From NCBI GenBank assembly GCA_023053685.1, contig JALIGW010000001.1:53689359-53753358 (forward strand): a stretch of 64,000 bases of DNA, written 5' to 3'. Position 1 is the stretch's first letter. Each line of letters begins with the position of its first letter. The notes beneath the pieces are model-generated. The model ran no database searches. It saw only the letters and a list, made by a program, of their open reading frames with translations, and was not told where the DNA came from. Of the stretch, positions 1-64,000 are shown one piece after another. The position numbers and the translations under genes are program-made. This stretch comes from Diadophis punctatus similis (lineage: Eukaryota > Chordata > Lepidosauria > Squamata > Dipsadidae).

Positions 1-1916
1 GCTTTGTTTCATATTGCAAAATTGTTATCTCGTTTTTGCATAAGTTTTGTTGGGCAATCTGCTCACTGGCATAAATTCAGTTGTCTGAGTTGACCTGAAA
101 ATGGGTCATTTGTTCTGTCATTGTGAATCAGGAGAAAAATTACTGAGATTTTCATCCAGAAGATAAAAAGTACATTTGGAACAGATGGTTATTTTATTTG
201 TTTCTTAGACTAGGGCTCCAAAAGAGAGAGAGAGAAAGAGAGAGAGAAGGAGAGAGAGAGAGAATGTAGGTCATCTATCATCAACATACTGTACTATGAG
301 TGACTTCAAATTGTGTAATCACCAGTAGGCTGTATTCCTGCATCTTAAAAAGAATTGTCACTTTAATTACTGTCATTCCTAGTCATATGGAATTAGGAAC
401 ACAAGAAAAAGCAATCAGGGTTACTCTTGTTTTCATTCTATCATCAACAAGGCCTTGCTTTCTACTGATTCTTGAGTACTTGAGACAATAGGTTCTTAAA
501 GACAGGTCAGTGTCAAACCTCACCAAATCAAGATCTTAATAAAAGTCTGAAAAAATGTTTTGTTTGGAACTCTAGAAAGTTGCAATCATTTGGGTGAGAT
601 ATTTCATGTTCAGATTAGTCAGTTTTGTAATAAATCTGAATAGGACATTTTTAACAGATTGTTAGTTCACATTAAATTAAAGCATTTAAGGCAGCACTTA
701 AGCAGAGTCATTCATACTTTTTATCTAGTTTAAGGTCACATGCCAGTTTTCCCATGGAAATGCTATTACTGTCACCATAATTACTGCTTGTTTCTGAAGA
801 TGCCATATGTAACAGACAGTATTTTGGAGGGCAAAGGCTACCTGCAAAAATACATTATATATGAGGAATTAAAAATATAATTATCATTTTAATGTCTCTG
901 TTCAAACATATTGTGAGATTAGATTTAGAATGCCTTATGTAATGTTGATAATCTTGTTTTAAAACAAGAAAGATATACTGTACTTTAAGGGATAGAAAAG
1001 GACACCAAACATAGGCATCAAAATAAAGTTCACTGTAACCAAAATGTATATTTGGGACTTTTTAACTTAGAAACCAGGCAAGTAAATGGCCAGAGGGAAA
1101 TACCTCATATTCTCTTGAAAGGCTAGAACTGGAGAGCATCCAATAAACATGAAAAGGGAAAAATCAGGACAGAAAAAAGTACCACTTCACAAATCACAAA
1201 ATTTGGAATTTTGAACCAAAAGATATTATGATGACCACAAACGTGGACAGGTTTAGAAGAGAATTAAATAGATTTATGGTGCAGACTATCAAGAGCTATG
1301 AAGTTGAATACTGCCCCAGGTTTAGAGAAAATACATAACTCATTACTAGTTGCTAAGAAGCCAATTATTTAGTCAATGTCCATCTTGTTGGGATCTTATA
1401 CCTGGTTGGACACAGGATACTAGATAAGACTAGATTAAGAATGACTTTTCTGTTTTTATATTTTGCTGGAGAAAAAACCCTCTCCAAATCACATTTGAAC
1501 ATGGCTTTCACTGAATTTTAGCATCTGATGTACTGTATCAGTTATTATATTTAAGAGAATTGTGTAACCAAGCTGGAAAACTATTATAAAATAGAGAAGA
1601 GCAATAATTTTATTTGTTCATTATGAGATAAGAGTGTAACTCTAGATCCTAACGAAATCAATGGAAACCACCGCAACAAGCTTTGAAAGAATGAATAAGG
1701 AAAGGACAGACCACCATTAATGTTGATAACAAAAGTCATTGTACCTCTCCATTTCTATGTTGTCCAGACTACACCGGGAATACAGCAACAAGTTCTGGCT
1801 ATGACATTTAAAGAAAGCCACTGACATATTGAACATGTCCAGAGTAGAAAAAAGTTATAAAAGGTCTGGAAGAAAAACGTATGAGGAATAGTTGGTTCAC
1901 TAGATATGTTGAGCCA
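1..1916. other. Intergenic, no gene recognised
   Basis: AT-rich sequence with no reading frame of recognisable family and no clear transposon ends. It lies far downstream (3') of DUSP10. The only structure seen is a short GA-rich simple repeat at 223-263. Confidence 0.6.
223..263. repeat. (GA)n simple repeat
   Basis: Imperfect GA dinucleotide run, interrupted by AAAG and AAGG. Confidence 0.9.
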
Positions 1917-1919
1917 GAA

Positions 1920-2745
1920 CAAGAAAAGACCGCAGGGATATATGACTTTTTTCTTTTTTTTTCTTTTTTTGAAAAAGTTTTTATTTTTCTCCACCATAAA
2001 ACACAATACATAAAAACATATATACCAACAATACGTAAACATATATTTATACTATCTTTTGAATAAAAAATAATAGAATATCCTAAATCATCTCAAATTT
2101 CTAATTTTGCTGCCTGTCTTATAGAAACAAAGGTATAAATTCAGTAGCTAATTCAATTAAAGACAGACTAAACAATTTTACTCACTTTCAAATTCTAATA
2201 TCTGTATCATTACATGATAAATATTAATTTTTATTCTCACTCTATTCTAAAATTTTGGTATATAAAAATATTTATCTAATGCTACCTCCTTTCTCTTTTT
2301 GTCATCCAAGTTATTACACTCATATTTCTCATTTCTCTATCTCTTATCTATTAAATTTATCTATTAAATTTACATTAAGTAATTTTACCTTCTTTTTCAA
2401 CCCATTCATAAAATTTCCCCCAAACTTTATAAAACTCCGAATCTTCTTTGTCCTCAATTTTCATTGTAAGTCTATTCATTTCTGCACGGTTCATTATCTT
2501 TCTTAATACTTCTCGATATGTTGGTATTCTATTCAACTTCCAATTTTATGCATAAACAATTCTAGTGGCAGTGACTATGTGAACAATTAAATTTATTTCT
2601 TCTTTATTAAATTTTTCTGGCAATATGCCTAATAGAAATATTTCCGGATTTAAGTCAATACTTTGTTTTAAAATATTTTCAATCCATATTCGAATTTCTG
2701 TCCAATATTTTTTAGCTTATGGTAAAAAGAACCAGGTATGTGACT
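1920..2745 (-). mobile_element. L1-type LINE, 5'-truncated 3' end
   Basis: Read on the minus strand, about 2735 down to 2380 translates into a decayed L1 ORF2 C-terminus. It starts near KYWTEIRIWIENIL, continues through LPEKFNKEEINLIVHIVTATRIVYA, and goes on to RKIMNRAEMNRLTMKIEDKED, with in-frame stops. This matches the conserved tail of vertebrate L1 ORF2 (the TAAR-type motif followed by a K(I/M)xxxAEMDKLT motif). An AT-rich 3' UTR and a T-rich run near 1945-1980 (the poly-A tail in reverse) follow. It is a dead copy. Confidence 0.7.
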
Positions 2746-2823
2746 ATTTTCATACATCTAAAGAGCAGAAGATATTCTAAGTTGTTCCAGAACACAAGAC
2801 AAGGACAATGTAACAATTACAAT

Positions 2824-3133
2824 CAGGGGTGGGTTCCTGCGGTATGCTCTTACCTGTTGGTTGCCGCAGAACCGAAGAAGCTGGTGGCATTCGCGGCACG
2901 GGGCTTCCCCCGCCCGCTTTCCCCCACCCGCCTGGATGCCACCATTTGCGTTCTTTTGCCCTCTGCGCAAGCAGAATGCTTTGCGCATGCGCAGAGGGCA
3001 AAAGAACGCAAATGGCGGCATCTAGGCGGGCGGGGGAAAGCGGGCGGGGAAGCCCCGCGCCGTGAACACCACCGGCTTCTTTGGTTTTGCGGTGACCAAC
3101 AAGTAAGAGCGTACCGGCAGGAACCCACCCCTG
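2824..3133. mobile_element. Fold-back hAT MITE, 310 bp
   Basis: The element starts CAGGGGTGGGTTCCTGC and ends with the inverse. It is flanked by a perfect 8-bp TSD, ATTACAAT, at 2816-2823 and 3134-3141. Nearly the whole element is one palindrome whose arms meet around 2970-2980, so it would fold into a ~150-bp hairpin. It carries a perfect GCGCATGCGC motif near the centre (2983-2992). The reading frames found across it are shadows of the palindrome. The 8-bp TSD and CAG ends are hallmarks of the hAT superfamily. Confidence 0.93.
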
Positions 3134-3174
3134 ATTACAATGATGCAGATTTCAGTTCATCACCAAGAAAACTT

Positions 3175-3355
3175 TAAGAGCTATTTAATAATGGAACAGA
3201 CTGTCTCAGGAAGAGGTGGCCTTCTCCACCGGAGATGTTCAAACAGAAACTGGATGGCCATCTATCAAACCAGTCATTCCTTGCACTGGGCAGGAACGAT
3301 TCTTGCACTTGGATTAGATGATCTCCAAATTCCCTCTCAATCTTACTATAGTGAA
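3175..3355 (+). mobile_element. CR1-type LINE 3' end fragment
   Basis: It resembles the terminal part of a CR1 element: a segment equivalent to 'AGAAACTGGATGGCCATC', then a CACTGGGCAGG block, then TTGGATTAGATGATCTCC and CAATTCCCTCTCAATCTTAC. These are the degenerate C-terminal and 3' UTR signatures of amniote CR1. It is heavily decayed and 5'-truncated. Confidence 0.65.
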
Positions 3356-3616
3356 TTTGTTCCCATGCATATATCAGTCAGATGAAGCATTATGCCTATC
3401 CTCAATGTTTTTAGGTGTGAGATTTCCCTCTATGATCTAGCATCGTAGTCTCTGTGGGTTCCATTGACAAACTGTTCAGGAGGAAGGGTGAAGTTAAATT
3501 TACTGCAGCCTCTAAAAGTAGATTCCTTGACAAGAAACGGCTACTTGCATGCACTTCTTCAGATTGAGCCAGGGGTGTATGACTTCAGACCATCTCATCT
3601 GGCTGATTGGGTACAG

Positions 3617-4287
3617 CAGTCCTTCTCAAATAGTGGTGTGCGCCCCCTGGGGGGGGGCTCGGAGCGATGCCAAGGGGCGCGTGTGACCCCGGGGAACATG
3701 TGTAATCCCTCTCGATTGATTCCCCCGGATGGGGAGTGTTTTCCCAGTTGCATGTTGCTCCGAACCCGGAAGAGAAGGCGGCCAGACGGGGCAGGGCAGC
3801 TGCGTGAGTTCTTGTTGTTCTCAGCGGGCGCCGTGGTAGCCATGAACAACATGGCAAACCTGCTGCTGGACAAGGAAGAGCATCCTCTGCAGCTGGGCGA
3901 AAGCTTCGAACAGCATCCTAAAGCCTCCTTCCACACCATTCGCTGTGAGTGCCCGGCAGAGGCGGCGCTTATGGGCCAGGCCGGTAATCCCAAAACATTG
4001 GCTTGATTAAGCTGGCTTGGCCCCGTGTCAAAAGAGGGCCCTAACCATGGTAGCCTATGCCTGCCTAACCGAAAACAGGCTCCACTGAATTCAGTGTGAC
4101 TTACTCCCAGGTAAGTGGGTAGAGCAGCCTTCCCTAGCCAATAGCTTGCTTGCAGTTTATAATAAGTAAAATAATAAATATTGACACTAAAATTCCATTG
4201 GGGCCCAGATCGGAGAGTTGGGGGCGCGCGAAATGTTTACTTCTTCCTGGGGGGGGGGGCGTAACAGAAAATAATTGAGAAGCACTG
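3617..4287. mobile_element. Charlie-like hAT carrying captured host sequence
   Basis: Left end CAGTCCTTCTCAAATAGTG, right end (inverse) CAGTGCTTCTCAATTATTTT. Flanks are GGGTACAG (3609-3616) and GGTTACAG (4288-4295), a 7/8 TSD. The first ~90 bp and last ~75 bp match the inverted ends of the copy at 22342-22916. That copy has a BED-finger transposase start at this place; here the interior (~3710-4205) is unrelated host-type DNA holding an EAF1-like first exon, its upstream GC-rich leader and the start of an intron. This is the architecture of a pack-type (transduplicating) non-autonomous element. Confidence 0.85.
3842..3944 (+). pseudogene. EAF1: Captured first coding exon of EAF1 (ELL-associated factor 1)
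   Basis: From the ATG at 3842 the frame is open for 34 codons. It starts [14 protein letters not shown] and continues through [19 protein letters not shown], then one base (T, 3944) before GTGAGT at 3945. EAF1 of vertebrates begins with M-N, A-N-x-L-L-D-x-E-E-H, L-G-E-S-F-E and A-S-F-H-T-I-R-Y-D, so about 25 of 34 positions agree. The split Tyr codon (T|AT) agrees with a phase-1 splice donor at this place. EAF1 is a cofactor of the ELL elongation factor in the nucleus. No later EAF1 exons follow; downstream is intron-like DNA and then the transposon end. It is therefore a fragment moved inside a hAT element, not the resident gene. EAF2 fits worse (different N-terminus). Confidence 0.85.
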
Positions 4288-4295
4288 GGTTACAG

Positions 4296-5035
4296 AAAGA
4301 TAAAAGCAAATGGAAGAAAATGAGTTGAAAGGCAAAAATGGGAGAAGATGGAAGGAAAGATAAAAGCAATGGAACACAGGATGATTTATATTGGTACTAT
4401 CTTGCACTGTGCTTTGATACTGTATATACACACATCAAATAAACATCCTAATATTGAAGTAAAGATTGGCTAAAGTTTGTGCTAAAAAATAGCATCCTTT
4501 ACACTGTCCCTTTTGGAAAAGGGTGACAATTCCCCACATGCCACATGCCTTATAAATGACCTTTGTGTTGCAGCTCAGTCTTTTTCCCTAGGGATTATAG
4601 GCTTAATTTATTAGCATCTGCATACATACAATCTCTATTTTTGTATTTGCTTTGGAAAGGGAAACAGCAATTCCAGAATGAGGCATGCTGGAACATAACC
4701 AGAAAAAAAATATTCATCTTTTTCACATTTCATTTCAACTGAAAGCCAATCCTGTTGCATTCCTCTGAGCTGAAATCCTTTTCAATACTGATATGCGGCT
4801 TGGAGGCCCAATGCAGCCTTTTTTATTCCTGTTATCCAGGCAGAATGAGAAGATTCTGGAAGATGTTTAAGTCAGCAGAATAGGATACAGTTCTAGCATC
4901 AGATGGAAACCAAGGGAAAATGGCAGCCCTGGCCAAAGTCCTAGGAGGCATGGCTATGGTCATTTGTCATCTATTAGCACAGAGGTCTTCAAATTAGCCT
5001 CTTGAGGTGATTACCCAGTGAATGTAAGATCTTAT
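4296..5035. other. Intergenic, nothing recognised
   Basis: AT-rich unique-looking sequence. No coding frame, transposon end or tandem repeat was supported. Confidence 0.5.
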
Positions 5036-5045
5036 TTGTGTGACT

Positions 5046-5340
5046 AAGTTGAAGGAGGGCAAGTTGCTTGTGCACTGTTGTCTCAACTGTACAGGTTTAT
5101 CCCTGCCAGGGCTGCTGGACTTGATTGCTAGGCTGATGGCAGAATTTCCCTGGTTAATATTGAGGGACTTCTATGGGCCTTTCCTTGTTCCTGCTGCAAG
5201 GAGCTCTTTCCCTTGCAACCTGCACCTGGAAACAGCTCAGGATTTCATGGCCACTATGAGAACCATGGTTGTGGCCCAATTTACTGAGGACCCAATGACC
5301 ACCTGAAAAGTCACATGGTAGATGTAGTCTTTGTCTTGGT
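5046..5340 (+). mobile_element. LINE endonuclease fragment (L2/CR1 group)
   Basis: Conceptual translation gives LPGLLDLIARLMAEFPWLIL, then RDFYGP, later AQDFMATMRTMVVAQFTEDP, then stops. This follows the order of the AP-endonuclease domain of L2/CR1-group LINEs, where a GDFN motif is followed by a DFMxxxxxxGLxQ motif and P-T-H. The key GDFN is changed to RDFY and the frame breaks, so it is a dead fragment. Confidence 0.55.
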
Positions 5341-5350
5341 CAGATGTAAC

Positions 5351-5720
5351 CAGGGGTGGGTTCCTCCCGGTTTGGACCAATCTTCCAAACCAGTAGTGAC
5401 CCACTGGTGATGTCACGGATCTGATTCGGTCGGTGCTGGTCTATGGGTGCTGCCATCTTTTTTTAAAAAATTTTTTGCAAATGTTTCCCTGTTTGGATGG
5501 CTTCTCCTCTTCCGCTGCTTGAAAAGGGGCCCTCCCGCCTCCCACTGGGTTAATACTGACTTTTATTTCTTCACCCGAAGCACAGCTGATCAGCTCCTCA
5601 GCTGTGTTTCTGGCTGATTCCTGCTACTGAGCATGCGCGGAAGCCAAATTGCACGAGGGGACGCACACGTGAAATGTCGCGATGCGAACCGGTGGTGAAG
5701 GTAAGTGGAATCCACCCCTG
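5351..5720. mobile_element. hAT MITE, GGGTTCC family, 370 bp
   Basis: It begins CAGGGGTGGGTTCCTCCC and ends TGGAATCCACCCCTG. Flanks GATGTAAC (5343-5350) and GACCTAAC (5721-5728) agree at 6 of 8 bases, a decayed TSD. The interior differs from the fold-back copies but shares a CATGCGCGGAAGC core near the right side. Confidence 0.8.
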
Positions 5721-5789
5721 GACCTAACAGAATCTAAAAGTGGGGGGGGGGGAGGCACTGAACTTTGCAATTCTTTTTCTTGCTGCCCA

Positions 5790-5920
5790 CAACCAGCTAG
5801 AGAAATAGATTGAATTGAGAGTGAGTGACTGGCCCAAAGTCACTCAATGAGCTCCATGGCTGAGGGTGGTCTAGTACCCCTACTCCTAGTCCAACACCTT
5901 AAGCACTACAATGCACTGAC
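5790..5920. mobile_element. tRNA-SINE/MIR-like fragment
   Basis: It contains GACTGGCCCAAAGTCACTCAATGAG and a CATGGCTGAGGGTGGTCTAGTACCC block. These resemble the 'GCCCAAGGTCACCCAGTGAGC...CATGGC...GGGATTTGAAC' arrangement of amniote MIR-like SINEs. Similar blocks are at 9510 and 20930. Confidence 0.45.
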
Positions 5921-5978
5921 TCTTCACATGCCTTCAAAATATATTCCTGAGGATTCCTCAGTCATCCAAAGCATATAT

Positions 5979-6927
5979 AGGTACTCCTGGACTTACAACA
6001 GTTCATTTAGCGACTGTTCAATATACAACGGCACCAGTGGTGGGTTCCTACCAGTGCGGTCCACTCTATAGCACCGTTGGCGGCCCGCTGGTGACATCAC
6101 AGTACCGGTGCGGTCGGTTGCCGGTGCCTGGGCGCCGCCATTTTTTAAAAAACATTTTTAAATTTTTTTTAAAATTTTCTTCTGCGCATGCCCAGAAGCC
6201 AAGCTTCCGACATTGCGCATGCGCTGCCTTCCTACCCCACAGTGAGTCCAAGCAGGGGAGGATGGCTGAGGGAGCGTGTGAGATGCTGAAATATCGGGCG
6301 GAAGGAGCTATCTCCATTCCCCTCCCTTCAGCAGTCCGAGAAGCCACGAACGTGCGGTGATGATCCTAGGCATTTTTGCATGTTTGAGGCTTCTTGAGCT
6401 GCTGAGGGGAGGGGGAATGGGTGGCAGGACCTATCTCAGTTCCCCTCCCTTCAGCAGTCCGAGAAGCCACGCCCACCCAGTCACATGGTCGGCAAGCCAC
6501 GCCCACCCGGTCACATGGCTGGCAAGCCACACCCACAAAATAAGCCACACCCACAGAGTGGTAGTAAAAAAATTAAGAACCCGTCCCTGAACGGCACTCA
6601 AAAAAGTGACTTATGACCATTTTTCACATTTATGACTGTTGCAGCATGCCCATGGTCATGTGATCAAAATTCGGGCACTTGGCAACTGACCCATATTTAT
6701 GACAGTTGCAGTGTCCCAGTGTCATGTGATCACCTTTTGTGACCTTCTTACAAGCAAAGTCAAATGGGGAAGCCAGATTGATTTAACAACCATGTTACTA
6801 ACTTAACAACTGCAATGATTCACTTAAGAACTATGGCAAGAAAGGTAGTAACATAGGGCAAAGTTCACTTAACAGGTATTTATCTTAGCAAAACAGAAGT
6901 TATGGTTGTAAATCAAGGACTATCGAT
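5979..6927. mobile_element. Squamate DNA transposon, split by a hAT insertion
   Basis: The left part reads TAGGTACTCCTGGACTTACAA and the right part ends GTAAATCAAGGACTA, so the ends are inverted versions of a GTAGTCCTNGACTTAC terminus. The interior has the repeated GTCATGTGATCA and CACTTAACAA blocks. Positions 6027-6034 and 6590-6597 (AACGGCAC) are the duplicated target of the inner element at 6035-6589; removing it restores one continuous ~390-bp repeat. Related fragments are at 61066-61289 and 61390-61460. The superfamily was not determined. Confidence 0.65.
6035..6589. mobile_element. hAT MITE, GGGTTCC family, 555 bp, nested
   Basis: It begins CAGTGGTGGGTTCCTACC and ends AAGAACCCGTCCCTG, with a perfect TSD AACGGCAC at 6027-6034 and 6590-6597. 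It shares most of its interior with 33253-33884 and 59996-60553 in inverse orientation: the GCGGCCCGCTGGTGACATCAC block, the A/T run, the CATGCGCAGAAG block and the tandem GCCACGCCCACC...CACATGG units near 6470-6560. It contains GCGCATGCGC at 6215-6224. Confidence 0.93.
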
Positions 6928-7122
6928 ACAGTGGTTCAAAAAGGCCTATAGTATGAAAGAGGTGAGAAGTGAGAATGTAACATTGGATGCTTTCTGTTTT
7001 CCAAGTACCAGTAATTGTTATTGTTTTTTACACACAGTCTACAAAATGGTTTTTACTGGGTTTGTTACATTTGACCATTGGATCTTTCTCAAGGATCTAA
7101 GATAGTTAAAAATGTTATTAGT

Positions 7123-7382
7123 TTGTTTGTTTGTTTATTTATTTATTTATTTATTTGTGAGATTTATATACCGCCTCACAGTGCAAGCACTCTCTAAGCG
7201 GTTTACACCAGTAAGCAATGTATATTTATATTGCCCCCAACAATCTGGGTCCTCATTTTACCTACCTCGGAAGGATGGAAGGCTGAGTCAACCTTGAGCC
7301 GGTGAGATTTGAACCGCTGACCTGCGGATCACAGTCAGCTAAAGTGGCCTGCAGTACTGCCTCTAACCGTTGCACAATGCAC
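7123..7382 (-). mobile_element. Squamate tRNA-derived SINE (Sauria-SINE type), minus strand
   Basis: On the minus strand it reads from near 7380 (tRNA-like head with CAACGGTTAGAGGCAGTACTG) through AAGGTTGACTCAGCCTTCC, GGTAAAATGAGGACCCAGATTG, TTGGGGGCAATA and AAACCGCTTAGAG to the (TTTA)n tail at 7123-7157. This is the same element as the plus-strand copy at 10285-10530. Anciently diverged. Confidence 0.8.
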
Positions 7383-8000
7383 TATTCCAAATAATGTAAT
7401 TTTTGGTAATGGAGATTTTGTCCATTCCTATTGTACCCAATGATTTTCCAGAACTTCTGGTATGACATCAAGCGCACCAATCACTATTGTCACCTCTACT
7501 ACTTTCTTCTTCCACAGTCATTCAATCTCTATTTCAAAGACTTCAAGGAGTTTTCCTAGTTCTTTCTGAATGATCCTTCCATCTCCAGCTCCTTCCGCCT
7601 CAATTATACATCTGGTACTTACTTCTTTGTAACTATAGTAGAATTATGTCTGGTTTACTATGGAGTAAACATTTATCAGATTGTATTTGGAAGTCCTAAG
7701 AATCTCAACCACTGTGTTCTGAACCCCTTTTAATATTGTGTCTATGGAGATTCTCAATCATCCAGGTCATGGTTGTCCCAAAGATGCTTTTCCAAAAGGC
7801 AACCAGACTTTTTGGGGGGGGTTTTCTTTGAAAACGTTTCACTTTCAGAACTGAAGAATCTTCTTGATGAGAAGTGAAACAGTTTCAAAGAAAAAAACCA
7901 AGAAAGTCCAGTTCTCTTTTGAAAAAACACCTTGGTTTTTTTTTTAATATTGTGATTCCACCAATTCTTTGATTGTGGGTGAGTTGTTATTGCTATTATT
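7383..8000 (-). mobile_element. R4/Dong-like LINE C-terminal fragment, split by a foldback
   Basis: The minus strand translates near 7500-7400 to KVVEVTIVIGALDVIPEVLE and then TKSPLPKITLFGIVH. This matches the end of R4/Dong-type LINE proteins (VPVVVGALG...K.......LQK..LLGTA pattern). A second block near 7720-7640 encodes QNTVVEILRTSKYNL. The LINE is interrupted by the palindromic insertion at 7741-7942 and resumes after it. Non-functional. Confidence 0.55.
7741..7942. mobile_element. Palindromic retro-type foldback (Penelope-tail-like)
   Basis: The sequence TCTATGGAGATTCTCAATCATCC starts an arm that is inverted later: TTTTCTTTGAAAACGTTTCAC pairs with GAGAAGTGAAACAGTTTCAAAG, and TTCCAAAAGGCAACCAGACTTT pairs with the segment at 7900-7930. 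The same family is at 45579-45788. It is flanked by a direct repeat TTTAATATTGTG (about 7729-7740 and 7943-7954), a 12-bp TSD that is too long for hAT and typical of target-primed reverse transcription. The Penelope link is an inference from the resemblance of the encoded tail. Confidence 0.65.
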
Positions 8001-9123
8001 ATTCCTATTAAAGGATGGCATATAAACATAAAAAATACAGCAGTCAATGATGGAATTACAGAGGCACATTTTTTGTCTTCTCAAAACATCTTTGTCTCCA
8101 AGTAGCAGAAAAGCTGAAATAGTGATCAAGAGCGATGATGTAGCCTATTTTTTAAAAAACGAAAAGCTTATGTTCTCATAACAATTCCTGATCTGCCTCT
8201 TGCTCTTTGTAGTTTTTTCTTACTAGCAAGAAAACAAAATTTGAAGCATTCTATCCAGAATATAAGAGACGTGCACACAATATTGTAAATCTTGGAAGTA
8301 GTGGCTGTTTCTAAAGGAAGCAAATATGCTGTTCTCTGGGAAGTGTGCTTGTGTTTGCTGTGGGGCAATGTCTTTGACAGTGAAATATAATGCTCTTTCT
8401 TTATAGGCTTGTTGCTATTTCTGAGGCTTTTCATTTCTCTGGAAATGACATGGAATTGATACTTTCAAGTCAGCCCTCAAAAAAGAAGGAACATGCTTCA
8501 TGTTTGCAGTTGCAAAAGACATCTTTTGAAGTGGGCAGCGAGCTATGGCAGAGCAAATTGATGCCTGGCTCCTGGGACAAAGACATGGAAAAATGTCTGC
8601 TGCTAGCTGGCAGATCCCAGAGAAAAACCATCTGTTAAGGCTTCAAGTGATTGATAAGTGCTATTCTGTTGATGGGTTCCTAACTTCATGGGTATGTGCT
8701 CAGGCGCTTCTTGATTCTGTCAGCTTGAAGGAAGAGAAGAGCAGAAATCAAGGGCAGCAAGTGTTAACGCAGGAAAATAAACGCAATTACATTCAAATAT
8801 GATGAGATGGAGGCCTTTCTATGAGCGGTTTCCCCCCTTATTTATTACTTATTGCCTTATTTTCTTATTTCTTTTGCCACAAGCACAAACTCTTTAACAT
8901 ACAGTCCATATATGACATGAAGGAGAGAATAAGGTTATCGTTCTTCACCATGTTTTGAAAAATTAAAATTATAAATTACATTTTCAGAGTTATTAGGAAG
9001 CACCCAGCCAGGCAAAAGGAAGGTTCAAGCGTGGAATTAGCCTGGAGTATTGCACAACTGCAAAAGAGCTAGAATGGATTCCCACTCCCCCCCACCCCAT
9101 AAAGTTCCTTGGAGCCTTATCTA
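8001..9123. other. Intergenic, nothing recognised
   Basis: No repeat ends or coding similarity could be supported. Short frames at 8168-8802 lack family signatures. Confidence 0.5.
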
Positions 9124-9264
9124 ACAGATTAACAGAGTTGGAAGGGACCTTGCAGGTCATCTAGTCCAACCCCCTGCCCAAGCAGGAGACCCTACATCTG
9201 CCTCTACCTAGGATCAAACTCACAACCTCCTGATTATGAGGCAAGAGCTCTACCTCTAGGCCTA
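9124..9264 (-). mobile_element. tRNA-derived SINE with a CR1-type tail
   Basis: On the minus strand the head reads GAGGTAGAGCTCTTGCCTC and then AGGTTGTGAGTTTGATCCTAG. These correspond to Pol III A and B boxes (B-box like GAGTTTGATCC). The tail reads GGGGGTTGGACTAGATGACC and then AAGGTCCCTTCCAACTCTG, the 3' end of CR1. A tRNA head joined to a CR1 tail indicates a SINE mobilised by CR1. A head-only relative is at 30640-30722. Confidence 0.75.
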
Positions 9265-9499
9265 ATTGTTCCCAGGAGTAAGCTGCCAGGTCAGGGAGAT
9301 TTCTGTATTATAGGCAGAACACAATAAAGCAGTTAACTCGAACTCCGTGTGTGGGTCTGGTTGTTTGTACTTCAGAGAAAAGACATAAAAGCTACTAAAT
9401 ATTTTTCTTCCTAGTGTTTTCCTGCAAGTGCAGGCTCCGTTCCCCCCCCCCAAATCAATCAGAGGTTGATATATTTGGTTGCGACAAGAATTGACTAAC

Positions 9500-9655
9500 T
9501 GGCTTAGTCGCGCAACCCTGATGTTGTGGGCTGAAAGAGAATGACTGTCCCAAAGACATCCAGCTGGCTTTCATGGCTAAAGTGGGACTAGAACTCATGG
9601 GCTTCTAGTTTTGAGCCTGGTTCCTTAACCACTAAACCAAATTGGCTCTACATAA
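9500..9655. mobile_element. tRNA-SINE/MIR-like fragment
   Basis: The block GACTGTCCCAAAGACATCCAGCTGGCTTTCATGGCTAAAGTGGGACTAGAACTCATGG matches a diverged copy at 20960-21020 almost word for word (CACCCAGTTGGCTTTCATGGC, then GGGACTAGAGCTCATGG). Both end in a CTAAACCAAATTGGCTCT-like tail, which in reverse resembles a tRNA head. Confidence 0.5.
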
Positions 9656-10284
9656 AGGTTTCTATAAGTATATGTAAAGTTAAGAGTTCCATTTAAGGAG
9701 AAAGTTATACTGTAAGTATTTAAGAAAGATATATAGACAAAAGTAATACTGTATGTAGGCAGGCAGTTATATCTGGAAGATTATAATTTAAACTCCCCTA
9801 AATTATGACCCGGTCAGTGCCTATTCCTGAAACCAAAGAAAAGTGATGTTGTATTCCATAGGCAGGAAGAGACATATTGTATAAAATGCAGATTGTTAGA
9901 AATGAGGGACATTGCTTTTCTATGAAATCATGTGAGCTGGAAATTGTTTTCCAGAGCCTGCATGTGGAAGCAATTTTATTTGTTAAAAAAGAAAGGATAA
10001 AGATATGCCTCTGGATACACATTTATTTCACACGAGGGGTATAAAGATTTATCATGTGTGACTGGGCAGATGTTTTGCATTTTTAAATTAAAAGTGAATT
10101 GCCAGTCTCTCAAACAGAATTTGGCAGCTGTTTCATGTGACTCTACTACAAGTCCTTGCAAGATTTCATGAGAAAATGATATCGTCCTGTGAGACCTGAA
10201 GTGAGATAGCTGTGCACTTGTGCAAGATCACTGAAATGTCAGTAACTTGGGGGTGCAGTCAGATTTTAGACATTCAGAAGTATT
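9656..10284. other. Intergenic, nothing recognised
   Basis: No gene or repeat supported. Confidence 0.5.
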
Positions 10285-10530
10285 CTAAAAGTTAAGAGCT
10301 GTGGTGGTGCAGTAGTTAAAATGCAGTACTGCAGGCTAATTCTGCTGACTACCAGCAATTTGAGTTTCCCCTGCTCAAGGTTGACTCAGCCTTCCATACC
10401 GTACTTCCAAGGTCGGAAAAATGAGGACACAGATTGTTGGGGGCAATACACTGACTCTGTAATCTGTTTAGAGAGGGCTTTAAAGCACTGTGAATCATTA
10501 TATAAGTCTAAGTGCTAGTGCTAGTGCTAT
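10285..10530 (+). mobile_element. Squamate tRNA-derived SINE (Sauria-SINE type)
   Basis: The head is GGTGGTGCAGTAGTTAAAATG (A-box region). It is followed by ATGCAGTACTGCAGGCTAA, CAAGGTTGACTCAGCCTTCC, AAAATGAGGACACAGATTG, TTGGGGGCAATA and ACTCTGTAATCTGTTTAGAGAGGGC, with the typical TATAAGTCTAAGTGCTA end and repeats of GTGCTA at the tail (10510-10530). The B box is eroded (GAGTTTCCC). Confidence 0.88.
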
Positions 10531-11515
10531 TAATGTTTTGGGTTTGCCAATGGCATTTTTAAAAGTGTCAGGCAGCCTAGTGACCAAGAGTTACATATTT
10601 ATGCCTCCAAATTTATCTCTTCCATCATGAGGGAACACACATACAATTAAACCAATGGGAAATACATGTAAAACATCTCAAAGAAGGATGAGCTGATATC
10701 CCGCTAGCTCCAAAGAACCTCCTATCCCAGAACCTGAGTTTCTGGCACAGGTTTTCTTGGTCTTGCACAGAAGATATGATAATTGCTCTGGGTCCATGCA
10801 CTTCTTTGAGATTTAGATGTTTAGACTCCCTGCAATGCTGTGGAGAATTCAGCATAGCCGAGGAGCTTTTAAAATGATGGCCAGCCAGCCTTTTTTTTTC
10901 CAGGACCCTGATATAAAGTGGCTAAGGACCCAATATAACTCTGATATAAAACGGCTAAGGAGTTGATGAATACTTCAAGCCTGGCACTAGCACTGGGTAG
11001 TTTCTATTTGTTCAAAGTGTATCCCCCATTAGAAATATGATTCATATTAATTTATCTTTTCCTGATTAACATATTTATGTTTTTCAGAATCTCTTCCAAA
11101 AATACTAAGGAATAAAAAGACAATAAATTTTTATGCTGGCTTTTTTTTTTAATTTGGCAGCAGGGTTTAACATTAACTCTCCAGTCCCAATTTGACTGTC
11201 TTTTTTTTTACCATGTCCATGTAGTCTGTAACAGATAAATAGACAAAAAAAAAACCAAACACTTTTCCAGCTCTATTTTGATCATACAATTTGTTAGTTA
11301 TTGGTGAGTTTAGAACATAGATGACTGCTTTGGTCTGGAAGGAAACTTTGCTTCTGACCGATTTGAAGATCTGTGTGATAGGGACCAAGGTTTTAATCAA
11401 TGAAATGTTTTCAAGCTCCAAATATTCTGTTTCTCTGTTGTGGTTGGAACAAAGACTGACCTCAGAGCCGTACTGACTATTCAAACTGACATTATTTTTT
11501 CAATTTAGTCCAATC
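10531..11515. other. Intergenic, nothing recognised
   Basis: Unique-looking AT-rich sequence; several A and T runs; no gene supported. Confidence 0.5.
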
Positions 11516-11848
11516 CAGGGGCGGGTTGCTCACTTACCGATACCGGTGCGCTGCGCGCGCATCTCCACATTTTGGGCGTGTGCACGCTCACTATGCACGC
11601 GCACCCCCTTGCATGATTTTGCTTCTGCGCATGCACAGAAGCAAAATCTCACCAAAATCTCACACGCACGCACGTCCCCTCGCAAGGTTTTGGTGCGATT
11701 TTGCTTCCACGCATGTGCAGAAGCAAAAAAGCCCAAAAATTCTCAAAAAAAGATGGCGATGCATGCGAAGGACCGGCGAAGACAGCACTGGAGCGGTCAT
11801 GCACAAATTGCGCAATTGGCCATTCCCTACCGGAGCTACCCACCACTG
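11516..11848. mobile_element. hAT MITE, 333 bp, CAGGGGCGGGTTGC subfamily
   Basis: The left end CAGGGGCGGGTTGCTCACTTACC and the right end TAGGGAATGGCC...CCACCACTG are flanked by a perfect TSD GTCCAATC (11508-11515 and 11849-11856). The interior has paired GCTTCTGCGCATGCACAGAAGC and GAGATTTTGGTG blocks that also occur in the copy at 46189-46545, in the opposite orientation. Reading frames across it (11526-11942) are shadows of the inverted repeats. Confidence 0.93.
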
Positions 11849-11856
11849 GTCCAATC

Positions 11857-13205
11857 TCTATCATAGATATATTATGAAAACCAAATACTGGGAAAGCATA
11901 CGCCACTTTGTAGAAAAGCCAAGATAATCTATAGTGGCCCAAAATCAGAAGTCAAGTAACAAATTTTATTAAAAGAAGCAAGATTTTGTGCACTACAGTC
12001 ACATGGGCCACAGGAGGCATTACATAACCATTTTTTTCTGTTGGGACTTATCAGACACAGGTATTATTTAATGGTATTCAAACCCTTCTACTGGAAATTA
12101 AATGCATGGAACTCTGCATTTTAGATGTCTATATATAGTTCATTAATTTTAGGAGGTATCCAGGCCCTGGAACTTATTGGCTAGCTACAACTAACTTTAT
12201 CAGATGCACAGATAATTAAGTAGTATGGGATTTAAAGGGGGATGAGGTAGAGCAAGATGCAGACAACTAAGAGACAGATAACAAATATCCGTTCAATTAT
12301 CAATGTGTTAAAAAAAACCTTTTGTATGTTGGGAGCTTCTGAGATTGTCTGAAATTGTTTGGTATATATGAGTTCAACAATTTCTTCTTCAATTTTGCTA
12401 GATAAGTGGCTACTTTGAGAACTGTAATTGACTGGAGATTGCAATGCACTATTACATTGTCTTTGAGTCCGGATGTTAAATTTGTGTACATTAATTCATT
12501 TGCACAATTTGGCCTATTTGTCCCATGTAGAATCAAGAAGGGCACTGCTGGGAGACTACAGCATACTTGGAACTCTTGAAGGATAAGTAGAAGGTCAGTG
12601 AGATAAATACCCAAGATAAGTGAAACTGTCCAAATATCTGACTATCTACAGTACACCAGAAAAGGTAGGCTGGCTATAATTTTGCTTCCCATCATCTTTT
12701 GTCTGCTTGCTGTGTGTCTAGATATGTGTTTTCCTAGAAATTGCTTCATTGAGAGGTGAACAGCTGATTGCATGATACCCTGGACAAAAATCCCCCTGAG
12801 TTAAAATAAGGTTGTTTTGTAGGGTTTTAGAAAACTATGCAGTCTAGTTTAGATATGACAGTTATTTGCTTGAGGGTTTATTAAGGCAGTGTTTCTGTGG
12901 GCGGGTAGACAAGGCAAAATAGAGATTAAAATATACTGTTTCCTGTATTCTAGACTTCAACTTAATTTTAGTATACAGTATTTATCCCTATTGAGTAAAT
13001 ATAGCTTGAGCAAAATTCTTTGTGCTTATTATTATCATCAATGGCTATTTAGTTGCAACTTGATATTAGTTGATTGACTAAGTTTCTCAGTGAAGTCCTT
13101 TCAGAAGGTCAGGGAGTCTTACAGTAATGTTGGAGGGTGCAATCAAAGTTCAATTATTCTTTATTTCTTCTGGAAGATCCAAACTGATTTGTCAAAATTT
13201 GTTTC
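11857..13205. other. Intergenic, nothing recognised
   Basis: No gene or well-bounded repeat. A short minus-strand frame at 12300-12614 has no family signature. Confidence 0.45.
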
Positions 13206-13710
13206 TGTGATATTATTTATTTTATTTATTTATTTAGCTGCATTTGTATGCCGCCCAACTCCCAGAGGACTCTGGGCAGCTTAACAACATTGCAAATACA
13301 AAATATAAAAACATTAAAACAAGTAAAAACATTTTAAAATCTCATACATATCCTTTCATGGCCGGATCTCGCCGATTATACCGTAGTTGCGAGATCAACG
13401 GCCTCAGGCCTGCCGGAAGAGCCAGGTCTTAAGAGCTTTTCGGAAGGCTAATAGGGTGGGGGCAGTCTGGATCTCTGGAGGTAGCTGGTTCCAGAGAGCC
13501 AGGGCAGCCACAGAGAAGGCCCTCCCCTGCGGGCCCGCCAGCCGACATTGTTTAGCTGACGGAACCTGGAGGAGACCAACTCTGTGGGATCTCACTGGTC
13601 GCTGGGAGCTATGTGGCAGAAGGCGGTCTCGATTACAGTTCTCAAAGCCCTGAACAGCTACTTTGTTGTTAAAAAATGTAGCTTTTCTGGCGCACAGCAC
13701 TGTACTCAAG
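13206..13710 (-). mobile_element. L2-group LINE 3' end, minus strand
   Basis: The minus strand from 13709 encodes the C-terminal signature of L2-group LINE reverse transcriptase proteins. It gives VGLLQVPSAKQCRLAGPQGR, AFSVAALALWNQLPPEIQTA and PTLLAFRKALKTWLFRQ, then a stop. The 3' UTR ends in an A-rich tract and (TTTA)n at 13210-13232, just beside the sequence TGCATTTGTATGCCGCCCAACTC, the usual squamate L2 tail. The C-terminal frame is intact over ~100 codons, so the insertion is fairly young, but the element is 5'-truncated. Confidence 0.8.
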
Positions 13711-13724
13711 CTTATGCAAATAAA

Positions 13725-14040
13725 TAAAGATACAATTTATTTATTTTTAAAATTTATAAGGCAACCACCTCAAATAATGTGACTCTTGGCAATGCAGCAC
13801 ATAAAAAAACCAAAAAAACAAAACCAAAAAAAAACCCCTCACCATATCACAGGATGCAATACAATATGGTAAATAAAAATCTAAAATGGTGACCAAGCAC
13901 ATACAAAACAGCCAACAATGGACTCTTACTCCATTGGCCCCTTATGCTGGGAGAACAATCAGGTCTTAGCAGCTTTCCTGAGGGCGAGCTGAGTTGAGGC
14001 CTGTTATATATCTGGGGGAGATCTACTGTAGAGGACTTAT
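13725..14040 (-). mobile_element. Second L2-group LINE 3' end, minus strand
   Basis: It repeats the layout of the neighbour: a TTTATTTATTT tail (13735-13748), GCAACCACCTCAAATAATG, an A-rich tract, then codons for an eroded KAAKT/RKAA tail (AGCAGCTTTCCTGAGGGCGAGC at about 13968). More decayed than 13206-13710. Confidence 0.55.
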
Positions 14041-14984
14041 GATAGTAACTTAAGTCACATAACATACTGCTCTAAGATGAATTAGTCAATGTAATAAGTA
14101 ATTCAGCATCTTGTGGAACTCAGCCATTGTCTGTGAGGTGAATCAGGGCAATGTATTAAGCCATTCTATGATATAGTTGGACATAGCAATTGTGTCTTAT
14201 TAGCCCAGTTATGAGTTATTGTGTTGTGTCAATTCGGCAGTGGGATATCTGTATAGAAATGTTGTCACAGAATCAAACTTCCACAATAGGAATAGACATA
14301 ATCAAGGCTCTCAGTGTTGTACACTGGCCAGTGTCATGTTTTTTGTGAGATGGGCAGCCATATAAATATTATAAATAATTAAATAAACATATCCAGTCCC
14401 AGGCTTTGCTAAAATAGAGCTGGGAGTTCCTGGAAGCCACATTCAACAAGCAAAGAGCTGCACTCAAAAGCTGGAGGTGGCTAGAGAAAAGCAAGAAGGA
14501 CAAAATAGCAAGTGAGGGGGAAAGGGGTGGTGGAGAACATAAGAATAGAGTTTAATAAATACATGGATACATTGAAAGAAGCAGATAGCCATATGCCTCC
14601 AAAAGGTCTGGGGAAAGGGAAGGAAAATAACAGGCAGAACAGCATATGCTTCTGCCACCATTGCCCAATTCATATTGTTATTATAATTCAAATCAAAGAT
14701 CAGTTGTTCCAGATCAGGTATATATCCTTTATATGGGGGTGGAGGTTGGAGGAGAGAGGGAGAGAGAGGGGGGGGGCACTTGAAAAGAAGAAATAAGTAT
14801 ACTTCAAAAGATGAAAGGATCAGTTCCAAAAAAACATTTTACATGATATAATATTCATTTTTTAGTCTTAAATGCATAACATCCTAGATATTTTTCATTC
14901 GTCAATTTTATTCCCCCTCCCCCAATGCTAACCATTATCCATTCAGAAGACTGGAAATTATCTCTAAACAGTTTGCTACTATAG
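14041..14984. other. Intergenic with an L2-type tail scrap
   Basis: Near 14345-14395 the sequence GAGATGGGCAGCCATATAAATATTATAAATAATTAAATAAAC is the plus-strand 3' tail of an L2-type element. Otherwise nothing is recognised. Confidence 0.45.
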
Positions 14985-15407
14985 CAGTGATGGCGAACCT
15001 TTTTTCCCTCGGGTGCCGAAAGTGCATGCGCGCATGTGCGAGTGCCCACACCCATAATTCAATGCCTGGGGAGGGCAAAAACGGCCTCCCCCGCTCCCCC
15101 GGAGAGCCTCTGGAGGCCGGAAATGGCCTGTTTCCCAACTTCTGGTGGGCCTGGTAGGCCCATTTTTCATCCTCCCCAGGCTCCAGAGGCTTCCCTGGAG
15201 CCTAGGGAGGGCAAAAACACCCTTCCCAGTCCCCCCGGAGGCCCTCTGGAAGCCGAAAACGCCCTCCCAGAGCCTCCATGCAAGCCAAAAATCAGCTGGC
15301 TGGCGCGCACATGCGCGCTGGAGCTGAGCTAGGCAATGGCTCGTGTGCCGGCAGATATGGCTCCACGTGCCACCTGTGGCACCCGTGCCATAGGTTCGCC
15401 ATCACTG
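14985..15407. mobile_element. hAT MITE, GGCGAACC family, 423 bp
   Basis: It begins CAGTGATGGCGAACCTTTTT and ends GGTTCGCCATCACTG, with a perfect TSD TACTATAG at 14977-14984 and 15408-15415. The interior is GC-rich with repeated GGCCTCCCCC...GGAGGCC blocks and the CATGCGCGCATGTGCG motif next to the left end. It shares termini with 23698, 32069, 43646 and 61777. Confidence 0.96.
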
Positions 15408-15519
15408 TACTATAGCATTTTGTTGGCAAATAGTAAAGACATCCCTCCCCCAAAAAACTATTGGAGGGCCCGCACTGCCCAACATGTAGGCAATCAGAAG
15501 TAGCGGCTGCTGAGAGAAG

Positions 15520-15643
<124 letters not shown>

Positions 15644-15949
15644 CACATACAAGATTTTTCAAAGGCTCTCAAAAGCACCTTTTGGAGCAAATTTTGAATA
15701 TTTGAAAGGGTCTGCAGTGAGGAAATGAGTCATGCACTGTTTCATTTCTTCTTAATAATCTCTGGGACATGAAAATGTTCTGTTACCCAAAGCAGTCAAC
15801 ATATTATTAGATATTAGTAGTTGAGTTAGAACTGAAACAGCAAAGCAGAATTCCCAAACTCAGTTTACTACTATCATATCAGTACTGCAATATAGTTATA
15901 CATACATATAACATCACTACTCCATGTGCTGCACTAGCTGCTAGAGTAA

Positions 15950-16440
15950 TTCTGGATGCAATTCAGCCTTTAAATCCTTGCATGACTTAGGACTGGATTA
16001 CCTGAAAGGCTCTCTTTTTTCAAGAGTTTCTACCTGTCCAATCTGATCCAACAGATTGGGCAGGCTGCATAGCCCATCAGCCAAAGAGTGTCAACTTGTG
16101 AGAACTAGAACACGGGCTTTTTCTGTTGTAGCCCCTGCCTTATGGAATGCATTCCCCTTGAAGATTAGAATGGCCCCAACCCTGTTGACTTTTCACAAAA
16201 CTTTTAAAAACTTGGCTATGTACCCAGGCCTGGGGCTTGGAATGTGTGAAGAGTCCAGCTTTTGGCTTTACAATTTAGTTGATTTATCATCAAGGCTGCT
16301 GTTGGTACTTATTTATTTTGTGGGTGCTTTTATTGCTTTGATTTTTAAAAAATTTTTTAATTTTTTTATAATTTTAGAATGGTAAGCTGCCCAGAGTCAT
16401 TGGGTTGGATTGACTGGCTATAGAAATGGAATAAATAAAT
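15950..16440 (+). mobile_element. L2-group LINE 3' end, plus strand
   Basis: It encodes GRLHSPSAKECQLVRTRTRA, FSVVAPALWNAFPLKIRMAP and TLLTFHKTFKNLAM. This is the same C-terminal signature as the minus-strand copy at 13404-13709. It is followed by a T-rich 3' UTR and the tail GCCCAGAGTCATTGGGTTGGA, then AATAAATAAAT. Upstream, CCTTGCATGACTTAGGACTGG is the eroded CLHGLG(P) block. Decayed. Confidence 0.75.
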
Positions 16441-18349
16441 ATGAACAAAAACTTTGCAATTTTGTACTAGATGTAAATTCAAAGGTGAAGGTGGTGAGTT
16501 AAGAACTACCAGACCATGTGCTCCATTTAGCTGGTGCAATAACAACTGATTTCAGGACGATTGGTTTGTTCCTTCATAAACTGAGTGGTCTTTCCCAGCC
16601 TACTACTCTCCAAATGTGTAGGGAGGACTGCTGGTCCCAAATGCAGGTGGGAATCCACTTGAAGAAGCTGCACTGGACCAATAGAGTGATCACCTCTTTA
16701 GCAAAAGCCACCAAGTTATGGCCAGCTAATCACCCTTCTATCTCGGTGTTTTACATGCAATCGAATTAAACTTATATGAAAGCCTTGCAGAACAAGACAC
16801 ATCAATGGTTCAGAACATTGAATAGTCTCTTTTCACTGTTGTGACTTACATTTTACTAGGATTCTAGTAAACCCTTCCATAAGCACTATATAACTTTATA
16901 TTATCGTATAACATGTCATATAAAATTGGAATGCAGACATATTTTTAAATATGCAGGAGAACAATAAAGAGGGCATGTGGAAATGGATGTGAAATATCAG
17001 ATCTGGAGCAATCAAGTACACATCGTTGTTCAAGAAAATCTTTTCTTATAATAAAGACTCAGCTAGAATGTAGACTATTATTCCTCCCATCCATAAGACA
17101 CCAATGGTAGTTCATATCAGTGGTGGGCAATCAAATGTGCACAAAAATTAGCTTCTACAAGAGTCCCTGGAACAGAGCCCTTACGCAACCCAGGCAGTCT
17201 GTACTTCACAATGAAGCTGCCATCAGCATTTCAGTAGCTCGCTCTTTCGAGAAGCTGATCACTAATGCCAACAGCTCCTGACAATTTGTCTCACCCAGAT
17301 TCTTAAACTATCAACAATGAAAAATAATAATCGCAACAGTAGTGAAAAAAAAATATCCCTGCCCCCATGATGACTACCTTTCCACCAGCAGGCAATTGTT
17401 AGCATAAACAAAAGGTGTTTGTTAATCATTTGACAAAGCAAATACCTCCAAGGTTAGGTAGGTTATGCAATGTATTTCTGAAGATAGCTGTATTTTGTTA
17501 TCAACTCAGATGGCTGACATCGCACCTGTTGTTTCCAAAAAGCCATAGAGGAAATCCTATAATATTCTCGGCTATTGTATTACAAACCTTGAGCTATGTA
17601 AGATCTCCATAAAGCCCCAATGACAGATTGTTGAGTTAAAAATAGACGCAAAACCACATAACCTGACTAACTTATAAGTTGCAAATGGAAGACATTTATG
17701 AAGTGCATGGCAGTGATTGGTGTGACTGATAGTGGATGTCTGGCTGACCTTGCTACGCAGCTGCAGCTTGCTTTCAAGGAGTCAGCAAGAAAAACAAACA
17801 AATTAGTAGGGATCTAAAAGCAGAAATATTATTTTACTAAGTGTATGTCCTCATGAGTGCTCCTGAACTGATGCTTCAGTATCCAACTAAAGATACTGAG
17901 AAGAAACAATAAAGATAAATCTTTGCTTTGTTGACTAGGGATTATTACAGGCATTTAGGTCAAATGAAACCAGATCCCATGATCTCTAAATCTGTTGTGT
18001 AAGCCGGTAGAAAACTATGATCTTGTTTTTTTGTTTGGAACATCATGCAAAATAAATTAGTTCACCTGAAGAGTACATTCTGCCAAAGTTTTCTACTATT
18101 GTTTAGAAAGGTCTAGCAATGACTAAAAATGCTTCCCAAGTAGGCCCTCCTCATACATCATTGGTCACACTTTATATTCCCATGTTCCTTGTGGGACTTC
18201 TATAGTCCTTCTGCTATTGTACTGAACTTCTGGATCAACTGTGCTATAGCTAAATTTTGTGAGAACAGTTCTGCTGCATTCCTTCCTGAGCTACAACAGT
18301 ACACAGTTTCCTACCAAGAAGATTTCTCATCTTGTTCTTCCTTCTAGAT
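16441..18349. other. Intergenic, nothing recognised
   Basis: No gene, RNA gene or bounded transposon could be supported in this stretch. Confidence 0.45.
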
Positions 18350-18836
18350 CAGTGATTCTCAACCTTCCTAATGCCGCGACCTTTTAATACAGTTCCTCAT
18401 GTTGTGGTGACCCCCCCAACCATAAAATAATAAAAGTATTAGGAAACTCAGGAGTGGGTTCTAACTTACATCGCTGCCAGTTCGCTTCCTCCTGCGCTGC
18501 ATGGCCGCACCTTGTAGGCGCGAATGCGCGTTGCATACCATGCATGCGCAGTGCCAAAAAAATTTTGATTGCAAAAAAAGCCAAAACCAAGATGGCAACA
18601 CACGGACAGTGCCAGAAATTCATCTTCTGCGCATACTCAGAAGTTCCCATGGTACAGATTTTTTTTTGCAGTAGTCTATTTGTATGTAAGTGGACTCACC
18701 TGGAGACGGATAGAGGAACGGTGTCTCGGTTCCTAAGACCATCGGAAATATGTGTTTTCCGATGGTCTTAGGTGACCCCTGTGAAAGGGTCATTCAACCC
18801 CCAAAAGGGTCACGATCCACAGGTTGAGAACCACTG
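18350..18836. mobile_element. SPIN-type hAT (non-autonomous), with an inner insertion
   Basis: The left end CAGTGATTCTCAACCTTCC runs into CTAATGCCGCGACC, TTCCTCATGTTGTGGTGACC and CCAACCATAAAA. The right end has CGATGGTCTTAGGTGACCCC, TGTGAAAGGGTCATTC, GGGTCACGATCCACAGG and TTGAGAACCACTG. These are the terminal blocks of the SPIN (SPACE INVADERS) hAT family, known for horizontal transfer among tetrapods including squamates. The TSD is TTCTAGAT at 18342-18349 and 18837-18844. Its middle is replaced or interrupted by a GGGTTCC-type element at about 18449-18702. Confidence 0.88.
18449..18702. mobile_element. hAT MITE of the GGGTTCC type inside SPIN
   Basis: The left end CAGGAGTGGGTTCTAACTTAC resembles the left end of 11516-11848. 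The right end GTAAGTGGACTCACCTG resembles that of 5351-5720. The inner CATGCATGCGCAGTGCC and CTTCTGCGCATACTCAGAAG blocks are typical of the family. The flanking 8-mers (AGGAAACT and GAGACGGA) do not match, so either the ends are mis-set or the TSD has decayed. Confidence 0.6.
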
Positions 18837-18844
18837 TTCTAGAT

Positions 18845-19169
18845 CAGGGGTGAAATGCTCCCGGTTTGGGCGGGCCAGTCAGTCGTCGTAGTGCCGATAG
18901 AGCCGATAGCGATTGCAGTGCGAGGCTTCCTCCACCCACTTCCCCCATCCACCTGGACGCCACCATTTGGGTTCTTTGACCCTCTGCACATGCGCAAAGC
19001 ATTCTGCGCATGCACAGAGGGTCAAAGAACCCAAATGGCAGCATCCAGGCAGGTGGGGGAAGCGGGTGGGGGAAGCGGGTGGGGGAAGCCTCATGCTGCG
19101 ATCGCTATCGGCTCTATCGGCTCTACCACGACTGACGGGCCCGCCCAAACCGGGAGCATTTCACCCCTG
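18845..19169. mobile_element. Fold-back hAT MITE, 325 bp
   Basis: It begins CAGGGGTGAAATGCTCCCGG and ends with the inverse. The two arms (each ~150 bp) pair over nearly their whole length around a centre near 18995-19005. The TSD is TTCTAGAT at 18837-18844 and 19170-19177; the left copy is at the same time the right TSD of the SPIN element. The interior (CACCATTTGGGTTCTTTGACCC and its inverse) is a sister of the palindrome at 2824-3133. Confidence 0.95.
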
Positions 19170-19177
19170 TTCTAGAT

Positions 19178-20394
19178 CCTCTGTTTATCAGCCTTCTTGC
19201 TGAAGCCAAAGTGGCATGCTTCATTGGGTTTCCATTAACTGCTGAAGGAGCTATGTCATATTGGGAGTGTGGGGCGTAAAAGGGGTCCCTATGTATAAGT
19301 GCTGTCAGATGCATTTATACCACATGGTCTTTTTCAATGAGCCTTTCTAGTAATGGAATGATGGAGCATCCTATTCTCACTGACTGCAGCAGAGATGTTG
19401 AAACTCTCACACAATATTTATTGCTGCTTGTAATTGTAATCAGCAATTCTGCTAGCTCCTTGTTTTCTATGCTACCCCCAGCCATTTCTTAAATCAACTT
19501 TAGAAATCCTAATTCCAATTGCAGTGGGTTGGTAATAGGGCCAGGGTGATGCTTAATCTGGACTAGGGCCCCAGAAAACCAGATTAGTTTTTCCTCTGTT
19601 CCTTGCCTTTCCCATCCCTACAAAGAAAACAAGCTATATTGGCTGGTTCCCATGTGGACTGGTCTACAGTGACTACCTTTTCCCTTTTAGGTTTATTCCA
19701 TCCTCTCTAGACTCTGTGTCTTTCCTTTGCTTTCCTGGATGTTTGCTCAGTGTCTGCTCTGGTAATGGGCCAATCAGAAAGTGCAGACCTTCCTTCACAT
19801 AGGTACAGCTGGCAGAATACTTTTAAATTATCCTGTTTTATTTTGCTCTGGATATTACTTTAATGTTTTTGTTATCCTGTGCTTTTTTTTAACCAGTGGC
19901 TAGTTTTATTTGGTTGTACTACATGCTATTTTTGTCCTTGCTGCTACTTCTGTGTTTTATGTTTCTAATTCACTTGTACATTGCTGATAAAACTTCAGCA
20001 CTCTCAAAATAGAAATAAATGTTTACTTAATTAAAAAAAAACAAGCAAAGTATGCCTAAGGCAGACCTTGATCCAGTATTGAAATTAAGCTAAAAATGAA
20101 ACCCATCAAATTTGTATATATACCACTTCTTCACATTATTACATACCCATCTTAATGTTCATATTTCTGAATCTTTTTTTTTACCTTTACACTGGTTGAT
20201 GCCTTAGTTTTTTCTTTGCTGCATATAGATACAAGGATAAAAATGAAATGAAATTACTTTATTAGGTTCATGTCTCCTTGGAAGCCTCTGCCCTTAAGCT
20301 TTGATAATGAAGGGTGTTATTTTATTTATTTGTTTGTTTGTATCCTGCCTTTATTATTTTTACAAATAACTCAAGGCAGCAAACATATATTTTA
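19178..20394. other. Intergenic, with an L2-like tail scrap
   Basis: Near 20315-20385, TTATTTGTTTGTTTGTATCCTGCCTTTATTATTTTTAC followed by AACTCAAGGCAGCAAAC is a minus-strand L2-type tail. The rest is unassigned. Confidence 0.45.
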
Positions 20395-20399
20395 ACAAT

Positions 20400-20854
20400 G
20401 TAAAAAGGATGTTGAGACTCTAGAAAGAGTGCAGAGAAGAGCAACAAAGATGATTAGGGGACTGGAGGCTAAAACATATGAAGAACGGTTGCAGGAACTG
20501 GGTATGTCTAGTTTAATGAAAAGAAGGACTAGGGGAGACATGATAGCAGTGTTCCAATATCTCAGGGGTTGCCACAAAGAAGAGGGAGTCAAACTATTCT
20601 CCAAAGCACCTGAGGGTAGAACAAGAAGCAATGGGTGAAAACTAAACAAGGAGAGAAGTAACTTAGAACTAAGGAGAAATTTCCTGACAGTTAGAACAAT
20701 TAATCAGTGGAACAGCTTGCCTCCAGAAGTTGTGAATGCTCCAACACTGGAAGTTTTAAAGAAGATGTTGGATAACCATTTGTCTGAAGTGGTGTAGGGT
20801 TTCCTGCCTAAGCATGGGGTTGGACTAGAAGACCTCCAAGGTCCCTTCCAATTC

Positions 20855-20897
<43 letters not shown>
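20400..20897 (+). mobile_element. CR1 LINE 3' end, plus strand, with (TTG)n tail
   Basis: It encodes ERVQRRATKMIRGLEAKTYE, ERLQELGMSSLMKRRTRGD and MIAVFQYLRGCHKEEGVKLF. After a stop it continues with LRRNFLTVRTINQWNSLPPE and APTLEVLKKMLDNHL, the unmistakable C-terminus of amniote CR1 ORF2. The 3' UTR GGTTGGACTAGAAGACCTCC, then AAGGTCCCTTCCAATTCTG, ends in a (TTG)n run at 20856-20897. One nonsense change (TGA at about 20636) and 5' truncation make it dead. Confidence 0.92.
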
Positions 20898-21070
20898 ATA
20901 TCCAATGCATCTTCCTCCTCCTATTTTCCCCACAACAACCCTGTGAGGTTGTGCTAAGAAAGAGTAGCTGGCCCATGGTCACCCAGTTGGCTTTCATGGC
21001 AAAGGCGGGACTAGAGCTCATGGTCTCCTGCTTGCTAGCCTAGTGTCTAGGCTGAACCAAACTGATTCTA
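20898..21070. mobile_element. MIR-like SINE fragment
   Basis: It contains CCCTGTGAGGTTGTGCTAAG, GCTGGCCCATGGTCACCCAG, TTGGCTTTCATGGCAAAGG and GGGACTAGAGCTCATGG. This follows the MIR/CORE-SINE order (CCTGTGAGGT...GCCCAAGGTCAC...GGGATTCGAAC). It directly follows the CR1 tail. Confidence 0.6.
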
Positions 21071-22333
21071 ATAAAGGATAAATATAGGATGATAATTTTG
21101 CCAACTATTTTGTATATAATAGAAAAGATGTATTTTCATCCAGTGATATAAAAACCCACACAATTGGATTGTGAGAATTGTTGATACATTCTAGTGAGAC
21201 GAGAAGTTAAACTCTGAATGTTTATGGCAGTGATTAAAAATAGGCTAGGAAAAATAACAGAGCATCTGATATCACAATAGGGCTGTCTACTTCAAACAAA
21301 GCACAGTCACCACTTTGCTAAAAGTTATGATTTATTAGAGATGTATCCCAGAGTATTTTAGCTGTACACAAGATTATAGGACTATATGTAAGATTATATA
21401 TACTTTGTTCACAGTAATGAGGCAGAGAAAAAAGTTATTTTGCAGTAAAATTTGAAATAAAGATGAGGTTCTTTTAAGTTCAAAACCAAAAGTGATCCCT
21501 TCATTTATCACTTATTAATTTTCCAGTGCAGATCAAACAAATAGTCATTCTACAGAAACCACCACATATTTGCAATCTATAAGAGCTGTAATACCTATTT
21601 GAAGCCAGGGAATCTGATAATAAGAGCAATCTGATCTTCCAATTCCCCCAGATCCCAACTATCATTCTTGGCCATAAAAAAAACCTTCTTCTGATTATGA
21701 GCCATAGTCATACTTTATGATGTCAAATCACTTGCACAAGGTGCCATCGTCCAGTCTGCCTGTATAGCAACTGGTTTTGTGTAAAATATGTCTTCAATTT
21801 CTTAAAAGTTAATTTCTCAGTATGTAATTTTCAAGGTACTTTTCAATGTCTTTCAATTTCTGAATGTATCTTATTTCTGCAAAGCAATATAGGGTGTTAT
21901 CATTTTCCCTCATTGTATAACTCTCAATTGTAGAATGAAAAGCATGACACATATACAAACTTCTCAACAACGTCTTCATGAAGAATGCAAGAGGCCACAA
22001 CTCAGCCATATCACTTACTTTTTCTCCATAGCATACAACTATCCAAAGCTTGATTTCTTTTCTCTCAAATTGAAGAAGAATTGCTATAAAATGGCAATAT
22101 TCAGTGCAGCAACTAGGATTCTGGCAGAAGTCTCCTTTTTGTACTGGCAGGTCAGTGGTGGTGCTGATGAGTCTGTAGAAAGGCTTCGGTTGCGTAACTG
22201 CTTTGTGTTGTGTGGTGTTTTGGGTGTTTCATGAAAAGCAGTTTTAAAGCTTTTGAGAAGGACACTTCCCAACTGTTTGCTTAAAATCAGGCAGCTACAA
22301 CTGGTCTCTTTCTGATGAGCTGGGCCTTCTTTG
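21071..22333. other. Intergenic, nothing recognised
   Basis: No gene or transposon ends supported. Confidence 0.45.
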
Positions 22334-22341
22334 CCTAAATC

Positions 22342-22916
22342 CAGTGCTTCTCAATTATTTTCTGTTATGCCCCCCCTAGGAAGAAGTAAACATTTCACGC
22401 ACCCCCCAACTCTCCGCCGGGACAATTGTTTGCAATATTCGGCACGTTTTTGCTGAAAAAACTCAAGCGGCTTATCAGCGTGATTGGGGTGTAATGTGTT
22501 TAAGTGATGCCTTCATTTATTTGGCTTCATGCTGTCCGCTGCCAACATTTTTAGACACAGTAAACATACCGGTCTTTCCTCGTCTCCCACCATAGTCACA
22601 GTGAAGCCAAGCATTACATACGCTTCATCATATTTCCTTGTCTTAGCTTTCGGGAGACTTACGTTTGTCTCATTATCTCCGTCTCTCTCCTCCTTTCTTT
22701 TCATCCCTGTTAAATATTTTTCCATGGTGTCTCTTAAGGCTTTGTTATCTGCACTTCATATCTCCTGCTCTGTGCTGTGTGCTATTGTTCGGTGCAAAAA
22801 AACCCTACTCCCTGCGGCAAAAAAAAGCACGTTCCCCAGGATCACGCCCCCCTGGCATCGCTCCGCACCCCCCAGGGGGGCCCGCCCCACTATTTGAGAA
22901 ACACTGCCTTAATCAC
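22342..22916 (-). mobile_element. Charlie-like hAT, internally deleted, with a transposase start
   Basis: Left end CAGTGCTTCTCAATTATTTTC, right end (inverse) CAGTGTTTCTCAAATAGTGGG. Flanks CCTAAATC (22334-22341) and CCTTAATC (22917-22924) form a 7/8 TSD. Reading on the minus strand, a leader of ~180 bp leads to the ATG at 22725, then a BED zinc-finger region, after which the sequence jumps directly to the opposite end. It is the sister of the EAF1-carrying copy at 3617-4287. Confidence 0.87.
22513..22725 (-). pseudogene. hAT transposase N-terminus with BED finger, truncated
   Basis: The frame starts MEKYLTGMKRKEE and includes KYDEAYVMLGFTVT, then RPVCLLCLKMLAADSMKPNK, where the frame ends at TGA. 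Just past the stop the sequence still encodes RHHLNTLHPNHADKPLEFF, so C-x2-C and the H...H of a BED zinc finger are both visible. Charlie/ZBED5-type transposases share this N-terminus. The DDE catalytic domain and dimerisation region are absent. This is a DNA-binding-domain remnant, not a working gene. Confidence 0.8.
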
Positions 22917-22924
22917 AGAATGAT

Positions 22925-23697
22925 GAACACAAGTATATGGCCAATAATCCACTGCTTGTGGAAAGCTTGTAACATATCAATGGCCTTATGGAAAGAGACC
23001 CCTTATCTAATGCAGTGTTACTTACAAAAGCACATTTAATACCCTGAATGCAGTTTTCTAAGAAATCCTTGGGATTGAACAAAAGGGGAAGAGAAACCAT
23101 TAGACTCAAGCGCACCATATGATTTAACTTAGCAGTTGCACTTCCATTAAACCCAGGAGGGTGGGGTGGGTACTTCTCTCTGGCCAGGGACAATGCTTTA
23201 TTTACTTATTTGGTCTCCAGGAGCCTGCAGGGAATGTAGCACTGACACAAACAGGTCAGCAGCAGATGGGCAGCCAAAATGTTCAGTCTATTATTATTTT
23301 TACAAAAGAATAAAATGGGTGTGATAAACTAGCAGAAGCTTAATTGACTTTTTTTTAAATGCAGAAAAGTCACGCTGGCCCATTTCACCATGGGAGTCCG
23401 TGGGGATTTCAGCAGGGCGCAAAAGGGACCATATATGGCTTTGGGTTATCTCACTGCTTTGCTTTGACCTGAGGGCAAGGCTTCTTCCTCTTCCCTCTCA
23501 AATCTATGTGCACTTTGCCTTTCCTCTCCATCTGTCTCTAGTTTGGATGAACGCTCCAACCATGTAGCTGTTTAAGTGCCTTGCTTCACTCAATCATAAA
23601 GCACCCCACCTGATCATAGCAGCTTCTTGATTTCAGGATGAAAAGCAGTTATCATATCAAGAACTAAACACAAAACCCTGAGCAGGTCACCTTATAC
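22925..23697. other. Intergenic, nothing recognised
   Basis: No gene or bounded repeat supported. Confidence 0.45.
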
Positions 23698-24202
23698 CAG
23701 TGATTGCGAACCTATGGCATGTGTGCCACAGGTGGCACATGGAGCCATATCTGAGGGCACGTGAGGCGTTGCCCTATGTCAGCTCCAGCACACATGCGCT
23801 CCCTGGCCAGCTGATTTTCGGCCTTTTTTTCGGCCATTTTCGCTCTGCCCAGGCTTCAGTAAAGCCTCCTGAACCCTGGGGACGGCGAAAAACGGCCCAA
23901 AGGGGCCCAATGGAAGTTTGTTTCCAAACTTCTGCTTGCCCCATTTGGCCATTTTTCACCATCCCCAGGGTTCAGGAGGCTTTCCTGAATCTTGGGGACA
24001 GCGAAAAACGCCCCAACCGGCCTACCAGATGTCTGAAGGCTTCAGTGAGGCCTGTGCGCATGAGGGTGGGGGGCAGCGTGGGGGGTTGTGTGCATGTGTG
24101 TGGGGAAAGCATTGCATTATGGGTGTGGGCACACGGGCACCCACTATCACGCACGTGCGCACCCTTTTGGCACCCAAGCCAAAAAAAGGTTCGCCATCAC
24201 TG
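23698..24202. mobile_element. hAT MITE, GGCGAACC family, 505 bp
   Basis: It begins CAGTGATTGCGAACCTATGGC and ends GGTTCGCCATCACTG. TSD CCTTATAC (23690-23697) and CCTTATGC (24203-24210), 7 of 8. It is inverted relative to 14985-15407, and its centre has duplicated TTCCAAACTTCTG and GGCGAAAAACGG blocks. Confidence 0.93.
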
Positions 24203-24210
24203 CCTTATGC

Positions 24211-24830
24211 TAAGCATTATTCTGGCAGTTTCCCCTTCTTTTAGATAACAGGAAATCTGTCCATCCTTTTCCCAGAACCATGAAAAAGCAGAGTCTGCTG
24301 GAGTTGGCTGACCGATAAATTTAAAATAATAATTAAAATAAGTTATACTGCTTGGATCCGTAATATACTATGCCAATACATGATGACATCATAGATTTGT
24401 GGGAAGAACTTGATCTGTATGAAGGTGAATATCAGCTAAAGAACTGGCATCTGTGACTTCACATTGCTGTGAAGAGAGAACAATAATAATACAAATGTTT
24501 GAACATTGGAAAATAATTTATCTATATTCAAATATCATTGGACAATGATTAGCAGACCAAAGGAGATTCATTACCAGAAATAAAATATTCAGGGATGCAG
24601 AACTGGAAGAGATTAGAAAAAAATGTGAAAATGTGAGAACTAAAAACAATAGTAGAATAGTAGAAAAAAATTCAGATAACAACAATTGAAAAAATAAAGA
24701 AGCTAATATGAACTATAGAAATGATAACTTAGAAGATGTAATAACAACAGAACAAGTAAAGGCCAGCACTGAAACAGCCAATGAACAGATTCCCCAACAA
24801 GATTTAAAAGAGAAAATTATGCAGAATTAT
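24211..24830. other. AT-rich, possible decayed LINE coding remains
   Basis: On the plus strand it gives short Lys/Glu-rich stretches such as RNKIFRDAELEEIRKKCENV (about 24575-24640). These look like an eroded retroelement protein linker, but no family could be fixed. Confidence 0.3.
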
Positions 24831-25564
24831 CATTTTTTAAATTTATTTGTTTGTCAAACATGTACAAGATAGTACTGGTAGGTATTTGTATAAACATAAC
24901 ATAAGCAACGAAGTACAGATAAATGAGGACAATAGGACAATAAGACAGGAACGGTAGGCACAATGGTCTGCTTATGCATGCCCTTTACAGACCTCTTAGG
25001 AATGGGGTGAGGTCGACTGTAGACAGTCAAAGGTTAAAGTTTTGGGGGTTTGGGGAAGAAACCAGAGAGTCAGGTAGTGCATTCCAGGCATTGATCACTC
25101 TGTTGCTGAAGTCGTATTTTCTGCAGTCGAGTTTGGAGCGATTTACATTAAGTTTGTATCTATTGTGTGCTGTGTATTGTTGTGGTTGAAGCTGAAGTAA
25201 TCATTGACAGGAAGGACTTTTTGATATATGATTTTATGAACTACATTTAGATCAGATCGAAGGCAACGTAGTTCTAAATTATCTAATCCCAATAGTTCAA
25301 GTCTGGTGGAATAAGGTATTCTATTGCGAGCAGAGGAGTGGAGGACTCTTCTTGTGAAATATTTCTGGACTCTCTCGATTGTATTAATGTCCGATATGCA
25401 GTGCGGATTCCAGACAGGTGAGCTGTATTCAAGAATTGGTCTAGCAAATGTTTTGTATGCTCTGGTTAGCAGTGTAATATTGCCAGAGAAGAAGCTATGC
25501 AAGATTAGATTAACAACTCTTAGTGCCTTTTTGGCAATGTTGTTACAGTGGGCTCTGGCACTTA
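24831..25564 (-). mobile_element. CR1/Rex-like LINE, 3' part, minus strand
   Basis: The minus strand encodes the end of a non-LTR reverse transcriptase protein: RAHCNNIAKKALRVVNLI, then ARPILEYSSPVWNPHCISDI, NTIERVQKYFTRRVLHSSAR and RLELLGLDNLELRCLRSDLN. The R-P-x-L-E-Y-x-x-x-V-W-x-P and I-E-x-V-Q-x-x-F-T-(R/K)-R patterns are typical of this region. The 3' UTR ends in AAATAAAT-type repeats near 24840. Its upstream continuation is at 31048-31232, separated by a DNA transposon. Related copies are at 34866-35222 and 63204-64000. Confidence 0.8.
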
Positions 25565-26035
25565 CCGTATTTTTCGGAGTATAAGACGCACCGGAGTATA
25601 AGACGCACCTTAGTTTTGGGGGAGGAAAACAAGGAAAAAAGGCCTCTGCCTCCCAGCAATTTGCCAAACAGCAAACAGCAAACAGTACAGATGATATACA
25701 CTGTTTGCTGTGTATTTCTGTGCATGTGTGCTTGACCCATAGAAATAGCAAAGAATTGGAGAAATGTACATTATGGCAGTATATTAATCCCAGAAAGTTT
25801 TCTTAAATGTAATCACACTAACTCCTCCCAATGATTTAAATAGATCTACTCCAAACATGAATAAATCAGGGTTTCTCAGCTGCCTTCTTTTAATACTAAT
25901 ACTTAATACTAATACTTAATACTAAAACATGACATTTCAGATTATACTTTTACAGATCTTTAAAATTGATGTGGCTTTCTTAAGGTGACCAGATTTTAAA
26001 ATTGCTAAAGAGGGACACCATTGACCGGGGGGGGG

Positions 26036-26104
26036 GTGTCGGTCAGGTGGGTTCCTGAGGGGTGGGTTCCTGAGGGGTGGGTTCCTGAGGGGGGGTGTTC
26101 CTGA
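26036..26104. repeat. Short minisatellite
   Basis: Three to four tandem copies of a ~19-bp unit TGGGTTCCTGAGGGG, next to a G-run. Confidence 0.85.
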
Positions 26105-26259
26105 TTAAAAATTTGGTCTATATGGAGCAACAAAAAATTTCATAGAACGCAAAAATAGTATTGTAATATATATATTTTTAATTTTGTTCTATATGGAGCA
26201 GTGGTGGCCAACCTTAAGCATACCATCCGCCATTTTTTTTCGCAGATGAGTTCCAATCC

Positions 26260-28100
26260 GCCATTTATTATTTATTTATTTTTTTGGTCGTTTTTGTATG
26301 CCGCCCCACTCCCGTAGGACTCAGGGCGGCCATACAACTTTCTTTCTTTCTTTTTCAATTTTTTTTATTTTCTCCATCACTTTATATACAATTCAATACA
26401 CATGTACCTTAAAATATTACAATAAAAATACATATTTGTTCAATATAATCAATTATTCAAAAGTCAGTATCTTATTCAACACTTGCCTCATCAGTCATCA
26501 GTCTGTTCTACTTTATTCCATTACACTCCCCTCTCTCTATCTCCAACTTCTCCTCCTACTTTCTAACTCCTTCCCTCCTCCTCAACCCTCTCTACACCTT
26601 CTCTTCCTCCCCTTCTACTTCCTCTTTCATTTTCTTTGCCTTTCTTGGAGTGCTTTTATACTAAACTCATTTTATATTTGGCAGACTGATGCTAATCCCA
26701 ATTTTAAACTAATCATATCTCTTTTTTAAAAAAAAACCATCATTATAGTTATATTATTATTTTTTTATGTTATACTCTCTTCTAGGTACATGCTGCTATT
26801 TCCATCTTACCTCCCCAAAAAAAGAAAAAAGAAAAAAAAATCTAATTTCTAGTTTTGTCATCTGGGATATGCACCAGTTAATTCCAAATTTTCATCCAAA
26901 TAGATCGCTATTCGCTTAACTTTCCAAGATAGTTACTGTCTCCTGTTTTTTAATTTTAAGCCAAATTGCTTCCTTTAATTCTTTAATCTCTTTATTCATC
27001 GCTTCTGTTTTTTATCCTTTGTTCTATCAAAAAACTAAATGCCCAATTATTCTTTTAATTTCTCATATTAATCATCAAAATTCTGTCTAATTTTATCCAC
27101 TCTATAAATATTCAACAAGTAGTAAAGAAAAAATAAAATATAAAAAGGAAAGGAAAAAATCCAAATCAATTAACTTATCAACTCTCAGTTTAATAAATTT
27201 TAAAGTAATTAACATTCATATTTCCTGTTCATTATTTAATATTTAAGTAATTTCCCTTAAATTCTAGTGATCATATTTATTCCATATTTCTCTTATTGTC
27301 ATTGTTTTATCCACATTATTCCAAAAGATTAAACATTATTAATCTTTATAAAAAGAACGAAAGAGAAGAAAAAAAAATCTTTGAATTTCTAACGTTATAT
27401 TAATTATACACAATCATAATATATCGTTTCATTTACTAATCATCAAAATTCTTTCTAAATTTATTCAATTACATATTCAACTCTTAAAATAATACATTTT
27501 CCCCTTTAAGATTTTTTCATTTGAACAAATTTCATATGTGAAAAAATAAATTGAAATAAATGAAAAAAAATACACAATCATAATACATCTTTTGAGCTCT
27601 AATACTTATATTTATCATTCATACTTCTCATCTTAATTAACTTTGTTATATCTAAAATATCAAATCTTTTAATTTGTTAAACAATATTAATCTGTATATA
27701 AAAAAACAGAAATTTTTTTCTCTTAATAAGATAATTTTAAATTAAAAAAACATTTCTATAATATTCCAATATCATCATCCATTCCCTTTTAGTTTCTCAA
27801 CTACTTTGTTTATATATATATATTTCCTCCACCCCATCTGCTTAATTTTTTTCATCTTTCTTTTAATTTTGTACCAATAAGTTCTCTTTCCCCACGCTCT
27901 TTTCCTCTCTCTTGATTTTACTTTCTGTATATATTTAATTTTCTTCATTCCTTTTTCCATTTTATATATCTCAAAATCCTTATCAATCTGAACATAATTA
28001 TTCTTGATATCTTTATCTCTGTTATCATTATCACTGTTAACTTTATCTCTATTTTCACTGTTCAGTCCAGTAGAGTCATTGTCATTAATCATTAATCAGC
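26260..28100 (-). mobile_element. L2 tail scrap plus L1-type 3' UTR-like sequence
   Basis: At 26260-26335, GTATGCCGCCCCACTCCCG with a TTTATTTATTT tail is an L2-type 3' end. From 26340 the minus strand is AT-rich with a long polypurine tract (26520-26660) of the kind found in L1 3' UTRs. A Lys/Asn/Asp-rich minus frame at 27775-28092 is compatible with a decayed L1 protein segment, but no motif proves it. Confidence 0.4.
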
Positions 28101-28103
28101 ATT

Positions 28104-28289
28104 ACATTTCTTTCTTTCTTTCTGTCTTCCTTCCTTCCTTCCCAACTTTTCTTTCTTTCTGTCTTCCTTCCTTCCTAACTTTTCTTTCTTTCTGTCTGTC
28201 TCTTCTTTCTTCTTCCTTCCTTCCTTCCTTCCTTCATCTTTCTTCTTTCCTAACATCTTTTTCTTTCTTTCTGTCTTCCTGCCTTCCTA

Positions 28290-28326
<37 letters not shown>

Positions 28327-28436
28327 TCTTCTTCTTCTTCTTCTTCCTTCCTTCCTTCCTTCCTTCCTTCCTTCCTTCCTTCCTTCCTTCCTTCCTTCCT
28401 TCCTTCCTTCCTTCCTTCCTTCCTTCCTTCCTTCCT
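28104..28436. repeat. 330-bp pyrimidine tract: (TTTC)n, (CT)n, (CTT)n, (CCTT)n
   Basis: Almost pure C/T on the plus strand, ending with about 90 bp of perfect TTCC repeats (28346-28436). Such mirror-symmetric purine-pyrimidine tracts can form triplex DNA. The Ser/Phe/Leu and Lys/Glu/Gly/Arg frames across it are artefacts. Confidence 0.95.
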
Positions 28437-28589
28437 GGCTGTGGAGAGGAGCTGGCTGAAGAAGATCCAGCAGCAACCAACCTACCGAGGCTCCTGGAAG
28501 ACGGGAAGCCGTCAGCCCAGCCATGGAGGAGGAGGAGGAGAAAGGCGGTGATTTAGCCCATCAAGCGCACTCCACTTGGCGGCTCTCGG

Positions 28590-29140
28590 ATGGAACGGCA
28601 GCGCGCGTGGAAGGAATGCCAGAGGACGGCGTCGAGCACACGAGGCTCTCACGGGCAGCTGCGCTGACCCTGCCTCCGCCGAGGAGGAGGGGGAAAGGGA
28701 AGGAAAGTGCTCCCGCAGAGCATCCCAACTGCAAGTTATCGTTGCCCGTCCTGCCCAAGCGGCCGCGCGACGCGACCCCGGAGCCGGATGGGCACAAGGG
28801 CAGGAAGAGAGAGAAAAAGAAAAGGTGACGCTGTTTTAGCGAACGGAAGTGATTTCGACTGCGGCGCAGAGGCGTCCAGCGAGCGAGGCATCACCTTTTC
28901 TTTCTTTTTCTCTTCCTGCCCTTGTGCCCATCCGGCTCCGGGGTCACGTCGCGCGGCCACTTGGGCAGGATGGGCGACGATAACTTGCAGTTGGGATGCT
29001 CTGCGGGAGCGCTTTCCTTTCCCCCTCCTCCTCGGCGGAGGCAGGGTCAGCGCAGCTGCCCGTGAGATGACTCGGCCGGCGCCCGCTGTCACCTGCCGCT
29101 GCCTGGAGAGCCTCAGCGCCGTCCTCCGGCTTTCCTTGCG
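28590..29140. repeat. Giant GC-rich inverted repeat
   Basis: The left arm from 28648 (CTCACGGGCAGCTGCGCTGA) pairs with the right arm ending at 29066. It is near-perfect for about 180 bp, to GGTGACG (28828) and CATCACC (28890). Weaker pairing extends outward (AGGACGGCG at 28623 with CGCCGTCC at 29117; GGCAGCGC with GCGCTGCC), with an extra ~45 bp in the right arm. It could fold into a hairpin of some 250 bp. Confidence 0.85.
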
Positions 29141-29805
29141 CGTGCGCTGCCGTCCCGCTCGCCGGGCAGAAAAGCTTCTGTCCTTTGGATGATTGCAATG
29201 CGCCACTTGCAATCATCCAATGCGCCACGTTTGGCGCATGCGCCACGGTTTGGCAACTTTTTTTCAATCCACCCCGTCCTCTGAAATCCAGGCCACGTAT
29301 TTACGGTTGCCGCTCTAACTGGAGCCGTTCCGAATAATCCGGGCCGGAGAAACATGTCACGTTCTTATTTTAAGGCCGAATTCAGGGACGGAGCTGTAGC
29401 TCCGATGCAGACGTCGGGGAAATCCTGCTCTCCGAGATTTGTCTCGTAGCGAGAGGGCGGGACCAGGCCGGGCTTCGCTCGGGGAAGTTGCTGAAGTTGG
29501 AGCGAGCGTGAGCTGAGCCTGTCAAGCGCTTTGCTCAGGCGGCTGGGGCCTCGCCGTGGATGTCTTCGGGTGAGCTTCTCCTATCGGCTCGGGCGGTGCA
29601 GCATGATCAGGAAGCAGCATGGCCACTCATTTCTCCCTGACCCAGGTAGGGGCTTCCTGGTGCTGAAAATGCGCTGTGATGCGCAAGGGGGCTCATCTCG
29701 GGGGAAGCAGAAGGCGGCAGCAAGGTTTCCTCCCCACCCCCCGTAGCTCGCCCTCGTTTCTTCCCTCGTTCGCCTTTCTCATCTCTTTTCCCCCACCTAA
29801 CTCGG

Positions 29806-30157
29806 CTTGTAGTCGGAGAGCCGAGCGAGCCGCCCTCTTTGACGGTGCCGTGTGCACGCGCCTCTGCCCCCCCTTTCAGGCCCATCCTCCCCGGCTGCTT
29901 GAAGTGAAGCCGACCTTCCAGAAAGCGCTTCATGCCGCCTCAAAACCTCGGCTATTGCTACTAGCATGACTAGGAAGACCCTTGGCCTTGCACCCCCTTG
30001 GCAAGTCCCCCTGCCTTAAACAATTTTTTAAAAATCCTACCGTATGGCGGCTCAGCAACGGTGGCCGGGAGCAGGCTTCAGGCGGCAGGGGGGTTCGGCC
30101 AGCAGCGGGCAGGAACGGTCAAAGAGGGCGGCTCGCTCAGCTCTCCGACTACAAGCC
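29806..30157. repeat. Inverted repeat with 38-bp arms
   Basis: GCTTGTAGTCGGAGAGCCGA (29806, continuing to 29843) and its inverse at 30119-30157 pair over 38 bases with about one mismatch. They flank a 275-bp loop that includes CTGCTTGAAGTGAAGCC. Confidence 0.8.
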
Positions 30158-30639
30158 GACTACAACAAGGTGGCAGCGTGCAGCAAAATGGCGGCAGCGG
30201 TGGCGGGGAGCACTTTTAACGCTCCCCGCCAGATGTGAAGCCACCGCTGATTGGTCAGAACAGTAGAGTAGACTCTCTGCTCTGACCAATCAGCGCCGGC
30301 TTCAAGGTGACCAGACGTCCTGCTGTTTATTTTCAAAAAAAATTTGTTGTCGGGCAAACTTTGAAAAAATCGGGACTTTTTAAGAGGGTGGGCGGGACGC
30401 GGGACAAATGATTAAAAAGCAGGTCTGTCCCGCCAAAATCGGGACGTCTGGTCACCTTAGGCTTTCTGGAAGTATTCTCTGCTATTTAAAAGAAGATACA
30501 ATAGCACTGGGCCTCTTCAGAGCAAGCATTTATTTTAAAAAGCTTCTTCATTTTGTTAAGTTGTCTAGAACAATAATAAAGCAGTCTTTAAAAAATAAGT
30601 CTAATAATTTGAACAGTCTACAAACATTTAACAAAATAA

Positions 30640-30722
30640 CATTTACAGAATCTGCCACTACCTAGGATAGAACTCACAACCTCCTGATTGTGAGGCAAGA
30701 GCTCTAGCTCTGAGCCATAGAA
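30640..30722 (-). mobile_element. tRNA-derived SINE head, minus strand
   Basis: The minus strand reads GGCTCAGAGCTAGAGCTCTT, GCCTCACAATCAGGAGGTTG and TGAGTTCTATCCTAGGTAG. This is the same tRNA-like head (A box, B box) as the SINE at 9124-9264. The tail is missing. Confidence 0.7.
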
Positions 30723-31047
30723 ACTATAGCTTGCCTCCTTTCCATTTTAGCAGCCTAATATTGCCAGCAGTTTATCTCCCAGCAATTTGTCTCATCACAG
30801 CCACCGTAGTTAGTTTCATTTTACCACGTGGCTTGCAAGCCTCAGCTGTAGGTCGGGAAGCAGATAATCTCTTCTTGTGCTCTTCTTGTGCTTTGCCCTG
30901 TTTGCTGTAAAAAGGTAAATTGCTGGCAGGCAGAGGCCAAAGGGTGGGGGTGGCTGGGTGGGGCTGCATTCGGTGTATAAGACGCACCCAGGTTTTCACC
31001 CTCTTTTTGAGGGTAAAAAGGTGCGTCTTATACTCCGAAAAATACGG

Positions 31048-31232
31048 TAGGTGATTAGATATGAGTACTCCAAGGTCTTTGACAGAGTGAGGGTCGTCTA
31101 CAAGGTCGTGTCCTCCAAGTTTGTATTTTGTTTTCTGATTCTTTTTGCCAATGTGTAAGACAGAGCATTTGTTGGTTGAGATTTGAAGTTGCCAGTTGTT
31201 TGACCATTCTGATACATGGTCAAGGTCTTTTT
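31048..31232 (-). mobile_element. CR1/Rex-like LINE, upstream part of the copy at 24831
   Basis: The minus strand encodes LQKDLDHVSEWSNNWQLQIS, TNKCSVLHIGKKN and DDPHSVKDLGVLIS. This is the palm-to-thumb end of the reverse transcriptase, immediately upstream of the region encoded at 25564-24831. The junction falls at the TA target of the inserted DNA transposon. Confidence 0.8.
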
Positions 31233-32060
31233 GAAGGTAGAAAAATAAAGCATTGAAAGCAACGCCCAAAAGACCTGGAACCTACTGTATAATGAAAAAT
31301 GTAAACAGAAAGAGCTTGGGCACCTATCCTTAGGAGGAAAATGGAAGGAGGGGGAGACAAATGCTGCAGGTGAAATGGTGTTGAAAGGGAGGAAATGCTT
31401 TCTGAGGCCATGATTAGAATTATCTGGGTACTGTGTTGCCGGTAGGAGATCTCCTCAAGATGGGCAAAAATGTATTTACCCAAAGCATGATAATCTTGAT
31501 CAAGAGGGCTCAATGAATGATGAATGGAGAGATAAGGACTTCAGATAAAGACCTATGCATTCTGCAAGGAAGAAGAGTGTTACTTTAACGAGGCCTATTA
31601 AAACAACTTTAAAAAATCAAAACATTGTCTCATACAGTTCATGGCCTTTATTTTCCATATACTGGCTGCACATTGAAGAAAGGATCCTCACAATAATTTC
31701 ACAATAGAAGCAATGTATACAAAAAGGTGGTGTGCTAGGAATGATGAGTTCAAGCTGAAGGTTGAGAGCATTTTGTCAGGATTGATAAACTTCAATGTGC
31801 CCAGAAGAAAACAGCCAGGAAGATAAAAAGTTTGGTACCGGTAATTACTTTATGAGGAAAGGATGGGTATGCACTGGTTTAGAGAAAAGACGATGGTAGA
31901 GAGATATGATCATTGTTTTCGAGGCCCGTCATGTAGCAGACAGGGCGGAATTGTTCAAAGATGTTCTTGAAGACAGGACAAGAAAGAATTTAAATTAAAA
32001 GAAAGTAGATTTCAGTTGGAAATCTAATGGTAAAAGCTGTTCAACAAAAGAACAGCCTTA
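31233..32060. other. Intergenic; CR1-like scrap at about 31840-32000
   Basis: TTTAGAGAAAAGACGATGGTAGAGAGATATGATC resembles the 'LEKRRLRGDMI' block of CR1-group LINEs on the plus strand, strongly decayed. The rest is unassigned. Confidence 0.4.
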
Positions 32061-32068
32061 CTCTAGTG

Positions 32069-32605
32069 CAGTGGTGGCGAACCTTTTTCGGCTCGCGTGC
32101 CAAAAAGGGGGGGGCGCGCTCGCGCGCGCTTGCGTACTCACACCCATTCCCTCCCCCCCACGCATGCGCACAACACCCCCCCATGCTGCCCCCTGCGCAT
32201 GCGCACACACCCCCACCCCCGCACAAAGGCTTACCGGAGCCTGGAACGACGAAACCGGCAAACCGGAAGTGCGAAAAAAACGCACTTCCAGTTTGCCGGT
32301 ATGCTGTTTTTTGCACTCCGGAGGGTTCAGGGAAGCTCCCTGAAGCTCCGGAATGCAAAAAACTACAAAACGGACAAACCGGAAGTGCGGAAAAGTGCAC
32401 TTCTGGTTTGTCCGTTTTGTAGTTTTTTGCATTCCGGAGCTTCAGGGAGCTTCCCTGAACCCTCCGGAGTGCAAAAAACAGCACACCGGCAATCCGGAAG
32501 TGTGTTTTTTCGCACTTCCGGTTTGCCAGTGGGAACCCTCGCGTGCCGGCTTCTATGGCTCCGCATGCCACCTCTGGCACGCGTGCCATAGGTTCGCCAC
32601 CATGG
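32069..32605. mobile_element. hAT MITE, GGCGAACC family, 537 bp, ETS-motif-rich
   Basis: It begins CAGTGGTGGCGAACCTTTTTC and ends GGTTCGCCACCATGG, with a perfect TSD CTCTAGTG at 32061-32068 and 32606-32613. The interior is a series of alternating inverted blocks (AAACCGGAAGTGCG and CGCACTTCCGGTTTG; GTTCAGGGAAGCTCCCTGAA), with GGAAGTG cores at 32265, 32381 and 32496 and inverse copies near 32282 and 32512. It carries GCGCATGCGC at 32195-32204. Confidence 0.94.
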
Positions 32606-32847
32606 CTCTAGTGAGATGGTGAACTCTCCTTAAATATTTCTATCCCCCCCCAAAAAAATAAATCAGCAATTATTGGGGGTAGAAGACTTTGCTCTTTCTT
32701 AAACTGCTGAAATTTGGTCTGTGAATTTAGTCTTCTGTGCCTGATTGCTTTGGACTCTGAGGCTAAATAAACTAATCAACACCCTCCTGGTGCTCCTGGC
32801 ATTCTGGCTCTCTAAAAAACAGCAAACTTCAGATTCTATGTTCTATC

Positions 32848-32981
32848 CAGGGGTCTCCAACCTTAGTAACTTTAAGCCTGGTGGACTTCAACTCCCAGAA
32901 TTCCCCAGCCAGCTTTGCTGGCTGGGGAATTCTGGGAGTTGAAGTCCACCAGGCTTAAAGTTGTCAAGGTTGGAGACCCTG
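32848..32981. mobile_element. Palindromic hAT MITE, 134 bp
   Basis: The left arm CAGGGGTCTCCAACCTTAGTA runs through GGACTTCAACTCCCAGAATTCCCCAGCCAGC and meets its inverse at the centre (32913-32918). The TSD is not exact at the expected position: TATGTTCT starts at 32838 and TATGTTCC follows the right end, so a few bases may have been added at the left end. Confidence 0.85.
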
Positions 32982-33252
32982 TATGTTCCAAACATCAGGT
33001 TCTTATGCTTTCATGGCCATCTCCAAATACTTGGAATGTTAGCAGTAAGTGATTCTTTTTATAATTCAACTGTGCAGTCTATTATTTATTAATTCCCGAA
33101 AAAGGAAGGGTTCTTAAATATTTGATGTCGCCAGCTTCAGAATCTCTGCTGTCTCTAATCTGGTTGTCCTTGATTATTGCAAGCTCCAAGGTGGGCTGTG
33201 AATTACAGTTCTCCCATTCTAGCTACAAGGGAGTTTTTATGTATCTATCCTG

Positions 33253-33884
33253 CAGGGGCGGGTTCCTAGTTTTTTTTACTACCACTCTGTGGGCGTGGCT
33301 TATTTTGTGGGTGTGGCTTGACAGCCATGTGACCAGGTGGGCGTGGGCCTCGGGAGCTTGGCAGTGGCTGGAGAAGCAGGGGGGCATTGCCCACCGGCAA
33401 CACAGCCCCCGCAGCGGGAGCAGCAAGACAAGGCAGCAGTTCTTCTAGGACGCTCCATCTGGCCTGAATGCTTCTCCCCATTCGATGATCCTAGGCTCCT
33501 GCCACCCGTTCCCCCTCCCCTCAGCAGCTCGAGAAGCCTCGAACATGCAAAAATGCCTAGGATCATCACCGCGCGTTCGTGGCTTCTCGGACTGCTGAAG
33601 GGAGGGGAATGGAGATAGCTCCTGCCACCCATTCTTTCAGCGTCTCACGCTCCCTCAGCCATCCTGCTTGGACTCACTGTGGGGTAGGAAGGCAGCGCAT
33701 GCACAGTGCCGGAAGCTCGGCTTCTGGGCATGCGCAGAAGAAAAATTTTTTAAAATTTTTTTTAAATTTTTTTTTAAATGGTGGCACCCAGGCACCAGCA
33801 ACCGACCGCACCGGTACTGTGACGTCACCAGCGGGCCGCTACCGGTGCTATAGAGTGGACCGCACTGGTAGGAACCCACCACTG
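33253..33884. mobile_element. hAT MITE, GGGTTCC family, 632 bp
   Basis: It begins CAGGGGCGGGTTCCTAG and ends AGGAACCCACCACTG, with a perfect TSD CTATCCTG at 33245-33252 and 33885-33892. It is inverted relative to 6035-6589 and carries an extra ~100-bp segment (about 33350-33470) absent from 59996-60553. Confidence 0.95.
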
Positions 33885-33892
33885 CTATCCTG

Positions 33893-34697
33893 GCTAGAGT
33901 TCTCCACTGGAATCAATGCAATGTTTGAGATTCATTTTTATTGGGACATGATTATAGCCCCTGATTGTAAGATGAAGTTCTCAGGTTTCAATCTTGGACA
34001 TTCCCATTTTTAAAGCTCATGAGAAAAATTTCTGCTTGACGTAGACATTACTTGGTCATTTAAACAATTGACAACATATAAGACAGCCTTCCTTTTTAAT
34101 TCCAGGTCAGGTCAAAAAGAATGTTAATTTCAACTGATTTCTGATTGTCATACGGGATATTCCACAGGAACCGATCGCTTCTTTCAAATCTTCTCTTCAT
34201 CCCCTGAAATTTATGTATTCAAGAATAAACAATATGGTATTTTATCACCCTAGCAGGCAAAAACAATCTGTACTTTCACCGCTCCATAGGAGGACACGCT
34301 GTCCTGCTGAGGAGACAGTTAAAATAAAGGTGCCACCGAAACACTGAATGCACTGGAAATGCACTCAGGTTGAGCTGACCTACATCTCAGCTGGAATCAG
34401 TAGCTTTCCCTGCTTTGATCACCCTACTTTCAACTTCAAAGAACAGCAGCAATGTTGTCAAAAAGCCAGATTAGAGGCACGATTTTGGATCTGATTGCCA
34501 TAAAATCTTTAGCATATACAGTATACATCCAGGGCGTTTTATGTCTGTTTTGTGGTGTATACAGTTAGTGCTCGAAACTGTAGGCAATCCTATGTTTGGT
34601 TCCTAACTTTTCCAGTTAGAGCAGCCTCTCCTAACCTATCGTCCTCCAGGAGAGAATTATAATAATCCCATGTTGACTGGGAATTAGGAGAGTTATA
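33893..34697. other. Intergenic, nothing recognised
   Basis: No gene or repeat boundary supported. Confidence 0.45.
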
Positions 34698-34705
34698 ATC
34701 CAATG

Positions 34706-35382
34706 CAGGGGTTAAATCCAGCAGGTTCTGACAGGTTCTGGAGAACCGGTAGTGGAAATTTTGAGTAGTTCTGAGAACCGGTAGCGGAAATTTTGAGTAG
34801 TTCGGAGAACCGGCAAATACCACCTCTGGCTGGCCCCAGAGTGGGGTGGGAATGGAGATTTTGCATTCAACTGCAACAATACATGAGCACACAATAGATA
34901 CAAACTTAATGTAAACCGCTACAAACTCGACTGCAGAAAATACGACTTCAGCAACAGAGTGATCAATGCCTGGAATGCACTACCTGACTCTGGTTTCTTC
35001 CCCAAACCCCCAAAACTTTAACCTTAGATTGACCTCACCCCATTCCTAAGAGGTCTATAAGGGGCGTGCATAAGCGCACCAAAGTGTCTACCGTCCCTGT
35101 CTTACTGTCCTATTGTCCTCATTTACCTGTACTTACTTTGCTTATGTTATGTTTATACAAATACCTGCTATCTTGTACATGTTTGACAAACAAACAAATA
35201 AATAAATAAAATAAAAATAATATCCTTCCCCCGGGAGTGGGGAGGGAATGGGGATTTTGCAGTATCCTCCCCCTGCCACGCCCTCCAAGCCACGCCCACC
35301 AAGCCACACCCACCAAGCCACACCATGCCCACCAAGCCACGCCCACAGAACCGGTAGTAAAAACATTTGGATTTCACCACTG
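34706..35382. mobile_element. hAT MITE split by a LINE insertion
   Basis: It begins CAGGGGTTAAATCCAGC and ends TTGGATTTCACCACTG, with a perfect TSD ATCCAATG at 34698-34705 and 35383-35390. The left part has tandem GAGAACCGGTAG units (34741-34812). The right part has tandem CCAAGCCACGCCCA units (35284-35345). A CR1/Rex-like LINE end at about 34866-35222 sits between. Confidence 0.93.
34866..35222 (+). mobile_element. CR1/Rex-like LINE 3' end inserted in a hAT element
   Basis: The plus strand encodes CRKYDFSNRVINAWNALPDS-like residues (TACGACTTCAGCAACAGAGTG; CTGGAATGCACTACCTGAC) and the 3' UTR ending ACATGTTTGACAAAC, then (AAAT)n. The host sequence GGGAATGGAGATTTTGCA (34848-34865) is repeated as GGGAATGGGGATTTTGCA (35244-35261), so the LINE made a long target duplication. 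Confidence 0.8.
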
Positions 35383-35390
35383 ATCCAATG

Positions 35391-36443
35391 TATGTGGATA
35401 GCACCAGGTTGGAGGAGGCTGGGCAAAGGTTGAGGTAGCTGGAGTGAGCACCAGGAGGAGAAGGACAGACTTCACTCAGGATTCTTGGAAAGATATTAGT
35501 ATGTTTTTGTTAACTTCTTTGAACTTGATTTGAAAAAAAAAACCACTACAGGGTAAATTAGAATCAATGGTCTACTTAAAAGCGGAATATTTTTTAAACC
35601 AATAAGCATGAAGTTTAAAAAGTGAACTTGTTGAACATGAAATCTGATGATATGTTTTAAAATTTGATGTTTTGGTTTATTGGATTACCTCCAGTATTGT
35701 CCACAAAACAATAAAGTTAATAGCCGAAGTTAAAAGAAAAAGGTGGAATGGAGTTATTTTCATTCTCTTCCCTGCTGCAACATTCCAGTATTCTGCAAGA
35801 CCAGAAGGACTCTTGGGTGGAAAGTGATTTTAAGCATGTGGGGAGAAAATCACCTGCCATTCCCTTGTTGTGATAGATAGCATCTAATAGAGAGAGAGAG
35901 AGTCTGACCCTAATTCGGCTTATTTGATAACAGGATTTCAAACTGAAAAATGCTTGCAATTTTATAAAAGAGAATAAAAGCCAAAGTGAAGCTAGAGTGC
36001 AGAGAAAAATGAAATATTTTTCTACTGCATAGCCAAACTTTTCCTAAGCCATAGTGCAGGTTATTTGGTTATGATTTCGTCTAATATGCAAATCCAATCA
36101 TCCAAAAGGGGACAGGAATATCTGTAAGGGATCAAAATAGTCAAGATGGTGGGCCTGGCTATGCAATGGAAGCCCCACCCCACCCCCTTTTTTTTACATG
36201 CATCACAGATAAATGCATGTAAAAAAAGGATCAGGACTTCAGTCTTGCAGAGGTGACTACTATGCTTTTTTCTGCTCCCCTACTCCTGCAAGATGCCCCT
36301 AGCAGGGAGTCACTCTTGCCTTGGATGGTTGTGTCAGGGGCTACACTCCAAAAACAGAGATATGAAAATAATAGCATTAATTTATTTTATATTTCAAATG
36401 CAGGCATAATAACTCAATATGTTTAATCAATTTACCTCCCATG
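35391..36443. other. Intergenic, nothing recognised
   Basis: Contains a short palindrome (TTTTTTTACATGCATC at 36189 and GATAAATGCATGTAAAAAAA at 36210); no gene supported. Confidence 0.45.
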
Positions 36444-37000
36444 TAGGACAACTCACTGCAGCCAACTTACCATGGCCCAGTTGCCATGGCCAACTCTCCA
36501 TAGGACAATTCGCCATAGGACAAGCGTTACACTAATATCAAAAAAATGGTGGAATAGAATCACTAAAGAAAGGATGCCAAAGGAGGGTGTTACGTACAGA
36601 CATACGCTAGATAATTTGCATACTGGCCACTGATTGGTTGAACAAGCGGCAGGAGATTTAAATGGCTGTCAGTGGCTGGCCGGCTTCAGGCAAGCCCTTA
36701 AAAGCGGCTTGCCTGTAGCCTGCCGGTGCTCAGTATTCGCTACAGCTTGGATTGAAATAAAGTGCTGAACAGTTGCTGTGCCTCGTCTCGTCAATTAAGC
36801 GCGAATCTAGCAGAGGGACAAAATGAAATGTGAATAACAAAAATTAAAATATTTTTTAAATTATTTTAAATAATGAAATTGAATTGTTTGAATTGTCCAA
36901 TAGCACGTTGTCCCACAGTGAGTTGGCCGTGGCAAGTTGGCTGTGGCGATTTGGCTATGGTGAGCCGGCTGTGGCAAGTTGGTCATGGGGAGATGTCCCA
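36444..37000. mobile_element. Inverted-repeat DNA element with CCAACTTGCC subrepeats
   Basis: The left end TAGGACAACTCACTGCAGCC and the inverse right end (TGGGACATCTCCCCATGACC) each carry several degenerate copies of GCCATGGCCAACTTGCC. The TSD was not resolved. It is interrupted by the solo LTR at 36598-36812. Confidence 0.55.
36598..36812 (+). mobile_element. Solo LTR, 215 bp
   Basis: It begins TGTTACGTACAG and ends CTAGCA, between 5-bp TSDs GAGGG (36593-36597 and 36813-36817). Inside, in the order expected for an LTR promoter, are an inverted CCAAT box (CTGATTGGTTGAAC, 36632), a weak TATA-like TTTAAATGG or CTTAAAAGC, and a poly-A signal AATAAA (36756-36761). It shares the CTGATTGGTTGAAC block with the LTR at 55355-55556. 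Confidence 0.85.
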
Positions 37001-37012
37001 TTCTGCCATGTA

Positions 37013-37403
37013 CCGTATTTTTCGGAGTATAAGACGCTTTTTGTTTTTGGGGAGGAAAATAGGGGGGGAAATCTTCCTACCAGGTATTCATCTGGCTAAC
37101 ATCCTTAGTCTGGTCAGCTTCAGCACATTATTTCATCCCCCGGTTAGGGCTGGAAAAAAACATTCTTCGGAGCAAGTAGCAATGAAAAAAACCCTGCAAA
37201 GACTTAGGGCTGGAAAAAACCTCCTTCGGAGAGAGTAGGAATTGAAAAGCCTGCAAGCCTGGAAAAGCCAGGAAGATTGTTAGGCCTCGTTAGGGCTGGA
37301 AAAAAAAGCTTCAAAAAAGCTACATTCAGAGTATAAGACGCACCCAAATTTTCGGCCTCTTTTAGTGGGGGGAAAGGTGCGTCTTATACTCTGAAAAATA
37401 TGG
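37013..37403. mobile_element. TA-flanked DNA transposon, non-autonomous, 391 bp
   Basis: Left end CCGTATTTTTCGGAGTATAAG, right end (inverse) CCATATTTTTCAGAGTATAAG followed by ACGCACC. TA precedes the left end (37011-37012); TTA follows the right. Inside are two copies of TTAGGGCTGGAAAAAA(C/A) (about 37144, 37203) and a third near 37288. It abuts the CCAACTTGCC element. Confidence 0.82.
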
Positions 37404-39280
37404 TTATTTAGTGTTTTGCTTTTATAATTGGGTGGTGAGCTTTTTTGGGAGCCTCACTCAAAGCTTCTAGGGATCTAGTGATGTCTTGGGGCATTCCCAG
37501 CTGTGCGCCATCAGTGAACACAGCCTCTGGTTCTTGTTCTGCATTTCACTTAACCCTGAACTGCATAAAATGAATAGTTTCCCATTAGGTAACATTATCC
37601 TAGTAATGGCAGCAATATATTTTGGAAAAATTAACACAAATGCAATGCTATTATGTAAAATTGCAGACGCTGGGATGATTATATCCCCATATATTTCAAT
37701 AGAAACTACTCCGAAATTCTGACTTTTTCTTCCTATTCAGCATATAAATAGCAAGAGATTGTCATAAGTTCAAACAGTATAGTTGCCCAATATGTGTTCT
37801 AACAACTTCTCTAATACCTTTAATACCCATAAACATCAATGCCAAAATGTCAAGAAATCTCAGCAGGGCATATACAGCACAGCCTCTCTCATATAAAGGC
37901 AGCTCAGGCCCTTCGGGTCTGCAATGGAAACTTACCTTTTCCAAATACGATGAACACATAAGCCCAAGGACTGAATGCAGGATTGCTGAGATCAGGGCTA
38001 TTCTGGGGTAGACAAGTTATGTCCTGCTGATAGGAAAGGATTAATGAGCTGGTCGGCTCATTCGTTGCAATTAGAAACAACACTCACTATTCTGGGGCTA
38101 TTTTGATGGCAAGAAGCTCAAGAGCAGCTTATCAGAACCCAGCTACTTGTAAGGCTTCGTGTAAAATGAGGGATGATGTAAAAATATAGGATGATAAAAC
38201 CAAGGACAAGTACTAAAGTGGTGGGTCTTCTTTTGGAAGGCAACTGGGCTATGTATTAACTGGCACACAGGCATTTTCAAAGAAAAAAGGTTTAGGAAAC
38301 AGACCCAGCAGGAATTGGGGCTGTGGGGGAGCTTGCATTATTAGTCTAAGCTCAGGTTGCAGATGTTATTTTGACTGCTACAGGGAACAAGAAGATCTAA
38401 TCTAGGAAGTGCTGCACCAAAAACGTCAAAAAAATGGAGGGGATGCCAAGGAAAGGGATGTACCTTTTGTACATGTTTTATTAGCAGAAATTTATGATTG
38501 GAGGTGCTTGTTCTTCATGCTTGCGTGTTTTTGTCAAGGAAGAGCTTTATCAAAATAGCCAATATTGTCCGGTAGCATTTTTCCAATTCATGGTCCTCAA
38601 TCAGACGCTTCAAGAAAAGAGCAATCAGGTTAGGGAATGCTAATGGTTTTGCAGAGAACAATGATGCAAATCCAAGTGTTATTGCTTAACTCTTACCACT
38701 GAGGCTTAAGAAGAGTGAATGCAAATATGGCAAAAGAAAGACAATGAAATTGGTGAAAGACCTTCTAAGTTCTACCAGTAAAGATTGATGAGAGCTCCAA
38801 ATATTCTGAGAATTTATTTATGTATATTTCCTATTTCTAAACTACCCATCTCCTTCACCTTATCACCCCAAAGGTTTCATAAAATCTCTTGTTGATGATG
38901 CCAAACTTTCATGACTTAGAAAAATCTTGTCAGATGATGTCAGCCATTTTAATACATATAAAATGGAAGCCACAGCATCTGAATGAAGGAGCACCAATTA
39001 CAAATGCTTGGGATGATGCTTTAGAGATATTCTTCTTATGACAATTTTCCAGGACTCCCCTACTTTTCTTTAAATTATTCCTATCAGTAAATTTCCTGGA
39101 ATTGACTGCAAGGAGTAATAAAGTTAGGTAATAACTGAGTTCAAAACTTTGAGCTTCCTCAATAGTTTCAAGTAGATGTTGAACAGCATGTAGAATAAGA
39201 GGAAGCTCCAGAGATGCCATAGGTTGAACAACAGTTCCCTAACACCATGGCCTGACAAGAGGTACTGGAACCATTGTTTC
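37404..39280. other. Intergenic, nothing recognised
   Basis: No gene, RNA gene or bounded repeat could be supported. Confidence 0.45.
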
Positions 39281-39288
39281 TTCTAGGG

Positions 39289-39422
39289 CAGGAGTCCCCA
39301 AACTTGGCAACTTTAAGACTTGTGGACTTCAACTCCCAAAATTCTCCAGCCAGCATAGCTATCCCATAATTCTGGTAGTTGAAGTCCACAAGTCTTAAAG
39401 TTGCCAAGTTTGAAGGCCTCTG
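39289..39422. mobile_element. Palindromic hAT MITE, 134 bp
   Basis: It begins CAGGAGTCCCCAAACTTGGC and ends with the inverse (GGCCTCTG), with a perfect TSD TTCTAGGG at 39281-39288 and 39423-39430. The arms pair around AGCCAGCATAGCT. Same family as 32848 and 44838. Confidence 0.93.
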
Positions 39423-39430
39423 TTCTAGGG

Positions 39431-41790
39431 TTTTGTTTATCAGGCATCCAGAAGTATATCGTAGTCAGTAGTATCAAAAAGCTATCAAGATTTAGGAATT
39501 GGCTGGTCCATATTCTCAACATCAAATTTCTAGCCTCCCTTCATCACAGGCTAGCCGCTAGTGCCATATCTAAAAGTCTTATCATGCAAGACAGTGAGAC
39601 TGCAATTGCTTCATTTTTCCTCCCATTTGAGAATATTGGACACTAGAAACAAACACCTGTCAAGTCACAGGTTTCCTACTTCTGACATCGGGAAAATAAA
39701 TAAATGTAAAAGTTATGTCTTCCAGTATTTAAGATCATCTTTGGCTAAAATTTCTCCATAAACCAAGTAGAGGTTTAGTCAAGGAGAGTTCCTATAATTT
39801 AAATAGTGTATGCAAATTCACTTACTTTTATATTTTCATAAAGCAACTTATCTTCATTCAAATCAGGACCTGATCATTCTTGTCTTTTATTATAGAGGAC
39901 ATTCCCCTTTGAAAGGAGAAGGAAATTGGGAAAGAAAAAAACTACCATTGTTCATAAAAAGGCAAAATATATAATCAATTCTTGTAGAAAAGTATTTTAA
40001 TAAAATGCATCAAATATTGAGAAAATATATATGTTTAATAACTCTGTTTGGTAAAAGTACAGTTATATACATACATATGTCTTCCACCACACCTCTTTTA
40101 TTTCAATATATATATATGTCTTTTTTAAAAACCCAAATTAAAAAAGCCCTCATTGCAACTATGCTTCTGTGAAACAATTTTACAAACAGCAGATATTTCC
40201 TATTCCTTCCAACTAATCTTATCAAAAGGCACAACTTACCATCAAGTTTTCTGTGCACTCAGTTGAAATGAATGAAAGAGGCACAAAAAGACTCATTTGA
40301 ATGGCACTTTCACAACACTTTATTCTACGTTTATTCTGCCAAAGCTTCCCATCAACCAGAGGCAGGATTATGCTGTAAAATGGGAGCCCTCATAGATGAC
40401 TGTTTAAGAAACACTAGCACTGCTAATAAAGCCAGTGGTAAAACAGAATTTACAACGTCCAATTTCACAATTGACATGACCAAGACAAAAATAAAATAAA
40501 AAATAAACATATTATTCCGAAGTGAAAGGGACTAGATTAGAAGCCAAAAGGATTTCCCCCAATAATATTCAGATAGTTACTATTCTGAATATGGGTATTC
40601 AATTTGTAGATAATAAAATAATAGGCAAACAAAGATTTAGATGATTTCCTGAGAATGAATCATAACTCCATGAGACATACCTCCATTTTATTTCTGCCTT
40701 TACAGTTCCCCATTTTGGAATCACATAAATACAACGGAATCTTGGCTCTTTTTGATATTGAAATAGATCTTACGATGCAAAATGAAATTAAATTACCTAA
40801 GGATATGTCTGTACTACAACTTCATATGCTGCCATTTCACTACTTAAAACTGGATGCCAAATTAAGAAAAATGACATGAAGTTTCTGCAAATTTCCAACT
40901 TTTAATCTGGTTTGTGATTCTCCCACCTCTTGTGTAGCCCCCTAGGAATCAGTGTGCCTATTCTATTAGTGTGAGAGTTATTCCCTCGTGTGAATTAAAA
41001 ACTGGCAAGAAAAAGACCCTTAGAAACAAGGGCATCTACACCTATGCATTCTCTGAAATGACAATACTTTTCTCCATAATTACTTTTCTTTTCTCCGCTT
41101 TGCATTTTCACTTCAGAAAAATAAAGTGAAACTCCCTGAGAAATACTTAAGTTGAAAACTTGCAAAATACCTTTTCAATGGAAAAATGAAGAGAGAAGAA
41201 ATGAGAGAACAAAGTGCACTTCAGGAGCCTGATCCCATCTTCAGGCTGTTGAGTGCCCTTGATTAGAAAAAAAAACCCACCATCTGAAGGTCCTATAGAT
41301 GCCATTGGCTTTTGATATTTGTTCTGTATGTACTGGGCCACACATGCATTATTGTGAATTATTGTGTCAATGGCAAGCTGGTCCAACACCACTTGTGTGT
41401 GTTGATAGTGCAGGCACACTGATGTCATCTTGATCAAGCCAAGAACGTACAGGCTTTCCCTCTTGGCTCCATTTCTTCTCTTTTGTGAATACATCTGAGG
41501 ATATCTCAGATCAATCCAGAAATATGGAATTGAGAAAGTATTGAAAAGAGAAAGCAGCACGGAGGCTGCTATTTTAGTTCAATATACCATGTTTAAACAA
41601 GGACAAGATTGATGTGTTTGAACAAAACTGCTATAAGTGAGATTGGAGCCACCTGATACATCATGGATAAGTTATCTGGGCAAAATACATGCAGTCCATT
41701 CCCGTTTCCCATGCTCTTCCATACCTGTTACAAGTTGAAAGCTAAACTAGCTAAGTGATTTTATGAAGGAAATAATAAAAAGGACACACA
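39431..41790. other. Intergenic, just downstream of DUSP10
   Basis: AT-rich. An open minus frame of 137 codons lies at 41560-41147, in the transcription direction of DUSP10 and 1.2 kb past its stop, but it has no recognisable domain. Conserved non-coding or read-through 3' UTR sequence is possible. Confidence 0.4.
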
Positions 41791-41794
41791 CACA

Positions 41795-42808
41795 CACTCA
41801 CAATTCTAAAACACTTCATTTTATAATCAATATTTTTCTTTACATAAACAGAAACACGCCAGTATTTTGTGCGAAAAAATATTTTAAATAAACTTTGCTT
41901 ATTCTTAATCTTTGTACATTCTGATATACATATGTAACAAGGTTTATGGCACCATTACTAGAACCAGAAAAGGGGGAGGGGGGAATAATTGCTTTTGTTG
42001 TATTCCTGCTTCTATACCAAGCCAGTAATCTTTGCACTATTTCTTTAAAAAAATATAGTATTATTACTGGGTAGCCTGCAATAATTGGTTTGAACACTCA
42101 AAATAAAAATGCTTTCCATCCCCAAAAACTATTATTGCACAAGAAGCCAATAAAGGCATATGGCATAAAATGGTCAAGTCCCTTGGTGTTTAATGTCCTA
42201 CCCCTCCTACCCACAACCCAAATAGAAAAATAGTACCAGAAGATGAAACACAAGAGGAAATAAAAATGTGTTCTCTAGTCAGAAGCCTGAGATGTGATTT
42301 GCAAATAATTTAAGCTGCTCTGATAATCTTTGCACCAGCAAGCATTTTCATCAGGTTTCTTTAGCAAAGTCTTTGCAAACTCAAGGCCTGTGGAGCTAAT
42401 CTTTTTGCTATTATTTTGGCTGGTTGTGTCATTATTTTTTTAAAAAATAATATAGCTGTTCTCAGTCTATGAACCTGCACAGACTACTTAGTCATAATCT
42501 CTACAAGTAGCTGAACCACCCACCCCCTCAAAAAACAAAAACCCTAAATAATATCCAGGGAGGGTTTGTTTTCCTCATAAACATCCATTTTTAAAAGCTG
42601 CTTTCTTTTTAAGCCTTTCTCCTTCCTCCATTCCTTTGAGAATTGATTTGCAATGGCATTCTGCGCAAAATCTGTGATGACTTTCAAAAAAGAAGTTTTT
42701 TTAAAAAAATAATCTTTCCCTAGTAAAGCTGAAAAGAAAAGAATCATCCACCCTTCCCAGTTTGCGGAAAGTTTAGGGGGGAAAACCCTGTCCTGTGGTT
42801 CTTTGATG
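41795..42808 (-). other. DUSP10: Probable DUSP10 3' UTR
   Basis: It follows the DUSP10 stop codon (42811-42809). It is AU-rich with several ATTTA pentamers on the minus strand (for example near 42543 and 41884), fitting an unstable, inducible mRNA. No AATAAA was seen close to the end. A variant signal within GATTATAAAATG (about 41827-41816) is followed by a GU-rich stretch TGTGAGTGTGTGTGTGTGTC (about 41802-41783), an arrangement that fits a cleavage site at about 41.8 kb. The end is an inference. Confidence 0.5.
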
Positions 42809-43108
<300 letters not shown>

Positions 43109-43645
43109 TTAATAGAGAAAAGATCATTGAAAGAGATCAATACATAACTTCATAATGCAATTCACAGCTTAACATTTCACTGGCCCAATTTCACACTGGG
43201 AAGGAGGAGGAGGAGAGGGAAGAGGAAGAAGAATTAGGTATTGTTCAGCTTCACGCTGCCCTTCCCATACCTGATTTGTTTTTGCTAATGTACAAATCAA
43301 TACAGGGCCAAATAAATTCAAAGGATAGCTAGGAAGAACATTTATGGTAATATTTCAGCAACAAATGAGAAGTTAAAAAAAACCCAGAAAGAACTTGTCG
43401 GAACTCTTTTTCTTCATTGTACAGAGAGAAGAAATGGAGAGCAGAAATGGAAGCCCCGAAGCTCATGGCTTTGCTCGTGTTCAGAGAGTCTAAGCAACAC
43501 AGAAATTGCATTTATATGAATCAGCACTGCTGCTTATGAAGTATCCAAACAGTCCAAAGTTCATAAACCTTTGAGAAATGTGTGCTTAGCTTCTCTCTGT
43601 TCTCAGTAAGCAATTCTAAAGCTTTGTTGGAAAAATAGCCTAGAA

Positions 43646-44020
43646 CAGTGATGGCGAACCTTTTTGGCTCGGGTGCCAAAAGGGCGCGCACACGTGCGAT
43701 GGCGCAATGGCGCGTGCCCACACCCATAATGCAATGGCCTTACTTTGTGCATGTGCACGCAACCCCGCTGCACTGCCCCCACATTTCCGAACTTCCAGTT
43801 GGCCTGTTGTGCCGTTTTATGCCATCCACCGGCTCCGGAGGCTTTCCTGAAGCCTGGGGAGGGCGAAAAACAGCCCAATGGGTGAAATTGGCCTCCCCCC
43901 ACCCTCCAGAAAGCTGAAAATCAGCTGGCCAGAAGTTGACATAGGGCAAAGCCTCGCGTGCCCTCAGATATGGCTCCGCGTGCCACCTGTGGCACCCGTG
44001 CCATAGGTTCGCCATCACTG
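43646..44020. mobile_element. hAT MITE, GGCGAACC family, 375 bp, in DUSP10 intron
   Basis: It begins CAGTGATGGCGAACCTTTTT and ends GGTTCGCCATCACTG, with a perfect TSD GCCTAGAA at 43638-43645 and 44021-44028. The interior is like 14985-15407 and 23698-24202 (CAGCTGGCC, GGCGAAAAACAGCCC). Confidence 0.96.
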
Positions 44021-44837
44021 GCCTAGAAGAATCCATTTGCTTCTCTTTTCTCCAGCACTTCTTGTTTCAGAACATTTCTGTTATTACAACCTCCCATGAA
44101 AGTTCATTAGAGTCTTGCCGATAAGTGAATGGCAGGCATATTTTAGGTGTTATATATACTGAAAAGTCGTGGATTGTTTTGGCTTTTTTTCTCAGGGCCT
44201 GATAGCCCTATGTAATTGTATCTTGACAGAATTCAACCAACTTTTAAGAAAGGAATTGGGAACCTTCAGGTTTGACATTTCTCGCAGAAACACACTTCTC
44301 AGGATATTTTATCACTGGTTGTGTTGCTTCAAGATGCCAGAAACACTAGTGCAGCAGCATTTGAAAAGCTAAAAGTTCTCCACCTTTCTTTTATTATTTT
44401 CACGGTCTTCATATGAATCACATGCCTAGAACTATCCTACACACTTGAATATGCACAGGCCAGCAATGCAAAGCATTGGTAAAATGGCCACTTTCTGAAA
44501 TGCTCAATCATACAATTGCCAGACTTACGTCCAACGAAGTAGGGCAATTTTATTTAAGCATTAAAAGAGTAAAGAGGCCAAGGGCAAAATCTGAAACCAT
44601 GACTTATTTCTTTCCAATTTGTCACTGTAATTATTTTCTAATTCTAATGTTGGTGTCAGAAGCAAACTTGAAATCAAAAAGTATGCCTAGAAGAGATTAT
44701 GTAAAACTTAAATGAACGATGAAGGTCACCACCCTCATACAGCATATGCATATTTTGATTACTGAAATAAGAATCTCTGCTTGCTACTATTTCAGTGGTT
44801 TCATGTAAGTTAATATAAAGGAAGTTATACTGTACAC

Positions 44838-44972
44838 CAGAGGTCTCCAACCTTGGCAACATTATGAGGTGTGGACTTCAATTCCCAGAATTCCTCAGCC
44901 AGCATGGCTGGCTGAGGAATTCTGGGATTTGAAGTCCATACCTCATAAAGTTGCCAAGGTTGGAGACCTCTG
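44838..44972. mobile_element. Palindromic hAT MITE, 135 bp, in DUSP10 intron
   Basis: It begins CAGAGGTCTCCAACCTTGGC and ends with the exact inverse, with a perfect TSD CTGTACAC at 44830-44837 and 44973-44980. The arms are ~65 bp with very few mismatches, meeting at CCAGCATGGCTGG, so it is the youngest-looking of the three copies. Confidence 0.96.
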
Positions 44973-45578
44973 CTGTACACTATTTGGGGGGGGGGTGTTT
45001 TTGAGATTGAATATATTCTCATATCTTCTCAGGAAGTCATCCTCTGGAAAGAAATATCTGCACTCTCTTTTGGCAGTGTTCAAAACTTAATTTGAAATGG
45101 GAAAAATCCTACAATACTTTTTATTCTATCTCATAGAGTGCATTTCTAAGAGAGAAGCAATAGCAATATTTAAAACTAGGACCTTTTCTTGGCAAGATTT
45201 GTCTCTCCACATATCTTGTAAATGACACATAAATTCAATATGGCAATTCCTTGCACTATTCAAAACTATCCTAAAGAAATTTATCAACAAAACAAGAAGA
45301 AAAAACAACCCAGACCAGGATTGTCTCCAGCTTTGGCTAATTCAGAAAAATAGCACTGATAGGCTTTAGGAAATGTCATTGTTCTGCAAGTAGTAATTAA
45401 TGTGATTAATAAATTACATCTGCTCATCTTATCAGATCTGGTAGAAGAGGCATGCTGAAAGTCCTATTTTAAGGAACTACACTTGGTCCCAGGAGGCAGA
45501 CTTTCTCTGCCATGGCATCTGCCTTACGGAACAATTCCCCTCCCCTACCATCACAAAGTGATATCATCTCCATCCTTA

Positions 45579-45788
45579 ATGTCTATGGAGATTCTCAGTC
45601 ATCCAGGTCATGGTTGCCCCAAAGGTGCTTTTTCAAGAGGCAACTGGACTTTCTGGTTTTTCTTTGAAGACGTTTCGCTTCTCATCCAAGAAGCTTCTTC
45701 AGCTGAAGAAGCTTTTTGAATGAGAAGCTAAACGTCTTCAAAGAAAAACCAGAAAGTCCAGTTGCCTCTTGAAAAAGCACCTTTGGGA
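45579..45788. mobile_element. Palindromic retro-type foldback in DUSP10 intron
   Basis: The arm CTTTTTCAAGAGGCAACTGG, CTTTCTGGTTTTTCTTTGAA and GACGTTTCGCTTCTCAT pairs with its inverse around CAGCTG (about 45698-45703), nearly perfect over ~85 bp. Outside the arms at the left is ATGTCTATGGAGATTCTCAG, as in 7741-7942. It is flanked by a 14-bp direct repeat CATCTCCATCCTTA (45565-45578 and 45789-45802). That TSD length fits target-primed reverse transcription, not a cut-and-paste transposase. Confidence 0.85.
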
Positions 45789-45979
45789 CATCTCCATCCT
45801 TACTTATTTTCTGGAAATTCCTCAATACTTGGCTATGCCATCAGGCTTGGTAGTCCCAGGAGTCTGGTAAGAACTGGAGGTAGTTCCATTATGGCAGTTA
45901 ACATCTATTCTGTTGTGGGCCTTATGATTTTTAAAACTTTTTTTTAAACAATGTCTGTTTTTTATTCATCGATTTATCA

Positions 45980-46188
45980 TTAAATTTGTTTGCTGTCCAT
46001 CTCACCTTGAGGTGACTCCTTATACAATGTTATATACGAAAACATGTATTTAATAAAAATAAAACACTATAAAAACACCAATTATCAGCTAGGGAGGGAG
46101 GATGAGCAGGGGGAGGTGGGCTCTGTTATTTATCAACCACGTATTAATATCCTTATTGTATGCCACCCAAAGTTTTGTGAGATGGGTG
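45980..46188 (+). mobile_element. L2-type tail scraps, the second cut by a hAT insertion
   Basis: AAATTTGTTTGCTGTCCATCTCACC (45985) and CTTATTGTATGCCACCCAAAG, then GAGATGGGTG (46150-46188), are L2-type 3' tails like the one at 50110-50180, where GAGATGGGTGGCTATATAAATT is uninterrupted. The hAT at 46189-46545 duplicated GATGGGTG from it. Confidence 0.6.
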
Positions 46189-46545
46189 CAGTGGTGGGTT
46201 CCTACCGGTGCGTTCCGGTGCGTAGCTCCGGTAGGGAGCGGCCGATTGCGCAATCTGCACGCGACCGCTCCGGTGCCATCTTCGCCGGTCCATCGCGCGC
46301 ATCACCATCTTTTTTAAAGAATTCTTGGGCTTTTTTGCTTTTGCGCATGCGCGGAAGCAAAATCTCGCTGAAATCGCGCACGCACACGTGTTGCCTCACG
46401 AGATTTCGGTGAGATTTTGCTTCCGTGCATGCGCAGAAGCACAATCACGCGAAGGGGCGTGCGCGCATAGCGTGCACGCATACGCACAAAACGTGGATAT
46501 ACGTGCGCAGCACACCGGTATCGGTAAGTAAGCAACCCGCCCCTG
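46189..46545. mobile_element. hAT MITE, GGGTTCC/GGGTTGC subfamily, 357 bp
   Basis: It begins CAGTGGTGGGTTCCTACC and ends AACCCGCCCCTG, with a perfect TSD GATGGGTG at 46181-46188 and 46546-46553. The interior has inverted copies of GCTTTTGCGCATGCGCGGAAGC and GCTTCCGTGCATGCGCAGAAGC around TCTCGCTGAAATCGCGCACG. GCGCATGCGC occurs at 46343-46352. It is the inverse of 11516-11848 over most of its length. Confidence 0.95.
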
Positions 46546-46552
46546 GATGGGT

Positions 46553-46554
<2 letters not shown>

Positions 46555-46600
<46 letters not shown>
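46555..46600. repeat. (AC)n microsatellite
   Basis: About 23 perfect AC units, starting immediately after the TSD of the hAT element. Confidence 0.98.
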
Positions 46601-46602
<2 letters not shown>

Positions 46603-47562
46603 CAGGCAACTTTTGTGGTTACAAAGCTAAACCCTGGTATGCCCTTGCAAGTTGAACAGTGCAATAAACAATACAGAGCTTGCTAGTTAGATTAAAAAAG
46701 AAGGGCAATTCTATTTTATGGCTCTCAAAGCCTTTATCTGCCAGTTAAACAATAAATAATCTGTTGGCATGTTGAGTTTCCTAAAACTAGAAATTTGCTG
46801 CTCATTTCCTTTTCCTCTGTAACGAACAGTTACAGTACATTTAAGTTCCTATGTCGTGACAATCCAGTGCAAACGGGGCAAGGCTTGGATGGTTAGATAA
46901 GGCCAAAGTTCTTATGTTGCTATATGGGCTCTGGAAAAATAGATTTGGCCTGGAAGTGCAACAAATCTTCAGCTGATGCAAGTCTCATCCTGTTGCCAGT
47001 ACAAAGGGAATAGACTACCGTAGTTTTATTTAGCAATAGGACTATTAAGCTGTTAAACAAGAACTGCGCAACCTAGACCCACAAAAGAGTCTTCTGAGAG
47101 AAAACTACAAAAAAAGGCATATTTACAGAAAGATCAAATCAATGCTTATTTAGTATTCCCATGAATTCCATCTTTATGCCCCAAATTGAACCTCACAAGG
47201 AAGCAGTGAGGAAAGCTGAAGGATTTAATCAATTTTTCCCAATCTTGTGCTTGTGGCTGTCTGAGTGTATAGGGCTTCAACGGACATAGTCTTCAGCTAG
47301 CATGGCCAATGTTCATGCTAGCTGAAGGATTGAGGAAGTTGATGACTAACACATCTGGCACCCATTGGGAAACACTGTCTCAACTTATCTAGGGGGAAAT
47401 ATGCATGTTTCTATTTCCACGGATAAAATAGCTGCAAGCATTTTAGCCCAATATTATTAGAAATTCTGAAAGCAGATCATTGTACCTTTTAACATTCTGT
47501 CCAAACCCAAAAACCAAAATGCATCATGCCAGATACAATAAAAAGAAAATGTTACCTTGAAC

Positions 47563-47593
<31 letters not shown>

Positions 47594-47637
47594 TGTATGT
47601 ATGTATGTATGTATGTATATATAATAATGCAGGATTC

Positions 47638-47719
<82 letters not shown>
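47563..47719. repeat. (GTAT)n and (TA)n microsatellites
   Basis: About 14 perfect GTAT units (47563-47620), a short spacer ATAATAATGCAGGATTCTATTT, then about 38 TA units (47643-47719). ATAATGCAGGATT recurs on both sides of the TA run. Confidence 0.98.
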
Positions 47720-47724
<5 letters not shown>

Positions 47725-48569
47725 TATAATGCAGGATTGTATCTTTTGAGAGATGTGTGCAGATCAAATAGCACAAAGCTTTGTGTTCTGCAAAATTATC
47801 CTTCTTTCTTGAACTGTATTCTGGGGGAATGTCACCCCGAAGACATCCGTAATAAAGGACAAGCAGTTCTCATAGCATTGTTGGGTAAACTGGCTAACCT
47901 CAAAAAGCAGCCCCATCTGATCAAAGGAAGACCAAAGAAGCGCCCGTCCAGCCCAGCATCTACATTCCCATAATCCTGAAGTGTTTGTTCACAGTTGCTT
48001 TTTAGCAGCTGGTATTCTTGTGACATGCTGCTTTTCATCTTGGAAGTAATAAAACCCTATTGCATTTAGCCACCGAGACCTCTATTCCCCATGAATGTGT
48101 ATCAACACCGCTGGGACTCTGTGGCCATAATCAGTGAACCAGATTTGACAATCTAACCAAGCACTACTCTTTTAATATTGTGACTACAATTTCCCAGCTT
48201 CTATAATATCGAGTTTATGAAGGCAAAGTCCATCTGAGGTGTTCTTTTCCCAGATCTCTAATCACCTGCACTGGATTGCTGCTTCTGAGATAACCTGGGA
48301 ATTGATAACCTGTCAATATCCCTATGAGTCTCTCATAAACAGATACGTTGTTCCTTTGAGAGTGTGAGAATACAGAGAAGGGATATTAACAAACATCTGC
48401 AGCATGGTGTTAATAAAGATAGGTCACAATTCCCTATCAAATCTGTGTTTTACTCCCCCAAAAAAGTATCTCTACCCTAATGAATAGAAACCTACAGGAA
48501 AAAGGGTGAATACTACAAGAAGCGGTCAATTATTTTAGAAATGGAGCCAGGGATAACATTATCTTATCT

Positions 48570-48765
48570 TCCTCTTCTATTTGTGGCATACTTCTGTCTT
48601 TTAAGTATTTGATTATTTTATCTGATTCTGTTTGGTCTTGTCTATATAAATCCTTGTAATATTCTGAAGCTATTTCTTTTATTTTTTCTTCTGTATGTTG
48701 TAATTCCCCTGTTGCATCTGTTAGTTGGTGAATTATTCTATTATCTTTTTCCCAACCAAAGTAAC
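48570..48765 (-). mobile_element. L1 ORF2 internal fragment, in DUSP10 intron
   Basis: The minus strand encodes DNRIIHQLTDATGELQHTEE, then KIKEIASEYYKDLYRQDQTE and KIIKYLKDRSMPQ, without stops. This is the linker between the L1 endonuclease and reverse transcriptase (the D-x-x-G...T-x-x-E-I...F-x-x-Y-Y-x-x-L-Y pattern). It ends 127 bp downstream of the DUSP10 exon at 48892. Confidence 0.75.
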
Positions 48766-48865
48766 TTCAATCATCCAACCAACCCTCTGGACCAAGAGAG
48801 ATCTGCTTTATATTTTCCAACCCAGAGCTAAAGTCACAAGAGCAGCACTTATTTAGAGCAATCTA

Positions 48866-49330
<465 letters not shown>

Positions 49331-49823
49331 TCAGTGCTGACATACTTAATCCACCAAGCAAAGGCAAGAGGTCCATCCTGTTTCTGAAGCTGTAATTTTC
49401 ATTTTCCGCCATGTGCTAGAGACTCAAATCAAAGCTGCTTGACAAAGCAAATTATCTCGGATCACAAAGTCCAGGAATATATATGCTTACTACTTCTTTC
49501 ACTGGTTTGTTAGTGGTCTCAAAAAACAGACAAGATGCCTCTAAGTTGCAGTAGATACTTCCACTCACTTTATATATTTTAAGATACCCCCTGGGTTTAT
49601 ATGTACCTTTCTGCAGCTTAATAACTTTTCCCACAATCTCTTGCTCCACAGGAGTTGAATCCAGTATCAAAGTTGAAATCAAAATTGAAAGGATGCGTAA
49701 CTCTGGTTTGTGTGTTGCAAGACATTGAAACAAATACACATTTGATATCTTTTGCTTTCTTTTTCATTCAAAAGAATAGCGTTGTAGCTTTCAGTTTTAT
49801 GGTGTTTATATACTGTATATATA

Positions 49824-49824
<1 letters not shown>

Positions 49825-49857
<33 letters not shown>
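49825..49857. repeat. (TG)n(TA)n microsatellite
   Basis: TG repeats (49825-49838) followed by TA repeats (49839-49857). Confidence 0.95.
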
Positions 49858-49858
<1 letters not shown>

Positions 49859-49892
49859 GTCTCCCTTTATTTTCATTTATCAGCAAAAAATG

Positions 49893-50086
<194 letters not shown>

Positions 50087-50094
50087 GTGGCTTT

Positions 50095-50185
50095 TTTACA
50101 GAGTTGTTTTATTTCATTATTGTATGCTGCCCAAAGTCACTTTTGATGAGATGGGTGGCTATATAAATTTGATAAACTTCTGAAT
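50095..50185 (+). mobile_element. L2-type LINE 3' tail
   Basis: TTTCATTATTGTATGCTGCCC, AAAGTCACTTTTGATGAGATGGG and TGGCTATATAAATTTGATAAA: the standard squamate L2-type tail. Confidence 0.65.
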
Positions 50186-51343
50186 CAAACCATTTGGATT
50201 TCACAATCCAATTATCCTCCTAATAAAATTCTGCTTCACAAAGAAGAGATTACTCAAAAAGTGAATTGTTAAAAGGCAGGGTACACACAAGACTTAACTC
50301 TTTTTTTCCCCCTAATGCCTGAGTAGGCATTCAGGGTTGCCTTCTGTTCTCTCTCAGTTGGGACACCGATTCAGAAAAGTAAAAATGTGAAAACTTTCCT
50401 CCCTTCAGTCCAAATGACTTTAGCTGAGACTCCCCACCTGCCTGGTTGCCATGGCATTGACACAAAGACATAGAATGACATCAGCTTGGCATGACATCAG
50501 CTCTTTGAGTGCAAACAATGTAAGAAGCACCACTTTGTTTAAGGGCTTTGGGTACAACTGTGTGTTTCAGAGCCCATGATGTAATGCTAACAGGTGGTTG
50601 GACCAGCTTTTGCCTCAGGAGGAGGAGGAAAATACAGTTATGGCCCTTCTGAATGTGTAGGAGATTATAGGTGAGGCAGCTACTAACAACAGAGGAACTT
50701 TGTCTTTAATTAAAGAGAAATGCTGCCTTTGGCAAACTGGGCAAGTGGACTTTGGAAAATTGCAATACGTTTTGCACAAAGCAAAGTCAGCTTAACAGGA
50801 GATCTTATGCCTTATTACGCATATTGAACATCAAGAAGTGGTAACTTAAAGGCAATTGTGCTCCCAAATCATTCAGGATAGTCCCACTATTTCACCTATT
50901 GTTGCTCTTCTGTGCCAAAATAACTTTTAAAAGTTTAGACATTCCTAAACTAAGTTCTCAAAGAAAAATACTAAATATGCTAGTCACTACAAAAAACAAG
51001 TAGTTTGTATTTAAAAGATGAACATTAAGTGCTAGGATACAGGTGAGGATGTAGTGAGAAGTCAAGAGTTTGATTTTCCCAATAATTTAGTCGTTTGCTC
51101 AATTCATTGGAAGACATCCTCCCTGCACCCCCTGTGGGGTTTTGCTATTTTGTTAGCCAACAAAGAAACATTATGATAAAAATCTACAGTAATTCGACAA
51201 AGGCATCTCAGAAAGATCAGATTCTTTTGCTCTGAATTCTGTTTAAGCCCTTAAAGGCTTCTTCCTTTCAGTCTGGAGAGAACAATGGGAGAAATCTTAA
51301 AACATTTCAAAAGAGAGGTCAGCAGCACCAAATTGCAACTTTG
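50186..51343. other. Intron sequence, nothing recognised
   Basis: Unique-looking. Near 50450-50540 there is a run with GTTGCCATGGCA and repeated TGACATCAGC (50477-50500), which could be regulatory but is not proven. Confidence 0.4.
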
Positions 51344-51351
51344 GTTTAGCC

Positions 51352-51613
51352 CAGGTGTCAGCAACCTGCGGCTCTGGAGCCGCATGTGGCTCTTTGGGCC
51401 CTCTGCTGTGGCTTCGTCGGGTGATCCCACCACTGGCTAGCCCCGCCCTTCACCCTCCCCTCCCAGTCACTCCTCGCCTGGCCTGAGAAGGTAAGGGCAA
51501 TGGTGGGGGATGGAGAAGCAGCCAGGGCAGAGACAGAGAGATACAGAGAGAGGGGGGGAGAGAGAGACATAGAGAGATACAGAAAGAGGGGGGAGGGGGA
51601 GAGAGGGAGGGAG

Positions 51614-51711
<98 letters not shown>

Positions 51712-51933
51712 TCAAAAGGGTTTTGTGGTTCCCGGTGTTTTTTAACAACTGGTTCTCTGCCCTAATGACCAGCTGAGTCATGTGACCCTAATGACTTGGG
51801 AGGTCATGTGACTGGTGGAAGTGAGTGACGTTGAGTTGGCACGCCCACCCAGGTTTTGTGGCTCCCGGTTTTTTCTTTTCTGTGAGAAACAGGTCCAAAT
51901 GGCTCTTTGAGTGTTTAAGGTTGCAGACCCCTG
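51352..51933. mobile_element. hAT MITE with an expanded (GA)n inside, 582 bp
   Basis: It begins CAGGTGTCAGCAACCTGCGG and ends AAGGTTGCAGACCCCTG, with a perfect TSD GTTTAGCC at 51344-51351 and 51934-51941. Between the arms are a GC-rich part and a 200-bp GA-rich tract (51530-51709) ending in ~45 perfect GA units. The left arm CGGCTCTGGAGCCGCATGTGGCTCTTTGGGC and the right GTGGCTCCCGG...AATGGCTCTTTGAG are inverted partners. Confidence 0.93.
51621..51709. repeat. (GA)n microsatellite
   Basis: About 44 perfect GA units, inside the hAT element at 51352-51933. Confidence 0.98.
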
Positions 51934-51941
51934 GTTTAGCC

Positions 51942-54289
51942 AGAGGAAATGTTTTTTCTTCTCCATATCATGAACATCCTTCTTTTTTTAAACTATGTGC
52001 TCTAGTTCTTAGGTAGCAGTATGAGTTTTTCCATAAAAAAAGCTGTGTTCCTAATGATGGCTTGGTGAGAAAATGCAGCCAGAGCACTCTTTTTCTACTT
52101 GCATAATCAAATGGAAAGCTACACCTGCCCCCAGGTCCACTGAGGTGGTTTATTGTTGTTGTTGTTGTTGTTGGGCCTGGAGTAAAAGAGAGGGTCTCTC
52201 TCCAAAATGAGGAGCATGTAAGAAAAGCTTCCATGCTACTTAAGAAAATATGGCTGAAAAATCTGCGGCTTTCTCTAGATACTGCTAACAATCTATCTTC
52301 ATCATTGGCCAAGTTTTTTTGAGATGCTGTGCATTGTGGTTCAGCAACATTTGAGAGTCCGCAGGTTCTCCCTATAAAAGATTTCAGGCATAACTAATGT
52401 AAATGCAAAGCTCTGGTGAGTCTTGTAGCTACTGGTATTATAGAGATTATAGGAGATTATAGTCTCCTCATCTCAAGCCACATTTTAGACATGGTTAAAG
52501 CAAACTCTTAGTATAACTGATCTCTGATACAATAACCTGGGAGATGGGTGATGGATTATAAATGCTAGGAAGACCAGGTATTCATATTTCATATTTGAAT
52601 TTATGACAAGAAGAGGGGAAGGGAAGGCATTAGGAAGATGACCAGAGAAATGGACAGCACTCTGAGGCAGTAATGGAGTTAAGGGAATAAGGCTGGGAAG
52701 GAAGAATGGGTGAGTGATGTGCAGTAGCTAAGGGGGAGAGGAAAATGTTGGGAAGATTGATAGATCAGGCAGGCAGGTGCATATAAGTTGGCAGCAAATA
52801 TAATTCTTTTCCCTCACCCTGGCTCTGCCCCAATCCATCGTTCCTGACTGACAAAATACTAGAAGGAAAAGGGGTCCTTCGACAATCCCTAAGGCTGGTG
52901 CTAAGAATGATGGCCCTATCTTTGAAGGGCTGGTAGTCTGTTTCAGAATTAACACTCTCTCCTTCCACTTTAAAATACTTTAAAATGAGATTTTTAATTC
53001 CCAGTTTGATCTCCAGGACCCTAGTTATTTTATGCTTTTCCACTTGATCACAACCTCTTTTTTTTTCCTTAAGGAAATGGAAAGTTAATAATGTTTAACT
53101 TTCACATCCATCACGCCTGTACTTCTAATGGTTGTGGAGCACAGGAGATGAATAGAAAAAGAACATAATGAAACTCCCAGAACCAGTGTGCTTTGGTTTT
53201 AAAAGTAGGTAAATAAGCATATTTCCCTATCATATTATATATGCAGGAGTTGGATTGAGAATGGAAGCATCACTGTTCTCAGACACACATCGATATCCAC
53301 TGCACCATGCAGAGAAAGGCTGGGGCTTTGGGAGAAGACTTCAGCCTCAGCTTTTTCATAGTATCAGAAGATTTGCAAAGTATCTTTGTGGTCGAATCCA
53401 ACCCTCCTGTTCACCGCAGTATCTACTAAAGCATCTCTGATACCTTTTGCATCCCCCTACTTACAAGCATTTCCTGCCAATATAGAGGAAATGTTTCCTG
53501 TTTAAAATGGTTTAGAGTTTAAAAATATCCCTACACATCTAGAATTGAAGCATTCCTTACTCAATATATAAAATATGACTGGGTTAAAAAATAACTATCA
53601 TAAAAATTATCAATAAAGCTGTGCATATGTGTGTACGTATGTGTGTGTTTAGACAGCAGAATAATCATAGCAGGCAATAACTTTAGAAAAGTGTTGTGCA
53701 AGAAAATCTTCTCAGGTGACGAGTTCATAAGAACTATAAAACACATGTTCTTTTGTATAATTATGGAGGTCAGACTTTTGTCAGGGACCAGCATATCCAT
53801 TCATTACTGATTTTATTCGTACAATAACTGCTGATAAGAAAAATATGGCATCAAATATTGGGGAGAAAGATCTTATCCAAGAGGTTCATTTCAGGATACA
53901 TCAAAAACACAGCACAGTACTTGGTTCTCTGGCTGTTTTAAATAAAAGGTCATTTCAGGCATCAAATACAGAGTCAAAACTTATTTGGCAAATTGCAATC
54001 GCTGTGCTGTTCTCAGGTTTATTTCTGCTTTGCCCTGTTTAGTATTGCTGTCTAATACCTATACTCGGTAGTGGAATCCTGTTATTTGTCTCTCAGAGAG
54101 CATATATCACTTGGGCTTCCCATTTACAAAAGGCTAAAAATGCGAAGAAGAGGCACTCTACACCTAACTAGCAAGATCACTTTGAGCCATGCTCCTCCCG
54201 TGAGGGAAGGAGGATTCAATGTCCAAGCAGAATGTCTACGGGAAGCAAGATGGTATTTGCAGCCAGCCAACAGTTAGTAAGTGAGGTGG
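51942..54289. other. Intron sequence, nothing recognised
   Basis: A small (TTG)n run at 52153-52171; otherwise unassigned, with no exon-like frame on the minus strand. Confidence 0.45.
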
Positions 54290-54740
54290 AATTTCTTAGT
54301 GAAATTCAAGATGCTGGTTGTCACCTGTAAAGCCCTACCTGGGCTTCCTCTTAATTGGAGAAAGGCAGCTCACAAATAACCATGGGACCACCTTTCTCCA
54401 ATTATCTCTACTCCTCCCCTAAGATGATGCATCTTATCTTGTAAGATCCTGGAGCCACCCTTTCTCTACCATCAATCCCATTCTCTAGAATATTGTTGCC
54501 TGGAGGTTCACCTGGCCCCGACCTTAATGCCAGTTGAAAAAAACTCTAAAAACTTGCCTTTTGAGACTAGAGGCCGGTGTGATTTGTGATGCTGATACCA
54601 GAAGATAGGGGCGTTTTTCTCCCCATTGCGTTCTATTTGTCTATGTGCTTTTATATTGTGTTTTTACATTCTTTTTAACTATGCATACTGCCTCCAGTTT
54701 TCAGATTTGATAGCTTATAAATCAAGCAAAATAAATCTCA
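54290..54740 (+). mobile_element. L2-group LINE 3' region, decayed
   Basis: The layout follows other L2-type ends: GTAAAGCCCTACCTGGGCTTC (eroded KALxGLG), an internal block, ACTCTAAAAACTTGCCTTTTGAGAC (eroded KTxLF), then a tail AGCTTATAAATCAAGCAAAATAAAT. Confidence 0.5.
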
Positions 54741-55349
54741 GAGGAACAGAGAAAGATGGAAAGAGGGGACAGCTTTCTGCTGTTCCTCAATGATTTTTCA
54801 CAAAAAATACTCATATTTAATCAGCAATAAGTAACATTACTCTCCTGAAGTGATAACAGAAAGTGCAAACCACCTACTTGTGCACACACAAGTGCCCTGC
54901 TGTAAATACTCCTAATTCTAAAGGAAGAAAGTGATAAAAGCAGGAAAATCTCAGTCCATTATTCTGTGGGAGAACAGATGCCATAATCACCAGAACAAAA
55001 TCCTCCATTAGCATCTCAGAAATTCCGGAAGTGCAACAGAGAGGTGAATCTCTGGTTAAAAACTATATGCTTTTTTTTGGCTGTTGTTTAGATATGATTT
55101 CATTTTTTTAAGCATAGAGAGTCTCTATAATTCAGTTATGTACATTTATATATTATACACGTCACATAGTCCAGGGGGGGGGGTGGAGAATGAAATTAAT
55201 TTCACTTTATTTGACTAATCAATGTCAAGCAACATGTCAGTAAAATCTTCGTGTGAAAAAGGTGTGCAAAACAACAGTGTATTTCATGATTTTCTGGCGT
55301 GGTACTCTTCAAATGCATTGAATCATGTGCTATCAAGATCATTGACATG
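54741..55349. other. Intron sequence, nothing recognised
   Basis: No exon or repeat boundary supported. Confidence 0.45.
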
Positions 55350-55354
55350 GCCAC

Positions 55355-55556
55355 TGTTACGTATTAAGGTTAAACTGTTTACTCCAAGGTCCGCTTTTCT
55401 GAGCAGGAAAATGAAGACCGCTGATTGGTTGAACCAGCCAGCAGCCCTCTATATAAGAGAGAGCTGTTAGGCTGGTTCCTTTGCTGGATCTGTTATTCAA
55501 TAAAGAGCTGTTAGTCACAATACTGTCTCCAGCCTCTTCAGTATCAGAACTCAACT
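55355..55556 (+). mobile_element. Solo LTR, 202 bp
   Basis: It begins TGTTACGTATTAAGG between 5-bp repeats GCCAC (55350-55354 and 55557-55561). It has CTGATTGGTTGAACCAGCC (inverted CCAAT box), a good TATA box CTATATAAGAG (55449) and a poly-A signal CAATAAAG (55498). Start, CCAAT block and layout match the LTR at 36598-36812, so both likely come from the same LTR-retrotransposon group. The 3' end (…CAACT) is not the canonical CA. Confidence 0.8.
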
Positions 55557-55642
55557 GCCACTAACCAGGGACAATACTTATTAGAGTCTAAATCATTTGA
55601 ACAGCAGTAAGACTGGCCTAGAAAATTTTAGAACTTCTAGTT

Positions 55643-55824
55643 CAGGGGTCCCCCAACCCCTGGTCCGTGGATCGGCACCAGTCTACGGCATGCCAGAAAC
55701 CGAGCCATGCAAACAAGCAAAGCCCTAACTACGGGATGCAGGCAGCACATGAAACCACGCCCTCTCCGGTCCACAGAAAAACTTCTCTCCTGATCCCTGG
55801 TGCCCAAAAGGTTGGGGGCCGCTG
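55643..55824. mobile_element. hAT MITE, 182 bp
   Basis: It begins CAGGGGTCCCCCAACCCCTG and ends AAGGTTGGGGGCCGCTG. Flanks TTCTAGTT (55635-55642) and ATCTAATT (55825-55832) agree at 6 of 8. It includes the GGTCCGTGGATCGGCACC / GGTCCACAG pair common in this type of tetrapod hAT MITE. Confidence 0.8.
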
Positions 55825-55832
55825 ATCTAATT

Positions 55833-57565
55833 AGTCTATAAATAACCCATACACAAATACACACAAAGTCAGAAACAATAGATCCATTTGGGCTGGGGTA
55901 AAACAATTTGATTAGCAATACTCAGATTCTACAATTATTGCCTTTATTTCAATTGAAAAAGAAGAGTGGGAAAACTGTAGAGATTTCAATGCCTGCTCTT
56001 TATTATAACTTTCGGAAATATACCCATTTAAAACATTTACTCAAGGATGTCAGCAACAGTGATGAAGTCCTATAAGCTGGCCAATGTTTTATAAATCATC
56101 TTGCAAAAGCAGATACCGTAGACCCCACCCAGGAAGGGCAGCCTTTTAAATAATGAAATCTGATTAATTTAGAAGATTTGGGCTTGAAGTTGACAGCCAC
56201 ATTGATAGAAGAAAATTGGAAGGTCCAATGGATATAATGAAAACACGATTTTCACACAATCTTTGGCAATGTGTTATTAGTCAGAAAGTGAATCAGAATT
56301 ATTTCAATATCAGATACCTGTATTTTATAACAAGCAAGCCAGTTCATAGGCACAGATGCTTGAATATAGCAATATAAGAAAACAACAGAAATTCCCATGT
56401 TCTTTCCAGTTGTCAGTGATGTTACATAACAAAATAGTACCCAATGTATAAGCAATTACATTATTTCTGGCATTTGTCATTGGCTTCCAGCCTAAAAAAT
56501 AAGCACTGGTCTATCTGGACATTCCAGAAAGCTCCTATAGATGAACTTTGTCTTTTTAGGCCAGACCAGTGCTAAAAATCATGGGATCTGCCCTATGTGA
56601 CATTTTACAGTTGCACTGATTCATTTAACTTAGGGGGTTTAATCAACCACTCAGGGATACATTTGGGCTTTCTACCACTTCAGCTATACAGTCTCAGAAT
56701 ATAAGCAAAGAGATGGCCCACTTTAATAAACAATTTCAGGATTTGGATAAGATATCATCAGCTTGGTGTATATTAAGCTATAGGTCATCTTTGGGACCAC
56801 ATACATTCCTGACATCATCCTCTGAAGCTAATGTGGAAGATAACAAAAAGCTATTTTCAAAAGATAATGGAGATTTAGAATTCTGATGTGTTGGAAGTGC
56901 CTGAAGGAGGACTTTTAGACTGAAGAGTTCTCAACTACCTTCCTGCAATTGAAACAGACAAAAAACTTACATAATTGGTGTTGGTAGCCTTATAAAGTCA
57001 GATTTCCTCCAGCAATTGCTATTGAACATGATAGTTTATTCACAAAAGCTTTCACTTAGATTATCTTCAGAAGAAGCTCTCAGTCAGTGCAGCATAGAAG
57101 ACAGTATCCTGAGACAGAAGACTGGTGAGAATTGGGTTTAACTGCCCAGTTACTAAAATACTGATTCAAAGTCACAAATTCAAAGTCACAAATTCTTAGA
57201 TAATTTGTATTAGACATTCTTCCACGGAAGAAGACAATTTTGGAGAACTCTTATGGGTATAATGTGGCAGCCAAAATATACATAGGTACATAAATGGTAT
57301 ATCTTTTACTGCCCATTTCTGAAACCTCATGATTCCCCTTGTTTCCATTAAATCTCATCAGGGATTTAATTGAGTCATCTTTTAATTTAATTAAGTCATC
57401 AGGGAGAAAACTCTTCCCCTCTGTGCTTACTTTGTAGCAATGCTCTTGTCACAATTAAGACGAAGCCTCACCCCTGAGATTGTTAGAAAATTTCTCCTTT
57501 CCTTATTAGAAGAATGCATAGCAATTGATCACCCACATTTCTTAACCACAATGTGCTAAAGAATG
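55833..57565. other. Intron sequence, nothing recognised
   Basis: No coding or bounded transposon sequence was supported. Confidence 0.45.
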
Positions 57566-57631
57566 CCTGCCTGCCTGCCCGCCCGCCCGCCCATCCATCC
57601 ATCCATCCATCCATCCATCCATCCATCCATC
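57566..57631. repeat. (CCTG)n(CCCG)n(CATC)n tetranucleotide repeat
   Basis: Three related tetranucleotide blocks in tandem, ending in ten ATCC units (57591-57630). Confidence 0.95.
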
Positions 57632-58060
57632 TTATAGAGCTGCCCATCTCATAAGCAAGTGTCTCTGGACGATGTACAATAAAGTGGCATACAACAAAGC
57701 TAAAACAATAAATATCTAAAATCATTATCATTAACAAATATTAAAAACATTTTAAAACTGTAAAAAGGATTAAACAAGAATAATAGCTCAGAGGATGTTA
57801 ATAGTAATGGAGTCACCTCACTTGTTCAACCACCCTCTGCGATCCCCAGGCTTGCTGGCATAACCATGTCTTGAGGAAACTTCATAAGCTTAGAAGTGAT
57901 GGGGCCATCCTTAACTTGTGGGAAGGGGAGGAGGAGATTCCACAGTGTGGGGGCCACAGCAGATACAGCAGTCCTTAAAGGATGTTTATGCCTAGCACTA
58001 GTCTATGCTATCTTAACTTAAATCTGTTAGGGTCCACATTCCAGAAGCAAACTGGGTGGG
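57632..58060 (-). mobile_element. L2-group LINE 3' end, minus strand
   Basis: On the minus strand, about 57975-57830 encodes AVSAVAPTLWNLLLPFPQVK, then MKFPQDMVMPASLGIAEGG. This is a variant of the AFSVxAPxLWNxLP signature. A-rich 3' UTR and tail follow towards 57640. Microsatellite tail at 57566-57631. Confidence 0.65.
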
Positions 58061-59987
58061 AATGCATACATGTTCTCTCTGGGAAAAATAGGAGCTTGTG
58101 TTATTGGTCTCTGTCTTTATCTCTCCACTGTTGCAGTTGCCCAGAATAAAATGGCACAAGGTGACAGATCTTATTTAAAGCTCTCAGTTGTGATGCCAAC
58201 CCATCCCAAAACTATGGGGAGATGTAAAGAAATCAAACATGGTTGTAGTGTATAAAAAGATGACTTGAAAATGGTTCTATGTCCAGAAACCAATCCTCAA
58301 GTATAGAAATCAGCAATCAGTCATACCCACCCTCACTGGTGTCTGACTGACTAGGCAAGACATATCTGCATGCAATAGAAGAACCTATGAAATTGGTTGT
58401 GGCTCCTGAATCAATCAGGGTTTCAGATTTATTATAGATCTACTTTGAGAGTGAACAGCAATAGGCAATATAAAGCACTGTATGTCTGAGGTCCCTTAAA
58501 TTGCTGGATGACCCCTGATCCTGACACTCCACAAAGAACTGTGTCATCTTCTAGCAAATTAGGCTTCATGTGAATAGAATACTAACCGGTAGTTGGAAAA
58601 TAATCCTTCAAGCCAGAGCTATGATACTTCACAGCCAATTCAAGATAGGAAAATTTATTATAGAAAGCTAGTACAAATGCCCCCAAACTCCATAATGTAA
58701 GCAAAGACCTTGCATATATTTGCATTATTTTTCTACAGTCATCAATGGGGTCCATTGGCTTCAAATTGCATTTGAAAAATCTGATCAGAAGAGGGAAAGG
58801 GAGTACACAGAAAGAGAAATAATAGTGGCAATGTTGCCTTTTTTTCCATGCATAGTACACCATTGTGACCTTCAGTTCTTCCAATTATAGTTATACACTG
58901 AAATAATCCTCAAGAATTTGAGCAACCTATGAAACGGTTTCTCCCACAGATCACCCTAAACCATTTCATTTCAGTCCATATCCCAAATCAATAATATGTA
59001 TTTATTAATCAAGTTTATATAGCAGGCCATGATTATATGCCTATACTCAGCAATTACCTTGTGGTAAACTGTTAATTCCATGGCTAGCTCTTCCAGCAAT
59101 GTTGTCCAAGGCAGCTCTCAGTATGATCATAAAATTAGGACACTCTCCTGGACAGGATTGTTATTTTCCAGAAGTGGAAACTGCTCATTTACCTGCTCCT
59201 CTTATTTAAAATCCAAGTACAAATTCTATGTGAGAATACTTAGAGAGGAATTCTACCTGTCTTAAGCAAATGTATAATTTATAACTAAGCGATGAACATC
59301 TTAAATCTCTCTGGTATTCAATGCAGAGCAATGTAACAAGGTAGCACAAAGCTGTGCAGCAGCTTTGGTAGTTGCTGGACTTTTCCCCGTCTGCCATGTG
59401 ATCCAATTGTTTCGATCGACTGGTTAATCTACAAATCTACACGAGTCACTCTAGCAGATCCATTTTGGTCCTTATACAAAAGAAGGCATTAACAATGGCA
59501 TGGCAAGAGAACTGGTCACCATGGTCCGGGTCTAGAAACTTGAAGCAAGTCCCCTTACGGTAGAAGTAAACAGTTGCTGAAAGGCAGGACTGAATCAAGA
59601 ATTACAGAATGGAGAAAATAGGAGCCCAGAACAAAAAAAAATGTTACTTCTGTGATTCAAGAACAAGCCCTGTATATAGAAACAATAATCATGCCCTCTT
59701 GTTTTTTGTTTTTCTTCCTGCTCCATCTGATGCACTATTTAGCCCTTCTCTTTTGAGTGGGCTGACCTGTTTCCATCTGGCCTTTGTTTCTGCAATTATC
59801 AGATTTGTAATCAGATCGTTTTCACTGACTGTATAAGGAACTTTCACAAACCAACTCCTCCCATTTACCTACTCCCAAAAGAAGCTTCCAGGATGACTCA
59901 TTTGTACTACTTTACAATAACTAAATCCTGAGCATTCCATAAATATGCAAGATCATTCTCCTGTCACCACCCTTTCATCCCCTATAT
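58061..59987. other. Intron sequence, nothing recognised
   Basis: No exon-like sequence or repeat boundary supported. Confidence 0.45.
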
Positions 59988-59995
59988 ACTTGTTA

Positions 59996-60553
59996 CAGGA
60001 GCGGGTTCCTGTAACCTATTTTTTTTCTATTCCTATTTTTTTACTACCACTCTGTGGGCGTGGCTTATTTTGTGAGTGTGGCTTGCCAGCCATGTGACTG
60101 GGTGGTTGTGGCTTGCCGGCCATGTGACTGGGTGGGCGTGGCTTCTCGGACTGCTGAAGGGAGGGGAACTGAGATAGCTCCTCCCGCCCATTCCCCCTCC
60201 CCTCAGCAGCTTGAAAAGCCTCAAACATGCGAAAATGCCTAGGATCATCACCGCGTGTTCGTGGCTTCTCGGACTGCTGAAGGGAGGGGAATGGAGATAG
60301 CTCCTGCCGCCCATTCTTTCAGCATCTCAAGCGCTCCCTCAGCCATCCTCCCCTGCTTGGACTCACTGTGGGGTAGGAAGGCAGCGCATGCGCAGTGCCA
60401 AAAGCTCGGCTTCTGGGCATGCTCAGAATAAATTTTTTTTTAAAAAATGGCGGCGCCCAGGCACCGGCAACTGACCGCACCGGTACTGTGACGTCACCAG
60501 CGGGCCGCTACCGGTGCTATAGAGTGGACCGCACCGGTAGGAACCCACCACTG
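59996..60553. mobile_element. hAT MITE, GGGTTCC family, 558 bp
   Basis: It begins CAGGAGCGGGTTCCTG and ends AGGAACCCACCACTG, with a perfect TSD ACTTGTTA at 59988-59995 and 60554-60561. It is nearly the same element as 33253-33884, in the same orientation, and the inverse of 6035-6589. GCGCATGCGC at 60384-60393. Confidence 0.96.
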
Positions 60554-60561
60554 ACTTGTTA

Positions 60562-61065
60562 CCTGTAGAAGTCGATCAATAAACAAGCTACATCCTAAAT
60601 TAGTTCATGAGCAATCTAAATTGAATTGCAGCCCTTTCTGATTCTTGAAGTATCTAATGGCTGATCCATAAGCTGTTAAAAATTGGAAATAAAATAGAAG
60701 TAAATTCAGGAGAAGAAAATGATCCAAACTACTGTACTCAGACTCTCAACCTCCCTGAATGCCACCTGAGCTAGTAAGGTTGCAAGTCTGTTGATGATCT
60801 GTCTACTTTCCATACATCCTGGGAGAAGGGAAAACAATTCCCACTGTCATAGTCAGGAAGCAATGGATTTTGCATATAACTAAAATCAAAAGCATCCACA
60901 TTCTCATGCAGACCTTAGTCAAAACATGAAGACATATGCCTCTTAAAATTGAGCTGGGGTGAGCAGTATTTGCGTACTGTGCAGAAACAAAACAAATTTA
61001 AAGCTGAGGAACTGAGAAAATGGACAAAACCAAAATTAATAAATTCCTAATAATCAGGAAATGTT
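60562..61065. other. Intron sequence, nothing recognised
   Basis: No feature supported. Confidence 0.45.
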
Positions 61066-61289
61066 CTACAGACAGTCCTTCTTTAGTGACTGCCTTATTT
61101 AACAACTGCTTGCAGTTTTACAATGGTGTGGAAAAAGTAACTCTGTGACCAGTCCTCACATTTATTATCTTTGCAGTTCTGTAAGGCAAGGGAAAGCTGA
61201 AGTAAGATCATAAATCAGGATATTTCGCTTAGCAACCACTTTGTTTAATTGCTGGTTCCAATTGTGGTCACTAAATGAGGACTACCTGT
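61066..61289. mobile_element. Squamate DNA transposon fragment (GTAGTCCTNGACTTAC family)
   Basis: The left end TACAGACAGTCCTTCTTTAG and the right end AAATGAGGACTACCTGTA are inverted relatives of the ends at 5979-6927. The inside has CTTAGCAACCACTTTG and GACTGCCTTATTTAAC. Diverged and shortened. Confidence 0.6.
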
Positions 61290-61389
61290 ATATTGTCTGT
61301 CCGTATATATGTGCAAATGTAAAAAAGATATATTCACACATATACAAACATACAGGAATGTATTACCACATAGTAATACTAAGTTGTAT

Positions 61390-61460
61390 ATACAAATAGT
61401 CCTCAAGTTACAACTGTTCTTTCAGCAACCATTTGAAATTATGATGGTGTTGAATGAAGG
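61390..61460. mobile_element. Fragment of the same DNA transposon family
   Basis: TACAAATAGTCCTCAAGTTACAACTG, then CAGCAACCATTTGAAATTATG, matches the left end of the family only. Confidence 0.5.
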
Positions 61461-61776
61461 ATCTTTTCTTTAAATCCACCTCATAATGCATTTCCCTTTA
61501 TTTTTTACTAATTGGTAAAAATTGCAGAATGCTAGGAGGGTGCATGCAGATCTTAACTTAGAGGTATGAACTAAATCACCTCCCTTATGAATAAAAAGTG
61601 GAGATGCTGAATAGATTTAGCGTATTAGATCTGGTAGACAATGTGCCTAAAGAACTATGGATGGAAGTTTGTAACATTGTACAAGAAGCAGCAATTAAAA
61701 CCATCTCTTTTTAAATATCAATAAGCAAATGCATCCTTCTAGGTGATGGGGAAAAAGAAGTAGAAATACTCAACTG

Positions 61777-62197
61777 CCGTGGTGGCGAACCTATGGCACG
61801 CGTGCCAGAGGTGGCACGCGGAGCCATAGAAGCCGGCACGTGAGGGTTCCCACCGGCAAACCGGAAGTGCAAAAAACCGCACTTCCGGTTTGTCCGTTTT
61901 GTAGTTTTTTGCATTCCGGAGCTTCAGGGAGCTTCCCTGAACCCTCCGGAGTGCAAAAAACAGCATACCGGCAAACCGGAAGTGCGTTTTTTCGCACTTC
62001 CGGTTTGCCGGTTTCGTCGTTCCAGGCTCCGGTAAGCCTTTGCGCGGGGTGGGGGGGTGTGCGCATGCGCAGGGGGCAGCATGGGGGGGTGTTGTGCGCA
62101 TGCATGGGGGGGAGGGAATGGGTGTGGGCACGCGAGCGTGCGCGAACGCGCCCCCCCCTTTTTCGGCACGCGAGCCGAAAAAGGTTCGCCACCACTG
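61777..62197. mobile_element. hAT MITE, GGCGAACC family, 421 bp, ETS-motif-rich
   Basis: It begins CCGTGGTGGCGAACCTATGG (second base changed) and ends GGTTCGCCACCACTG, with a perfect TSD CTCAACTG at 61769-61776 and 62198-62205. It is the inverse of 32069-32605 but less decayed. Four intact CCGGAAGTG sites sit as two facing pairs (61860 and 61877; 61975 and 61993). It also carries GCGCATGCGC at 62061-62070. Confidence 0.95.
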
Positions 62198-62205
62198 CTC
62201 AACTG

Positions 62206-63203
62206 TAATGAAGACCGTCAACTGTATTAGCTAAAAATTCTAGCACCAAATTAAACAAAATGCTATTAGAATGAAGAAAGTTCTGAGCTATTAATCTTTA
62301 TGACACTGCAAAGTAATTTTATGATTGCAATCTTGATATTACTCAGAATTTGAAATCTTGAAGGCAGCATCACCATATAATCATAGACCTTAAATCAGGA
62401 TTTTCTTAGACTGTTTGATAATCCAGCCCTGCTAAACATGGCCTCATCCACTACTTTCAGCCAACCACCTAATATAATTTGAGAAACTTTTATCTAAAGT
62501 AGTGCTTTTCAAACTATTTGTAGAAACTGCAAAATCACTCCACAGAATTAATTCAGATGAAGTATTTTGCAGAGAAAGTTTCCAATCTTCTTGTGTAAAA
62601 GATTTTACAGATCTCCATTCTAGACATTATTCACCTGCTTTCTGATTTCAACTTTGGTACATCAGTTGGCTATATATGAGCTGGCAGTTACAGTATATTG
62701 GACAGTTCGCATTAGCCACAACAATTTTAGGATTGGATTACCTCCTGACCACATACAAAGGACACTGTATTTGAAGTCAGCACTTAAAATTTTTATGCTC
62801 ATACTTAAGCAATTAATCTGTAACAGGGCATGCCCTTGAGTTTTCAAAGTATTAGCAGTGGGAATATGGAGAGAGGGAGAGAGTAGGAGAAAAAAAACCA
62901 AAATATTTTGATAGATCATACCTGTGCAAATACTGCAAATAGAAATAATATTAAATTGTAAAGCTGGAGGCTAGAGGCATCTCTTGTGCTGTTTATTTTT
63001 TGAAAGAAAAAAAATATTTTAATTCAAACAACAGTTGCCTCAATCCACTCAGTCACTCAGGATCAAAATCCAACCAAATGGAATTTAATCATGACCACAT
63101 GAAAAATATATATACAATTATTAAAAATGTGGATTTTTTTTCCAAAGAGCAGCTTGGGACTTCCTCCCGTTTCTTCAAGTTATGTAATATTAAATTGAAC
63201 TTT
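62206..63203. other. Intron sequence, nothing recognised
   Basis: No feature supported. Confidence 0.45.
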
Positions 63204-64000
63204 ATTTAATTTATTTTATTTTATTTATTTGTCAAACATGTACGAGATAACAGATATAAGTATAAACATGGACATGAGCACAGGAAATGAGTACAAATAA
63301 ATGGGGACAGTAGGACAGGGACAGTAGGCATGCTGGTGCGATTATGCATGCCCCCTACAGACCTCTTAGGAATGGTGTGAGGTCCACAGTAGGCAGTTTA
63401 AGGTTGAAGCTATGGGGGGTTGAGGATGTAACAATGGAATCAGGTAGAGCATTCCAGGTGTTGACCACTCTGTTGCTGAAGTCATATTTTCTGCAATCGC
63501 GTTTGGAGTGGTTTACCTTGAGTTTGTATCTATTGTTTGCCCTTGTATTAGTCGTTGACAGGTAGGATGTTGTAGCAGACAATTTTGTGTACTATGCTTA
63601 GGTCAGACCATAGGTGGCATAGTTCAAGGTTGTCCAAGCCCAAAATTTCAAGCCTAGTGTCATAAGGTATTCTATTGTGAGCAGAGGAGTGGAGCACTCT
63701 TCCCGTGAAATACCTCTGGACCTGCTCAATTGTATTAATGTCAGATATACAATGTGGATTCCAGGCAGACGAGCTGTATTTAAGGATTGGGCTGGCAAAG
63801 GTTTTGTATGCCCTAGTTTTCAGTACAGTGTTACCAGAGAAGACGCTTCATAAAATTAGGTTAACAACTCTTAATGCCTTTTTGGCTATGCTGTTACAGT
63901 GAGCTCTGGGATTTAGATCTTTTGAGATGAGTACTCCTAGGTCCTTGACAGAGTGAGGGTCATCTATGAGGTCGTATCCTCCCAGCTTGTATTTGGTGTT
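63204..64000 (-). mobile_element. CR1/Rex-like LINE 3' part, runs off the window edge
   Basis: The (TTTA)n tail (63204-63232) and ATTTGTCAAACATGTACGAGA begin the reversed 3' end. The minus strand then encodes NRYKLKVNHSKRDCRKYDFS, NRVVNTWNALPDSIV and further RT-end blocks. It is the uninterrupted counterpart of 24831-25564 plus 31048-31232, which proves that those two were once continuous. Confidence 0.85.

Follow-up and report, generated by a model that had tools for sequence, protein, structure and literature searches.

Pieces of host genes enclosed by the ends of DNA transposons have been surveyed in 100 animal genomes, and the available text of that survey gives 370 Pack-TIRs, 208 of which are hAT elements (Tan et al. 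2021, PMC8277862). Nearly all of the animal cases are described there as single-copy, with four multicopy ones (1.4%), for instance of three and five copies. Because 208 of the 370 are hAT elements in the part of the survey available to us (PMC8277862), the statement in an earlier, sequence-only reading of the locus studied here that few vertebrate cases of gene capture are described is outdated. A captured gene start that has been both mobilised and amplified is known from Myotis bats, where the Helitron HelibatN3 took up the promoter, the coding start and the splice donor of NUBPL; the accessible sections of that paper also cite 15 genes whose captured promoters amount to 4,690 copies (PMC4778049). 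Among cut-and-paste elements, hATs of the Buster group, such as Mar, are described in the available text as leaving 8-bp target duplications of the form nnnTAnnn (PMC3517528). Here, we describe an element from the snake Diadophis punctatus similis which, with a probability of about 0.95, we read as one copy of a high-copy, non-autonomous snake hAT family, i.e. a pack-hAT, that carries DNA of the EAF1 gene.

The window, i.e. the whole stretch of 64,000 nucleotides that was analysed, holds DUSP10, with minus-strand coding exons at about 42812-43075 and at 48893-49132, and gave nothing in Rfam at gathering thresholds. The element occupies positions 3617-4287, antisense to DUSP10 and about 38.5 kb past its stop codon. 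It is a non-autonomous hAT element with inverted CAGT...ACTG termini, framed, as had been proposed, by an 8-bp target duplication matching at 7/8 positions (GGGTACAG at 3609-3616 and GGTTACAG at 4288-4295); 8-mers at least 7/8 alike at the spacing of the element occur at 33 of 63,313 window positions. All of its parts are given on the plus strand. An 83-bp hAT 5' end (3617-3699) and a 76-bp hAT 3' end (4212-4287), both with borders set by comparison with the resident gene and the former found family-wide, enclose a captured stretch of 512 bp (3700-4211). This middle part consists of the EAF1 upstream region and leader (3700-3841, corresponding to consensus positions 83-224 in the alignment to the resident gene), EAF1 exon 1 with its ATG start, 34 codons and an end in phase 1 (3842-3944), the splice donor GTGAGT, placed just as in the resident gene (3945-3950), and the start of EAF1 intron 1 (3945-4211). 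The claim of a host-type interior therefore holds in that the interior is EAF1 DNA, its interval being 3700-4211 by the comparison with the resident gene and not the 3710-4205 that had been suggested.

Both ends of the element derive from a single TIR element, a relative of which lies in the window as an internally shortened hAT without captured DNA (22342-22906, minus strand; duplication CCTAAATC/CCTTAATC). Positions 3616-3700 are 78.8% identical to the end of this sister over 85 aligned positions and 4211-4291 are 89.0% identical over 82, so that the ends are indeed related to those of the sister. The existence of the sister and the match of its ends had been recognised from the sequence, while its extent had been given as 22342-22916. 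Inside it lies an open piece of 70 codons (22516-22725, minus strand), which we take to resemble the start of a hAT transposase; its 70 residues had no match in Pfam. Other mobile DNA is present nearby. Window positions 2824-3133 hold a different element, a fold-back hAT-like insertion whose arms are long and inverted, whose inverted ends read CAGGGG...CCCCTG and which is framed by identical 8-bp ATTACAAT at 2816-2823 and 3134-3141, and the minus-strand open frames at 25143-25802, 30772-31281 and 13404-13736 resemble parts of LINE reverse transcriptase or LINE tails.

The exon in the window copy is undisrupted and leads into its GTGAGT donor, as had been noted. Its translation is identical to human EAF1 at 25 of 34 residues, the sole PDB match up to E = 1 (E 9.2e-11), and to eight squamate EAF1 proteins at 28-30 of 34, with 30/34 and four differing residues for Crotalus and Ahaetulla. 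The exon of the family consensus differs from the Crotalus and Ahaetulla proteins at one residue only (L7). A 37-residue query of the exon had no match in Pfam, and human EAF1 searched against the window recovered exon 1 but gave no credible match for any other exon; no EAF1 exon 2 was seen in the window, which is a DUSP10 locus. The observation of an EAF1 exon within a hAT element is confirmed, and its interpretation as a capture is supported.

A protein search with the sense frame returned EAF1 proteins, EAF1-exon frames, P0122 and P0129, the last of which is a zebra finch UniRef protein with the EAF1 N-terminus joined to Maturin, which may be a fusion or an error of the gene model. An antisense frame also spans most of the element, and a search with it gave two proteins, which we read as bird-like EAF1 antisense frames, and no additional family copy. 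P0122, from a contig of 1,007 bp, is colinear with the leader, the exon and part of the intron up to window position 4041 and carries part of an intron stretch that is absent from the resident EAF1; the window copy differs from it by at least 15 changes, up to 12 of which are C>T or G>A. We considered P0122 as a family copy and rejected it, as its residue 7 is P, against L7 in the consensus, and its GGGGC run is longer. No relatives of it were found in viral and genome contig collections, which were not built for snakes.

The internal host sequence has its parental copy elsewhere in the genome. A search of the host genome with the Crotalus EAF1 protein places the resident gene on contig C386, which is not the contig of the window, and yields five blocks, which cover residues 1-112 and 112-240 of 255 and are 87-99% identical to Crotalus and 87-100% to Ahaetulla, the block at 87% ending inside an intron. 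As expected by the sequence-only reading, the captured piece is colinear with this gene through the leader, the exon and parts of intron 1, at 93-100% in blocks and with indels. The 668-bp family consensus aligns at positions 83-349 (250/268 identical), 470-522 (52/53), 523-577 (55/55) and 576-594 (19/19); in total, 15 of 391 aligned positions differ (the blocks overlap by 2), namely 10/139 in the leader (consensus 83-224), 4/103 in the exon and 1/127 in the three intron blocks. At the resident locus (L056 6378-7062 on C386), exon 1 encodes L4 and S28, while the family, Crotalus and Ahaetulla have V4 and A28.

Between the aligned blocks, about 120 bp of the family's intron are missing from the resident gene, which in turn contains additional stretches of about 178 and 99 bp. 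Because of these indels, the captured 512 bp and the corresponding 684 bp of the resident gene (L056 6379-7062) fall outside a captured-to-parental length ratio of 80-120%, which in the available text of the survey is a search filter for young cases and not a definition (PMC8277862). With the resident span being longer and the ~120 bp missing from it, the exact template is therefore not seen in the host genome. The capture joints read GGGGAACAT/GCGTGG and CAGATC/GGAGAG, with microhomology between hAT and EAF1 of 2 bp (GC) at the first and 1 bp (C) at the second. The resident EAF1 diverges from the family sequence at the 3' capture joint, and, with regard to TEs within the 100 bp flanking the parental piece, its borders showed no hAT ends of the element's family.

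A search of the 419 contigs (1.78 Gb) of the host for the 3' capture joint, with a pattern of 31 bases and up to 3 mismatches, found it at 661 + 659 = 1,320 places, compared to 0 + 0 for the reversed pattern; this figure counts matches to the joint, leaves copies without the joint uncounted and was checked for full elements in samples. Three such samples were available. The best 40 of 2,638 first-look candidates, a set chosen for its match to the window copy (included) and therefore leaning towards intact copies, align nearly end to end (the window copy at 100%, the other 39 at 91-92%). A target duplication of at least 7/8 frames 37 of these 40 top-scoring copies, 35 of the 37 having a TA centre, and 3 have no clear one. 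The second sample came from the 143 best exon-1 matches to snake EAF1 (149 were listed, among them five exons of the resident EAF1 and one EAF2-like match that were set aside), which also lean to intact copies and of which ten are in the 40-copy set too; 26 were fetched and 25 analysed, 20 of them from the weaker-scoring part, and a duplication was seen in 17/25 (15 exact, 2 at a 1-bp shift) with no clear one in 8/25. One sequence, L058, is interrupted by N, and a 1,790-residue open frame among the EAF1 protein matches was discarded as an artefact of this N run.

The third sample consists of 80 copies picked by the joint alone, from 100 listed places that are all on contig C1 and have 0 mismatches, leaving out places already sampled and a few others. 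Both ends were present in 67 of them and, allowing shifts of up to 2 bp, a duplication in 61 of those 67; 19 of the 80 have no clear duplication, and some of the duplication-less copies are truncated. The prediction that many copies would share the same hAT/EAF1 joints within different target duplications was thus borne out, at 1,320 joints and with duplications in 37/40, 17/25 and 61/80 of the sampled copies. The 40 copies differ from their consensus by 3.9% on average, the window copy by 5.4%, and their tree is a star in which none of the 37 inner branches reaches the support mark (the bootstrap being not settled). The simplest reading of these sequences is that the capture would have taken place shortly before a burst, here or in a near ancestor.

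Not all copies carry the EAF1 exon. In ten of the 80 joint-picked copies (L089, L111, L112, L129, L140, L146, L147, L149, L155 and L158), one shared piece of about 82 bp (e.g. L112:461-542) takes the place of consensus positions 145 to ~317, and all ten have the two hAT ends and a duplication matching at 7/8 or 8/8. The consensus of the swapped copies, MLLRQLLPGIAASQEAGWAAGRPLLLRPFA, has a new ATG and is open to the same GTGAGT, ending in phase 0 instead of phase 1. The frame is open and followed by a GTGAGT donor in seven of the ten; the donor is gone from L111, the frame is broken in L147, and L158 has neither. The swapped piece has no PDB match, and neither the window nor the resident EAF1 locus gave more than chance-level similarity to it; it may be the first exon of another gene or filler with a chance ATG. 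In either case, the cargo of the element was changed and its spread continued. In two further joint-picked copies, L095 and L102, which have both ends and a 7/8 duplication, much of the captured part has given way to different sequence, which may be nested repeats or further replacements.

In comparison to the published systems, the snake family resembles the animal pack-hATs in having hAT ends around a piece of a host gene, microhomology at the joints, target duplications and exonic pieces, and differs from what the available text says of them in that the joint occurs at 1,320 places and a subfamily has changed its cargo (PMC8277862). As far as the accessible part of the work on HelibatN3 goes, a promoter, the start of a coding sequence and a donor were captured and amplified in both cases, although the snake family is a cut-and-paste hAT and HelibatN3 a Helitron, the latter with six codons and documented transcripts, the former with 34 codons and known from DNA alone (PMC4778049). 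Of these systems, HelibatN3 with NUBPL is the closest working counterpart. The snake element has target duplications and inverted CAGT...ACTG ends. Helitrons, in contrast, are not known to have target duplications or terminal inverted repeats. The TA-centred 8-bp duplications (35/37) are like those of Buster-group hATs such as Mar, which in the available text is a deletion derivative without a piece of a host gene (PMC3517528); judged by the centre of the target site only, the snake family appears to be of the Buster type. Our literature search, for which subscription papers were mostly out of reach, found no record of a high-copy vertebrate pack-hAT beyond the survey (PMC8277862) and nothing useful on EAF1/METTL6 and a shared promoter. 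Within that same reach, more than 1,000 joints with leader, exon and donor, together with a change of cargo, go beyond the published descriptions that we found.

How the family may have arisen can be outlined from these observations. The 2-bp and 1-bp microhomology at the joints suggests that a hAT ancestor broke internally and that the break was mended through a template switch into EAF1. A putative transposase of another element would then have moved the composite in trans, with most copies probably born in one burst. A subfamily received a different ATG-bearing piece in place of the EAF1 exon, kept the leader and donor and spread too. It is instead very improbable that an old, immobile hAT was patched once with EAF1 DNA in place and never moved. 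According to the available text of the survey (PMC8277862), single-copy cases usually arise by such gap filling, which also fits the short microhomology, but the occurrence of one joint at 1,320 places and the separate target duplications refute it as the whole story; it may nevertheless have been the first step of the capture. That a segmental duplication or an EAF1 retrocopy spread the exon, the hAT ends being incidental, is hardly credible and already refuted: no observation was found that speaks for it, the captured piece contains upstream and intron sequence, the borders of the resident gene have no hAT ends, and both the target duplications and the borders of the copies are found at the hAT ends. 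A capture in another squamate lineage followed by horizontal transfer into the host snake seems quite improbable to us: the V4 and A28 shared by the family with Crotalus and Ahaetulla, against L4 and S28 in the resident gene, and the lack of part of the captured intron in the latter speak for it, whereas the family differs from the resident gene at only 1 of 127 positions in the three intron blocks and V4 and A28 can be ancestral.

A further question is whether the family of mobile EAF1 copies is in use, i.e. whether the EAF1 or the swapped exon serves as the first exon of transcripts spliced into host genes, which we regard as possible if on balance rather unlikely. The exon is present in one block in 61 of the 80 joint-picked copies, 46 of which keep the ATG, the open frame and the GT donor, as do 36 of the 40 best-matching copies (a set leaning to intact ones); 19 of the 80 were unscored, ten being swapped and nine truncated or interrupted. 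Scaled to 1,320, the 46/80 would give about 750 open-exon copies, an extrapolation from a one-contig sample. These numbers favour use, as do the seven of ten swapped copies with ATG, frame and donor and the bat HelibatN3, which in the accessible part of its description does so with a comparable cassette (PMC4778049). Against it, there are 43, 32 and 50 changes at the three codon positions (about 1,358 sites each) and non-CpG change per site is 0.0127 in the exon vs 0.0119 in the intron, so that, taken over the family, the sequences give no indication of constraint on the protein. Furthermore, CpG transitions in the leader reach 0.157 and other transitions 0.0154, much as in the hAT 5' end (0.186 vs 0.0252) and as would be expected of methylated DNA, a pattern which the C>T and G>A changes of the window copy fit, and among 22 protein matches (102-324 residues) the 20 inspected are all without the L7 of the family. 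As the exon drifts as if neutral and the CpG sites decay as if methylated, a function is unproven, and the window copy itself looks like a decaying relic. By analogy, an open-exon copy landing in sense in a gene could possibly act as a promoter or first-exon trap. The wider idea of a modular mobile first-exon cassette, with EAF1 leader and donor, at least one exon swap and more than 1,000 sites, some copies of which start chimeric transcripts or proteins in the host snake and its relatives, we consider unlikely.

The animal pack-hATs are described, in the available text, as nearly all single, stationary repairs (PMC8277862), and the family found here stands in contrast to them. With an EAF1 promoter region, first exon and donor at more than 1,000 places, it could hand new first exons to genes. 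It also lets one ask, in a natural setting and on a large scale, whether the first exons of vertebrate genes are shuffled by cut-and-paste transposons as they are by Helitrons in bats. The swapped subfamily illustrates that a moving element is able to change its cargo and go on spreading. Furthermore, the dispersed copies of the EAF1 upstream region form a natural set for studying the silencing of a mobile promoter.
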